Assembly (NCBI GenBank): GCA_949152475.1
Contig: OX424561.1
Coordinates: 30,746,481 to 30,810,480 of the forward strand
Direction of reading: 5' to 3'
Source of the DNA: Terebella lapidaria
Lineage: Eukaryota; Annelida; Polychaeta; Terebellida; Terebellidae
DNA: 64,000 nt
A program made the translations under genes and the position numbers. Of this stretch, positions 1-64,000 are shown one piece after another. The first letter of the stretch is position 1. Each line of letters begins with the position of its first letter. The notes under the pieces were generated by a model. The model searched no databases and was not told the DNA's origin. It was given only the letters and a program-made list of their open reading frames with translations.

Positions 1-56
1 CGCTACTTTCTCATATTCGAAGATTTTTCTATTTTCAATTACATCGCACAAATATA

Positions 57-743
57 TCGATGGCTTGGAGCAAAAACATTGTATGTGCGATTTTTAACAA
101 ATTTCAATTTTTTTATCCAAACCACATACAATGGTCATAAGATTATCTTGCAAAAATATCAAACAATTATTTTAATTCATTAGTGGCTAATTGTTCAATT
201 CATTTATATTGTATCTCAAAGTCAACCATTTATTTGGAGCCAAAATGTTGTATCTCTGAGATACAACATATCGTTCCCAAAATAGATATTCATCGCATGG
301 AAATTATTTGTGCAAAAATATTGTATCACTGAGATACAACATTCTGTTCCCAAAATGGAAACTTATCCCATGGAAAATATTTGTGCTAAAATATTGTATC
401 TCTAAGATACAATATATTGGTCCTGAAATACACCACTCTTTCATGAAAAATGTTTGTGCCAAAATATTGTATATCTGAGATACAATATTTTGGTGCTCAG
501 ATATCTATGATTTCATTGGAGCCATAATATTGTAGACACGTTTTACCATATAAGGCAGTCTGCGTAAAAGACGCGCGAACAACTTTTTGTGTGCTTGGAT
601 AAGAGAGAGCATACAACAATAATGTTGTAAGTTTGAGTACATAGGAGTGTTTGTCGATTTGCTATTGTGTGTCAAACATTAAAACGCAAATATCTCGAAA
701 AGTTAAAATAAGGGGATACAATATTTTTGCTCCAAGCCATCGA
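57..743. mobile_element. 687-bp TIR element with TA target duplication and palindromic core
   Basis: Inverted ends of about 28 bp start TCGATGGCTTGGAGC and are flanked by TA (55-56, 744-745). The core holds four units about 73-74 bp apart, each centred on a near-perfect palindrome of the type TTGTATCTCTGAGATACAA (centres near 257, 330, 403, 477). There is no coding capacity. It sits inside the L1-like LINE: the LINE reading resumes on the other side at 1-54. A TA duplication fits Tc1/mariner-type transposition, but the termini do not allow a firm superfamily call. Confidence 0.65.
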
Positions 744-2623
744 TATGATTCCGTTATCTATCCATCTCCTAAGATATAATGTGTTTTTGTAATCAAATCA
801 TTATTCCATAGAATCTGGCTACTGTTCCCGTGCGTATGGTCAGAATTCCTGTTAGGTGTGTCGAGCCAATCTTTCAAAAGCTGTCTATAGAATTTGGGAA
901 AATACCCATCTATTCCCCTGAGACTTTTGAATGAGGTATTCATATAATTGAAAGCATGGAAATTTTTGCCGAATTTGCCCGAATAGCGCGTTGGCAATAC
1001 ACGCCAAGCACCGTTACCATTAATACATAACAGTGATATCCATTTGAAAAAAAATAAAAACATCAAAACATAACATCAACAAACATAACATCAAAAATAT
1101 TAACCATTTTTAGTCCCCCATTCCTGATAGGTTGAACAACAATATCCCGAATGAGTTTTTCAGGGGTTCCCATTAGATCCTTTTCTTTATATATTGTTTT
1201 TTTATTCCTGATAAATTTGAAAAATAATGTGGTCAACCTTGTCAATACGAGGTCAGGTAATCGAATACCTTGCATTATATATAAAAATTTTGATAAAAGT
1301 AAACTTTTAACAAGAGTTATTTTTCCATATATAGAAATATTGCGGTTCATCCAAGATTTTATGATATTTTCACATTTTAAAATTCGTGATTCCCAATTTC
1401 CAGCTATATCCCCGGCAGAACAATAATTCTTGAATTTGACACCTAATATAGTCAGGGATGCTTCCGGTTGCAGTTTCCACGTAATTTCTCCACATTTTTT
1501 CTTTCTAAATTTCCAGCTACCGACCCACATCGCCTCTGTCTTATTCAAATTCAAATTTGAATACGAGAAACGAGAAAAAGTGTGAATAAGTTTAAGACTG
1601 TGCAATATTGAACTTTCATCACTTAAAAATAGTGTAGTACCATCTGCATATTGTAAGATTGTAATTACATTTTTTTCTCTTATCAGTATATCCAGAAGTC
1701 TTTATTCCCCTTTTATTAGGCCTACTGTCCTGTTTTATTTTACATGCCAGAACTTCACAGGTGAAATAGGACAGCCCTGTCGAATACCGCATTCCAATGG
1801 GAACCGTTTAGAAAGCCAACCATCATAACAAATACAGCTTTCGATATCGGTATCCATTACTCTAATCCATTGAATAAAAGAAGGACCGAACCCAAATAGT
1901 TCAAACGCCTTAATCACGAAATCTTTGGAAATAGAGTCAAATGCTTTCTTATAAGGCCAAAAAAATTATATGTTTCTGGTTACAACGGTCTTCCAAAAGT
2001 GATGCGGTGCATGACGCGATTTTTTTTTTTTTTCTCAATCGGCACGAGTCGTGCTCGCCGAAGCCATGTAAGCTTTAATTTGGCCAGTAAAACACCTATA
2101 TGTTAAATATATTATGTGCATAGAACATCCTACTGTTTTTTAATATTGAAGAAAATTTTGTATTCATTTTATTAACTAAACTTTATGTGGCCAGATGCTT
2201 TGTAGCATTACGCAAGTTTTGTACTGTCGTTGTCCAAATTGCTTCCGTGTTTTATTGATTCCTTTCGTCCATATTCATACCAATTTGCATCTGCATTTCA
2301 TTCATCCCATGGGTATGATAACAGGTAAGTATTTCGCGCCATGTGATTCCCGGCCGCGCACGTTTGCTAGCCGCGATTTGCCACTCAATTGACTGATGAC
2401 GGTTACACCGCACAGTTACTCATTCGACATCATTATCGCTTGCAGATCGCCGCACTGTGAAAAGATGTACATTGTTATTAATATCAGCGTTTCTGATATT
2501 TGAGCTAACACACATCACAGCACGAACACGGCTACATTTATGTATTGATGAACTTTTAGTAGGCCTATATTCTTCAACACAAACACAACTCACAAATTTC
2601 AATCCTTTATAATAACTGCTACT

Positions 2624-4231
2624 CAGGGGCGGATCCAGGAATTTGAAAAGAGGGGGTCCAACATTATACGGCGTGGGGTCTGGGGCCCGCTCAAGGGCCC
2701 CAGAAGCCAGAGCCTTTGTTCTGTCCTGTGGTAGCTTCCTGGTATCTCCTCAGTGTAAATCAAACTTCTTGCCCCTGGTGTATTTGCAAAAAAATTGTGA
2801 ATGAAGCGAGCCTGTCCCAGTATGGAGCCTGCTCAAGAGACCCTGAAGCCAGTTAAAGTTGATGGCATCTCCTGGGTATAAATTTCATTTGAATACCCAT
2901 TGATCGCCATACTTTCATAATAAATGCAAAATTAGCCCAAGGGCTAGACGGTTACCGGACAATATATATTTTAGATATTAGCCTTATGTCCCGTGACCTT
3001 GAAAATAAGGTAAATGGTCAATTCAAGGTCACGCAAATGTTCAGCATATATCATTTCTAGTATGTCCACAATTGATTAGTTAGCTGTAAAGTCGATAATA
3101 AGTGAGATATTAGCCATTTTGTGATCTGATCTTGAAAATGAGGTCGAAGGTCAAGTTCAAAATTATGAGCATATTCAGCATATCATTTCCTCCATGTTCA
3201 CAATTAATTCCTAAGCTGTGAAGTCGATAATAAGCGAGATATTGGCCACTTTGTCCTGTGACCTTGAAAATTAGGTCAAAGGTCAAATTCAAGGTCATGA
3301 CAATATTCAGAATATCATTTCCTATATGTTCACAATTGATTCCTAAGCTGTGAAGTCGATAATAAGCGCGGTATTAGCTGTTTTGTCCTGTGACCTTGAA
3401 AATGAGGTCAAAGGTCAAATTCAAGGTCACGAAAATATTGAGCATATATCATTTCCTATATGTCCACAATTGATTTCTAGTCTCTAATCTCAATATTAAG
3501 TGATATATTATGAAGGGCCCAGAAACCAGAGCCCTTTTTATGTTCTGAACTTATTTTGTGGCCTTCTCCTGGGAATAAATTGCACTTAGAAATTCATCGA
3601 TGACCATGTTCTGGAAAGTTTGTGAAAAATGTACATGTAGAAGGGAAGCTACACATTCGGGCCGTGGATCCTGGGTCCCGCACACACGCCCCAGAATTCA
3701 TAGCCTTCCTTATGTTCTGAACTAATTTTGTGGCCTTTCCTGGTATGGTTGAACTTAAGATTTCATTGATGACCATGTTCAGGAAAGTTTGTAAAAATGT
3801 GGAAGAGAAGCTGGACATTTGGGCCGGGGGTCTGGAGCCCACTGAAGGGCCCCATAAATCATAGCCTTTTTATGTTCTGAATTAATTTAGTGGCTCTCCT
3901 GGGTATATATTGCACTTAAAAATCCATTGATGATTATGTCCTGAAAAGTTTGTAAAAAATGTAGAATGGAATCTGCACATTTGGGTGGAGGTCCGGGCCC
4001 GCTGAAAGACCCCAGAAGTCAGACCCCTTTTTATGTCCTGTGTTAGCTTCCCGGTCTCTCATGAGTATACATTTCGAACAAAGTCACCATGATAAACTTG
4101 TTATTAAAGATGGTATTTTGACATCATTTTTTTTCGGGCAGGAAGGCTGAACCCGCCTATGTATATGTATTTTATTTTTTCGAAAAGGGGGGGTCCTGAC
4201 CCCAGTAACCCCCCCTCTAAATCCGCTACTG
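2624..4231. mobile_element. hAT-like (5-bp TSD) non-autonomous element, copy 1
   Basis: Ends CAGGGGCGGATCCAG (left) and, inverted, CAGTAGCGGATTTAG (right) are flanked by CTACT at 2619-2623 and 4232-4236. CAG...CTG ends with a 5-bp duplication fit the hAT5 branch of hAT. The interior is non-coding, with several diverged copies of a block containing GGGCCCGCTCAAGGGCCCCAGAAG-type sequence and an inserted half-site repeat at about 2929-3512. It is nested in the Harbinger-like element. Confidence 0.6.
2929..3512 (+). repeat. Half-site repeat family, truncated copy
   Basis: It starts with the family's 5' signature (AATTAGCCCAAGGGCTA, GGTTACCGGACAAT) followed by four units about 132 bp long. The units contain TGACCTTGA, AGGTCAAAGGTCA (exact at 3273-3285 and 3405-3417) and TCAAGGTCA. 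The right-hand part of the family is missing; the sequence passes back into the hAT-like element near 3512. Confidence 0.7.
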
Positions 4232-5124
4232 CTACTTAATGTAAAACATGCAAAAAGTGACACTGTATGTGCTCTTTTATCATTCAATAACCAAACGTCG
4301 AGGGCGGCGGCCAAAAAAATATAAAAAAAAACGAAGTGACGCGCGGTATTCTAAGTGACGCGCGCGATTTTTTTTAAATGAAATGATGCGCGGGGTTTGG
4401 AGTGACGCGCGCGATAACCAGAAACATATAATTTTATTTTTGGCCTAATCCAGAGACAAAACAGCACCAGAAATATTTTGTCTCTCGCAGAATTCAATTG
4501 TGTCATCTATAGGCCGAATAACGATACCAGAATGTCGCCCCTTAATAAATCCACTTTGGTCTTCAGAAATTATATTTTCAATCACACCTCTCAATCTATT
4601 GTCCAAAACTTTAGCTAATATCTTATAGTCTGTATTAGTCAGACTTAGCGGTCTCCAGTTACCGAGATCATCGCGAGGTTCATCTTTTCCTTTATGTAAC
4701 AATATAATAGCCCCCCGTCTGTGAGATCTAATCATTTTGCCTTTACGAAATGACAGTCGATAACATTCCAGCAATAACTTCGATTTTTTTTTTCCAGAAA
4801 CACCTGTGCCATGAGGTGGTAAGTCCGTCAAGTCCCGGGCTTGAGCTTGTTTTCATAGATTTCAATGCATTCGCGCATTCTGCTAACGTTATATCACCCT
4901 CACATGACGCCTTTGCATCGGCACCAAGCAGTGGTAATGATATGTCTGAAATAAGTCAATCCAGATCTTCATTATTGGATAGACCCGTTTTACTGTATAT
5001 GTCACTATAGAATTTATGAATGGTATCCATAATTTCATCGGGATCAGTTGCGTACTTCCCATCAGGGCGTTTGACCGAGGTCATGGTTTTCGTCTAGCTC
5101 TACATTTTTCTAAATTAAAAAAAA

Positions 5125-5560
5125 ATATGTGGCGATTTTGCCCAAAGATCGCGGCAGGAGTCTTTGCAACACACTAGCCAGTTTCACGGCCTATTTTTAG
5201 ATCGCTCTAGTTCGGAGCGTGCGGTGCCTAGCAACGCACTGTACTTAATCGCGCCCAGTAAACTATAACAATGGTTTGACCTAGTCTCTCCCCCCGCCTC
5301 TTGGCTCGATATATACGCGAGCATTTTGCTTGGTCTGTGAGATTGTCCCAGAGCAAGCCAAGAGGCAGGACGAGAGGCTCACCATGAGCTTTACGTCCCT
5401 GTATCTTGGGTAAGGCCCACGCGGGCCCTGGGGACGATTTCCATTGGGGGCCCAGGTGGGGGAGACCGTTGCTGACTCGGGGGCTCACGCCCTGTGGATC
5501 ACCGGTTTCTTACCACCTGGGGTGGTGTGACACAGGCTCTGGCAGACCGTCGGGCTGGCT
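5125..5560 (+). repeat. GC-rich dispersed repeat, copy 1 (solo LTR or retroelement promoter?)
   Basis: Similar over its length to 48041-48485. Exactly shared blocks include GTGGCGATTTTGCCC, AGTAAACTATAACAATGGTT, GAGATTGTCC, CCTGGGGACGATTTCCAT and TTGCTGACTCGGGGGC. A TATA-like stretch (GATATATACGCG) lies in the middle, as one also does in the other copy. It starts TGTGGCG, so a solo LTR is possible; a 5' retroelement promoter is the alternative. I cannot name the family. Confidence 0.5.
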
Positions 5561-6462
5561 CAGAGTTCCATCTCTGTGACAGTGCCTTCGGCGAGGACGG
5601 CCAGGAACATGCCCGCGTGTACGGGTTCCGTGGTGCCGCTCCCATGACATTTCGGTCTCTACATACGGCTACATTACCATAACTATGTAATATGCATGTT
5701 GAAGTTAAGGAGTTGGTGAGATGCATTTGTTATGTCGTAGTGTATGACGGCCGGACTCGTTCCGGGCTGACTGTACCTGGTTGTAGTGTTCCGTAGAGTA
5801 GTGCCGGACGCCCTGTAGCGGGCGCCCGCCGAACTTTACAAATATGTTTGCTTTTTTCTCCGTATTCAGCCCATACAGCTTTAAATCTGAGCTGGGCACC
5901 TCGTTCGCTTTCGATCGAGTGGCGATCAAGTTCCCCGTTTAATGTCATAATATAACCCGCTCCTGTAATTCCACGTTATTTGGACCAGAAGCTAAGTTAG
6001 CTGATTCCAGTGCTAGGAATCGCTTGAGGTGTTCAACTTCATTTCTATTCATTGCAGCTTCATTTTACCATATTTAATTGAAAAGTACTCTATTTTGGTT
6101 TTACATTTTAATCTTGTGAGTAAACGCAAATACTGCGAGAGCTTTGCGATATTTGTTGATTTACCGTAACACATGTGTGAATGCCATTATTACTGATTCC
6201 AATTACTATTTGTAAGCATATTATATGGGTATCGTATTGACAGCCTTTAATTATGATTGGATGCTGAGGACATCTATGAATCTTGCTTCTTCCCTACGGA
6301 CTAACTGGACCCCAGAGCATGTCAAATATGTTGCACAAATAAAATGTGGCGGGAAATTTTGCGAATCGGCCCATTTTTTGTGAACTATCTGCCACATAGT
6401 GGTATGTGTGATAAAATTTGCACACACCGATGCATTTGTCATTGTACCATTTGTGCACATGG
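5561..6462. other. Intergenic, no gene seen
   Basis: The first part (to about 5960) is GC-rich with short open frames on both strands that overlap each other and show no recognisable domain. The rest is AT-rich without a recognisable repeat. Confidence 0.5.
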
Positions 6463-6468
6463 TTTATT
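6463..6468 (-). terminator. Candidate poly(A) signal of the GST gene
   Basis: AATAAA on the minus strand (TTTATT on plus), about 140 bp past the GST stop codon. This is the nearest canonical signal on the correct strand. Confidence 0.45.
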
Positions 6469-6609
6469 AAAATACGTTACATGCTTAGAACAAGAAAAGT
6501 ACTGATACGATAATTATGTTGATACACATGTCAGTTCATTCTGATGATACCTTTACTACTTTTTTACATGCATGCCACATAAACCAAACAAATTATCATA
6601 TGCTCGCTT

Positions 6610-9473
6610 CTAAAATCGAACATCCGGTCTGTTTTTGATGTGTTCGGCGACATTCGGCAAAGCCCGGACACGGTCCATTAAGGCCGATAGTTTGGGGCAG
6701 GGAGCCACAATCTCGGGGCACAATGTCTGCATGAACTCAACCACTGAGAGAAGCTGCAGGTCCGCCCACGATAGCTGCAAGTCAAACAATACGCATGTAT
6801 TGTGCTGCCTGCTACGCGCTGACCCAATGGAACATGCCTATTACTAAAACCACTGCTTGTACTGACAGTGTTCGAATTGTTCGAATCAAATTAGGTGTGG
6901 CGCGAAATATTACCTTATCTCCGACCAGAAAAGCCTCCCCATTATTGTTCTTGTTCAGGAAAGATTCGATGTTCGCAAAATGAGTGTCAGCGGTCTTCTT
7001 GAATTCTTCCAGCTTCTTCATCTGTCAACAAAAAAAGTCACAATCATATTATCCAATAGGCTTAGGGTTGATGAAACACGTGGAACATAATTACTATATC
7101 CCGAAGGCTGAGGGCTATTTAAACATGTACAACATGATTACACTATCCAGTAGGCTTAAGGCTATTTAAACATGTACAACGCAATTACACAATTAGGCTT
7201 AAGGCTATTGAAACATGTACGACACAATTACAATATCCAGTAGGCTTTGAGCAGGTGAAACATGTACAACACATATATCCAGTGGGCTTAAGGCTACTGA
7301 AAGACGTAACAGACAATCACACGATCCAGTAGGCGTAGAGCTGGTGGAACATGTACAACATAAGCACGCTATCCAGTAGGCTTGGAACTAGTGAAACATA
7401 TACAACACATGTACAACAATACACTCAGTATGACACTTTTGTCATGATACAACGGTCTGGTGACTGATCTGTTTTAACGTTGCTCCGGTGAATGTCATGC
7501 ATCAACACAGTCCAGCTGAACACGAGAGCTAACCGACCTTTTCTTGCTCGTCCTTGATGAACATGACAGTGACGCCAGCCTCCCGGACCTCTGTCAGCGT
7601 CTCGGCCAGGGAATCTATCTGGAGCGTTTCTAGTGGTGTTCTTCCATCGAGCCCTGGTGACATACATTACACACGGTTAACGCTCCCGTGTCGGCACTAG
7701 CCTTTCACCAGACGGTCGTCATGACTACCAGTCCTATGTGGGCGCCACCCTGTCACCACACTGTCGTCATGGCTACCAGTCCTATGTCGGCACTTCCCTG
7801 TCACCACACTGTCCTCATGGCTACCAGTCCTATGACGGCACTACCTGTCACCAAACTGTCGTCATGGCTACTAGTCCTATTTCGGCACTACCCTATCACC
7901 ACACTGTCGTCATGGCTACCAGTTCTATTTCGGCACTACCCTGTCACCACACTGTCCTCATGGCTACCAGTTCTATTTCGGCACTACCCTGTCACCAAAC
8001 TGTCGTCATGGCTACCAGTTCTATTTCGGCACTACCCTGTCACCACACTGTCCTCATGGCTACCAGTCCCATGTCGGCACTACCTGTCACCAAACTGTCG
8101 TCATGACTAGCAGTCCTATTTCGGCACTACCTTGTCACCACACTGTTGTCATGGCTACCAGTCCTATGTCGGCACTAACCTGTCGCCACACTGTCGTCAC
8201 GGCTACCAGTCCTATGTCGGCACTACCCTGTCATCACACTGTTGTCATGGCTACCAGTCCTATGTCGGCACTACCCTGTCACCACACTGTCGTCACGGCC
8301 ACCAGTCCTATGTCGGCACTACCTTGTCACCACACTGTCGTCACGGCCACCAGTCCTATGTCGGCACTACCCTGTCACCACACTGTCGTCACGGCCACCA
8401 GTCCTATGTCGGCGCCACCCTGTCACCACACAGTCGTCACGGCTACCAGTCCTATGTCGGCGCCACCCTATCACCACACTGTCGTCATGGCTACCAGTCC
8501 TATGTCGGCACTACCCTGTCACCACACTGTCGTCACGGCTACCAGTCCTATGTCGGCACTACCCTGTCACCACACTGTCGTCACGGCTACCAGTCCTATG
8601 TCGGCACTACCCTGTCACCACACTCATGTCATGGTTGTCCAGGATTTTTTTTAACAGACCCAGTATATGACACTGTTTGATAGGAAACTGCACTGGAGGG
8701 TCGTACTCTAGTTGCGATCATACACCAGTACATTTGAATATTGGAACATATTCTGTGGTGTTCCGATGAGAGGGATGAGATGTTACCTGCTAGCTTGGCG
8801 AGATACCGAAATATGGCCGGTCCCTGGTCCACCTTAACTCCATCTACCTCTAACACTGGTAGTCTTCCGAACGGGTAGTCTGCAAAAGCAAGATCACAAA
8901 CAGGCAATCACATCGTCGGACTATCATCCGCCATTGATATTTTATACCAGAATCTATCGTTTCAGAAATCATTTCAGATAGATCTATGCATTTATGTCAA
9001 GAGCCTACTGGACATATGTAGAACATTATCGCCTTTGCTACAAAATATATGCGCATAAAATACGTTTTTTATATAAAAAAAGGGTTTGGCCAGTAGGCCT
9101 TAAGCTCTGTATCAAAGCATCCGCTCGGTATATATTCTAATTAGCAAAAAAATTGGATTTGGTTTCTAATCATCCTATTTAGAAAATATTGAATCATGCG
9201 TACACTGAGACGTATATACATGATAAACAAAATAAAATATATTAGCATATTAATGACGTGTCTTGGGGTGATCCTACCTTTCTTGACTCCAGCCCACTGG
9301 TCAAAGCCGATCCTGTTGTCTGTGTATGCGATGTCCCCGGCGGCACAGATCAGACGTGCCGTCTCCCCGCGGGCCTGGGCATTGAAGTAGTGAAACACGA
9401 GTACCGGCCGGGAGCTGTGCTTGTGGGATTTGTACATCTTGCTCGTATCATATGGAGATGGTTGCTGCTGCAT
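6610..9473 (-). CDS. Glutathione S-transferase, sigma class (five exons)
   Basis: Exons on the minus strand: 9473-9278, 8879-8787, 7653-7538, 7021-6914 and 6774-6610. All introns are GT-AG, and the 678 coding bases join in frame to 225 residues plus a TAG stop. The start ATG is at 9473; a second ATG 12 codons later is possible. Sigma GSTs conjugate glutathione or isomerise prostaglandin H2 in the cytosol. The thioredoxin-like N-terminal domain has VLVFHYFNAQARGE with catalytic Tyr29, the cis-proline motif RLPVLEVDG (71-79) and VDQGPAIFRYL (82-92). The C-terminal helical domain ends KLSWADLQLLSVVEFM and NVAEHIKNRPDVRF. The length fits the class, with a somewhat long N-terminus. The usual Gln-Ser that binds the glutathione gamma-glutamyl group is Gln84-Gly85 here. 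Introns 2 and 3 hold minisatellites. It resembles HPGDS-type enzymes, but substrate cannot be inferred. Confidence 0.9.
7045..7415. repeat. Minisatellite of ~48 bp in GST intron 3
   Basis: About eight diverged tandem units with the recurring words TATCCAGTAGGCTTAAGGCT and GAAACATGTACAAC. They lie between GST exon 4 (ends at 7021) and exon 3 (starts at 7538). Confidence 0.8.
7690..8640. repeat. 48-bp minisatellite in GST intron 2
   Basis: About 20 tandem units of 48 bp (some 47) built from ATGTCGGCACTACCCTGTC, then ACCACACTGTCGTCA, then GGCTACCAGTCCT. Because 48 is a multiple of 3 and the unit has no stop in several frames, long repetitive open frames arise, but the array lies wholly inside an intron of the opposite-strand GST gene. 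The right half is more homogeneous than the left half. Confidence 0.9.
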
Positions 9474-9479
9474 TTATAA

Positions 9480-10230
9480 ATTCTCAGGAGTTCACTAGAT
9501 CATGTAGATCACGTCCCACGCAAAGACGCGTACCTGGCGATTGGGACGATTCCGTAGATGAGCATGGTATGACCATGAAAAAAAACTGCCAAGTCACGGC
9601 CGGCATTATCCTTGTGTTGATTCACTCCGGCGATCGATATGTACCTGTGCACTGTGCCCACTTTACACGGTTGAGTATATTGAGGAGCAAGGTCGCTTGT
9701 GTGTGTTTTATGTTACGTACATCGGAGAAAAGTGCATCGTCATGGCAGAAATTACTCGCTAGAATGTTTCGAGCGTCATTGATGACATATTATTGTAGTG
9801 CCAGGGAATTTGCAGTAGCCTATACATGTGTTCAACGTTAAATCGTTGGGTATGTTCGCTTGTGGTAAATAATTAGGATCCAGTGGGTCAAAATTATATA
9901 GAGCAAAATAATAAAAAATTCTTTTTAAAATGTCCAAAAATTGGCGTTTACAATGTCCCTCACAAACGTAAAACTCATTCAAAAAGCATTCACTTAGTCA
10001 ATGGTTTTATTCTTTGCTTCGTTCTGATAATTCACACGTTCAAAGGTGGTTTACACGAGTTTATCGTAGGCCTACTAATCCAATCAGTATGTTCCATTTA
10101 ACGACATTGCGATACGCAAGCCTGATGCACGGTGTTGGCCTAAGTGTTTATTTTGTGTCAACAAAAAACGAAGCGCAGTACTGGCTGTTTCGCCTAAAGC
10201 CCAATGATGAAAGATAGTTCCAAAAAGTGC
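9480..10230. other. Upstream of GST, no gene seen
   Basis: About 750 bp on the 5' side of the GST start codon. It should hold the GST 5' UTR and promoter, but no TATA box at a convincing distance and no recognisable repeat are visible. A short plus-strand open frame (9452-9841) overlaps GST exon 1 antisense and has no known domain. Confidence 0.4.
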
Positions 10231-10239
10231 ATAAATCCG

Positions 10240-10980
10240 ATTCATTTAAAATACACGTTTGACACATGCTGCTTACATGGAATTCATAAATACACATTTG
10301 CTCTCTGGATGACGGGTGGGCCCTGTGACAGACTGCATATATGCATAAGTGCATAAATGCACAAATGCATACATGGTCAATGCACTTTTGACACTGACTG
10401 CATACATGGAGTGCATAAATGCGTATTTGCCTTCTGGATGAGGGGTGGGCCCTGGGCAGGCTGCATCAATGATTAAGTGTACAGATGGCCAATACACGTT
10501 TGAGACAGCCCGTAAAACATTGCCAGGGTATGGTTGGGAGGAGGTATTCGTGGCTGCTGTTACCACATTTTTAACAGTTATACCAGGAATCACTCTAAAA
10601 CTTTGACATTACAAAGGCGTGGCTAGGAAAAGGTTTTTGTTGCCGTTGTTGCTATATTTTTTAACAGTTATGACAACAAATACTCTAAAATATTGAGGCG
10701 GAGAGGGGAATGGCGCGGAGGGCCTGTATGACATTACAAGGGCGGGGATAACGTGGAGGGCCCGTATGACATTACAAGGGCGCGGTTGGGAGGTGTTTGC
10801 TACCCGTGTGACAGTATTTTTATAACAATAAAATATTTGCTCTGAAACTTTGTGGCAGAGAGGGGCATGGTGTAGAGCACCCATATGACAATACAGGGGC
10901 ATAGTTGGGAGACGGTGTTTGTTACCGTTGTGACATGTTTTTTCAACAGTTATAACAACAAATAATCCGAAACTTTCTTG
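10240..10980. repeat. Two adjacent diverged tandem repeats
   Basis: At 10240-10500, two to three units of about 125 bp share CATACATGG, AGTGCATAAATGC and GGATGAGGGGTGGGCCCTG. At 10500-10980, about four units share TATGACATTACAAGGGCG, GTTGGGAGG and a TTTTTAACAGTTATAACAACAAAT-like stretch. No coding potential was recognised. Confidence 0.65.
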
Positions 10981-11104
10981 GCGTCACGGCAGTCGTCAAT
11001 GTTGGAAGGAACCAGAAAACTAAGTGGAAACCATAGACATAGAAGAGACTATCTTCTATGTCTATTGTGAAAACCCACTGATCCAGTTTGACAATCACAT
11101 ACCA

Positions 11105-11215
11105 CTTCACAAACTACCGAGGCCCAGGATTGAACCCGCACCTAAACTGATTTCATTGGTGATAAATCAGCCCACATACGGACCCAGCTAACTGGGCAAT
11201 CTCTGTTTAATAGTC
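11105..11215 (-). repeat. tRNA-like head of a possible SINE
   Basis: On the minus strand there is an A-box-like TTGCCCAGTTAG followed, about 60 bp later, by a good B box (GGGTTCAATCC). The spacing and the mismatches in the A box fit a decayed tRNA-derived SINE better than a functional tRNA; no anticodon arm can be folded with confidence. Confidence 0.35.
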
Positions 11216-11406
11216 TAATGCATACATGTATCCCCAAAGCAATGGTTTTAAACGATTCCTTGTGCCTGGAAACATATAAAACGACCCCAATTCAATGTTT
11301 CTATGCCAATTTTTGGTTATAATTAGCGGCCATCTTGGATTTTCACACTGGCTGGTGAGTTGTGCTCGATTGCTCGATTGCACCAAATCCACTTATTGTA
11401 TATGCA

Positions 11407-11568
11407 AATTATATAAATACAACCGTATGTATATTGGTACAGCGGATTATTCCCCGAGGGAGAGATTACTGCCCGAGGCGTAAGCCAAGGGTGGTAATGT
11501 CTCACGAGGGAAATAATCCGCGGTTCCAATATACATATTACAGGGTTGTGTTTATTATATTATATTAT
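11407..11568. mobile_element. Palindromic MITE, family A copy 1
   Basis: Inverted arms run from AATTATATAAATACAAC and CAGCGGATTATTCCC on the left to GGGAAATAATCCGCGG and GGGTTGTGTTTATTATA on the right. The centre carries CCGAGG/GAGGG words. A second copy lies at 12555-12719. Confidence 0.7.
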
Positions 11569-11981
11569 CAACTCGACACGCATCCTTCTCGATGATTGGT
11601 CTATTTATACCACGTGTCACACCCAAATACTGTATGTTGGATCCCGAAATGGTATATTCCATTCGTGCATCAAAGAGCGCAACAGCCTCAGCTAATCAGC
11701 ATGTCTGTTCCTTTTTAAAAAGGTATATTGGATCCGTGTCATGTATATGGGATTCCTATATCGGACGGTGCTGCGATAGCAGCCAATCAGCTTGCTTGTT
11801 ACAAATAAGGTAATCCTGCAAGTTTCGGTTCAATGCGTTCATCAGTTCATCGTCCGCGAGGCCTAAATTATTCAAAAGCACTCATAAAATGCAATTAAAA
11901 TAACTGACTATTTGGTTATATTATTAGTATCTAGCATATATGCGATGTTGTTAATAATATAGCAAAGATTTGATGCTGGTC

Positions 11982-12079
11982 GTCCAATACAGAGTTTACG
12001 GGATTCAGAAAAGTTATATTGGACTCGGCTGCGCCTCGTCCAATATAACTTTCTGAATCCCGTAAACTCTGTATTGGAC
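11982..12079. repeat. Long hairpin, family B copy 1
   Basis: Arms of about 43 bp begin GTCCAATACAGAGTTTACGG and close with the inverse sequence, around a loop of about 13 bp (TCGGCTGCGCCTC). The arms are nearly perfect. The copy at 12391-12491 is almost the same. Confidence 0.8.
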
Positions 12080-12390
12080 TCCCCATCATCCAATATTTGT
12101 ATAATAATATTAACTTGGCACGAATCATCTTCTCTGATTGGTTCATTTGTACCACGCTCCACTCCCAAATTAAGTATGTTGGATCCTGAAACGGTATATT
12201 GCATTTGTGTATCGGACAGCGCGGTCGCCTCAACCAATCAGCTTTGTCTGTTCCTTGAAAAAAGAGTATATTGGATCCGAATCATGTATATGGGATTGCG
12301 TATATTGGACGGTGACGCGATAGCAACCAATCAGCGTGGTTGTTACATATAGCGTGCTGTTAATAATTTACCAAAGATTGGATGCTGGTT

Positions 12391-12491
12391 GTCCAATACA
12401 GAGTTTACGGGATTAAGAAACGCTATATATTGGACTCGGCTGCGCCTCGTCCAATATAACTTTTCTGAATCCCGTAAACTCTGTATTGGAC
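12391..12491. repeat. Long hairpin, family B copy 2
   Basis: Same arms and loop as 11982-12079, with a few changes. The surrounding 100-200 bp are also similar (GCAAAGATTTGATGCTGG-like before, CTCCCCATCATCC after), so the repeated unit is larger than the hairpin. Confidence 0.8.
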
Positions 12492-12554
12492 TCCCCATCA
12501 TCCGATATTTGTATAATACCGAATGTCTGATTTGATAAAACGCCTTGTCGGTTA

Positions 12555-12719
12555 GTATTATATAAATACAACCCTGTATGTATATCGGTACAGCGGATTA
12601 TTCCCCGAGGGAGAGATTACTGCCCGAGGCCCAAGCCGAGGGTGGTAATGTCTCACTGGGGGAATAATCCGCGGTACCAATATACATACAGGGTTGTATT
12701 TATTATATTATACCGAATG
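12555..12719. mobile_element. Palindromic MITE, family A copy 2
   Basis: Second copy of the 11407-11568 palindrome, with TATTATATAAATACAACCC and its inverse at the ends. The sequence ACCGAATGTCTGATTTGAT occurs on both sides (near 12518 and 12714). Confidence 0.7.
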
Positions 12720-12775
12720 TCTGATTTGATAAAACGTCATTGCCGAATGATGCTGCCGGTTAGTATTATAGGGCT

Positions 12776-12866
12776 TTTGCACGATATGGGGTTTTATGCC
12801 CGAGGGCCAAGTCTTGAAGACTTGGCCCGAGGGCGTGGAACCTCATATTGTGCAATAATACGTTTA
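12776..12866. repeat. Hairpin with GCCCGAGGGCC arms
   Basis: TTGCACGATATG and GCCCGAGGGCCAAGTCTT are mirrored by AAGACTTGGCCCGAGGGC and CATATTGTGCAA. It has the same general design as the neighbouring hairpins but a different sequence. Confidence 0.7.
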
Positions 12867-13021
12867 TCATATGCAAGTTGATGTTTGGGACATTTTGATA
12901 TCTTTTAAATGGCCAAATCATATCCGATTCGGAAAAAATAAGCAAGAAATACAGCTTTATTCACTCAGTGATAGGATCCGCACGCCATTTCAGAGGTCCA
13001 AGATCATCTCAGAGTGTAGTA

Positions 13022-13677
13022 CCGTAATACCCCGCATATAGGCTAGGCACATGCGCCTATAAGCGAAGGTTCGCCAAGCTTCATTTTTAGGCGCATGTGC
13101 CTATAAATGAAGTTGGTTAAATTTTGCACAAGTGGGTGCGCTTATAAGTGAAACTTGATTCATACTGTTGATCAGTATGCGCTCAACCGATAAAAATTAT
13201 GCAAAACCCAGACGATTGTTCGAATTTGATTGAATTTTCCGTTAGGCGAATTCACGTGCATCTTAGACACCCTAAACTCCATACCCTGCTGACGTTAAAA
13301 TACGTACGTTCACTCTGTCGGGTTGTATGATCGGATACTTGGCTAGTTATTTCCACCTCGTCATTCACTGTTTATCTTGAGATTACTGACAGACTTAATT
13401 TTAGAAAGGATTGTGTGTTTATGTGTGTATGTGACATTTATAATATTTATTTCAACTACGCGTTAAAACCAGGAGATGTGATTAGGCCTAGGCCTACCTA
13501 GCCTACGGTCTCACCCGATTTGGATGTATATAAAGCACGGTTCACTTATAGGCGCATGCGCCTAGTTTCAGTTATAGGCGCATGCGCCTATAAATGAAAC
13601 CAGTTATTATTCTCACGATTTCTCAAAAGGTGTTGTTTCACTTATAGGTGCATGCGCCCATATGCGGGGTAATACGG
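13022..13677. mobile_element. 656-bp TIR element with TA flanks (CCG ends)
   Basis: Ends CCGTAATACCCCGCATATAGG and its inverse are flanked by TA (13020-13021, 13678-13679). Near both ends lie several palindromic GGCGCATGCGCC words, each next to TATAAGTGAAA-like sequence. The central part is unique and non-coding. The design matches the element at 56615-57213. Confidence 0.65.
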
Positions 13678-13712
13678 TATATTCATAAATTCGTGTCGTA
13701 GTAATATTAGTG

Positions 13713-15129
13713 AAAAAATTAGGCCAAGGGCCAAAGATAGGTTACCGGACAATGTTTAATATTTTAGATGTTAGCCAGGTCACTGGTCAAATTCAAGGTC
13801 AAGAGAATATTCAGCATATATAATATTAAGCATATATCATGTCCACAGTTGATTGCTAAGCTGTAAATTCAATAATCAGAGAGATATTAGCAATTTTGTG
13901 CTGTGGCCTTGGAAATGAAGGCAAAGGTCAAATTCAAAGTCATCAAAATATTCAGTGTATATCATGTTCTATATGTCCACAATTGATTCCCAAGCCATTC
14001 AGTCATTAGAGGAGCAAGATAAGTTTGTCCTTGGACCTTGAAAATGAGGTCAGAGGTCAAATTCAAGGTCACGACAATATTCAGCATATATCATTTCCTA
14101 TATGTCCACAATTGAGTCCTAAGCTGTAAAATCGATAATAAGTGAGATATTAACCATTTCGTCCTGTGACCTTGAAAATGAGGTCAAAGGTCAAATTCAA
14201 GGTCATGACAATAATTTGAATATATCATTTCCTATATGTTCATAACTGATTCCTAAGCTGTAAAGTCGATAACAAGCAAGATATTAGCCATTTTGTCCTA
14301 TAACCTTGAAATTGGGGTCAAAGGTCAAATTTAAGGTCATCAGAATATTCAGCATATATCATTTCCTATATGTCCACAATTGATTTCTAAGCTGTAGAGT
14401 CGATAATAAGCAAGATATAAGCCATTTTGTCCTGTGACCTTGAAAATGGGGTCAAAGGTCAAATTCAAGGTCATCAGAATATTCAGCATATATCATTTCC
14501 TATATGTCCACAATTGATTCCTAAGCTGTAGAGTCGATAATAAGCGAGATATAAGCCATTTTGTGCTCTGACCTTGAAACTGAGGTCAGAGGTCAAATTC
14601 AAGGTCACGAGAATAATCAGCATATATCATTTCATATATGTCCACAATTGATTCCTAGTCATTAATCTCAATATTAGGTGAGATATTAGGCATAATGTGT
14701 CCCATTATAAAGCATAGGAGAATTTAACATGGGAAAGTCCCATTTGGGCCGAGTTTGGGACAAAATGGCCCACTTCGAGCGATTCAAGCGCCACGAAATT
14801 TATGGATATCATAGGAGTACATATGAAGAGTGTTATGTATCAAAAAGAAAAAAAGTTACTGAACAGATTTTGAGAAAATGGCCGCCAAATCCAAAATCAG
14901 GCATTTTTCGTCGAAAATGGCCGCCATTTTGAAAATAATGCGAAAATCAAAAAACTAAAAAATACTTCCTTCTTGAATTATTTTTAAGTATTTTTGTGCG
15001 AAATTTCAGAAAAATTCGCCCGTAAACAAGAAAGATAAAAATGTGAACGACGACGGACGACGGACGACAGACGACGGACGCAACGCCATGCCAATAGGTT
15101 ATCGGACCATAGGTCCGGTAACCTAAAAA
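13713..15129 (+). repeat. Half-site repeat family, near full-length copy
   Basis: The 5' end reads AATTAGGCCAAGGGCC and GGTTACCGGACAAT. Seven units of about 133 bp follow (near 13775, 13908, 14032, 14166, 14300, 14434, 14567), each with TGACCTTGA, a GGTCAAAGGTCA-type pair and TCAAGGTCA. Then comes a unique 3' part with several AAAATGGCCGCC words, a GACGACGGACGACGG run, and an end hairpin (TTATCGGACCATAGGTCCGG). Short open frames inside carry no known domain. At least five more copies or parts lie in this window. Confidence 0.8.
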
Positions 15130-16229
15130 TTCATTCATAAGGCGCCTTCATCACATATGGGAGTGCCATCAGTTCAAAATACAAAATGGTGCCAGTAGAG
15201 TGACAGCTCTCTATTCTATACTCTCTGTTGCGAACTGGACTATATGTAGAAATACGTCATGGCGTTTTTATACGTAATACGAAAAAGCGGTCCGCTTATC
15301 GAGAAAATGACAGTCCCATATTTGATATTGATTGTGTACTAGACCAGAGAGTATAGATGAATTTATGAATGAAAGAATATGTTAATAGAACGAAATGACG
15401 TAATTCACAATCGTCCCTGAGGACGACAGACTACAACACCACATCCAGCCGCCAGGATTACAGAGCTCCATGAGACAAAATGGTAGACAATAGAAATTTG
15501 CAGAGTGAAACCTCTCTGTTCTATACTCTCTGACTAGACCTATCAATATTATTCGCATGTTTCTCATTTTTTTATCTATGACATAGCAATCACGCTGTCA
15601 GTATAAATACAAATTCTGGTGCTTATAGCATCAACCACTGCTGTTCTACACAGCGTTTATTGTGGAATATCGTCATTTTCCGGACCGCTAATCGAGTTGG
15701 CACTGTACTGCATTATACCTGATTTTGGCCATATAATTAGAGATTATGCCATGTTTTGTTTTATATTGGCCCGTGTATGGGCCCTGACAAGATGTATAAG
15801 CCCGAGGGCCGGTAGGTAGGTAAAATTTATGTATTATTTGACAAAAACGTTATTACGTTTATTATATAGCTACGAGTGACGGCACCATCTTATTCATAGG
15901 AATCGACTAGAGTGTAATCGTTTTCCCGTATTCCACCCTAGCAACCATCCATATTCCACCCCTGCTCTGATTTGTCAAAGATCATTTTCATTCATAAATT
16001 TCACTAACTGAAATCAGTGAACTATGCGCAAGACTACGTACTATGTAACGTAAAGTTGCCTGGCAACCATACTTGTCAATTCGTATTCGTACGCCATTCA
16101 AAATTTTTCTGAGCAGGTTTTTACAATTCGATTGCTATTTCCTGCATTTTAACGAATAAATTCCAAAAAAATTATCTGTCGGTAAACAGAAAAGATAAAT
16201 GTAATCAGATATTAGCTATATAATAAACC
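15130..16229. other. Non-coding, no gene seen
   Basis: AT-rich sequence with two copies of CTCTCTGTTCTATACTCTCTG-like words (near 15210 and 15510) and short inverted repeats near 15750-15830 (GGCCCGTGTATGGGCC). No gene or complete element could be recognised. Confidence 0.4.
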
Positions 16230-16345
16230 AAATACCGCCCTATGCGTGGTTTTATTCTGCCCTTGGTCGTTTCGCGGATCCCTCGCAAGCTCGGGCTCCG
16301 TGAAACGACCGCGGGCAGAATAAAACCACGTATAGGGCAGTATTT
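16230..16345. repeat. Long hairpin, family D
   Basis: Arms of about 50 bp start AAATACCGCCCTATGCGTGG and are mirrored by CCACGTATAGGGCAGTATTT, with GGTCGTTTC/GAAACGACC next to the loop. It abuts the CRE-bearing MITE at 16351. Confidence 0.75.
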
Positions 16346-16350
16346 AGTTA

Positions 16351-16912
16351 AAGACCTAGTAGCATGCCGATGAAAGTGCTTTTCATTTAGTCCATTATGA
16401 ATAGTTATCTGTAAATTCGAACGAATTTTACAAATACAATCAATGGGTTTCGAGATATTGAATCAAATAGGCACTCCTTCCGTAAATTGCCGAAGATTTT
16501 GATCACGATTTTAGTATGGGTCACGTGGTTTGTGACGTCATTTGAGGCAGTACTGAAAGTACATGTAGCCAGCAAGGTAAACTGCATGTCGCATATTCAT
16601 TCTCGTTGTGTATGTTTGACAATTCAAGTGAACGGGTGAGATGGTGGGAATACGGCATTTCTTGTCTTGATATTTAGGATCAGTACTATTTATTCTCCCA
16701 GAAGGGAGGTTTGTTGAACTGCAAGATGTCCAGTATTTGTTGGTTTTCACGTGTTTTCTCTCGAATCTCATGCATTTTGGAGTGGTTTTCTATATTTGAG
16801 CTGACCGCCCAAATTACGTGTTTTACGTTTTTGGCCAGCCATCAAAGCACATTTTGCCTCAACTGACGTCACGATTACGGAAACTGCCGAAGCTAATTAG
16901 TTCATCGGCATG
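16351..16912. mobile_element. MITE carrying two CRE palindromes, copy 1
   Basis: Outer inverted words are CATGCCGATGAA (16363-16374) and TTCATCGGCATG (16901-16912). Inner inverted blocks contain TGACGTCA followed by TTGAGGCA, on both sides. The same sequence occurs inverted at about 41786-42810, where it is interrupted by another element. This copy gives the empty site for that insertion (near 16565-16605). Confidence 0.7.
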
Positions 16913-17284
16913 AGAAGGCGATTGCAATACTGGCTCAATATACTCGATTATATGTCGCTGTTATTAATTACCAATTAACGCGAACATCTTTTTTATCACC
17001 AAATGTCCACAATGCCTTTATCTGAACAGGAATAATACCATATAATGGTACCTTGCTACTATGACTTTAATATCCTATGTGTGTGTCAGGAATAGGTCAA
17101 AAATACGTAAAAATTTTGTATTTGCCCTAGGGCACATACAGAATACAGGTTTTTGGCCCTGAGGGCAAATATAAATCTGTGGAATAATGTGAACATTTCA
17201 AACAAATCTCTTCCTGTATATGACCAGTCCAGTTTTGTTGTATGAAGTCCAGTAACACATTTTGTCAGATAATACTACACTATA

Positions 17285-18914
17285 CAGGGGGCGGGTCCAG
17301 AATTGGGGAGAAAGCAGGCCCCGGAAGCCATAACCATTTATATGTTCTGAGATAGCTAGCTTCTCGTCCTCTCCTGGATATAAATTCTACTCAAATGTAC
17401 CCCAATGATACCTCTGCTCTGAAAAATTGGTGGGAAGCATGTTTCGGTCTGGGATCTGGGGCCCGCTTCTTCATGATCTGTGGTAGATTCCTGGCCTCTC
17501 ATGACTATACATTCCAACCAATCCCACTATCATACACTATTGTCAAATATATTTCGCCATTAATTTTTCAGGGGTTGAGGTGGAAGGGTTGGAGAATATC
17601 CTTTTTCACTCTCTAATTAAAAATATATATTATTATTGCTAAGTTATTAACAATTGATGTTGGCATGTGTTGCCAGACAGCCGGCATTTTCTATTTATGT
17701 TAATTTGAATATGTTCATTACTTGCTTATATCCATTCTAATAAGATCAGTAGCATCATGTACACTATTAATATGTCCCCCTGTTGTAAAAATTATTGTGA
17801 ACAAACTATTAAAAAAACAGTTTGACTGGTTACAATGACAGAAGCATTTATTTTCGCTAGATTGACGAAACAATGAGGCAGGGTGTTTGATACTTTGGAT
17901 TCTCTGTCATGTATTTCATGGCTCTCAGAGGTTTAAAATGTGAAGAAAACACTTGCCTCCCCTCCTCCTTAAACCCGGCCTTGCATTCTGCATTCAATCA
18001 GACACACTAACGTAGAGATTAACTAGGGATGTGATGGTAGATAATTGAACTTTACTGAAATGTTTCCTGAGTTTTGCGCTAGATTCATTTGCTCCATAAT
18101 TCCATGATGATATTTGATACCAAAGTGAGATAATGTAACTTATTTAGGAAAGTGAATCAGAAGATACTTTCGGGCGTGGGGTCTAGGGCTCGCCCAGGGC
18201 CCCAGAAGCCAAATGCTTTCTCGGGTGTTGTATTACATTTTGTACTCAATCGGATGACTAGAGAGCCCATGTATCCATAATGCCAAAACGAGATTTGAGG
18301 ACGAAGATGCAAGTAATTGTCAAAAATGAAAAAGGAGATACTTCTAGGCGTGAGGTCTAGAAAGTTTCTAAAGTTTCGTGATATGATTTGATATGATTTG
18401 AGAATCTGACCGCCTTTTAAATAAATTTTATGTGAGCTATAATTGTCAAATGTGGAGCAGAAAATACTTTCGAGCATTGGGACCAGGGGCCTTCGGGCCC
18501 AGAAGCCAAATGGTATTTTGAGTATTGTATGTAGAACAGAGGAGCCATGAAAATTATTTTGAAGTGTATGGCATAAAATACTTTTGGGCGTGGGGCCTGG
18601 GGCCCGCCTAGGGCCCCAGAAGCATCATGCTTTCCTTGGTTGTATGGTACATTTTGTACTTACTCTGACCATAGTACCAAGGCACCGAGGTACCCAAAAT
18701 TTATTGATGAGATGTGAAACAGAAGATACTTTCATGCAAGTGTGCGTATCCATTTAATTTCGTGATGAGATTTGAGATAGAAGAGAAATATCAAATCATG
18801 TTAAAACCTAGAAAAAAACTGCCCAGTAAGATATCCGTAGGGGCCCACTGAAGTAGGAACCATGTCATAGGCCAACACTAAATACATATGGTATTATATA
18901 GTCTTGCCCTAATT

Positions 18915-18958
<44 letters not shown>

Positions 18959-19022
18959 CTTTTTTTGCCCACAAGGGGGGGGGGGTTCCGGACCCCATGA
19001 ACCCCCCTTAAATCCGCCCCTG
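17285..19022. mobile_element. hAT-like element, copy 2
   Basis: Ends CAGGGGGCGGGTCCAG and TTAAATCCGCCCCTG are inverted and match the other copies at 2624, 37080 and 42100. The interior has several diverged blocks with GGGCCCGCC and GGGCCCCAGAAGCC, as in copy 1. The flanking 5-mers (CTATA and TATGA) do not match, so a clean target duplication is not visible. Non-coding. Confidence 0.55.
18924..18959. repeat. (CT)n microsatellite
   Basis: An almost pure CT run of about 36 bp with one interruption, inside the hAT-like element. Confidence 0.9.
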
Positions 19023-19079
19023 TATGACTTCACATAACTGTCAACTGGGTTTTGCAGTACACAACAAGAATATAGATAC

Positions 19080-20014
19080 TACGGTGGCTCCAATATGACA
19101 TAATAATTTTTTATATTTACGATAATAAAAATTTTCTGAGGGACTTTACCGAGAAGGTTTAAAATAATCTAATTGGCGGGGGAAACGTTTACCCCACGAG
19201 AAAAACTATTTCCCCCGTGAGGGGAATGTTTTCCTTGAGAGGAAAATGTATTCCCCACGAGGTAAACTATTTTCCGTGTGAGGAAAATGTTTCCCTCATG
19301 AGGAAAATGTTTTACCCGCAAAAAAACCAATTTCCCCCGTGAGGGAAATGTTTCCCTCGCGAGGAAAACGTTTACCTCGCGAGAAAAACTATTTCCCCCC
19401 TGAGGGAAATGTTCTCCTTGCGAGGAAAATGTATTTCCCGCGAGGTAAACTATTTTCCCTGCAGGGGAAATGTTTCGCTCGCTAGGAAAACGTTTACCCC
19501 GTGAGAAAAACTATTTCCCCCGTGAGGGAAATGTTTTTCCATGTGAGGAGAATGTTCCCCTCGCAAGGAAAATGTTTGACTCGCTATGAAGCAGGATAAA
19601 TGTTTTCCTCACGGGGGAAATAGTTTTCCTCGCGGGGTAAATGTTTTCCTCGCGAAAGAAACATTCCCCCTGCAGGGAAAATAGTTTAACTCGCAGGGGG
19701 AAATGTTTTCCTCGCGGGGGAAATGTTTTCCTCGCGAGGGAAACATTTCCCCTGCAGGGAAAAGAGTTTACCTCGCGGGGGAAATGTTTTCCTCGCGAGG
19801 GAAACATTTCTCCTGCAGGGAAAATAGTTTAACCTGCGGGGGAAATGTTTCCCTCACGAGGGAAACATTTCCCCTGCAGGGAAAATAGTTTACCTCGCAG
19901 GAGAAATGTTTTCCCCATCAATTAGATTATTTAATATTTTGTTCACAAGGCCCCCAACAAAATTTTTATTATTCTAGAAAAAAATATTTATTATGTCATA
20001 TTGGAGCAACCGTA
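19080..20014. mobile_element. TACGG-family TIR element with inverted minisatellite core (A)
   Basis: The ends TACGGTGGCTCCAATATGAC and its inverse (GTCATATTGGAGCAACCGTA) are flanked by an exact 6-bp duplication, AGATAC (19074-19079, 20015-20020). The inverted arms run about 100 bp. The core (about 19165-19915) is some 36 units of 20-21 bp, each a CTCGCGAG-, CCTGCAGG- or GTGAG-type GC block plus an AT-rich spacer such as GAAAATGTTT; the left half reads mainly in one orientation and the right half in the other. There is no transposase. Short frames through the core are by-products of the 21-bp period. Confidence 0.75.
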
Positions 20015-20829
20015 AGATACAACTATTCGCAAAATCTCTCACTTAAGGATATTTCCACAACTGTTAAATATACAACTGCACCAAACTTGCAATTTGTTAT
20101 ACTGATGTAAATAAAAGATATGGATACGCCTACATACCTTAATATGTCTTGAGTATCCATATCAATTAGGATTCTTTTATCAGACATTCAGCCTTCGACT
20201 TCACATATCTGTCAACTGGATATTGAAGTACACAAATGAAATACAGATTCCACTGCAAATATCTCTCACCCAAAGATATTGGTATCATTGAAACCATAAC
20301 TACACTGAACTGACAATTTATTGTACTGATGTATGTACCAAATATCCTCACATGGCATTTATGAGTTTCCCAACTTAGGGTATAATTATAGATGTTGAAT
20401 CTGAGAACTGTTTTACTGGTGTGTACCATAAATATAGAAATAGCAAATTGTAATTAGTTAAGCTCCCAAAGGTATTGTTACAGTATTGAAAATATAACTT
20501 CATATAATTGAACATTTTATACCCTAGATATATATACATCCATTTGTAACGTATTATGTTTTCCTAACCAATGGTTCATTTACAATTACTGAAACTGAGA
20601 ACAGCTCTTCTGGCTTGTATTAAAATAGATGCATTTCTATTAAGTTTGCAATCTATTAATTTGCAATCTGAATTTGCAATCTATTAAGTTCCCCAACCCA
20701 ATGTGTTGTTACAGTCATTGGAACTATGACCTCATATGACTAACAATTGTATACCAAAGATATTACTGACAATTGTTATACCGAAGATATATATACAGCC
20801 ATTTGTAATTTAATATGTTTCCCAACTAA

Positions 20830-21873
20830 GGCCACACCAATTTATAAAGTTGGTCTATGGATTTTTGTCCGAGAAAAATCGTACGTGGGAGCGACATTTT
20901 TTTTACATTTAATACTAAATTTTTTGTCTTTGGAATATTTCACTTGAAAAATGGTGCGAGCGATATATTTTTTTTTACAAACAATTTCTGTCTTTGGAAT
21001 TTAGATTGCCAAAATTTGTGCGAGGGGTTTTATTTTAAATGATAAGTTATGTATTTGCCGCTTATTTTGACAGTGTGTTCGACCGTCATGACCTTAAAAA
21101 ATATAAATTGGCCAGTTTGGCGGGAACTAGGATCATTTAAACCAATTATAACCTGTTCTCTTCTCTGTTAACCATTCTATATAGAGGTTGTATGGGTAAA
21201 TTTTAGTAAATGAACAATTCATTATGTATTTTTTGCCTTTTTGCACAGTAAATGGTTTAGAAATTTGTGAACGGTTTTCAATGTGTCATGTTAAATTACA
21301 TGTCATGTTTTTGATTATGCAATTAAATTTTGTCTAAAATAACGAAGTATTGCAGTATTACTGAGTAAAAATCCAAACTTACCTGCTGTGTTCAAATAAC
21401 TATAGGTAGATATATAGATGTATACGTTTTAGAAGAATTATCTATCCCAAGATACTATTATTTAAGCTACGGAAGATTTTTGCAATCCAATTAGAATAAA
21501 TACGTTTAAACTAAACTTTAAACTATATTCTGTTAAAATCATGTATATCAACATTTCACGCCAGGCAAACGAGCCCGAAGCGGTGCCAAAGGCCCAAAAT
21601 GCAGATATTTTTTGCTTACAGGTGATCCTGTGTAGTGTTGGCACACAATGATTCAAACAGTTCCTCTGGAAACGTCGATACTGACTCTTTAAATGCGATT
21701 TTCTGACAACCATTTGGATGAATTCAAACTGTGATTTTGATTTGGGGCAAAAACTAAGTTGTCGATGGATTTCATTAGCCCAAAATTGGTGCGGCGATTT
21801 TTTTACCGAAATTTTGAGAATGAATTTTCAGGGGCGGCGATTCCATCGACCAACTCTACATATTGGTGTGGCC
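20830..21873. mobile_element. 1.04-kb TIR element with GGCC ends (Harbinger-like?)
   Basis: The left end GGCCACACCAATTTATAAAG and the right end, inverted (GGCCACACCAATATGTAGAG), continue with GTTGGTC, giving arms of about 33 bp. The flanking triplets are TAA and TAT, so a TWA duplication is imperfect. GTGCGAG/GGAGCGAC motifs followed by T runs lie near the ends, as in the element at 1955-4445. No transposase. Confidence 0.55.
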
Positions 21874-22048
21874 TATACCTTCAGGGTATACCTTCAGTTA
21901 TTGAAACTGAGAACTGAAGCTCCCCAACCAAAGGTATTGTAACAAATATTAAAACTATGATTTCATATAACTGACAATTGCTATTCCAAATATATGTATA
22001 TAGCCAATTGTAATTTATTATGTTTCCCAACTGAGGGCATATTATACT

Positions 22049-22198
22049 CGATGTCTTCTAAACGCTGGTACACTGGTATGCTGGTACAAGCATTGCAAGG
22101 TGCATGAACTCAACAATACTGCTCATTTCGTGTATGCCTCAATAAGCCTCACAATGCTTGTACCAGTATACCAGCGTACCAGCGTTTAGAAGACATCG
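22049..22198. mobile_element. 150-bp palindromic MITE with 9-bp duplication (MULE-like), copy 1
   Basis: The arms start CGATGTCTTCTAAACGCTGG and contain repeated GCTGGTA words. The 9-bp flanks TATTATACT (22040-22048) and TATTACACT (22199-22207) differ at one base. A 9-bp duplication is typical of Mutator-like elements. Confidence 0.75.
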
Positions 22199-23360
22199 TA
22201 TTACACTGATGTGTGTTGTACTAATGTACACCAAAGATATAGATACAACCTTTGTGATTTATTATCCTTCCCAACTATGGGTACTTTCAAAGTTATTGAA
22301 ACTGTGGCACTGATATTGTACTGATGTACACCAAAGATATTTATTATGTTTCCCGACTAAGGGTGTATCTATATTTATGTGTAATACAAAGTTGTATTGA
22401 TTAAATGGTTATTGTTGCCCAAACCCAACATCCTATTATTGTGCTCAGTTGCTAGGTATATAATTCTCTCCACATCTACTCTTATACCCCGTTTGTACAC
22501 CGGGCGTCCCAGCAGTGAGTTCAGTCTGTGAGTAATTATCGGCTATAAAGCTGGGTCCTTTTTTGTATTGTGTCAGATTTACCTGCTCGGCTGCACCAAC
22601 TGCTTTGAATTTTTATCCCGCCCCATCCCTCCCATGCTGTTTCATGTATTGATCATGTGTTTCAATTGTAATTGTATACACACATTATGAATACTTAATT
22701 ATTCTTAAGTTTTCAAGTTGAAACGTAGTCAGTGTTCTTCTTGTCATTTTTAACTATATACACAACTGTCATTACAAAACCTCTTATCTCGTGTGGGTAT
22801 TTTCTGTGTCATTTTTGTCTAGTTTTACATTATAATTGTATTATGTCATATGTGTAGTTTTAGTGTAATAAATCACTTCGCCCAATTCACGATTTGTTGA
22901 AATTTGTATATTTTAGCTCAATCTATAACCATTTATGTATCTTTATCGCATATACCTGATAAGTGTTGTGCTGATGTACACTAGAAATATAGATACAGCA
23001 TTTTGTAATTTCCTAATTTTCCAACCGAGGGCATATTATAATTATTCAGTCTTCGATCAGATACGTAACCTATCTGATATGTCCATAGCAAAATTTCTGA
23101 TGTTTGGTAATGTTAAAATGTATGTCAGTTTCTAGTACACATAATTAACCTATCTGATATGTCCATAGTAAAATTAGAGTCATTCCCATATATTCAACCT
23201 ATGTCAGTATATTTATTACATCTTTATCTCATATACCTGATAAGAGTACTGATGTACTCCAAGATATATTATGTTTTACAACTAAGGGTGTATTTTTATT
23301 CGTTGCATCTTTATCTCTTATACCTGATAATTGTTGTACTAATGAACACTAGAGATCTTT

Positions 23361-23510
23361 CGATGTCTTCTAAACGCTGGTACGCTGGTATACTGGTACA
23401 AGCATTGTGAGGCTTATCGAGGCATACACGAAATGAGCAATATTGTTGAGTTCATGCACCTTGCAATGCTTGTACCAGCATACCAGTGTACCAGCGTTTA
23501 GAAGACATCG
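23361..23510. mobile_element. Palindromic MULE-like MITE, copy 2
   Basis: Same 150-bp palindrome as 22049-22198, flanked by an exact 9-bp duplication GAGATCTTT (23352-23360, 23511-23519). Confidence 0.8.
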
Positions 23511-23739
23511 GAGATCTTTGATCTCCTATAACTATGAATGTTTAAAATTGATAATTGTTGTACCAATGAACACCAAAGCTATAATACGGCTATTTGTTAT
23601 TTACTAAGTGTGTTGTATAATTCAAACAGTCACCATATGATCCTCATGCGTTATCATAATGTCTGTATTCACTAAATGTCTGTCATGTCGACAAATACTT
23701 TACTCTTCCTATCTCTGGGAATAAGTGTCAATATATTTT

Positions 23740-26088
23740 ACCAGGATAGTATCATGTTTGCGTGTATATCAAGGTCAAACAAATATGTAAAACATCAACC
23801 TTGGATTACAAAGGGATTGCTGATATCATCACTTCGTAAAGAGAAGTTATATAAGCTCAAACTACGGAAACCTTCTACAGAAAATATTGGGACATACAAA
23901 TTATACAACAATATACAATAAACTAACAAAACTCGTTAAAAGACGACACTACGCTGACAAACTTGTAAATACGATATAAAGCAATCTTGGAAAGTTCTGA
24001 AACAAGCACTAAACACACAAAATAAAAATCAAGAACTCCCCAGCTCTATGATAGTAAATAATAAACACACCGAGGATTCATACCTGATCTCGCTTTCAAC
24101 GACTACTTCACTAATATAGGAAATAATATATGTACTCAAATAAAACCCCCAGATCAGAACTTTGAAATTAATCACATAAAAATGTACAAGATTCCATCTT
24201 TTTGCAGCCAGTAACACCTATGGATATATTCGCGGCTGTCAATAAACAAAAACCAAAATGGAGCAAAGGTTTTGATGGTATTTCCACTAAAATTATGAAA
24301 TTATCAATACTAGAAATCGCAGATATACTAACTCATATTTTTAACCTAAGTATTAAGACTGGAGTATTCCTCAACAATATGAAAACTGCCAAAGTAATCC
24401 CAATCCATAAATCTGAAAATAAAAACGTTATAGTAAACTACAGGCCAATAAGTATCCTCCCAGCATTTTCTAAGTTACTCGAAAGGATAATATATAAACA
24501 ATTATTCGTATTCTTAACTCATAATAATGTTCTATATAACCATCAATATGGTTTTCGACCCAAACACTGAACCATTCATCCGTTACTCCATTTAATCAAA
24601 GACGTAACTGAATTCAATAATAAGCCTCCAAAAGATATTACCCTTGTAGTATTCTTAGACCTTAGTAAAGCGTTCGATAGTCTATCACACGATATCCTAC
24701 TTTATAAATTGGAAAAGTATGGCGCTAGAGGTTTAGCAAACAACTGGTTCAAAAGTTACTTATCTAATCGTAAACAATATGTACAATACAACAATACAAT
24801 GTCTGAATGCATGAATATCAAATATGGTGTACCTCAGGGATCAATCTTAGGACCACTACTCTGTATACATTAACGATATGCCGATGTCTACCACATTAAA
24901 TATATTGTCTTTCGCAGATGACAGAACTACGGAGCCCCTGAGGTGACATACCAGATATATTTATTAATCCGTGCGCACGAATTAGTAAACCGTGCACACG
25001 AATTAGTAAACCGTGGCCACGAATTGGTAAAATGTGGCCACGAATTAGTAAACCGTGGCCACGAATTGGTAAACTGTGCACACAGATTACCTCAACTAAT
25101 CTGTAGGCATGATTTAACAATCCGTGAGCACGATTTAATAATTCGTGGGCACGATTTAACAATTCGTGCGCACGATTTAACAATTCGTGAGCACGAATTA
25201 GTATTTCGTGGCCACGGATTGGTATAACTAATCCGTGGGCACGATTTACCAATTCGTGGGCACGAATTAATATTCCGTGCCCACGAATTAGTAAATCGTG
25301 CCCACGGATTGTTAATTCGTGGCCACGAATTGTTAAATTGTGCGCACGGTTTGGTAAATTGTGCGCACGGTTTGGTAAATCGTGCGCACGGATTGGTAAA
25401 CCGTGCGCACGGATTGGTAAACCGTCATGTCGGTAAACCGTGCGCACGAATTAATAAATATTTTCGGTATGTCATCTCAGGGGCTCCGTACAGAACCGTA
25501 TACACTTCTCGAAGCAATATATCTAACATGCACAGTTACATCAATAGAGAATTAAAATCATTATCAAACTGGTTCAGAACAAACAAACTGCTGCTAAATG
25601 TAAACAAAAGTAGTTATATGATATTTTCACAAAAACACAACCTGGTTATACAAACTGAAACAAATATTTTTATTGACGATTCACCCGTCCGCTGTATTAA
25701 CAACACATCAAATAAAAAGGTGAAATTTCTCGGTATAAAACTCGATCCAAAGCTTAACTGGAATGCACACATTAATCACCTATGTACAAAATTATCCAAA
25801 TAATTATATATGCTTAACAAAGTCAAACATGTACTTCCATGTCATGCATTGAAAACCATATATTTCTCATTGACTAACTGTCATCTGACATATGGGATAC
25901 TCGCATGGGGAAACTGTAAAAGAACGAATACAATTTTCAAGTTTCAAAAACGTGCTGTACGTATCCTCAATAAATCTTCCTACACCTCGCACACGGAACC
26001 TATTTCTAGAAAATATAATATATTGAAACTTCACGACTTACATACCCTGCAGTCCCCCCTTTTCATATACATAGTTTGTCATTTTTAA
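23740..26088 (+). mobile_element. CR1/Jockey-like LINE, copy 1 (truncated, interrupted)
   Basis: The reading order fits a LINE reverse transcriptase: HQPWITKGLLISSLRKEKLY, then [57 protein letters not shown] and the catalytic FADD. A 563-bp element is inserted directly after FADDR. The LINE resumes at 25497 with VYTSRSNIS, FLGIKLDPKLNWNAHI and HLTYGILAWG. Several stops and frame changes exist, for example a stop after FRPKH. It ends abruptly at about 26070 at the duplication junction. Confidence 0.85.
24928..25490. mobile_element. TACGG-family TIR element with palindromic 21-bp core (B), copy 1
   Basis: The ends TACGGAGCCCCTGAGG and its inverse are flanked by CAGAAC (24922-24927, 25491-25496). 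About 23 units of 21 bp follow, each a palindromic 10-mer (CGTGCGCACG, CGTGGCCACG or CGTGGGCACG) plus an 11-bp AT-rich spacer. Removing it and one duplication restores the LINE reading FADDR-TVYTSRS. The heptad-like open frames within are by-products of the 21-bp period. Confidence 0.85.
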
Positions 26089-26695
26089 CTATATACACAA
26101 CTGTCATTACAAAACCTCTTATCTCGTGTGGGTATTTTCTGTGTCATTTTTGTCTAGTTTTACATTATAATTGTATTATGTCATATGTGTAGTTTTAGTG
26201 TAATAAATCACTTCGCCCAATTCACGATTTGTTGAAATTTGTATATTTTAGCTCAATCTATAACCATTTATGTATCTTTATCGCATATACCTGATAAGTG
26301 TTGTGCTGATGTACACTAGAAATATAGATACAGCATTTTGTAATTTCCTAATTTTCCAACCGAGGGCATATTATAATTATTCAGTCTTCGATCAGATACG
26401 TAACCTATCTGATATGTCCATAGCAAAATTTCTGATGTTTGGTAATGTTAAAATGTATGTCAGTTTCTAGTACACATAATTAACCTATCTGATATGTCCA
26501 TAGTAAAATTAGAGTCATTCCCATATATTCAACCTATGTCAGTATATTTATTACATCTTTATCTCATATACCTGATAAGAGTACTGATGTACTCCAAGAT
26601 ATATTATGTTTTACAACTAAGGGTGTATTTTTATTCGTTGCATCTTTATCTCTTATACCTGATAATTGTTGTACTAATGAACACTAGAGATCTTT

Positions 26696-26845
26696 CGATG
26701 TCTTCTAAACGCTGGTACGCTGGTATACTGGTACAAGCATTGTGAGGCTTATTGAGGCATACACGAAATGAGCAGTATTGTTGAGTTCATGCACCTTGCA
26801 ATGCTTGTACCAGCATACCAGTGTACCAGCGTTTAGAAGACATCG
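26696..26845. mobile_element. Palindromic MULE-like MITE, copy 3 (duplicate of copy 2)
   Basis: Copied with the tandem duplication; the same GAGATCTTT flanks are present. Two single-base differences from copy 2 are visible in the centre. Confidence 0.8.
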
Positions 26846-27074
26846 GAGATCTTTGATCTCCTATAACTATGAATGTTTAAAATTGATAATTGTTGTACCA
26901 ATGAACACCAAAGCTATAATACGGCTATTTGTTATTTACTAAGTGTGTTGTATAATTCAAACAGTCACCATATGATCCTCATGCGTTATTATAATGTCTG
27001 TATTCACTAAATGTCTGTCATGTCGACAAATACTTTACTCTTCCTATCTCTGGGAATAAGTGTCAATATATTTT

Positions 27075-29650
27075 ACCAGGATAGTATCATGTTTGCGTGT
27101 ATATCAAGGTCAAACAAATATGTAAAACATCAACCTTGGATTACAAAGGGATTGCTGATATCATCACTTCGTAAAGAGAAGTTATATAAGCTCAAACTAC
27201 GGAAACCTTCTACAGAAAATATTGGGACATACAAATTATACAACAATATACAATAAACTAACAAAACTCGTTAAAAGACGACACTACGCTGACAAACTTG
27301 TAAATACGATATAAAGCAATCTTGGAAAGTTCTGAAACAAGCACTAAACACACAAAATAAAAATCAAGAACTCCCCAGCTCTATGATAGTAAATAATAAA
27401 CACACCGAGGATTCATACCTGATCTCGCTTTCAACGACTACTTCACTAATATAGGAAATAATATATGTACTCAAATAAAACCCCCAGATCAGAACTTTGA
27501 AATTAATCACATAAAAATGTACAAGATTTCATCTTTTTGCAGCCAGTAACACCTATGGATATATTCGCGGCTGTCAATAAACAAAAACCAAAATGGAGCA
27601 AAGGTTTTGATGGTATTTCCACTAAAATTATGAAATTATCAATACTAGAAATCGCAGATATACTAACTCATATTTTTAACCTAAGTATTAAGACTGGAGT
27701 ATTCCTCAACAATATGAAAACTGCCAAAGTAATCCCAATCCATAAATCTGAAAATAAAAACGTTATAGTAAACTACAGGCCAATAAGTATCCTCCCAGCA
27801 TTTTCTAAGTTACTCGAAAGGATAATATATAAACAATTATTCGTATTCTTAACTCATAATAATGTTCTATATAACCATCAATATGGTTTTCGACCCAAAC
27901 ACTGAACCATTCATCCGTTACTCCATTTAATCAAAGACGTAACTGAATTCAATAATAAGCCTCCAAAAGATATTACCCTTGTAGTATTCTTAGACCTTAG
28001 TAAAGCGTTCGATAGTCTATCACACGATATCCTACTTTATAAATTGGAAAAGTATGGCGCTAGAGGTTTAGCAAACAACTGGTTCAAAAGTTACTTATCT
28101 AATCGTAAACAATATGTACAATACAACAATACAATGTCTGAATGCATGAATATCAAATATGGTGTACCTCAGGGATCAATCTTAGGACCACTACTCTGTA
28201 TACATTAACGATATGCCGATGTCTACCACATTAAATATATTGTCTTTCGCAGATGACAGAACTACGGAGCCCCTGAGGTGACATACCAGATATATTTATT
28301 AATCCGTGCGCACGAATTAGTAAACCGTGCACACGAATTAGTAAACCGTGGCCACGAATTGGTAAAATGTGGCCACGAATTAGTAAACCGTGGTCACGAA
28401 TTGGTAAACTGTGCACACAGATTACCTCAACTAATCTGTAGGCATGATTTAACAATCCGTGAGCACGATTTAATAATTCGTGGGCACGATTTAACAATTC
28501 GTGAGCACGAATTAGTATTTCGTGGCCACGGATTGGTATAACTAATCCGTGGGCACGATTTACCAATTCGTGGGCACGAATTAATATTCCGTGCCCACGA
28601 ATTAGTAAATCGTGCCCACGGATTGTTAATTCGTGGCCACGAATTGTTAAATTGTGCGCACGGTTTGGTAAATTGTGCGCACGGTTTGGTAAATCGTGCG
28701 CACGGATTGGTAAACCGTGCGCACGGATTGGTAAACCGTGCGCACGAATTAATAAATATTTTCGGTATGTCATCTCAGGGGCTCCGTACAGAACCGTATA
28801 CACTTCTCGAAGCAATATATCTAACATGCACAGTTACATCAATAGAGAATTAAAATCATTATCAAACTGGTTCAGAACAAACAAACTGCTGCTAAATGTA
28901 AACAAAAGTAGTTATATGATATTTTCACAAAAACACAACCTGGTTATACAAACTGAAACAAATATTTTTATTGACGATTCACCCGTCCGCTGTATTAACA
29001 ACACATCAAATAAAAAGGTGAAATTTCTCGGTATAAAACTCGATCCAAAGCTTAACTGGAATGCACACATTAATCACCTATGTACAAAATTAACCAAATA
29101 ATTATATATGCTTAACAAAGTCAAACATGTACTTCCATGTCATGCATTGAAAACCATATATTTCTCATTGACTAACTGTCATCTGACATATGGGATACTC
29201 GCATGGGGAAACTGTAAAAGAACGAATACAATTTTCAAGTTTCAAAAACGTGCTGTACGTATCCTCAATAAATCTTCCTACACCTCGCACACGGAACCTA
29301 TTTCTAGAAAATATAATATATTGAAACTTCACGACTTACATACCCTGCAGTCCCCCCTTTTCATATACGACTATCTAAATAAGCGCCTTATAAACACTGC
29401 ATCAACTAAACGTGATTGCCTGTCAGCTGATTTGCGCTGCTTTCTGCGTCCCCTGGTAGGGACTGTACACTCCCACAGTCTTCCATACTGGCCGGGATAA
29501 CCTCGGGTCTCCCATCCAGATCGGGTTATATTTTCTCATTTGTAAATACGTTCATCCAAGGGTCAGCACGGGAAGACAGCCCTGCTACGTGCTGGGCATT
29601 TTTTGTTTACTCTGTATTACTGCTGATGAAATAAAGATTATTATTATTAA
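27075..29650 (+). mobile_element. CR1/Jockey-like LINE, copy 2 with 3' end
   Basis: Same reverse transcriptase pieces and the same inserted element as copy 1. Here the 3' side continues (DYLNKRLINTASTKRD) to a tail GATGAAATAAAGATT followed by ATT repeats near 29628-29650, the usual form of a CR1-type 3' end. It is dead: stops and frame changes are shared with copy 1. Confidence 0.85.
28263..28788. mobile_element. TACGG-family element B, copy 2
   Basis: Duplicate of 24928-25490, shorter by about two core units (526 against 563 bp); otherwise almost identical. Confidence 0.85.
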
Positions 29651-29654
29651 TATT

Positions 29655-30560
29655 ATATTCCCAAGCTATAAAGTCGATAAGAAGCGAGATATCAACCATT
29701 TTGCCCTGTTACCTTGAAAATTAGGTCAACGTTCAAATTGAAGGTCACGAAAATATTCAGCATAATATTATATCATTTCCAAAATGTCCTAAATCGACCT
29801 AATCTATAATCTCAATATTAAGTGAGATACAGTATTAGGAACAATGTGTCCTATTATCAAGCATAGAAGAACTTAACATGGGAAAGTCCCATTTGGGTCA
29901 AGTTAGGGCCTCTACATGTCACATGGGTACATAGGAGGAGTCTCATGCATCAGTCAGAAAAACAGTTACTGAACAGATTTTGAGAAGATGGCCGCCGAGT
30001 CCAAAATTGGCTGCAAAATGGCCGCCAGTTTGAAAGCATTGCGAAAACAAAAACAAAATTAAAAAAATCCTCGGGTTTGAATATTTTTGGGCAAAATCTC
30101 AGAAAGAAAACGGCTGTCATTTTGAAAAGGAAGTGGAAATTTAAAAAATAGCCCAAAGGTTAAGGAAGGTTACCAGAGAAATTTATAGTGTTGAGCCACA
30201 ACTGGTTTTATTTATCAAAATTGCCATTTTGACATTTCAAAGTTACTGGAGGTCAAATTAAAGGTCACTACTTGTTACTTTCCATCTGAATGTGCCAATA
30301 TTTAAGATCTATATTGAAGTGTTCTAGGTGTTTACTCCGTACAGTAACAGTACTGTTCCCATTATGAAGGAGCGAGGTCACCAAAAGATCCTCCTGATGT
30401 AACTGCCTATATCCCCATAATACAAACCTATCCTCACCTACAAACATTCTGTCTACATCAATTAATGTTACCTCCAAAATTACCACTCAAGGTCATCTTA
30501 GGTCAAGTTCAAGGCCACCAAAAGATGCCCCATATCAATCGTCTTATATAACTATATTTG
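29655..30560 (+). repeat. Half-site repeat family, two partial copies
   Basis: 29655-30150 holds the last unit (CCTTGAAAATTAGGTCAACG) and the GGCCGCC-rich 3' part. At about 30150 a second copy starts (TAGCCCAAAGGTTAAGGAAG, GGTTACCAG) with GGTCATCTTAGGTCAAG-type units as in 53520-54850. The second copy is cut by the Penelope-like fragment. Confidence 0.6.
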
Positions 30561-30564
30561 GTCT

Positions 30565-31445
30565 CCAGGGTGTAGCCTGGATCCGAATATCCAGTTCACA
30601 AGAGAGTCTGCCACGGAAGGATGCCTTCCATTCCTAGACACTAACATCTGTCTGCATGATGATGGATCTACCACCATCAAGAACTACCGCAAGCCGCAAG
30701 ACACACACAGACCAATACCTCAATTTCGAGTCCAATCATCACCTAGAACACAAACTGTCGGTAGTGAGGACCTTGTGCAACAGAGCTGAACTGCTTGTCA
30801 CCACAGAGAGGGACAAGTCACAAGAAATGCAGCACATACGCACAGCCCTCAAATCGAACAACTACCCGGACTGGATCTTCAAAATACCATCCAGGAAATC
30901 CAGATCCCCAGCGGACAAAGACTTTCCATCCAAGTCCAGTCCCAGTGTGTGTGTTTGCTTAAATGTCAAAGGGCTGTCGGAGAAACTCTCCACCATTTTC
31001 CGCAACATGGGGTGTCGACCTATCACAAGCCTATCAACACCATCAGAACCAAGCTAGTCCACCCCAAGGACAAGGTAGCGGACAACAAAAAGTGTGGCGT
31101 GGTCTACCAAGTTACCTGCCCCACATGTGATGACATCTATGTGGGCGAGACAGGCAGGTCCCTCGGCACGAGAATGAAGGACCACCTCGCCAACAGGACC
31201 CCATTCACGGCTGTAGGCGAACACCGTCAACGACGAAAACATTTCCAGACACTAAGTCACACCCACCCACACATGACATCATCTTCAACATGTCATACAC
31301 AACTTCCGTTACACGAAGCTGGAAACTTTCCAGACACTCAGCACATGTCCCGCGCTTTTCAGAGAGTTGAATAGAAGTTCCCGACGAGAGAAGACATGTT
31401 AGAAGATATTACAGAGAAAATTGGCAAGAAGAAAGTGACATTGTA
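30565..31445 (+). mobile_element. Penelope-like element fragment (RT end and GIY-YIG endonuclease)
   Basis: One frame has LPFLDTNICLHDDGSTTIK, typical of the end of a Penelope-type reverse transcriptase. Another has CGVVYQVTCPTCDDIYVGET followed by GRSLGTRMKDH, the GIY-YIG-type nuclease of these elements. Both ends of the element are missing and the frame is interrupted. It lies between two half-site repeat segments. Confidence 0.75.
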
Positions 31446-31479
31446 AACTGGGATACAAATTGGAAGAATATCACCGGTT

Positions 31480-32275
31480 CCCAAGCTATAAAGTCAATAG
31501 AGGAGCAAGATATTAGCCATTTGGTCCTTTGACCTTAAAAATGAGGTCAAAGGTCGAATTCAAGGTCATGGCAATATTCAGCATACATCATTTTCTATAT
31601 TTCATAATTGATTTCTAAGCTGTAGAGTCAATAATAAACGAGATATTGGCCATTTTGTCCTGTGACCTTGAAAATTAGGTCAAAGGTCAAATTCAAGGTC
31701 ATGACAATATTCAGAATATGCCATTTTCTATATGTTCACACTTGATTCCTAAGCTGTAAAGTCGATAATAATAAGCTGTAAAGTCGACGATAATTGATTC
31801 CTATTCTCTAATCTCAATATTAAGTAAGATATTAGGCATAATGTGTCCCATTATAAAGCATAGGAGAACTTACCATGAGAAAGTCCCATTTGGGCCGAGT
31901 TTGTGTCAAAATGGCCCACTTCGAGCAATTCAAGGGTAACGAAACTTAAACACGTGACAAGGGTATATATAAAGAGTGTTATGCATCAATAAGAATACAC
32001 AGATTTTGAGAAAACGACCATCAAAGACCAAAATTGGCCATTTTTCGTCAATAATGGCCGCCATTTTTAAAAAATTGCGAACATCAATAAACTGAAAAAT
32101 ACTTCCCTCTCAAAATATTATTAGGTATTTTTGTTCAAAATTTTAGAAAGATTCAACTGTAAACTTTAAAGGAAAAATGTAGACGGACGACAACGACGAC
32201 GGACGACGACGACGGACGACGGACGCAACGCCATGCCAATAGGTTATCGGACCAAAGATACGGTAACCTAAAAAC
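31480..32275 (+). repeat. Half-site repeat family, partial copy
   Basis: Two units (near 31528 and 31661, with exact AGGTCAAAGGTCA at 31677-31689), then the 3' part with AATGGCCGCC words, GACGACGGACG runs and the end GGTTATCGGACCAAAG. Confidence 0.75.
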
Positions 32276-34040
32276 AAACAAACCCAGCTTAGCAGCAAGT
32301 CTTTTTACCGAGAAAACTTTGAGTCAGTGTTATCGGACAAATTTGGACAGACAACGTGAACGGCGCGTTTCGAGAAAATATTGAGGACAGTTAATCATTT
32401 ACTCAAATTCAGCACATGCAATAACTTTCACTTGCGATATTTAGTATAGATACTATCGATTCAGAGACTGTGTTTTGGCTCCCAATGGTGCTTGTAAAAC
32501 CGTTCAATATTGGATTTTATTTACACGCTCGAGAGGACACAATGTCTGTCTTGAAGGAATGAACGACGTCAGCAAAGGTTAGCAATAACACGATCTTTTT
32601 ATAGAAGGTGATAAATGTTGCTTCGACGGCACAATTATGTGGGTGAAAACCTTATGCGAATATCGATATATGCTTCGACATGAATATTATAACAAACGAT
32701 CAAAATTCCTCATGGGCAAAGTTTGCTAATGTGATGAGAAAAAAGTGTCCGTCCGTCCGATTACGTGGGCCGGGTCTCTCTTGCCAGAGAAAGGTTATAG
32801 CATAGACATGTACATATATGATAACCACTCTGTTGTCTGCCTTGAATGCGACGGTACCACCGGGTATCAGATAACAAAATAACAGACACATTTGTTAGGG
32901 CATGGTTTTCATGCAATTCTATCGAACCGTGTCAAATAAATATGCTAGTATTTGTGGACTTACACGTTTTATCAGTCACATACCAGGTGGTTACAATACC
33001 AACATTATGGTGGGGAAATGCAAAAGAGAGGTTGCTTGCTAGTGTTACAGTTAGCATCAAAATAGGACAGACATTCCCATCTCTCTATTTTGATATCGTG
33101 ACATTCCACTTGTCTGTCATATGAAACGTTAGCAATTTTTCATTTTCACCCCCAAATCAAATCATCAAGTCTTCAAATACAAACACTTTAGAAAATTGAA
33201 TTGTCCTCAGTACTGACATACTCTAAGACAGGCACACCTGTTTTTGGGATGTTCAAAAGATCGTTACCTCCTTCAAGTCTTTTATTCAGAGGCCCACTTT
33301 AGTAAACTTATTGAGCAAAAACTGCAACACATCTGGTTACGTTTATATTCTTGTTTGGTAACGTTAGCACATAACACTAGCAAAATCAACACCACTCAAT
33401 AAATTGCCTTGTATGCATGTTTTGATTGTGAAAGTTATATCGAAATTGTCCCTTCAAGGTAAAGAAATATATTTTCCCGATATGTAATGGGTTATAGAGA
33501 AAAAATATATATAGTTTGTGAACTAGCACTTCGTTAGCACTTTTACGTGGAATCTGCCATATATACATAAAGCTCAATGCTTAATTTTTCCAGGACAATT
33601 GTTTGCAAACGTTTTTAAAGTTCTTCCTTTGAGGCAAGGGGCCCTCGTTTCCAGATTTCAGCACATCACGAAAATATTTGAAATGGCTCTGTAGAGAAAA
33701 TATACTTGCTCCGTAAGTGTTACCTAACTTTAATAGACGGTTTTGGCATGTATTATTTCAAAAGGTACTGCCATGAAAGAGCAATGGACACGAAAACACC
33801 CCCGGGTCTCTATACTAGTATCAGAAATACATTACGAAAGACTCTCGTTATGTATTGCTGCTATTATATGCGCGTCTTGAAAAGCCAAGAAAATCCAAAT
33901 ACAAAATGTTTTACAATCCTTATTATCCCGCCTGAGTTCATAAATAAAAGTATCGAGGTTATCACGGACATGTCGCTCGTTTCACACCTCAAGTGGCCAA
34001 GCATGACAAAAGCGACATTCACGGTCGGATATTCTACGTG
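32276..34040. other. No gene or element recognised
   Basis: About 1.8 kb of apparently single-copy AT-rich sequence. The longest open frames (92 and 111 codons, plus strand) show no known domain and no supporting splice context. It could hold exons of an unrecognised gene or regulatory DNA. Confidence 0.4.
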
Positions 34041-35152
34041 AAAAAAATTAGCCCAAGGGCTAAGAAAGGTTAACGGACAATATATATTTTAGATATTAGC
34101 CGTTTGTCCCGGGATCTTGGAAATAAGGTCATTGGCCAATTCAAGGTCACGAGAATATTCAGCATACCCCGGTATATCATTTCTAGTATGTCCACAATCG
34201 ATTCCTAAGCTGTTTAGTCGATAATAAGTGAGATATTAGCCATTTTGTTCTTTGACTTTGAAAATGAGGTCAAAGTCAAGGTCACCAAACTATTCAGCAT
34301 ATCATTTCCTATATGTTCATTATGGATTCCTAAGCTGTAAAATCGATAATAAGCGAGATATTAGCCATTTTGTGCTCTGATCTTGAAAATAAGGTCAAGG
34401 TCAAATTCAAGGCCATCAAAATAATCAGTGTATATCATTTTCTATATGTCCACAATTGGTCCCCAAGCAATGAAGTCAATAGGGAAGCCAGATATTAGGC
34501 ATTTCGTCCTTTGACCTTGAAAATGAGATCAAAGGTCGAATTCAAGGTCAGCATATATCATTTTCTCTATGTTCACAATTGATTCCTAAGCTGTGAAGTC
34601 GATGATAAGCGAGATATTAGTCATTTTGTGCTTTGACCTTGAAAATTCAAGGTCCCAAGAATATTCAGCATATATCATTTCCTATGTGTCCACAATTGAT
34701 TCCTAGTCTCTAATCTCAAAATTAAGTGATATATTAGACATAATGTGTCCCGTTATAAAGCATAGGAGAATTTAACATGGGAAAGTCCCATTTGGGCCGA
34801 CTTTGGGTCAAAATTACCCTCTTCGAGCGATTCAAGGGCAACGAAACTTTTACAAATCACAGGAGTACATATGAGGAGTGTTATGCGTCAAAAGGAAAAA
34901 AAGTTACTGAACAGATTTTGAGAAAATGGCCATCAAAGTCCAAAATTGGCCATTTTTCGTCAAAAATGGGGCCATTTTGAAATAATAGCGAAAATAAAAA
35001 AACTGAAAAATACCTCCATTTTTGTGCAAAATTTCAGAAAAATTCGCCTGTAAACAAAAAAGATAAAAATTTGGATGACGACGACTAAACGACGACGACA
35101 GACGCAACGCCATGCCAATAGGTTATCGGACCATAGGTCCGGTTACCTAAAA
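34041..35152 (+). repeat. Half-site repeat family, full-structure copy
   Basis: The 5' signature TTAGCCCAAGGGCTAAG is followed by five more diverged units (near 34109, 34253, 34377, 34511, 34633), the GGCC-rich 3' part, GACGACGACTAAACGACG-like sequence and the end GGACCATAGGTCCGGTTACC. Confidence 0.75.
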
Positions 35153-35381
35153 ACGATATTATGTCAACAATCTGAGACCTGTTACACAGATATGATTCGA
35201 ACCACCGTAGGGAGTGATTGTTTACGCCTATTACATACAGTTTGTTTAACAAAACAAGTGGCTTATCGTATCAAAAGCCTTTTCTAGGTCTCGTACTACC
35301 AGGCCTGTAAGATTACTTTTGTCTAATTGTAGAGTAATGATGTCTAACATATTAATTAAACGAGACAATCAGAGATTGCAG
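35153..35381 (-). mobile_element. CR1/Jockey-like LINE fragment, downstream part
   Basis: The minus strand reads RLINMLDIITLQLDKSNLTG, then VVRDLEKAFDTIS, and after a one-base frame change PLVLLNKLYVIGVNNHSLRW, FESYLCNRSQIVDI. This follows directly on from the part at 38463-38655. Confidence 0.8.
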
Positions 35382-37129
35382 ACCCTCGCCCTTCAGATTT
35401 AGTCACTAAAGTTAAAGCTGATAACCTTTGCATTTTCAACGTCGGCGATAATCGGGGATCTTGGTCATACGACAAGTGGCCATATATCAAATGGTCAGGA
35501 ATTGGCCATAGAAAAATACGAAAATCATGGGAGGATTAATCATTATTAAAAGTAGAGTTCATGCGATTTCTCTTTTTGGACCATATTTGTGACCACGGCC
35601 TGATTCCTTGACACTGACCTCCCAAAATTTGAAGGCTCACTCAGATTTATAATGCGTGATACTTCATTGAATATCTCCAGTGGTTTCTGAATTATTACTA
35701 CTTGAAATATTACGAAATCGGTAATTTCAGCTGATGACCCTTACATTCTCGATCTTGGGGGATAATGGGGAATTTTGATTGTACGGCATTGGTCATATAG
35801 CAAAAGGTGGAGAATAGACCACAGAAAAATACAAAATTATTAGGGAAAATTTATCATGAATATAAACAGAGTTATTGCAACTTTTCGATTTTGACCTCTT
35901 CTGTGACCTTGACCTTGTCGTTCAATATTGAGCTGTAAAATTTCACCGTTATGTTTCTATTATCAAGGCACATCTCATGAACGAAAACGCATTAAACAGA
36001 TTGATAACTGGCTTCACAATATGGCCTCGAATCTCAGAACACTCACAAATAATAAAATCGTGACCTCCAAATTTTCGACCTTGGGCGATAATGAAGAGTT
36101 TTCGTTGTACGACCATCGGTCGTACACCATACGATCGAGAATTGGTCAAAGAAAAATAAAAAAATAGTTGGAAAACTAATATCAAGTAGAACCGGAGTTA
36201 GAGCCAATTAAGTGATTTTCACTTTTTCCGTTGCCATGGCGACTGTTTTCATCCGATTTTAACAAAATTCGAACGGAACCGAGCGACTACCATAGCACTC
36301 CAGCATTATATATTTCAGATCGATCAGACCGTTTGCCTTTGAGTTATGAGCGCAGACATTTGCATTGAAACGTCGCTGGCAAAAAATAACCGAAATCGTG
36401 ACCCCCAATTTTTCGACATCGGGCGATAATGGAGAGTTTTCGTCGTACGACCATCGGTCGTACACCATACGATCGATAATTGGCCAAAGAAAAATACAAA
36501 AATAGTTGGAAAAATTAATATCAAGTAGAACCGGAGTTACAGCCAATTAAGTGATTTTCACTTTTTCCGTTGCCATGGCAACTGTTTTCATCCGATTTTG
36601 ACAAAATTCAAACGGGACCGAGCGACTATCATATCACTCCAGCACTACAAATTTCAGATCGATCGGACCGTTTGCCTTTGAGTTATGAGCGCAGACATTT
36701 GCACTGAAACGTTGCTGGCAAAAAATCACCGAAATCGTGACCCTCAATTTTTCGACATCGGGCGATAATAGAGAGTTTTTGTCGTACGACCATCGGCCGT
36801 ACACCATAGGATCGGGAATTGGCCAAAGAAAAATACAAAATTAGTTTAAGAAATTAATATTCATTAGAACTAGAGTTATAGCCAATTATGTGATTTTCTC
36901 TTTTTTCGTTGCCATGGCAACAATGTTTTTCTGATTTTGACAAAAATTGAGGAGGACCGAGCCACGGTGATACCGCTTCTTCCCTATAAATTTCAGGACG
37001 ATCGGACCATTCGGTTTTGAGTTATGCGCGCGGACAGACAAACAAACAAACAAACAGACAAACAGACATACAAACTGACCATAGGCGGATCCAGGGGGGG
37101 GCGCACCCGGCGCGCGCCCCCCCTAAAAT

Positions 37130-37163
<34 letters not shown>

Positions 37164-38462
37164 CACAGAGAGAGAGAGGGAGAGAGAAAAAATAGGCCCT
37201 AGATTTAATATAGATAATATAAATATAATATCTAAGAGCTGATAAGAATAAATCATGGGCGTAGATAGGGGGGGGGGGGGGGGGTCGGGGGGTCGAACCC
37301 CCCTTTTCACCTGAAATTCCAGGCTTAAACCCAACTGATCCAACAGCAAAAGAGTCAGTTTCAAGCATAAAATATCCCGTTAAATCCCCATCGATGGTTG
37401 GCCACAAGAGTGGATCTCGGGGGAGGGGGTGTCCAACGGTTCTGGTTCTGCCTTTTAGTTCCACTGGAACCCTCTCATTTAGAATGATTGACCGTTCCCG
37501 TGCAAGTTCCAAATTTGGCCCAGGGATTTGACTTAATTTGGTGCTACTTCTCCTGTATCTACTGATGATTAAGAAAGTAACTACTAACAGAAAAACATGT
37601 ATTTCTGCTACCAAAAGTGCCAAAGGCAGATCCAGGGGTTGGGGGACAGAAGCGGGCCTTGTCTACCCCCCCCCCCGACCCCCCCCCCCCCCCCCCGCAC
37701 ACAAAATTAATATCGAAAATTTAGGGGGTAGTGTCGGTACAGAAATATCAAAATACTTGATTGCGATATGGCGCACATCTATCGGGAATATAATATTAGT
37801 TCTGATGCATTTTTGTCACCAAATGCTTTGAGATATAATAAATTTGGCATTGGCATTATTTGGTATTGATGGTGTTAAAACTAATTAGTCTGGATTTAAT
37901 AACAGTTGCTTGATTAAAAAGGGTGGTTTTAGTGAGTTTGTCTGAAATTTATACTGAGGAGAGGCCAGGAAGCTACTACAGAACATGAAAAGGGCACTGT
38001 CTTCTGGGGCCTTTCAGCGGACCCCAGACCCCCGGCTGCGAGGTGCTTGCCGGGCTCGCATTGGTCCACTCCCTTAAATCCTGGATCTTCCCCTGGATGC
38101 ACTACTCTCTTCAATTAGTATGATATACATTCATACTACTTCAATTACTAAAGGGGGCTTACGACGCACCCCCCCCCCCCCCCGCCACACACACACACAC
38201 AACCTGGAACCAAGCACCCTGTACTCGTCCCTGATTAGTACACGAAATAGGCATCCAATATTCCCAGAAACGTCTCCAGAAACCACCCCAAATGCTCTCA
38301 TAAAACAAAAAAAAATGCTATTTTTTCTCGGGGGGCATACGGCGCCCCCCGAACCCCCAGACCGCATGTACTTTGTTTGCGCCCCCCCTAATAAAAATTC
38401 CTGGATCCGCCTCTGCTGACAGACCCAATTACAATACCCTCTGCCCCTATCGGGGGGAGGGT
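35382..38462. mobile_element. ~3.1-kb insert with ~340-bp tandem units, splitting a LINE
   Basis: The ends are ACCCTCG (left) and GGGGGGAGGGT (right); the right end forms a hairpin (ACCCTCTGCCCC with GGGGGGAGGGT). Inside are about five units of roughly 340 bp with words like CGACATCGGGCGATAATGG, TCGTACGACCATCGGTCGTA and CGTTGCCATGGC. A short (CAGACAAA)n tract follows, then a hAT-like element. No clear target duplication is seen. Removing it lets the LINE read GFRSSYFTDTNSAISDC. Confidence 0.6.
37080..38415. mobile_element. hAT-like element, copy 3, exact 5-bp duplication
   Basis: Ends CATAGGCGGATCCAGG and CCTGGATCCGCCTCTG are flanked by CTGAC (37075-37079, 38416-38420). The interior is mainly poly-G/C tracts (37268-37285, 37667-37697, 38170-38184), a (GA)n run at 37131-37190, and further internal GGCAGATCCAGG-type words. 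Its open frames are driven by the low-complexity tracts and are not genes. Confidence 0.7.
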
Positions 38463-38655
38463 AATTAGTATCCGTAAAATAACTGGAACGGAAACCGGAT
38501 TGGTACTCATATAACAGATTGTTAGATTGTAAGTACTACTTTAGTTGATTGAATACAATTTTTCCAGAACTTTGGAAAGTACACATAATATTGACACTGG
38601 TCTATAATTAACACATGATGTCTTGTCACCCTTCTTAAAGGGCCAAGGACATGAT
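38463..38655 (-). mobile_element. CR1/Jockey-like LINE fragment, upstream part
   Basis: The minus strand reads FKKGDKTSCVNYRPVSIL, CVLSKVLEK and later GFRSSYFTDTN, conserved reverse transcriptase blocks. It continues at 35381 beyond the 3.1-kb insert. Confidence 0.8.
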
Positions 38656-38772
38656 ATTCAATGTGATTTTTAGATTGTTCTATATGCAATAGTATTCATA
38701 AACACTACATTCAGACGGACATAGAGCCAATCTAAACACACAGATGAATGTCTAGAGCGGTCAGAAGACCGA

Positions 38773-41700
38773 TATTTTAGTGGGGCGGATAACGGACAAA
38801 TATCATTAAACATGTTTACTTTTCGGAAGAAAGCATGAAAATTTGCATACGGGGGTTTTGATATACGCTGATTTCAAATCGATTAGGATACATTTGATCA
38901 GACGCATGTAACCTCTTGAAAATCCAAGATGGCCGCCATGAATAAAGTAGATCAAGTTTCTGTCATTACCTCAGTTCTAATCACGCTATAATGATGATTT
39001 TGTGTCTAAATATATGTTTTCAATGGTGACGGATCCAATTCTGAGGCTATTTCACCATTTGGCGGCCATCTTGGAAATGTAAATCGATGTAGGCTGAAAA
39101 ATATTTTAAAAATTGTTAATAAGCGGTCTCAACCTTTGTGGGTTTTTTTTCACAGTTTGGTCGATAAAGAAATCACGATGTTAACTGTATTCTAATGGGG
39201 AAGTGACTACTATTGAGATTGGATTGACCTTAGCAAATATGGCATCCTAGATTGACTGGACTAAGCTGAACGAACAAGCCACACCACACCTCGGGACATC
39301 CAAGCTTGTCTAGTGACAGTCTTAAGTGACTGGATTTCAGTTGAGGATGAGCCACAGCCACAACCTGTACTGCCCACAGTTCTGGATCTGGTGGAGCACT
39401 CACAACCTACAAGCGTAAATGATTTGGTTGGGTCGACTAAATCTACCGGCAGGTCTGTCTCCAAGGCCTAAATCAGGTCACGTGTGAAACCTTCACCGTA
39501 GCAGTCTTTTGGTCCAGGTAGCCATTTCACTAAGATACCGAGCTTGCATTGCATGTCAACCATGGAATAAAAACAAAAAGTACCGTGACCACACATTGTT
39601 TACAATGGTTGAAATTACTATTTTAGTGGAAATTTTAGTGGAATAAAAAATCAAGAAACTCTCGTTATATAATGAGGAATCTCCAACCTGGTGAGGACTT
39701 GGTTGGTAACATCATCTTAATGCAACAGGCCCCTAGAGTGTTCTCCAGACCAATACCAAAACCGGAGGTGGGACCACTGGTACACCTCATTAGGTGACAA
39801 AATCCTGGACTCTGCAAATCCGTCGCTACCATTTGTACGCTTCTCTTGGTCAGAGGGTTTGTTCTTTGGTAGAAGAAAATCACCCCACCAGAACAACCTC
39901 AAGCCTGGAATGGTTGTTCAATGGTTTGAGGGGTCTCTGGAATATTATCATCTCAACAAGCAGACATGCGCTCTGGAGGCAGATGTGTTAATGAGGATAT
40001 CTCATCCATCGCCCTTTCCAAGCCTTTGAGCATTCTGATCTTACTCTCAGAGTCAGATCTCAAGGACTTGGTGGCTAAACCCATCCGAGTGCAGCTACTT
40101 CCCAATATGTTGGACTGGGAATGTAGATTTCGCAGCAACAAGGTCACTCATCTTGTCCTGAAGGACTTCAACCTGAATCCCACCGACCAGATCCCAGGAA
40201 CTGATCTAGCCAAGACGAAGCCTTTACTATCATTGGTAAACAAGCCTCTTGGCCAGATTTTTACGTAAATGAGTCGCAGATGGAGTGGTAAGTTCCTTGA
40301 GTCAACTTCCAAGCTTTTGGAAGCTTTCCTGAACCAAGCCAAGGTTGACGTCAGTTTTCGGGGCTCAATTCGGACGTCCTCTCTAAGACTGGGCAAGCCA
40401 TGTCACATGAGGCCAAACTCAGCCTGGCAAAGTTAGATGAACGCCATGTTGCTAAGAAGTATCCGTCTCCGATTTCCACTGAGCAATTCAAGGCACCATC
40501 CCAAAAAGGACGATCATCCCGGAAAATCTTGTCAGAGACATACACCTCGAAGTACAACCCAAGCTGAATAAGTTCAAGAGTATGATGGCGGCTCTGGCTC
40601 CTCGACGTATGTCTCGATTTTTGTGTCCTTCAGGTGCTCCTGTGGCCCTTACATAAGGATTTATCTCCAGTGGAGCTTGTCTTCATCCTTACTCAAATGT
40701 TTTGGATACATAATCCCAGGATAAATTTCTAACGGCGATCCTCCAGAAATGTCACAAGATCCGATTCAGTCAGACTCCTGCCCTCTCCCCTTCCTTGATA
40801 GCATTCGTCTCCCACTCTCCAGGCACTGCAATATCTCAGATGCTCGATCACCTCATCATTGGGATGCTGATGAGCAGGCCAATGGGGTTGTGCTTAGGAT
40901 ATCCCTGGCTTCCGCAGTCAACTGTTTGTGGTTCCAGAGCTGACTGTCAGTTGGCGGTTGATCAGAGACCTCAGCCTTTTTCCCAGTTAGTGATCAAGGA
41001 ACGATTCCCTATGGAGTGTCCCCAATCATTTCTGGTGTCTCTCGGGGGGGGGGGGGGCGATTGGAGGATGCGTATTCCAAAATTCAGTCCATCCATCTTC
41101 GAGGTACCGACGGTCCCGAGCTCTTTTTTTAATTTGTCCACACTCCATATACCTATTCACATATGTCTTCCATCTGCTTTCTCCCTGGCTCATAGTTGCA
41201 GTATTCGTCTATCGAGGTATTTTGATGACTGGCTGATTACAGTTTCCAACCAACAGACTATTTAATCCCACACACAGTGACTAGTCCATCTGGGTCACAC
41301 AATCTGCGTGATTTCCAACCTGCTGAAGTCTGATTGTGCGTATTGAGCTATCTATCATGCACTCAACAAAGGCCTGTTTGGATGAAGTTCTAAGACTTTT
41401 GTGGATCAAATGTTGTGTGATTCTCGTATGTGAAATCATGTGTACCCGATTATAGTTTTATGTTATTTTAACGACCATATTTGATTTTCGTTCCAAAGAT
41501 GGCCGCCAAATGGTAAAATAACATCTGAATGAGATTCGTCACCATCGGAAACACATATATAGAATAAAAATTCATCTTCGTAGCGTTATTAGAACCAAAG
41601 TTATGATATATACCTCATTTACGTCGGTCATGGCGGCCATCTTGGATTTTGAAGAGGTTACAGGTGTCGGATCAAATGTATCCTAATCGATATGAAATCA

Positions 41701-41790
41701 GCATGCCCTAAAACCTCTATTTGCAAATATTCATGCTTTCTTCCAAAAAGTAAACATCTTTTCCGTTATCCGCCCCACTAAATAGCTTCG
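38773..41790 (+). mobile_element. DIRS-like retroelement fossil with inverted ends
   Basis: The middle (about 39.8-41.3 kb) shows a degraded reverse transcriptase-type region with the DIRS-typical RY(L/F)DDWL signature. It is bounded by inverted repeats of about 310 bp (38773-39085 and 41455-41790), which fits DIRS-type ends. The arms differ by well over ten percent and the interior is badly broken, with many breaks, so it is old. The arms could instead be two copies of an unrelated repeat. Confidence 0.55.
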
Positions 41791-42810
41791 GCAATTTCCG
41801 TAATCGTGACGTCATTTGAGGCAGAATGTGCTGTGATGGCTGGCCAAAAACGTAAAACACGTAATTTGGTGGTCAGCTCAAAGACGGAAAATCACTTCAA
41901 AGTGCATGCGATTCAATCATTCAACAGAAAACACGCAAAAACCAGCAAATACTGGACATCTCGCAGTTCAACAAACCTCCGTTCTGGGTGAATAAGTAGT
42001 ACTGGTTCTAAATATCAAGACGAGAAATGCCGCGTTTCTGCCATGTCACCCCTTCACTTGAATTGTCAAACATACATCAGGGGAATGAATATGCGACATC
42101 AGGGGTGGCATCAAAGGGGGGTCAGGGGGGGCTACAGCCCCCCTGTCGGGGAAGTTTAGCCCCCTTGTCGGGGAAACTGGTGAAATAGTTCTGGGAAGCC
42201 AAAATATTTATATATTAATGTCACCGTCCGCGTTCGTTGACGTATGCATAATTGGTACTAAAATGACCTCTCTATAATGACCATGATTTTTTCTGATGGT
42301 GTAATCGCGGGTTCACAACCTGCCAAATAAATCCATAAATTTGAGAAAAGTACCTCACAAATTCCGTTAAAACATCTCCAGATATGCTCTGAAATGCTCT
42401 TAAAACACTAAAATCTAAATTTCTTTGGGGGCTTACGGCGCCCCCCAAAACCCCCAGACCGGTTGCGCTACACTCGCTCGCATACTCTCACAATAAACTG
42501 CTTTAGCCCCCCTGTCGGGGATCCTAGCCCCTGTGTCAAAACTCCCCTGGTGCCACCCCTGTGAGACATGCAGTTTTACCTTGCTGGCTACATGTACTTT
42601 CAGGTCTGCCTCAACTGACGTCACCAACCACGTGAGCCACACTAAAATCAGGATCAAAATCTTCGGCAATTTACGGAATGAGTGCCTATTTCGTTCGATA
42701 TCTCGAAACCCATTGATTGTATTCGTAAAATTCGTTCGAATTTATTGAAAACTATTCATAATAGACTAAATGAAAAGCACTTTCATCGGCATGCTACTAG
42801 GTCTTTAATT
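41786..42810. mobile_element. CRE-bearing MITE, copy 2 (interrupted)
   Basis: Inverted copy of 16351-16912: it begins TAGCTTCGGCAATTTCCG, has TGACGTCA in both arms, and ends CATCGGCATGCTACTAGG. A 465-bp hAT-like element sits at 42100-42564. Its outer left end merges with the right inverted arm of the DIRS-like fossil. Confidence 0.65.
42100..42564. mobile_element. hAT-like element, copy 4, with empty site known
   Basis: The left end CAGGGGTGGCATCA and right end TGGTGCCACCCCTG are inverted. GACAT lies at 42095-42099 and again at 42565-42569; three bases (TGA) separate the inverted end from the second GACAT. The uninterrupted sequence is present at 16565-16605 (minus strand) with a single GACAT. 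The interior has repeated AGCCCCCCTGTCGGGG words and no transposase. Confidence 0.75.
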
Positions 42811-42861
42811 ACTTTAAATTTTAATGGGACAAGTGTCGCATTTCCAATCAAACAAAACTAT

Positions 42862-42985
42862 TGTTGCGACTTGCGTGATGTGACTTGCGTGATGCGCCAC
42901 CATGGTCACAGCACGCATATCGCAACTTGTAAGACGCATGTCGCAAGTCGTGGCGCTTCACGCAAGTCACATCACGCAAGTCGCA
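42862..42985. repeat. Hairpin of CGACTTGCG/CGCAAGTCG words
   Basis: TTGCGACTTGCGTGATGTG and the following GACTTGCGTGATGCGCCAC are mirrored by GTGGCGCTTCACGCAAGTC and ACATCACGCAAGTCGCA, arms of about 36 bp around a loop of about 50 bp that itself contains CGCAACTTG/CGCAAGTCG words. Confidence 0.7.
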
Positions 42986-43187
42986 TGTCGCCACTCGCAA
43001 GTCGTGGCCGCACCGGAATTCCATAGGTTCCAGTGAAATGAGACGCCTGTCGAGGCTTCTATCATAGAGCTATTAGTCTAGGGAAAATAGGGTTCAACCT
43101 CAAACAAATTGCAATACTTTCGATTCATGTTTTTTTTCACTCTTCAATGAGAATACAACAATCAGTGAAGAATCTACTCGAATCAAC

Positions 43188-43940
43188 AAAGTGGAAGAGT
43201 GTCTAATTAGCATAAATCCAAGATGGCCGCCGCGAACTTGTCTGAAATACCGAAATCACCACCTCTCGGCTTTAATTCATGCTATTGACACGATTATGGT
43301 GTCTGAACAAATGGTTTTCAGGTCAAGGAATTCAACTGCCACATTGAAATTTTTCATAAATGTCATTTGTTTGAGTTATTGGACTTCTTTATGTGATTTG
43401 AATGACGATTTTATGAAACGCGATGTGTCGGACACACAAAAACGGATCACGTTCTTGCCTTCCAGAATCTCTAATGTGGCAATAACATATAGTTCTAATG
43501 TGATAATAAAATTTCAAAATCTTGAGCAATGATGCGACACATTAGTATGTCTTGATTGGGTGAATGGAAGTGGAAGAATGTCTAGTCAGCATAAATCCAA
43601 GATGGCCGCCATGGACTCGTCGGAAATACCGAAATCACCATATATATCTCGGCTTCTATTCATGCTATCGACATGATTTTGGTGTCAACACAAATGGTTT
43701 TCAGGTCAAGGAATTGAAATTCGTCATAAATGTCACATGTTTGAGGTATTGAACTACTTCATGTGATTTATATGACGATTTTATGAAACGCGATATGTCG
43801 GACATACAAAAACGGATCACGTTCTTGCCTTCAAGGATCTCCATTTTGGCAATAAAATATAGTTCCAATATGATAATAAAATCACAAAATCTTGAGCAAT
43901 GACGCGACACATTAATATATTCTGATTGGGTGATTGTTGT
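43188..43940 (-). repeat. Two ~375-bp units, inverted relative to 46970-47720
   Basis: Unit 1 (from 43188) and unit 2 (from about 43567) both start GTGGAAGA and contain AGCATAAATCCAAGATGG, TTTTCAGGTCAAGGAATT and AAAACGGATCACGTTCTTG. The first third of each unit, inverted, matches the units at 46970-47720. Confidence 0.75.
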
Positions 43941-44169
43941 GGTGTTTTTGCCTAAGTGTGTCAGAGTATATGTTACCCCAGTTTTGATACATATCAAACT
44001 TTTCTATTCCTTCTTGCAAATACATGTACTATACTTCAGTGGGTAGTGCATCTTGCACCTACCGTAATATTTTGAATATATCAATAAATATTCTCTTTTT
44101 TGGAAACAAAATTGAAAGGTCTGGAGGTTTCGACATTCTGGAGAAACTCCGGTCAGGAGGTTGTGTCTG

Positions 44170-46900
44170 CGGAAGTGTACTCATTCATGGCTCTGGTTTG
44201 GATAGTTTAATCGCTACTCTGGAATCTGTTGGAGTCATCATCCCTTAAAGCAACATCGTTTGCAACGGATGTGTCCTTCGCTTGCAGCGAGTGTCGACGA
44301 CTCTGGATATAATTGGCACCCGTTTGACTTGCCACATTCCAATGGTGCAGTGCGGTATGCCAATAAAGGCAAAGTATGGGTCCACACTGTTCTCTTTGCA
44401 CTATTTCCACAGTCTCTTAATACTAATTTACGCTCTTTTTTCACCTTGCAAATTGATTGTGAACAATGTGGTTGAATGTTGAAAGTCATAGTGTTTTGTG
44501 AACTGCTGAAACTCAAATCTGGCAAACTGTGGCCCATTGTCACCCAACTTCTTTTTAGTTGTGTTTTTCAGATGAGCAACATCAGGGTAGTTCGAGTGAT
44601 TATCGAACACAATCAGATAATATCGGTCCTCGAGGTGGAATAGATCCGTGTCCACTTCGTGCCATGCTGTGATGATGATGCTGGTGTGTAGGACAGTTAA
44701 AGGTCTTACCGTTGCAGCCTCATCATCAAACGTTGAATTATTGAATTCATATCGACCACGTTTATTTTGGCTATGCTAACGATTGGCTTGTGGTCTGTTT
44801 CAAATTGTAGTTCAAGTCTGTCCATTCCTGATCATGGCTATTGTAGCCAATTCCATTCAGTGCGTTGTTGGGGTGATGATATAAGCGTCGATGTTTGAGA
44901 TGCCAAGTTGTGGTCCACGTAATTGGCCATGCCCATGAAGTGTTGCAGTGCATTATTGCCAGTAGGCTTTTCCGTTGATATGACTGCTGTTACCTTCTTT
45001 TTGTCAGGTGGTACCCCGTTTGAAGACAACTGGTATCCAAGAAATGCTTTCTCCTCACTTGTGATGGCATACTTGTCTTTATTGAGCTTGAGGTGGTGCT
45101 TGCAAACTTATTGCATTACTGCACGCAGTCTAGTGTCATGTCCCCCCCCCCCCCCCACACAAGGACTTCATTCATATACACTCTAACGCCTTCCAGACCT
45201 TCAAAAATACCTTCTATGACTCTGTGGAAAGACTCATATGCCAAATTGCAATCTGTTTCAACAGTAGCGTTCAAATGGTGTATTGAATGTACATAATCGA
45301 GCACTAGAAAAAGTACTTTAGCTCCAATCATTTCACTCAAAATTTCTTCTTCCTATGGGAGTTGAAATTATCTCAAGCAAATGCGCAACACATCGTTGGG
45401 CTTGTGAACAATGACCATTGAATTTACCCACTCTGTAGGTTGTGTTATCTTCGAAATAATTCCCATACTTCCATTCCGTTCAGTTTTTTTTGTCAGCTCA
45501 TAACGCAAAGCTACTGGTACTCTGCGTGCTGCATGTACCCAGGAGCAGAGTTATCTATCAATACAATTATGTGTGTGAATTATAGAGCTGCATGCTGTCC
45601 TGCAATATGTTCAAATGCTTCAGAACACTTGGAAACAAGATGTTTATTTCGACTGTCATCATATACAACGTCAATACTCAACCTTTTCACAAGACCTAAG
45701 CGTTCATTAACACCCATGATTGTTTGGCCCGACTGGATGACTACAAACATACCTTGATAGGTATTGCCATGTTCAGTTACCTGCAGTCTATATTTTCCTT
45801 CAGTTTTAATCTCTGTGCCACTGTTGGCTGTCAATTCTTTTTCTTATATCTGCAATGTGACGTGGCTGCACAGCCAACTGTATTAAATCATCATTCATTA
45901 TCAAGTTACCTTCGGTCCCAGTGTCTAACCTGACAGGCCACGAACTCTCATTCACAATTAGGGGTGCGACCCATCTCAGTGTTACAACATTACAATTCAC
46001 ATCATCATGCTAATTCTCTGTACACTCATTTGCATCATCGTAATGTACATCATCATTTCACACGATGTACATTCTCATTTCACACGATGTACATTCTCAG
46101 TTCACACGAACAAAGTCTGGTCACTTTTATCATCTTGCTGATCTTGAACTACTTGAACTCTTTGATCAAGTTGTACCTTCTTCCATAGCGCACAGTCTCG
46201 ACGTGGTTTAATCCCCCACAAGTCACATGTTTTGTTTCGTAAGTGGGGCATCTCCCAAAGAGATGTGTATCTCGAGACCAGTTGCGGGCTGCCGGTTGCT
46301 GTTGATCACTTGATCTGGCACTGGTATCTTTCTTGTTGGACCACGATGACTGTGCTTTCGGGCCTTGCTGTTGATACGTTTGCTGTGGCTGTGGTGGCCG
46401 CTGTACACTTGCAGGTTTCGATACTTTGATTTGTTGCCTATGGTCCCTTGACCCATCATTGACGCCGCCTTGTTCGTTGGGATGAACGCCCACTGGCTGA
46501 TTGTTGAAAGCTTTCATTTGACTTTGGGTAATTTCGTTGGCATGGCAAATTTTTACATTTTTTTCAAAGTCAAGTCAGCTTCTCACAGTAACAGCTCTCT
46601 TACATGGTTAGCGACACAATCTGGTCAGGAGAATCACATATTGCAGATCTTCAAACGTAAATCAGTCACGAACGTATCACCATATTTTTGTCCACGGCAG
46701 CGGAAAATATACCGCTCATACACCTCTTCCTTTTTAGGCGAGCAATATTATTCAAACCTTTGAATCAATGTGTCATATTCCTCAATTTGTGTTTGAGTCA
46801 GATTGAGTCAGGTGTTGGAAATGTTGATGTCCCCATGGCCGGCAATCGAAAGAATGATGTCTCAGGAACGAAGTAGAACGAGTATTAACTAAACAGTGGC
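44170..46900 (-). mobile_element. Ty3/Gypsy-type LTR retroelement fossil
   Basis: On the minus strand, remnants appear in the order gag zinc knuckle (about 46.2 kb), protease (about 45.9 kb), reverse transcriptase region (about 45.5-44.9 kb) and integrase (about 44.65-44.2 kb). The order fits Ty3/Gypsy. It is broken, with roughly ten or more breaks, and no convincing LTR pair is visible, so it looks old. It lies between inverted satellite arms (43188-43940 and 46970-47720). Confidence 0.75.
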
Positions 46901-46969
46901 AGCCTGGGTGAAAGGCAACATTTGACCTGTGGAATGTGTAAAACAGTCAAAAAAAAGAAATATGTGAAA

Positions 46970-47720
46970 ACTCAACCAAATGTCACCCAGTATCAATGTG
47001 AGTGTGCTAATTGACTTCCTTGACATTGGAAACATATGGTTACACATCAAAATCATGTTAATAGCGCGCATCTAGAAATGGTGATTTCAGGATTGACGAA
47101 AAACGATTTAAGTCGATCAGACATTATTCCACTATGATATACTTCAACCAAATGTCATCCATTATTACTTTGGGTGTGCTAATTGAATTCCTTGACTTTG
47201 GAAACATATGATTAGACATCAAAATCATGTTAATAGCAGGCATAGAAGATTAGATATGGTGATTTGAGGAATTACGAAAACGTCGATGGTGGCCATCTTG
47301 GATTTAAGTCGATCAAACTTTCTTCCACTATGATATACTTCAACCAAATGTTATCCAGTATTAATTTGTGTGTGCTAATTGAATTCTGTGACCTTGGAAA
47401 CATATGGTTTGACATCGAAATCATGTTAATAGCATGTTTAGAAGAATATATATGGTGATTTGGGGATTTTGGAAAAAATCAATGGTGGCCATCTTGGATT
47501 TACGTTGATTAGACATTCTTTCACTATGATAACTCAACCAAATCCCATCCAGTATCAATTTAGTTTTGCCAATTGAATTCCTTGACTTTGGAAACATATG
47601 TGCAGACATCAAAAACATGTTGATAGCATGCATAGAAGATTAGATATAGTGATTTGGTGATTTACGGAATGTCTCTGTCGGCCATCTTGGATTTACGTCG
47701 ATTTGACCTTCTTCCACTAT
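46970..47720 (+). repeat. Four ~170-196-bp tandem units
   Basis: Repeated CAACCAAATGTCATCCAGTA, TTGAATTCCTTGACTTTGG, AAACATATG and GGTGGCCATCTTGGATTTA words start near 46978, 47148, 47344 and 47539. The inverted counterpart is at 43188-43940. Confidence 0.75.
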
Positions 47721-48040
47721 GTTGAATGGAGTAGATTCTTGATATGTTGTTGATGACATATTTCGCCATCAAAAATTATATGAATCATTACTATTGCAAT
47801 TTGTTTGAGGTTGGGCCCTTTTTGGACCTAATTTCCCTAGACTATATAGCTCTATGCTTCTATCAAAACAATGTCACAGAAATTTACGTCATGAATGACG
47901 TTTTTGTCAGCCGTGCACTGCCGAGTGGAAAAAACTTACAGATTTTCGGTGTTTTTGATGTTATATCATAGACCTACATCAGATGTAGGTCTATGGTTAT
48001 ATCCTCCGTACATGTACGATTTGTTTGTATTGAACAAACA

Positions 48041-48485
48041 TAATGTGGCGATTTTGCCCTAAGCACGCGGCAGGTGATTGTAAACACACATGCCATTTAT
48101 GTGGCCTTTTCGTACTTGGCCTTGTTTTGACACGCTCCGTTCGAGCGTGCGTTGCCACGGCAATGCATTGTAATTTACGCTCCAGTAAACTATAACAATG
48201 GTTTGATTATACCTCGCGTGCGTCCTACAGCTTGTGGTGTATTATATATACACTGGAAGCGACTCGATCGAGGAGATTGTCCGAGAGAGAGTGAACAGGA
48301 CGCACGCAAGGCTCGCCATGAGCTTTGCGTTCCCTGGTCGAGAGTAGTGGGCTCTTAGAGCCCTGGGGACGATTTCCATGGGGAGGCCCGGGCTGGGAGA
48401 GACAAGTTGCTGACTCGGGGGCGTAAGCCGTGTGGATCGCCAGTTCTCTCCCTTCCCGGGACGTGTGACATAGGCTCTGGCCAGC
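48041..48485 (+). repeat. GC-rich dispersed repeat, copy 2
   Basis: Homologous to 5125-5560, with the same order of conserved blocks and a TATA-like TATTATATATACACTGG. A GC-rich tail follows to about 48740. It lies 0.5 kb upstream of, and in the same orientation as, the LINE at 48960-50100, but copy 1 has no such neighbour on that side. Confidence 0.5.
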
Positions 48486-48959
48486 ATGTCGGACTGTACG
48501 GGGTTCCGTCCCCGAGGCAGACCGCGGCTCGCCAGGCCCCTCCAGTTGACACCGTGGTGATGAACCAGTTTCTGAACGGTGTCCGTGGGCCTGGGAGTGT
48601 CGGGTGGGCTGTTACCTGGTTACCGTTAATGATAGAGTGGTTACCGTGTCCGCAGTGACCTCCGGAGAGCGGCGCCGCCGCAAGGATCCGGAATAGCGGA
48701 TGCGCGTCCGCAAGGACTCGCGGTGAGAGGACTAACCTCGAGGATCCCGAAGAGCGGACGATAGTCAATAACTTTACAATATAACGGTACATATTCCATA
48801 TGTGAACGAAGCTTAGAGTCTTCTCCATTCAAATGCATTGAGATATATTTGCTATATGGAAGTTTTAACCGTGAAATCATTGGTCGAAGCCAATACACAT
48901 TGATAGAAAGTCTGCAAATTACCCATAGGCATCAAATATCTTCTGAGAAGCCTCACACA

Positions 48960-50110
48960 CTGTTAGCTCATGGGTCTCTGCCATGAAAGGAGTCCCTCAA
49001 GGCAGCATTCTTGGGCCACTTTTATTTAATATCTTCATCAACGATTTCATGTACTTGAACATGAATTCCACGGTATATAACTATGCTGATGATAACACTA
49101 TATCGTTCACACACGAGAATATTTCCATAATCAAAACTACACTGGGACAAGATGCCAGAACAGCAATCAATTGGTTTAAGCTCAATATGATGAAGGCAAA
49201 TCCTGAAAAATTTCAAATTATGTTTCTCGGGAAGAATATATCCAGTGAAAATGAACATCTTTTAATGGGTGATACGAATCTAATCGGCGATACTTCTATC
49301 AATATTCTAGGACTCGAACTTGACAGCAAACTGGATTTCAAAAAGGCTATAAATAATATGTGTGAAAAGATGGCAAAACAGAAAAACGCAATATCCAGAA
49401 TAAGAAATGTTCTTGACTTACCCAGCAAACGTGCCCTCTATAGTTCATATGTGATATCAAATCTAAACTACTGCGCAACTGTATGGATGTTCACCTCGCG
49501 TACCAATCTGTCAAAATTAAACAAATTGAATGAACGTGCTATACGCATCATATATAATGACCGATGCAGCAGCTATAGTGATTTATTATCTCGAAACGAT
49601 TCTTTTGATATTTATAAATTGACTCAGAAGTCTCGCCATTGAAATGTATAAGATTAAACAAAATATCTCTCCGGCCTATATGTCTCAATTATTTGCTCCT
49701 GCTGCACATGTGTACACGCTCCGGAACAATGATACCTATATACTCCCGAAATATAAAACCAAAAAGTATGGCTATCATTCTATAATATTCATTGGGGCTA
49801 AGATATGGGGAAATATTGATGCGAACATCAAGGGTTTGACAAGTATCCGTGCATTCAAAGATAGCATTAGTATATGGATAAACAAACTCCAAAATGTACC
49901 CGAAACTTACTTTTAATGGTTCACTCACCCTGTCTACAAATGGTATCATTCATTGTCATGTAACTACTGGAATATTCTATTGTTGGAAATGACATTGGCA
50001 TGTACATTGAATAATTATGTATGTCGTACAGAAGCTCTTGAGCTTGGATTTTACATTGTTTTTATGTATATCTTGACAAAACGACAATAAATATAGTGAT
50101 AAAAAAACAT
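48960..50110 (+). mobile_element. CR1-like LINE, 3' half
   Basis: The open frame from 48983 ([20 protein letters not shown]) has the catalytic box YADDNT, then ILGLELDSKLDFKKAI and YVISNLNYCATVWMF. It stops at 49642 and the family continues in another frame from about 49620 (LRSLAIEMYKIKQNIS to NKLQNVPETYF), so one small frame change separates the halves. The catalytic residues are intact and the copy is much less decayed than the other LINEs. It is 5' truncated, with AATAAA (50087) and an A run at the 3' end. Confidence 0.85.
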
Positions 50111-50568
50111 ATATGGTGACTCATACATAAATAGTATAAATACTTGATTCCTTTTTTTACCTGTTTTTTTTTTTTGTTCAGAAAAGATTTGTCAGAGTAC
50201 GAAATAGATAGGACAACAAATTGCATATGAGGAAATATTCTGATGCCCCAGAATCATCTTCCATCAAATACATTTACAGCTGATTTTACATTATAAACAT
50301 GAGATTCAATCATACTTTCCTGTTACATATTAACCAAGGTGCTCCCCCTCATCATCTTCATCCGCATCATCATCATTCCCTCATCATTGCCACCATGGTA
50401 ATCCTCAGGACCACCACTGCCATCCTCCCGTGATCTTTACTTAGTGTGATACATACGTAGACCTTTTGCATACTAGTATATTGTGATTAATCATTGAGGC
50501 TCGAGTTACAAAAATTATAGAAAGCCCACGGCAAAGTTGGAATTCTTATTGAAGATGTCACAATAACG
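50111..50568. other. Between LINE and sulfotransferase stop, no gene seen
   Basis: AT-rich sequence with a T run and a CATCATCATC-type stretch near 50350. It should include the 3' UTR of the minus-strand sulfotransferase, but no canonical AATAAA on that strand is seen here. Confidence 0.4.
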
Positions 50569-51855
50569 TTAGTCTTTGAACAACCATTTGTCATGTCCAA
50601 GAAGTTTTGACAATTCCACATTGTAAGGGGAATAGAACTCGTCCAGCAAAGTGCGCGTTTCATGCCACATCTTTCCCCGGTAAGACAGGTTTCTTGATTC
50701 GAGATTTGACTCCTTTAGTACCAGGTTTTTCATCTCAGTAGTTATAGAATGTAGAACGTTGGCAGGCGCAGGACTCAGGTCCAGGAATTTGAACACTTCT
50801 TGCATGACAGTAGTGGCATCCGAGTACAGTTCCTCGGCTTTGACAAAGAGGATCTGAGAGCGAGGGAAGACGCTGAGCCACTCGACGGCGTACGGGTGAT
50901 ACATCCCCGCGTGGAGCAGGATCTTCTCCCTAAGCTGCCACAGGTACAGCTCCTTGTCGAAGAGACACGACCGTATGGACCTATTCGCCAGGCAGTTCCC
51001 CATTCTCCTTATCGCTCTCAGTGTGTGTCTGTGAAAATACTCTCCTGAAACCATTCTCTTCCGGACAGCTGGTTCGTAGCACTGTCTGTAATGTGAGAAC
51101 AAACGAATAGTTGGATTCCGCAAAGTCACGACCAGTTTGGCTCCAGGATTGATGGCGTACAAGGCATCGGCCATTGTACACTTGGGGTGAGTTTTATTCT
51201 GCGGCCAGGCACGATTAGCGCTCGTGAAGAGAAGTGGGTTCGCATCCAGTGTGACCATTCTGTGGTATCCATGAGCATCAGTATGTCTGTAAATCTTTCT
51301 TGATGCATTCCGATAGGTCTGGAGGTACCCTTCAAACGGAAGAGTTTTCTGCTGCATCCATCGTCCTTCCTTTCTGTCCGGTTCGGCGATGTCCGGATGA
51401 TTTACCAGCTGTTCATAAAGCGATGTTGTTCCAGATTTAGCCACACCTAGAATGTAACAATGGGGGAGACATCTGATACCTTTCTCTGTTTCAGCGGTGT
51501 CGAACCAGCACGGGTTCTTGTAGTTCTTCAGATATTTTGGCCACTCGGTGAGAGTCGATCTTTTGGCCAGGATCGTATATCGAGCATTCCGCAAGATTCT
51601 GTCTTTGGCATATCCCCCACACGCGCCTACTGAGACATTTTTGTCCGTTTGAAAGATTTCCTTTCTCGCGGTATTACCCTTGCTACGAATCCCGCTCACG
51701 CCCGTTGTGTTACTTGTGTGACGAAAGTGAATCAGTATTCCTTCGTTGTCCATCATTGTCCACGAAAACATTGTTATTAAAACTGCACACATCATGAATA
51801 TCCCATAAGTATTTGGTGATAAACGACAACTCAGTTTAGCTTCTTTGTTCTCCAT
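50569..51855 (-). CDS. Carbohydrate sulfotransferase, CHST15-like (Golgi type II membrane protein)
   Basis: An apparently intronless frame of 428 residues. The start is ATG at 51855 (AAGATGG, good Kozak context); the open frame extends 18 codons upstream only to a TTG next to an in-frame TGA, so no earlier ATG exists. Such enzymes move sulfate from PAPS to glycans, here probably GalNAc of chondroitin/dermatan sulfate. Residues 1-16 are cytoplasmic, 17-35 (YGIFMMCAVLITMFSWTMM) a signal anchor, then a lumenal stem. The PAPS 5'-phosphosulfate loop is YILGVAKSGTTSL (134-146) and the 3'-phosphate motif LRNPTIRLFSHYR (245-257). EPDRKEGRW (158-166) sits where CHST15 relatives have KEPHWW. N-glycosylation sequons lie at 49, 73, 183, 220, 291 and 389. 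It is shorter than human CHST15 (about 560 residues), mainly in the stem. Codon use looks gene-like and no break is seen. Acceptor specificity is inferred only. Confidence 0.8.
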   Translation of the reverse strand: MENKEAKLSCRLSPNTYGIFMMCAVLITMFSWTMMDNEGILIHFRHTSNTTGVSGIRSKGNTARKEIFQTDKNVSVGACGGYAKDRILRNARYTILAKRSTLTEWPKYLKNYKNPCWFDTAETEKGIRCLPHCYILGVAKSGTTSLYEQLVNHPDIAEPDRKEGRWMQQKTLPFEGYLQTYRNASRKIYRHTDAHGYHRMVTLDANPLLFTSANRAWPQNKTHPKCTMADALYAINPGAKLVVTLRNPTIRLFSHYRQCYEPAVRKRMVSGEYFHRHTLRAIRRMGNCLANRSIRSCLFDKELYLWQLREKILLHAGMYHPYAVEWLSVFPRSQILFVKAEELYSDATTVMQEVFKFLDLSPAPANVLHSITTEMKNLVLKESNLESRNLSYRGKMWHETRTLLDEFYSPYNVELSKLLGHDKWLFKD

Positions 51856-51859
51856 CTTG

Positions 51860-53519
51860 AATCGAAATTGATTCCATTTACATGTACTTTGAGGAACACC
51901 GTAACACAATCTTCAGCAATCTATTCGGGACCTCATACCGAAGTGTCAGTCACTGTTAAGTGTCACTTTATGACACAGAAATAGCTACTCTACCTACAAA
52001 CACGGACTTTACTCCCATAAATGAGAGTTTGGCTTGAATGCTTCAAACAGGGTGTGTACAAGGCTCGAAATAAGTGGTCTGAGCAGTCGGTCTCGAACAC
52101 TCCATAGACCTCCAGTTCTATGAACACTCCAAACACAATCATTTCTGAAGATGAAGCTTGAGTAGAGTCGTGGCCACTGTACGCATACAGCGTAATCCAC
52201 TCATGTGCACCGCACCGACCGCTGCAGCGATTGAGACAGTATGAATGCCGCATGGTTTTACCGACAGAAATACACTGAGCGCGAGGTGAATTAGAATATT
52301 ATAGACCGAGCGGTGAAGCCGCGAGGTTACATAATATTCAAATTTACCGAAGCGCGAAGACGAGGGCTCTGACTAATGTAAAGTCCACAACCCCGAAAAA
52401 TTAATCCCCCCACACATAATCACTATAGCTCAAGATGTACAACTTGTGAAGACGTGAGCACAAATGTTTTTATATAAGAGAGATTTACGGGAAATGGCTG
52501 CATTCATTGCAAAAACAAAAGTTGAAGGAACGACATCGTATTGTTCAAGTGAAATTCACACTATATTCAAATGTTCACGATACAATATACTCATCCTCTG
52601 CTGTGAAAGCTGAATGCAACCAGCCGTTATGATTCTAACTTGCAGGCATAACTTGGGATAATCACACACGATTTCATGGATATTTCAAAAATTGGATAGC
52701 TTACATGCCACGGATTATAACTTGCAGGGACATTTCTTATTTCTTTCGGATAAGCACACACAATGCGATGGATATTGCGATATTGGATATTAGTTCACAT
52801 GTAACTATTGTGTGTGTTGCTGTTACAAAGTAACTAACCGACTGGGATTTGACCTTGGTTTATTTAAAAATATACTGATTTAAATTATAATATATAAACA
52901 TAATGAAGTTGAGGTAAGTACACAAACTACAATAGACACAATTATACCACGAGTACAATAACACATACTGTAATATAGGAAAGTGAAGAAATACAAGATA
53001 AGAACATAATTCAAAGCTATAATCACTTTTAGAATTGACAAAATTTATTCATTCTGAGATAGCTTTATTTTGACGAGAAATCGTACAAATTTGGGTCTGA
53101 AAATGTGTATTACGTGCCTAAATTGAGTTTCAAAATCAAGATTTGCATCATATTTTTCCTAAAAGCGGCCCGCCTTTTGGGCGTGTTCTATACACAGTCT
53201 GATGACGTCATTGGTATTTGTCTAGATACTGTGGCAACCGGCAATGTAGGCAGGCCGATCATTCACTATCCACTGTTTTCATGCACGATTAACGGCAATT
53301 TTCTGAATATCTGTTGTCGAACTGTGCATATTTCCTATATATTCCCGACTATCTCGAGATGTACTTTTAAGTTCGCGTGACAAACAAGAATGCTAAATTT
53401 GGCTGATTTTAAAATTGATTCCAACTTTAAACATAATGGAGAAACAACACGAGATTACATGATGACAACGAAATGATCTAGTATACAGTAATATAGTATA
53501 TAATTATACCAATTTTAAC
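51860..53519. other. Upstream of sulfotransferase, no gene seen
   Basis: Contains the presumed 5' UTR and promoter of the sulfotransferase. Around 52260-52390 there is a short GAGCGCGAGG/AGCCGCGAGG-containing inverted stretch with ATATTATAGACC and TTACATAATATTC, possibly a small hairpin MITE. The rest is AT-rich, with no recognisable gene. Confidence 0.4.
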
Positions 53520-54850
53520 AAAATTAGCCCAAAGGCTAAGATAGGTTACCGGATAATTTTGGTTTGGATAATGGAATGTAACAGACCTTGAGATTTATCA
53601 ATCAAGGTTATCAGTGTGAACATTATGACCATGAGATTTACCAATCAAGGTCATCCATGTGAACTTCTATGTCACCATTACATGTACGGGTGCGGTATTT
53701 GATTTTCTATATGTTCATAATACAAAGATACGTCTGGGTGCAAGTGTATAGGCCGCTCAGGCCAATGTACACATTCCGAGTCAGACATTTGGCACTCAAG
53801 GTCATCTGAGGTCAAGTTCAAGGTCATCATTAGTAGTGCCATATATGTCTTCCTATATGTTCATAATGCAAACATAAGCTTTATCTGCAAGCATTTCATC
53901 TATAGAGGCAAATCTGGGCATTTTTCGACACCGAAATGACTGTTTTGACCTATTAAGGTCATCCAAGGTCAAATTTAAGGTCAGCACACAAGTCGCCATA
54001 TATGACTTCCCATTCGAAAGTGCCAATTTCTAAGCTCTATCTTCAGGCGTTCTAGGAGTACAGTTCCGGCAGCTCCCATTATGAAGGAAAAAACTGCAAA
54101 AAATTTTTAAAGGGTGAAACTTTTTTTTCCCCTGGAAATAGCCCAAAATGAATAGTAATGTCATTTGGGGTAAAAAAAATTGTTTTCGCCGACTCGTCAA
54201 AAATTCAAAATGGCCGCCACACGCAGACCGGCGATTCAAGGGCAACCAAATTTATACACATCACAGAGGTCCATAAGGGGAATATTTTGAAACAAAAATC
54301 TCAAAACTGTTTTCGAGAAAAGACAGACAAGGTGCAAATTTGGGCATTTTTCTAACCAAATATGGCTGTTTTGACCTTTCAAGGTCATCCAAAGTCAAAC
54401 TCAAGGTCACCACATAAGTCGCCATATATGACTTCCCATTCCAAAGTGCCAATTTCTAAGCTCTATCTTTAAGCATTCTATGAGTACAGTTCTGGCAGCT
54501 CCCATTATGAAGGAAAAAAGTCCAAAAAAAAAAAGTCCAAAAATTTTTTCAAAGGGTGAAAAAAAAAATTCCTCTGGAAATGGCCCAAAATGGATAGTAA
54601 TGCGATTTGGGGTGAAAAAATTTTTTTTCGGTGACTCGTCAAAAATTCAAAATGGCCGCCACACGCAGACTGGCGATTCAAAGGCAACCAAACTTATACA
54701 CATCACAGAGGTCCATAAGGGGAATCTTTGAAACAAAAATCTCAAAACTGTCTTAACAGTTTTTGAGAAAATGGCCGTCAAAGTCCAAAATTGGGCATTT
54801 TTCAATGAAAATGGCTGCCATTTCGATGAAAATGCGAAAATCAAACATGG
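53520..54850 (+). repeat. Half-site repeat family, divergent subfamily copy
   Basis: It starts AAAATTAGCCCAAAGGCTAAG with GGTTACCGG. The units differ from the other copies: TGACC, TCAAGGTCATCCAAGGTC, AATTTAAGGTCAGC. An internal unit of about 450 bp is duplicated (53950-54340 against 54370-54790), with GGCAGCTCCCATTATGAAGG and AAAATGGCCGCCACACGC in both. The family's GACGACGG end is absent. Confidence 0.65.
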
Positions 54851-55228
54851 GCCCATGGAGCGCCGTACTCACCGAATATGGGTACATATGGGTACATTAT
54901 GACGGGCTCCAGCATGCATTAATGTACCCATTATGACGTGATGCAGCCTATCATGATGTACCAATATGCAAGCTTACAGAAATACAAATTACAAAATAGG
55001 ACCACGTTTCCTGTAGCATACCAGCTAAATTTCAATACCAATAATCATCCCAGGGACAAAATTCATGTTTCATACACCTGTGGCAGGTTTTTTACCGAAT
55101 AAAATACAGTTTGTCCTACAAGTTTACAGAAAATACCTGGAATATACTGTGGCAAGATACATGTATGAATATCATACCTATAATTGATAAAATGAGCTGC
55201 TTGATGTTTAGACCAGAGGTTCAGTTTA

Positions 55229-55482
55229 GGATAATAGAAAAGTATACTTTACAACATTTTGTCAGTACGTATGTTTTATCGCAGTTGCTACTGTTTTTCA
55301 TTAATTGGTAACTATTTATATTCATCACATAATCCACCAATTTTCGGTATGTTTAGAATAATAGAAAAGTATATACGTTATAACATTCTGTCAGTAGGTA
55401 TGTTTTATCGCAGTTGCAACTGTTTTTCACTAATTGGTAACTATTTTTATTCATCACATAATTCACCAATTTTCGGTATACT
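55229..55482. repeat. Two tandem units of ~127 bp
   Basis: GATAATAGAAAAGTATA, GTATGTTTTATCGCAGTTGC, TAATTGGTAACTATTT and CACCAATTTTCGGTAT appear twice in the same order, with about ten percent difference. Confidence 0.8.
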
Positions 55483-56247
55483 TCTTTTTTTGGGACACAC
55501 TCTATCTCGCCAGCATATATCCAGAGTCACTCAATTCAAAGTTATATTTCAAAGACCTTTCTTTGTTAAGCACACATACATTGGGATACGTGGTATAATA
55601 TATACAAGTAATGCTAATTAAGCTATAAATACTTAAATATGCATCGGACAATACTCTACTGAGTTACAACACAATTATACAATTGTATACACAAATATAC
55701 TGTACATTTCTGCTGAAATGTACATGTATTTTGTACATGTTGAAGTCTCAAGACATGTATTACTCTGGAAAGTGTACTACAATTACTGCACGAAACTCAT
55801 GTTAGAACAGAGGGCCACGAAATGTGGTCAAAATCCCACAGATTGTCCAAATCTGGTTGATACAAGAAGCCACACTGAGTGGAAGAACACCATCAAAAAT
55901 ATGATATTCTTTTATCCTTCTGATTGCCCGGTCAACGTAGAATCCCTGTTTGATTCTGCATAGAAACATGAAAAACTAGTCGATCAAAGGCAAGGATTCC
56001 TGGAAAACACTACCGGCAGTGTTCATGCGCTGGGAATGTCTCTAGATCTGACTCCATATGATCATGTCTTGGGCAGTTGGTTACAGCGCGACAAATACTC
56101 GTTTGAGCGTTTCATAATTCTTGCATGAATCCAGTATAGAAATTTATCATATCAGGATCCGAATAAGATCTTGCCCGCCTCTTTGTTCATATCAACTCAG
56201 CAATGTTATCTCAGCTGACCTGCATCAGTCGTGACTGACAAGTTACC

Positions 56248-56430
56248 TATACTCTGATTTTCTAACTCATTTACACCGTTTTTTGCCGATATTTTTGCGA
56301 TGTTCAATGGTATCGTATTGTAACTTGGCTTTCTTCACCTGGAGATCAAACGGCTTTTTTCTACAAACTTTCAGACTTCTGCTCATAGAACTGTGAGAGT
56401 TAGCAATCTACTGCAATGATGAATTTTCCC
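56248..56430. repeat. Dispersed repeat also found at 62419-62590 and 62680-62800
   Basis: Shared order of words: TATACTCTGATTTT, GCGATG, AATGGTATCGT, TAACTTGGC, TTCACCTGGAG, CAAACGGC. The copy at 62419 is directly preceded by the TRIM. Confidence 0.55.
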
Positions 56431-56614
56431 TGAAATCCTGTCTTTGCATGTCAACAAATATTGTTTTCCTTTGGCACGTGATGGGCGACTCTGTTCCGAT
56501 AATTTGCATAGGGGCGAGGGTTAGGATTCGGGACCACCTACGCAGGTAAACTGATTGGGAATTACTCGCACGTGCAGGCACCTTGACGACAATTGACAAC
56601 GCGATCCCCTATTA

Positions 56615-57213
56615 CCGGGGATCCCCGTATTTAATCCCCTCTTTGGATAAGCCCATGGGCTAATACATGGGGAGTACTACTTTTGTATAGGCCCATGGGC
56701 TTATAAACGGAATACAATTTTGTCTTGCATCAGGATTCCGACTGGACCTATGTTCCGGGAAAACGTAGTTAACGTTTTGTTTTTCGTAGGAGACGTTGGT
56801 AAGTGTTGGTACCTAGAATAAGTTACTGAAAGTAACATAAATAAAAGACGTACGTGTGTCTTACCCAGGGCTACTAGTACGTATGCACGTGACCAGCTGG
56901 ATTTTATCCCGTGCATGCATGCATAAGCATGCATATATGTACATTTTTATTCATCATGCGTGCATTAATTCAATATGACAATGAATATCTGTGATTATAC
57001 ACTGGAATAAATGTTTGTGTAAGTATAGCTATTACACAAAAAAGAAGTGTTTTCCCGTCTAATTCATTGTAATTTCAAGCATGCAAAATAAAAGTCGTAA
57101 AATAATTATTCCCCAAATATAAGCCCATGGGCTTATATATGGAGTTAAATTTTATTCGACACAACACCTTTTCCCCAATTATAAGCCCAGGGCCTAAATA
57201 CGGGAATCCCCGG
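56615..57213. mobile_element. 599-bp TIR element with TA flanks (CCG ends), sister of 13022-13677
   Basis: The ends CCGGGGATCCCCGTATTTA and TAAATACGGGAATCCCCGG lie between TA dinucleotides (56613-56614, 57214-57215). Palindromic GCCCATGGGC words occur near both ends, each next to ATAAG/TTATA. The interior is non-coding. Confidence 0.65.
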
Positions 57214-57215
57214 TA

Positions 57216-60200
57216 TTACTAATTTGAACTTGTCCATTTGGATTCTGTCATCAGTTGTCGAGAACCAAGCAATATGTCGGCGCTCATGTTTCGAGCGAAT
57301 CCTCGCTTAAATAAAACTTTTGCGTTTTGAAAGAAACAGATAGCGTTCCGGAAGACAGGTTTGTGTAAATTAATTAATTTGTATCACAGATATACAATAT
57401 TCGGTTGAATAGTTCGCTCGAAGTAACTTGACTGAATTAAAGGCAAAAAAACAGTGTAAACGAGTTTTAACAAGAAAATGCATCATAGCTGCCCAAAAAC
57501 CAACATCGCCTGGTGAAAAAAGAAAAATTCTATGTTGGTTTAGGCACTTCCTATTTACCTGCATATATCACTATCCTCTCTACGCGGAATATACGTTGCC
57601 GGAAACTTCACGAATTTGTTCAAAATTGTGGCCAATTTTTTCTTTGCTCTATATTATACACTAAATTTACTTTTGCATTCCAATACTAGTATTACCAGGA
57701 AATCCACCACAAATAGAAGTCAGCTTATTTATACCGATGACATACATGTATCTAGAAATTCAGATACTAGTAACCCTATTATGGTGTCCTAAATTCATTC
57801 AAAACATATATGTGTATATTCAAATGCAGCAACAATCTAGACATGGTATTACACATTTATTTGCCACTTCCTAGCATTTCATGCATACATTGACATTGAT
57901 CTGTGGTGCCAAAGTGATACCATGTTGGTAACCAACAACTAAGGGCAGAATATTAATAGCAGTACTATGTTTACTGTAATGCCTGACTGTGACCAGGATT
58001 TTCCAATAACAATGGGTCATGATTAAAATCCCATATAGCAACATTTACTACTGTACAATTTTGTTATTCATTGCCATCCAGGCTGTACGAAACTTTCATC
58101 ACATATATATTAATACTCTTTGAGTTTCTCAAATGCAAATAATGATGGATATTACATACGGTACACGAGACAATCCTCAAGTTTGGGAACGACCGTTTCA
58201 CTATGACCAATATGCCGATGCAATGGTGATTTTTTTACGAGTACCCGCTTACGAAGCGGGTACGGTCTAACGGTTAACCGGTTACGATAATCGCTACTCC
58301 TTCTACCACTAGTAGATAGTTGTTGCGCACACTATACATGAACTTTTGACAAAATGTCATGATCAATCTATGATGATCAATAATCATATAGATGAACTTT
58401 ATTTTACATCTGCATAGCATGAAACAATAAACACTAGCCACAAGGTTATTGACCGGCAATGAATCATAGATGATGAGGCGACATATACAAATGCTGATGA
58501 ACATTGGGCAACAAAAACAAATTATCATTATCATACCATTGTCAGTTATTTCATATATTGTACATAGACGTGGAATCAATACCCAGTATCAAGTATTCCG
58601 AGCAAACAAAACAGGGTCCGTTATCCAATCTCATAGTCCGGGGACAGAAAGTCATATCAGGCATACGAAGTGAGAGAAAACAAAAATGACAGGGAAACTC
58701 ATGAACCCCCGTAAATGGCCATCAGGAGGTGAAATCAGGTGTTCCGGAAAGAGTGAGCATTTCCTGCCCCACTAGTGGTAATATATTACTAGTGGTAATA
58801 TGTATTAAACATATTACATGATAATACGCAAACATTACAACTATTTATTGGTCCTGACCATCCAGACAGCTTATGTTTAAATGCCTGGAGATTTTTTTGA
58901 CACTTTTTATATTTTGAGGTAAACATTGCCATGTTCCTTCATGACTGACACTATTCAAGCCAAAGAGCCTTTGATTCAAGCCATATCTTGTAGTTTTGCA
59001 CTTTAACGTACATATTGAGACATTTCGGAGTGCGTAACTATTTTCTTTGACATTTAATAAATCATGGTCAATAGTGCCTGTAATTTGTTACTCAGGACAT
59101 GACAACATTATAGATCTATTAGCCACTTGATGAAGTTTGATTTGGTTGGTCTTGGCCTCTCATCTTCCCTTCGGTGGGGTTTGTCAGTAGATGTGTTTCC
59201 TTCTATGAGATATCATTCATGTTGACATGTAGAACTGAAACCTGAAATTACATGTTTCATACTGAGATTAAGTTGTAGATTAAACTATTCACAGTATTCA
59301 GTTTTGTGCCATTATTACGTTGACAGTCAGAACCTGTATTTTTGGGATCTGTAGAATATCTGACAGATGATGACAGCACGGTATTTGCACACTATTCCAG
59401 TTACAGTAAATTATAGACACATATAATATACGTACCGTACTGTTATTCTTGATCCTTGCAGGTGGCTGCTCTGCACTACGCACTAGTACAGTTTCTTTCA
59501 GGCTCAGATATTTGGTTGTTGCTGTGTGCTGACTCGCCTGACTGGCTGTCTGAGTGTTTCAGCCTGTCTGTAGTGTAGCCGCAGCCTGAGCGACGCAGAG
59601 GCTCTGCCAGAGCTGTAAGCTTAGGCCTACTGTCTGTAGTAGAATCTATATCTGGTTTACATGCAAGTTGAAGTTGATATTGCTGTCATGCTTTGCCTTG
59701 GCTTTGGTTTGTGGCAAATGCTGAAATGACAAAATGATTCCAAGTGTGATTGTGATGTTCACAGCTAGCATAGATATATACTGTATACATATGTATGTAC
59801 AGTTGCAAAGTCGATGAAATAAATATCTCTTCATAACTGAGATCCGCCGTTGCATCTAGATCCGCCTCAAATGTGGCAGAGAGCACATTTTGCACTCATT
59901 GAACCTGAGACTGAGTGAGGCTGGGCTGGCAACGTAATCAAAACAAAACTAGCGCCAAGTGACGCACGCGACTAGATCTACCTTGACCTTTGTTGTTGCT
60001 AGGGGCGTATTACAATGACGCAATATGATTGGTTCCTATGCAAAAGCTATATACGCATAAAGATGACGTCATTCAATACTGTGCACAATACAGTTATAGC
60101 AATGCAAAAGCGACATTGCAATGAAATACATATTGAAAAATAAACCGAATGAGCTGTTGCGACCATACTATCGTAACCAAAAGTAAGTGTATGAATCACA
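57216..60200. other. No gene or element recognised
   Basis: About 3 kb of AT-rich sequence with short open frames only. A perfect 10-bp-arm hairpin (GTACCCGCTT, AAGCGGGTAC) is at 58240-58264. At 59500-59650 there is a CTG/CTGCAGC-rich stretch and at 59940 ACTAGCGCCAAGTGACGC, which may be promoter-like, but no coding exon can be supported. Confidence 0.4.
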
Positions 60201-60654
60201 CTACAAAAATTTAGGTGAATATGGGTCGTAGATTGGGGGGTAAACCCCCCAAACCCCCCTAACCTACACTACTATCCAGACGGCTTCAGCCAAAATGCAT
60301 TATTAGCTGCGCCATATTTGGGTCCTCCATGGCTCCATGGATGTGTGAATACACTACCAAACATGGCGCCTAGCCTGTTGGTAAAAATCAGAGTTTACAC
60401 AATATTTCAGTCAATGAAATGCATGGTGTTGTTAATAACTTGTTATTGTACTCTAGATCCAAATTTCTTCCTTTCAATCATCAAATCATATTATATTCTG
60501 ATATTAACAATAACATAGTACAGTATCCAGTATCGCTTTGTAACCGGAAAACAGCAGCCACCGTATCTCGCCTACTTATTCGGCACGCTTCAAATACTTG
60601 GAACATGTTCGTTCGGTAGATGCGTTGCTATGCAACATCGTAAACATGCACACG

Positions 60655-60808
60655 ATCTGAGAAACCCGCGCATGCTATTGGCTGACTTCGTAATTTGCAT
60701 AATTAATGTACATACAAAGTTCTGATGTGTCATGGTAAACCCGCAAATGCTATTGGCTAACTGCGTAATTCGCATAATTTATGTACATACAAAGTATTGA
60801 TGTGTCAT
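60655..60808. repeat. Two tandem ~75-bp units
   Basis: CCCGC, ATGCTATTGGCT, GCATAATT, ATGTACATACAAAGT and TGATGTGTCAT are present twice in order. Each unit has a CCAAT-box core (ATTGG). Confidence 0.75.
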
Positions 60809-61092
60809 CCAGCACTCGGTAAATCAATACGGTGGTGATTGGTGAATCAATCTTGACAGGTTGACAGGTTGAACACATTTATTTGAATAATATGTCTAAG
60901 ATTTGGCCGCAAATTTGTGGTTGCCCGTCAGGCGACTGCTTGTATTTTCTCACTTGTCCTCACCCGACTCGACAATTAAATTTGCAACTACGTCAACATG
61001 GATACACGAAGAAATTCCAAAGTTGGCATATCGATAGAGGGAGCAGAAAGGGCCAGAACGTGCCCCAAATGGAAAAAATCTGTCCCCATACA

Positions 61093-63802
61093 CACCCGGG
61101 GTAAACGGTTGCGTGCGTACTGTATTGAATGCTAAGCAAAGTCCCGGATGTGTACGCACTCAAAACACAAGGTAAGAAGGAATCGTAGGTGATTTTCTTG
61201 TTGTGTTTCGCCCACTAGAGTCAATTTAGAATGAAACAAGACACAAGTACCTGGATTCGATGTCAATTATCACAAGCTCACTAACTATCAAGCAGTTTGG
61301 GGTTCTTTCACTGCTAACATTGTGTAATTTGGTACCGAGTGTACCGGTACCCCTATTATCGCCCCATTCGAGTGTTACAGCCCCCCACTGTCGTCCAAAT
61401 TCCCAGTATATTAACCAGTATCAGCACAATTCGATCAAGAAAGAAGCAATGTTTCAGTGTATAATGAAATATATAGACAAAACTTGGGATTTGCCACTAA
61501 ATTAACAATTTTCGCCAATGTACGCAGTCAATGGCTTCTGTACGCACGTAATGCACCTATACTTAGTATGGTTTCATTAGGATTTGTTAGTCCAAGTAAA
61601 CACATGAGTTCAACAAGTATAACGCAATGTTTTCAGAAAACAACATGGCAGAAAATTCGGTGCCACGTACATTTTTTACTCCTCTACACTTTCTCACTCT
61701 CCATGCTATATTTACTCTGATAAAATAATACTCATTGGGGGGTAATTTCAGTATGGGATGTAAAAATTGTTCGGACATGGGCCATACATTTTTTACTCTA
61801 CATACTAAATTTACCCTACTAGAATTTTAACCAAGGTTTTGTACGTTTCAATTTTAGACTCAAGTGAGAGCTTGGAGTCAAAAGACTTAAGAGTTGTCGG
61901 CGATGTTTTCCATGGTTATCTGTGCATTTAAGCATATGATGATTGAACGAGGAACACACCCACATATATATATGTAGCGTCGTGACGTGGTGTGCGCGAG
62001 TAGTGACACCACGGTTATGATGCTGCAGTGTGGACGGGTTTATAAGACATTCGGTGACACTCCAGTAATGGGGTATACCTCTTTATCGTGGGGTCGTCGA
62101 ACTTTACATTGGTGCCTGACCTTTCGAACCACAGTGGTTTCTCTCGGCGTCGCTCCCGGGTCGGCTCCCGCTGTTGACTCGCATCACCGCCGGGTTGTGG
62201 GGGCAGATCTGGCCTGTGATGTGCTCAACAGTGGGGATATAGCTGACCTCGGGGACGAGGCCTCTCCGAAAGGGGAAAGCACTGTAGCGTCGTGACGTGG
62301 TGTGCGCGAGTAGTGACACCACGGTTATGATGCTGCAATGTGAACGGGTTTATAAGACATTTAGTGACACTCCAGTAATGGGGTATACCTCTTTATCGTG
62401 GGGTCGCCGAACTTTACATATACTCTGATTTTTATAACTTGTTTACATTGTTTTGGGCTGATTTTTTTGGGATGCTAAATGGTATCGTTCTATATAACTT
62501 GGTATATTTTACTTGGGAGTCAAACGGCAATTGTGCACCAAATTTCAGACATCTATCGCAAAAATTGCAAAAGTTGACAATCTACCCCAAGGTTCATTGC
62601 AGCCCTGTCATTTAGTTTCTGGGCCCGTGGCAGGATTTGATAAATACGTCTAGGCCTATTACAATGAATAGATGTTATGTGTTACCATTTTTTTACCATA
62701 TGCGATGCTAAATGTTATCGTTCTACATGTATAACTTGGCAAACTTCACCTGTGAGTCCATCGGCAGTTTTCCACCAAATTTCTACCAATATACATCAGA
62801 GTATAGGCCCCTGGGCATATATAAAAATTCTATAGTAGGGTTCATATAAAATAGGAAACTTAATCCGTCATGCAGGGGCCTCAGAGGCAACAAATTTGAC
62901 ATCTAGCCCTAACTTCCTTCATATATGACATTGACAATCTAACTACATTTACAGCTATTCATACTACTATCATACATGTTGGTTGCCATCGTTTTATTAG
63001 CCACATATCCCTGACGATAAGAGATACAACTTTATTTGGACCCCCCACCCTCCGAATGCGCCCTGACGACATCAAAATGGTGATCTGCGATGTAAAATCC
63101 CTTTAATGCGCCATGATGTGGCATAATAGTCATTATGAATGCAATGCCTGATGTGACGGGAATTCCCCTACCACATTGTGTTGTGAATACTTGTTGACTA
63201 ATCTGACGTCCAAGCACCTCATCCCTTTCCAGTAAGCAGTACGTCACTTGTATCTTCAAAAGATAATATACAGCGGTGGTTTAATGTTTGGTAAATTGGG
63301 GCGCAAATGTTTTTATGTATCGTGTGTATTTTCATTGTGCATTACGTGCGTACAGAAATCATTGACTGCGTACATTGAGGAAAATTGTCAATTTACTGGC
63401 AAATCCCAAGTTTTGTCTGAATATTTCATTATACACTAAAGCATTGCTTATTTTTTTTATCGAATTATGATGATACTGGTTAATACACTGGGAATTTGGA
63501 CGACAGTGAGGGACTGTAACATTCGAATGGGGCGATAATAGGGGTACCTGTACACTTGGTACCAAATCACACAATGTTAGCAGTGAAAGAACCCCAAACT
63601 GCTTGATAGTTAGTGAGCTTGTGATAATTGACATCGAATCCAGGTACCTGTGTCTTTGTTTCCTTCTGAATAGACTTTAGTGGGCGAAACACAACAAGAA
63701 AATCACCTACGATTCCTTCTTACCTTGTGTGTTGAGTGCGTACACATCCGGGACTTTGCTTAGCATTCAATACAGTACGCACGCAACCGTTTACCCCGGG
63801 TG
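61093..63802. mobile_element. 2.7-kb element with ~465-bp inverted arms and 5-bp duplication
   Basis: The left arm 61093-61556 and right arm 63337-63802 are inverted copies, roughly 90 percent or more alike. They start CACCCGGGGTAAACGG and are flanked by exact ATACA (61088-61092, 63803-63807). The interior has no transposase-like frame; it contains an inserted TRIM (61973-62418) and two copies of a dispersed repeat. The superfamily is not assigned: the 5-bp duplication and CAC start recall Transib, but the Transib end consensus is not present. Confidence 0.8.
61973..62418. mobile_element. TRIM (miniature LTR element), structurally whole, non-coding
   Basis: Two direct repeats of 136 bp (61973-62108 and 62283-62418), both starting TGTAGCGTCG and ending TTTACA, enclose 174 bp. 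Right after the first lies a primer-binding-like TGGTGCCTGACC; right before the second a purine tract GAAAGGGGAAAG. Four-base flanks TATA are present on both sides. The two repeats differ at about five positions, so it is moderately young. It codes for nothing and would depend on another element. Confidence 0.85.
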
Positions 63803-63957
63803 ATACAACAGACGTGCCACGTTTGTGACATACATACATCCAAACATACACACACGGTCAATCCCATATACTCACCTTCGGTGAGTAAAAAATGACAATT
63901 GAGTTGGTGTTCTGTGCTGGATTGCGAAGTCTTTTTATTTTTAACTGTTATTTTTAA

Positions 63958-63988
63958 CTGGGGGGGGGGGGGGGGTGGGGGGCGGGGG
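63958..63988. repeat. G-rich run at window edge
   Basis: Long G homopolymer interrupted by single T and C bases; no other content. Confidence 0.9.
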
Positions 63989-64000
63989 TAACGTTGTGTA

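What the first reader, a model, noticed from the sequence alone, without database searches (positions are those of the whole stretch)
19080..25490. Two elements share TACGG ends, 6-bp duplications and a core of two-helical-turn palindromic units
Seen: 19080-20014 and 24928-25490 both start TACGG(T/A)G, have exact 6-bp flanking duplications (AGATAC; CAGAAC), and contain a core of 20-21 bp units, each a short GC palindrome plus an AT-rich spacer of about 11 bp. The core sequences are unrelated (CTCGCGAG/CCTGCAGG against CGTGCGCACG). Inference: one lineage of non-autonomous transposon in which the phased array, with palindromes on one helix face every two turns, is the conserved property rather than its sequence. 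It could be a binding array for a transposase or host protein, or replication slippage could renew it. 6-bp duplications are known in IS3EU, Dada and Polintons, but none is known to me with such cores.
Basis: partly seen in the sequence, partly recalled or inferred. Interest (0 to 1): 0.85.

Follow-up and report, generated by a model that had tools for sequence, protein, structure and literature searches.

The report
Transposons with helix-phased terminal repeat arrays
These pieces are shrunken copies of a family of jumping genes whose ends carry long runs of short motifs spaced about two turns of the DNA helix apart; different families keep the spacing while the motif changes, which points to a docking platform for the jumping enzyme.

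Summary
Observation confirmed and extended. The window (unnamed 761.6-Mb eukaryote genome) holds three such elements, not two. All three have exact 6-bp duplications and homologous 23-bp ends (22-mer pattern: 855 genome hits; reversed control 2). All 48 copies paired from fetched loci have a 20-21 bp periodic core, including 12 of 12 found by their ends alone; 38 of 48 have an exact 6-bp duplication. Two more families have complete 8.5-10.3 kb elements. Ten families show clear arrays of period 20.0-21.5 bp with mostly dissimilar units (38 of 45 pairs no more alike than shuffles); nine lie upstream of transposase genes. Small elements are therefore deletion derivatives that keep the arrays. Ends and duplication match IS3EU/GingerRoot; a transposase tree was not possible. 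Best reading: an iteron-like, family-specific transposase-binding array in which phase, not sequence, is kept. Binding is inferred. Against: dyad symmetry is not significant in several families, 13 of 20 sampled transposase-upstream stretches showed no array at the set criterion, and family A has no autonomous partner found.

The parts
19080..20014 (.). Element A, non-autonomous, 935 bp
   Evidence: exact 6-bp duplication AGATAC; 23-bp ends homologous to B; 90 matching stretches listed in the genome (40 of 188 candidates scored)
19074..19079 (.). left target-site duplication AGATAC of A
20015..20020 (.). right target-site duplication AGATAC of A
19080..19106 (+). left terminal inverted repeat of A
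19988..20014 (-). right terminal inverted repeat of A
19176..19914 (.). array of A, mixed 20/21-bp units TTTTCCTCGCGAGGAAAATG, Fourier period 20.7
24928..25490 (.). Element B copy 1, non-autonomous, 563 bp
   Evidence: duplication CAGAAC; 170 matching stretches in the genome (40 of 663 candidates scored)
24922..24927 (.). left target-site duplication CAGAAC of B copy 1
25491..25496 (.). right target-site duplication CAGAAC of B copy 1
24961..25458 (.). array of B copy 1, 21-bp units TTAGTAAACCGTGCGCACGAA
28263..28788 (.).
28296..28756 (.). array of B copy 2; lacks exactly one 21-bp unit and 16 further bp present in copy 1
22741..26070 (+). first copy of a 3.3-kb tandem duplication containing B copy 1
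   Evidence: 98.7% identity to 26076-29368, 2 gaps only, both inside the array
26076..29368 (+). second copy of the tandem duplication containing B copy 2

Best explanation
A and B are non-autonomous members of a lineage of large (8.5-12.5 kb) integrase-type DNA transposons of the IS3EU/GingerRoot kind. Each autonomous element seen whole has ends TACGG..CCGTA and carries just inside BOTH ends a tandem array of mostly dyad-symmetric 20-21 bp units; insertions make 6-bp duplications. Shown: the ends, the duplications, the arrays at both ends, the transposase gene between them, the origin of one small element by internal deletion, and one unit-sized length change after insertion. Inferred: the transposase, whose N-terminal region is predicted as two helix-turn-helix-like bundles, binds each unit (probably as a dimer on the dyad). 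The two-turn spacing puts successive bound dimers on one face of the DNA, so that they assemble cooperatively, like a replication initiator on iterons, and bring the ends together. Specificity comes from many weak family-specific sites plus a short terminal cleavage site. The motif can drift with its transposase while the spacing, set by the geometry of the protein chain, stays fixed. Slippage or unequal exchange by whole units renews the array. Small elements keep the arrays because they are what the transposase recognises.
For: Autonomous B: C1:45529028-45541529, 12,502 bp, duplication AATTAT on both sides, ends 24/25 identical, arrays of 21 bp at L075:162-615 and L076:6117-6496 with 85% match and 0% indels; transposase ORF matches PF24764 at 89.5 bits (cut-off 26), HECT ORF 35.1 bits (cut-off 23.9). 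L079 family: 4 of 4 listed transposase copies have the exact end beside them, 3 of 4 both ends; two of these three have exact duplications, AAAAAC and CAAAAC. L077 family: complete element C1:52942706-52953024, duplication CTATGG, array at the far end (L107); the array at the transposase end is seen in another copy (L077). L078 family: 3 of 3 transposase copies have the TACAG end about 2 kb upstream. Fourier periods by family 20.0-21.45 (exceptions B copy 1 21.75 through phase breaks and short L098 17.4, both with best lag 21). Left and right arrays of one family, 8-12 kb apart in an element, share one unit (identity 0.95-1.0 in B, L077, L079), whereas 38 of 45 pairs of families are no more alike than shuffles: the motif follows the transposon, not the host. 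Dyad symmetry combined p = 9e-9 over 10 families, controls 0.27 over 18. Small element L108 holds both arrays, inverted, with a remnant of the transposase first exon between them (remnant read by eye). B copy lengths cluster on a 21-bp grid, circular R 0.78 at 21, n=39.
Against: No binding data. Dyad symmetry of the consensus is not significant in L082 (0.06), L083, L091, L099, L094, L096, nor in either single D unit (only in the D double unit). 13 of 20 sampled transposase-upstream stretches had no array at the set criterion; extending 4 of them found one more. The four best-scoring PF24764 hits (L071-L074) show no such array within 1.5 kb. Family A has no autonomous partner near the 100 of 134 end positions listed. 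A lengths show no clear 20-bp grid, R 0.39 at 20.5. Complete copy C9:10073841-10082411 lacks a matching duplication, as do small element L109 and both D copies looked at, by eye. Many TRF rows of the window arrays carry 1-8% indels. Seven of 45 unit pairs are more alike than shuffles at p 0.05 (2.3 expected), D and L099 beyond correction. The N-terminal model has no significant PDB match.
Confidence: 0.6

Rival explanations
1. The arrays bind a host protein (architectural, replication or enhancer factor) rather than the transposase, and two-turn spacing reflects that protein.
For: Arrays are long (18-22 units per end in autonomous B); the first array lies between the end and the transposase start, where a promoter would be.
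Against: A host protein should see one motif, but 38 of 45 pairs of family units are no more alike than shuffles while the two ends of one family share a unit. An array sits at the end without the transposase too. That L083 and L091 share unit and N-terminus says little, since they may be copies of one family.
Confidence: 0.15
2. The arrays are passive products of slippage and unequal exchange, with no function; palindromes make slippage easier and the small elements spread them.
For: One gap of exactly 21 bp (and one of 16 bp) separates the two duplicated copies in the window; B lengths step by 21. Satellite-like repeats carried by mobile elements are described in the Pacific oyster (titles; PMC8268682, passages).
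Against: Slippage does not choose a period: ten arrays all fall at 20.0-21.5 bp, whereas the other tandem repeats of the window have periods from 2 to 370 bp, three of them 22 bp. Arrays stand at both ends. In the autonomous B copy they show 15% mismatch but 0% indels, so phase is kept while sequence drifts.
Confidence: 0.15
3. Shared descent: one ancestral array whose period is inherited and whose sequence has diverged nearly beyond recognition, without present constraint on spacing.
For: The families have homologous ends and transposases, and a few unit pairs keep some likeness, D and L099 share GTTCCCTCG.
Against: Without constraint, indels should blur the period by the time substitutions have removed nearly all similarity; yet clean periods of 20.0, 20.5 and 21.0 bp coexist, with 0% indels in autonomous B.
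Confidence: 0.1

Closest known systems
IS3EU / GingerRoot DNA transposons
   Same: 6-bp target duplications and TA..TA ends, in fungal IS3EU TAYGG..CCRTA (PMC12730594 passages; PMC10045372 passages and section 3.3); integrase-like DDE transposase.
   Different: No two-turn palindromic array is mentioned in the passages I saw; a HECT ORF travels with the B element, and no held paper contains both IS3EU and HECT. Absence of an HHCC motif, which one search gives for IS3EU, was not tested here.
Galileo / Foldback-like long inverted repeats (P superfamily)
   Same: Long, internally repetitive ends with several transposase-binding sites shown by footprint and gel shift (PMC3688188, abstract and passages). 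Works-like comparison.
   Different: THAP-domain transposase; the extra sites lie about 140 bp apart (561-577 and 701-718), not every two turns.
Tandem-repeat-bearing mobile elements of bivalves
   Same: Satellite-like arrays carried inside mobile elements (PMC8268682 passages; PMC7492417 title and abstract start only). PMC8268682 annotates CgiSat35 and CgiSat47 as DNA/IS3EU.
   Different: CgiSat35 and CgiSat47 units are 690 and 129 bp, not 20-21 bp; the oyster title names Helentrons, which are rolling-circle elements (recalled).
Iterons of plasmid origins (recalled, no call)
   Same: Direct repeats of about two helical turns that bind an initiator cooperatively.
   Different: Replication, not transposition; no homology claimed.

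Membership tests
IS3EU/GingerRoot | 6-bp target-site duplication | tested here: met
   38 of 48 paired copies exact 6 bp, 4 more with one mismatch, none of 7 or 8; 4 of 5 complete autonomous copies whose flanks were read
IS3EU/GingerRoot | TA..TA ends (TAYGG..CCRTA in the fungal ones) | tested here: met
   A, B, C, D, L077 and L079 families TACGG; L078 TACAG
IS3EU/GingerRoot | integrase-like DDE transposase encoded between the ends | tested here: met
   PF24764 over cut-off in B, L077, L079; D, D, E columns shared by the four families aligned (read by eye)
IS3EU/GingerRoot | transposase groups with Repbase IS3EU/GingerRoot in a tree | not testable with these tools
   no IS3EU reference protein held; the GingerRoot paper is not held
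Dada | no terminal inverted repeat; insertion into small RNA genes | tested here: not met
   inverted ends of over 20 bp and duplications of many different sequences. Features of Dada from PMC3706591 passages
Polinton | protein-primed DNA polymerase and capsid genes in a 15-20 kb element (recalled) | tested here: inconclusive
   the 12.5-kb element shows transposase, HECT and other ORFs, but only three ORFs were run against Pfam

The most novel reading that the evidence does not exclude
A whole superfamily of animal DNA transposons recognises its ends by geometry: an iteron-like array at each end whose two-turn phase is under selection while the motif is free to change with the transposase. 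New families with new specificity could then arise by concerted replacement of all units, isolating each family from cross-mobilisation.
Probability: 0.4. Interest if true: 0.78.

Novelty: new variant of a known kind. Interest (0 to 1): 0.63.

Why it matters
It gives a structural rule for a little-studied transposon superfamily: ten arrays of mostly different motif, one period. It likely explains many of the dispersed 20-21 bp palindromic repeats of this genome, supplies natural pairs of transposase and array for testing how DNA-binding specificity and its sites change together, and offers an assay-ready question (is phase, rather than sequence, what counts?) about how transposases assemble on long ends.

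Tried and rejected
Dada and Polinton as the source: Dada not met, Polinton not supported. Facing B ends 9.7 kb apart (L069): no PF24764 hit there and no matching duplication, so read as two separate fragments. A third facing pair 13.3 kb apart (C1:4651457/4664709) was not fetched; one search lists no PF24764 hit there. First end pattern was mis-spaced by one base and found nothing; corrected. Fold of the L077 transposase from 8 rows was poor in the catalytic part (mean pLDDT 56); the N-terminal model (pLDDT 77) had 233 PDB matches at E<=10, none at E<=0.001; of the 50 listed most are ribosomal proteins, one a paired domain at E 0.75, so no fold claim is made. Even-centred palindrome counting is blind to odd or gapped dyads: no excess in L079, L082, L083, L097, L099; weak in L077 (7 of 200 shuffles reach it) and L078 (9 of 200); clear in A, both B copies, autonomous B and L110. 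The circular-unit test was used beside it, with units from TRF consensus. Its combined p uses one unit each for A, B, L077, L078, L079, L082, L083, L099, D (43-mer) and L098, where for L078, L099 and D I chose among candidate units; L110, L091, L094, L096 were left out. One of 18 control units gave p 0.001. Paper searches: IS3EU (35 papers listed), array and end letters (29 papers, 10 listed, those with TACGGTGGCT only and unrelated by title; 19 not seen), phased palindromic ends (0 papers), bivalve MITEs (62 papers, 20 listed), subterminal binding sites (15 papers), IS3EU with HECT (0). The accession PF24764 was recalled as a likely model for such transposases and then tested. The 20 extra transposase families were picked by me from the list as distinct copies matching near the profile start; three multicopy ones were picked first. 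Of the 13 without an array, 4 were extended upstream and 9 were not.
Full report
WHAT IS THERE. The window belongs to a 761.6-Mb, 438-contig eukaryote genome held without a name. The ends of A and B are homologous over 23 bp, not just five. A third element at 28263-28788 is B again, in a tandem duplication of 22741-26070 (98.7% identity). The duplication has only two gaps in 3,330 columns, and both fall in the array: one of exactly one 21-bp unit and one of 16 bp. That is a direct view of unit-wise gain or loss after insertion.

GENOME-WIDE COPIES. The corrected 22-mer end pattern has 427 forward and 428 reverse hits; the control (pattern read backwards) has 0 and 2. From the loci fetched I paired 48 distinct copies: 38 have an exact 6-bp duplication, 4 more differ at one position, none has 7 or 8. 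In 48 of 48 the best lag between 12 and 30 is 20 or 21. Loci L001-L038 were found by similarity to A or B and are biased; the 12 copies paired from L039-L068 were found by their ends alone, and 12 of 12 carry the array, down to a 178-bp copy. B lengths fall on a 21-bp grid (R 0.78, n=39); A lengths do not clearly (R 0.39 at 20.5, n=37). Among the 38 exact duplications, position 1 is G, C or A in 36, and positions 3 and 4 are A or T in 37 and 34.

THE AUTONOMOUS RELATIVE. A search with Pfam PF24764 (rva_4, integrase core) gave 133 matches (150 of 246 candidates scored). One lies between two facing B ends. The stretch is a 12,502-bp element with AATTAT on both sides and ends 24/25 identical. TRF finds 21.6 units inside the left end and 18.1 inside the right, both 21 bp with 0% indels. 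The transposase lies next to the right end, in two overlapping frames in this copy, and there is a HECT-domain ORF. A D-type small element sits inside it. So the core of the small elements is the subterminal array of the large one.

OTHER FAMILIES. Three multicopy transposase families were taken first; 3 of 3 have an end and a 20-21 bp array upstream, with units ATTAAATACGCGTACTTAAT (L077), about 20.5 bp AAACATTTTCGCTGCAGCTA (L078) and TTATATCTCGATAATATCGAC (L079). For the L079 family, all four transposase copies have the exact end beside them and three have both ends, 8,460-8,682 bp; duplications are exact in two of the three. For L077, C1:52942706-52953024 (10,319 bp) has duplication CTATGG and an array at the far end (L107); C2:34319383-34330582 also encloses its transposase, with a third end at 34329301 inside, flanks not read. 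For L078, 3 of 3 transposase copies have the TACAG end about 2 kb upstream. Of 20 further families sampled 350-1050 bp upstream of the domain, 7 pass the criterion (period 20-22, 40-43 or 60-63, at least 2.5 copies, score at least 50): L082, L083, L091, L094, L097, L098, L099 (my reading of the table). The background is 1 of 85 window tiles, Fisher p 2.4e-5. Five of the seven are clear; L094 and L098 are weak. L096 and L092 show a TACGG end with two units or, by eye, decayed units. One of four extended negatives, L089, has an array further up (L110). L097 carries the D core. In L082, L083, L091, L097 and L110 the end itself was not reached. The ten clear families are thus A (with C), B, D/L097, L077, L078, L079, L082, L083/L091, L099 and L089/L110; for all but A the array lies upstream of a PF24764 match.

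PERIOD, SYMMETRY, RELATEDNESS. Fourier periods: A 20.7, autonomous B 21.0, D 21.3-21.45, L077 20.0, L078 20.55, L079 21.0, L082 20.0, L083 20.45, L091 20.35, L099 20.4 (B copy 1 gave 21.75 because of phase breaks and short L098 17.4, both have their lag maximum at 21). L110 is about 20.5 from TRF 41 and 20. Dyad symmetry of the circular unit has p below 0.05 for A, B, L077, L078, L079, the D 43-mer, L098 and L110; not for L082 (0.06), L083, L091, L099, L094, L096 or the single D units. Between ten family units, 38 of 45 pairs are no more alike than shuffles at p 0.05; D and L099 are (0.70, p 0.001, both have GTTCCCTCG), and six more are at p 0.0025 to 0.049. Units from the two ends of one family match at 0.95-1.0 in B, L077 and L079.

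SMALL ELEMENTS AS DELETIONS. L108 (C9:11663017-11663833, duplication CAATAC) holds a 12.5-unit left array, an inverted 11.1-unit right array and, between them, sequence that I read as the first exon of the L079-family transposase in reverse. This is the classical origin of a miniature element, with the arrays kept.

THE PROTEIN. Four families align with conserved HID, (A/G)D and QRIE blocks. The N-terminal 125 residues are predicted as seven helices, which I read as two bundles (pLDDT 77), with a weak Clr5 match for the first (E 0.0058, below cut-off). No PDB fold match is significant.

MECHANISM. The telling pattern is that the motif is shared by the two ends of one element but mostly not across families that live in the same nucleus, while the spacing is common to all. 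A host factor would give one motif; passive slippage would give any period. A transposase that binds dyads and stacks along one face of the helix gives both. The step from this pattern to binding is inference. Some residual likeness between units leaves room for shared descent as part of the story.

KNOWN OR NEW. IS3EU families always have TA..TA ends and usually 6-bp duplications and form one lineage with GingerRoot (PMC10045372, section 3.3 read); fungal ones end TAYGG..CCRTA (PMC12730594, passage). These elements fit, with the tree placement untested. Galileo is the nearest working analogue: transposase sites inside long repetitive ends (PMC3688188, abstract and passages). I found no description of two-turn phased arrays in the searches named under Tried and rejected; most subscription papers and the Repbase reports are not held, so this is not proof of absence.

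Noticed in passing
22049-22198, 23360-23510, 26696-26845: A different long-inverted-repeat element of about 150 bp (GATGTCTTCTAAACGCTGGTAC... ends); the 22049 copy is 100% identical to an inverted copy at 26696-26845 inside the tandem duplication; the 23360 copy was seen by eye.
   Followed up: no
24900-24930 and 25491-25540: B copy 1 is inserted in what reads by eye as a reverse transcriptase at an FADD motif (tttcgcagatgac); a degenerate retroelement surrounds it.
   Followed up: no
2973-3479, 13777-14657, 34172-34705; also L076:720-1050 and L113:2-308: A dispersed 123-134 bp tandem repeat (AGGTCAAAGGTCAAATTCAAGGTCATG...) recurs in the window and in loci on C1 (L076 by eye).
   Followed up: no
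L100:550-575 and L105:203-228: In the L079 family the end away from the transposase has an internal palindrome TACGGAAGCG..CGCTTCCGTA just inside the array, like two ends abutting.
   Followed up: no
L099, about 178 on the transposase-sense strand: Two TACGGAGCCCCT-type ends meet head to head between two arrays, as if two elements or two ends were joined.
   Followed up: no
L076:2836-3705 and L076:1594-2505: A HECT-domain ORF and a second ORF travel with the B transposon; a ubiquitin-ligase-like passenger gene in an IS3EU-like element.
   Followed up: partly
L071-L074: The four best-scoring PF24764 hits of the genome lack TACGG arrays within 1.5 kb and may be another lineage or host genes.
   Followed up: no
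7689-8624: 48-bp minisatellite, 19.5 copies, 91% match.
   Followed up: no
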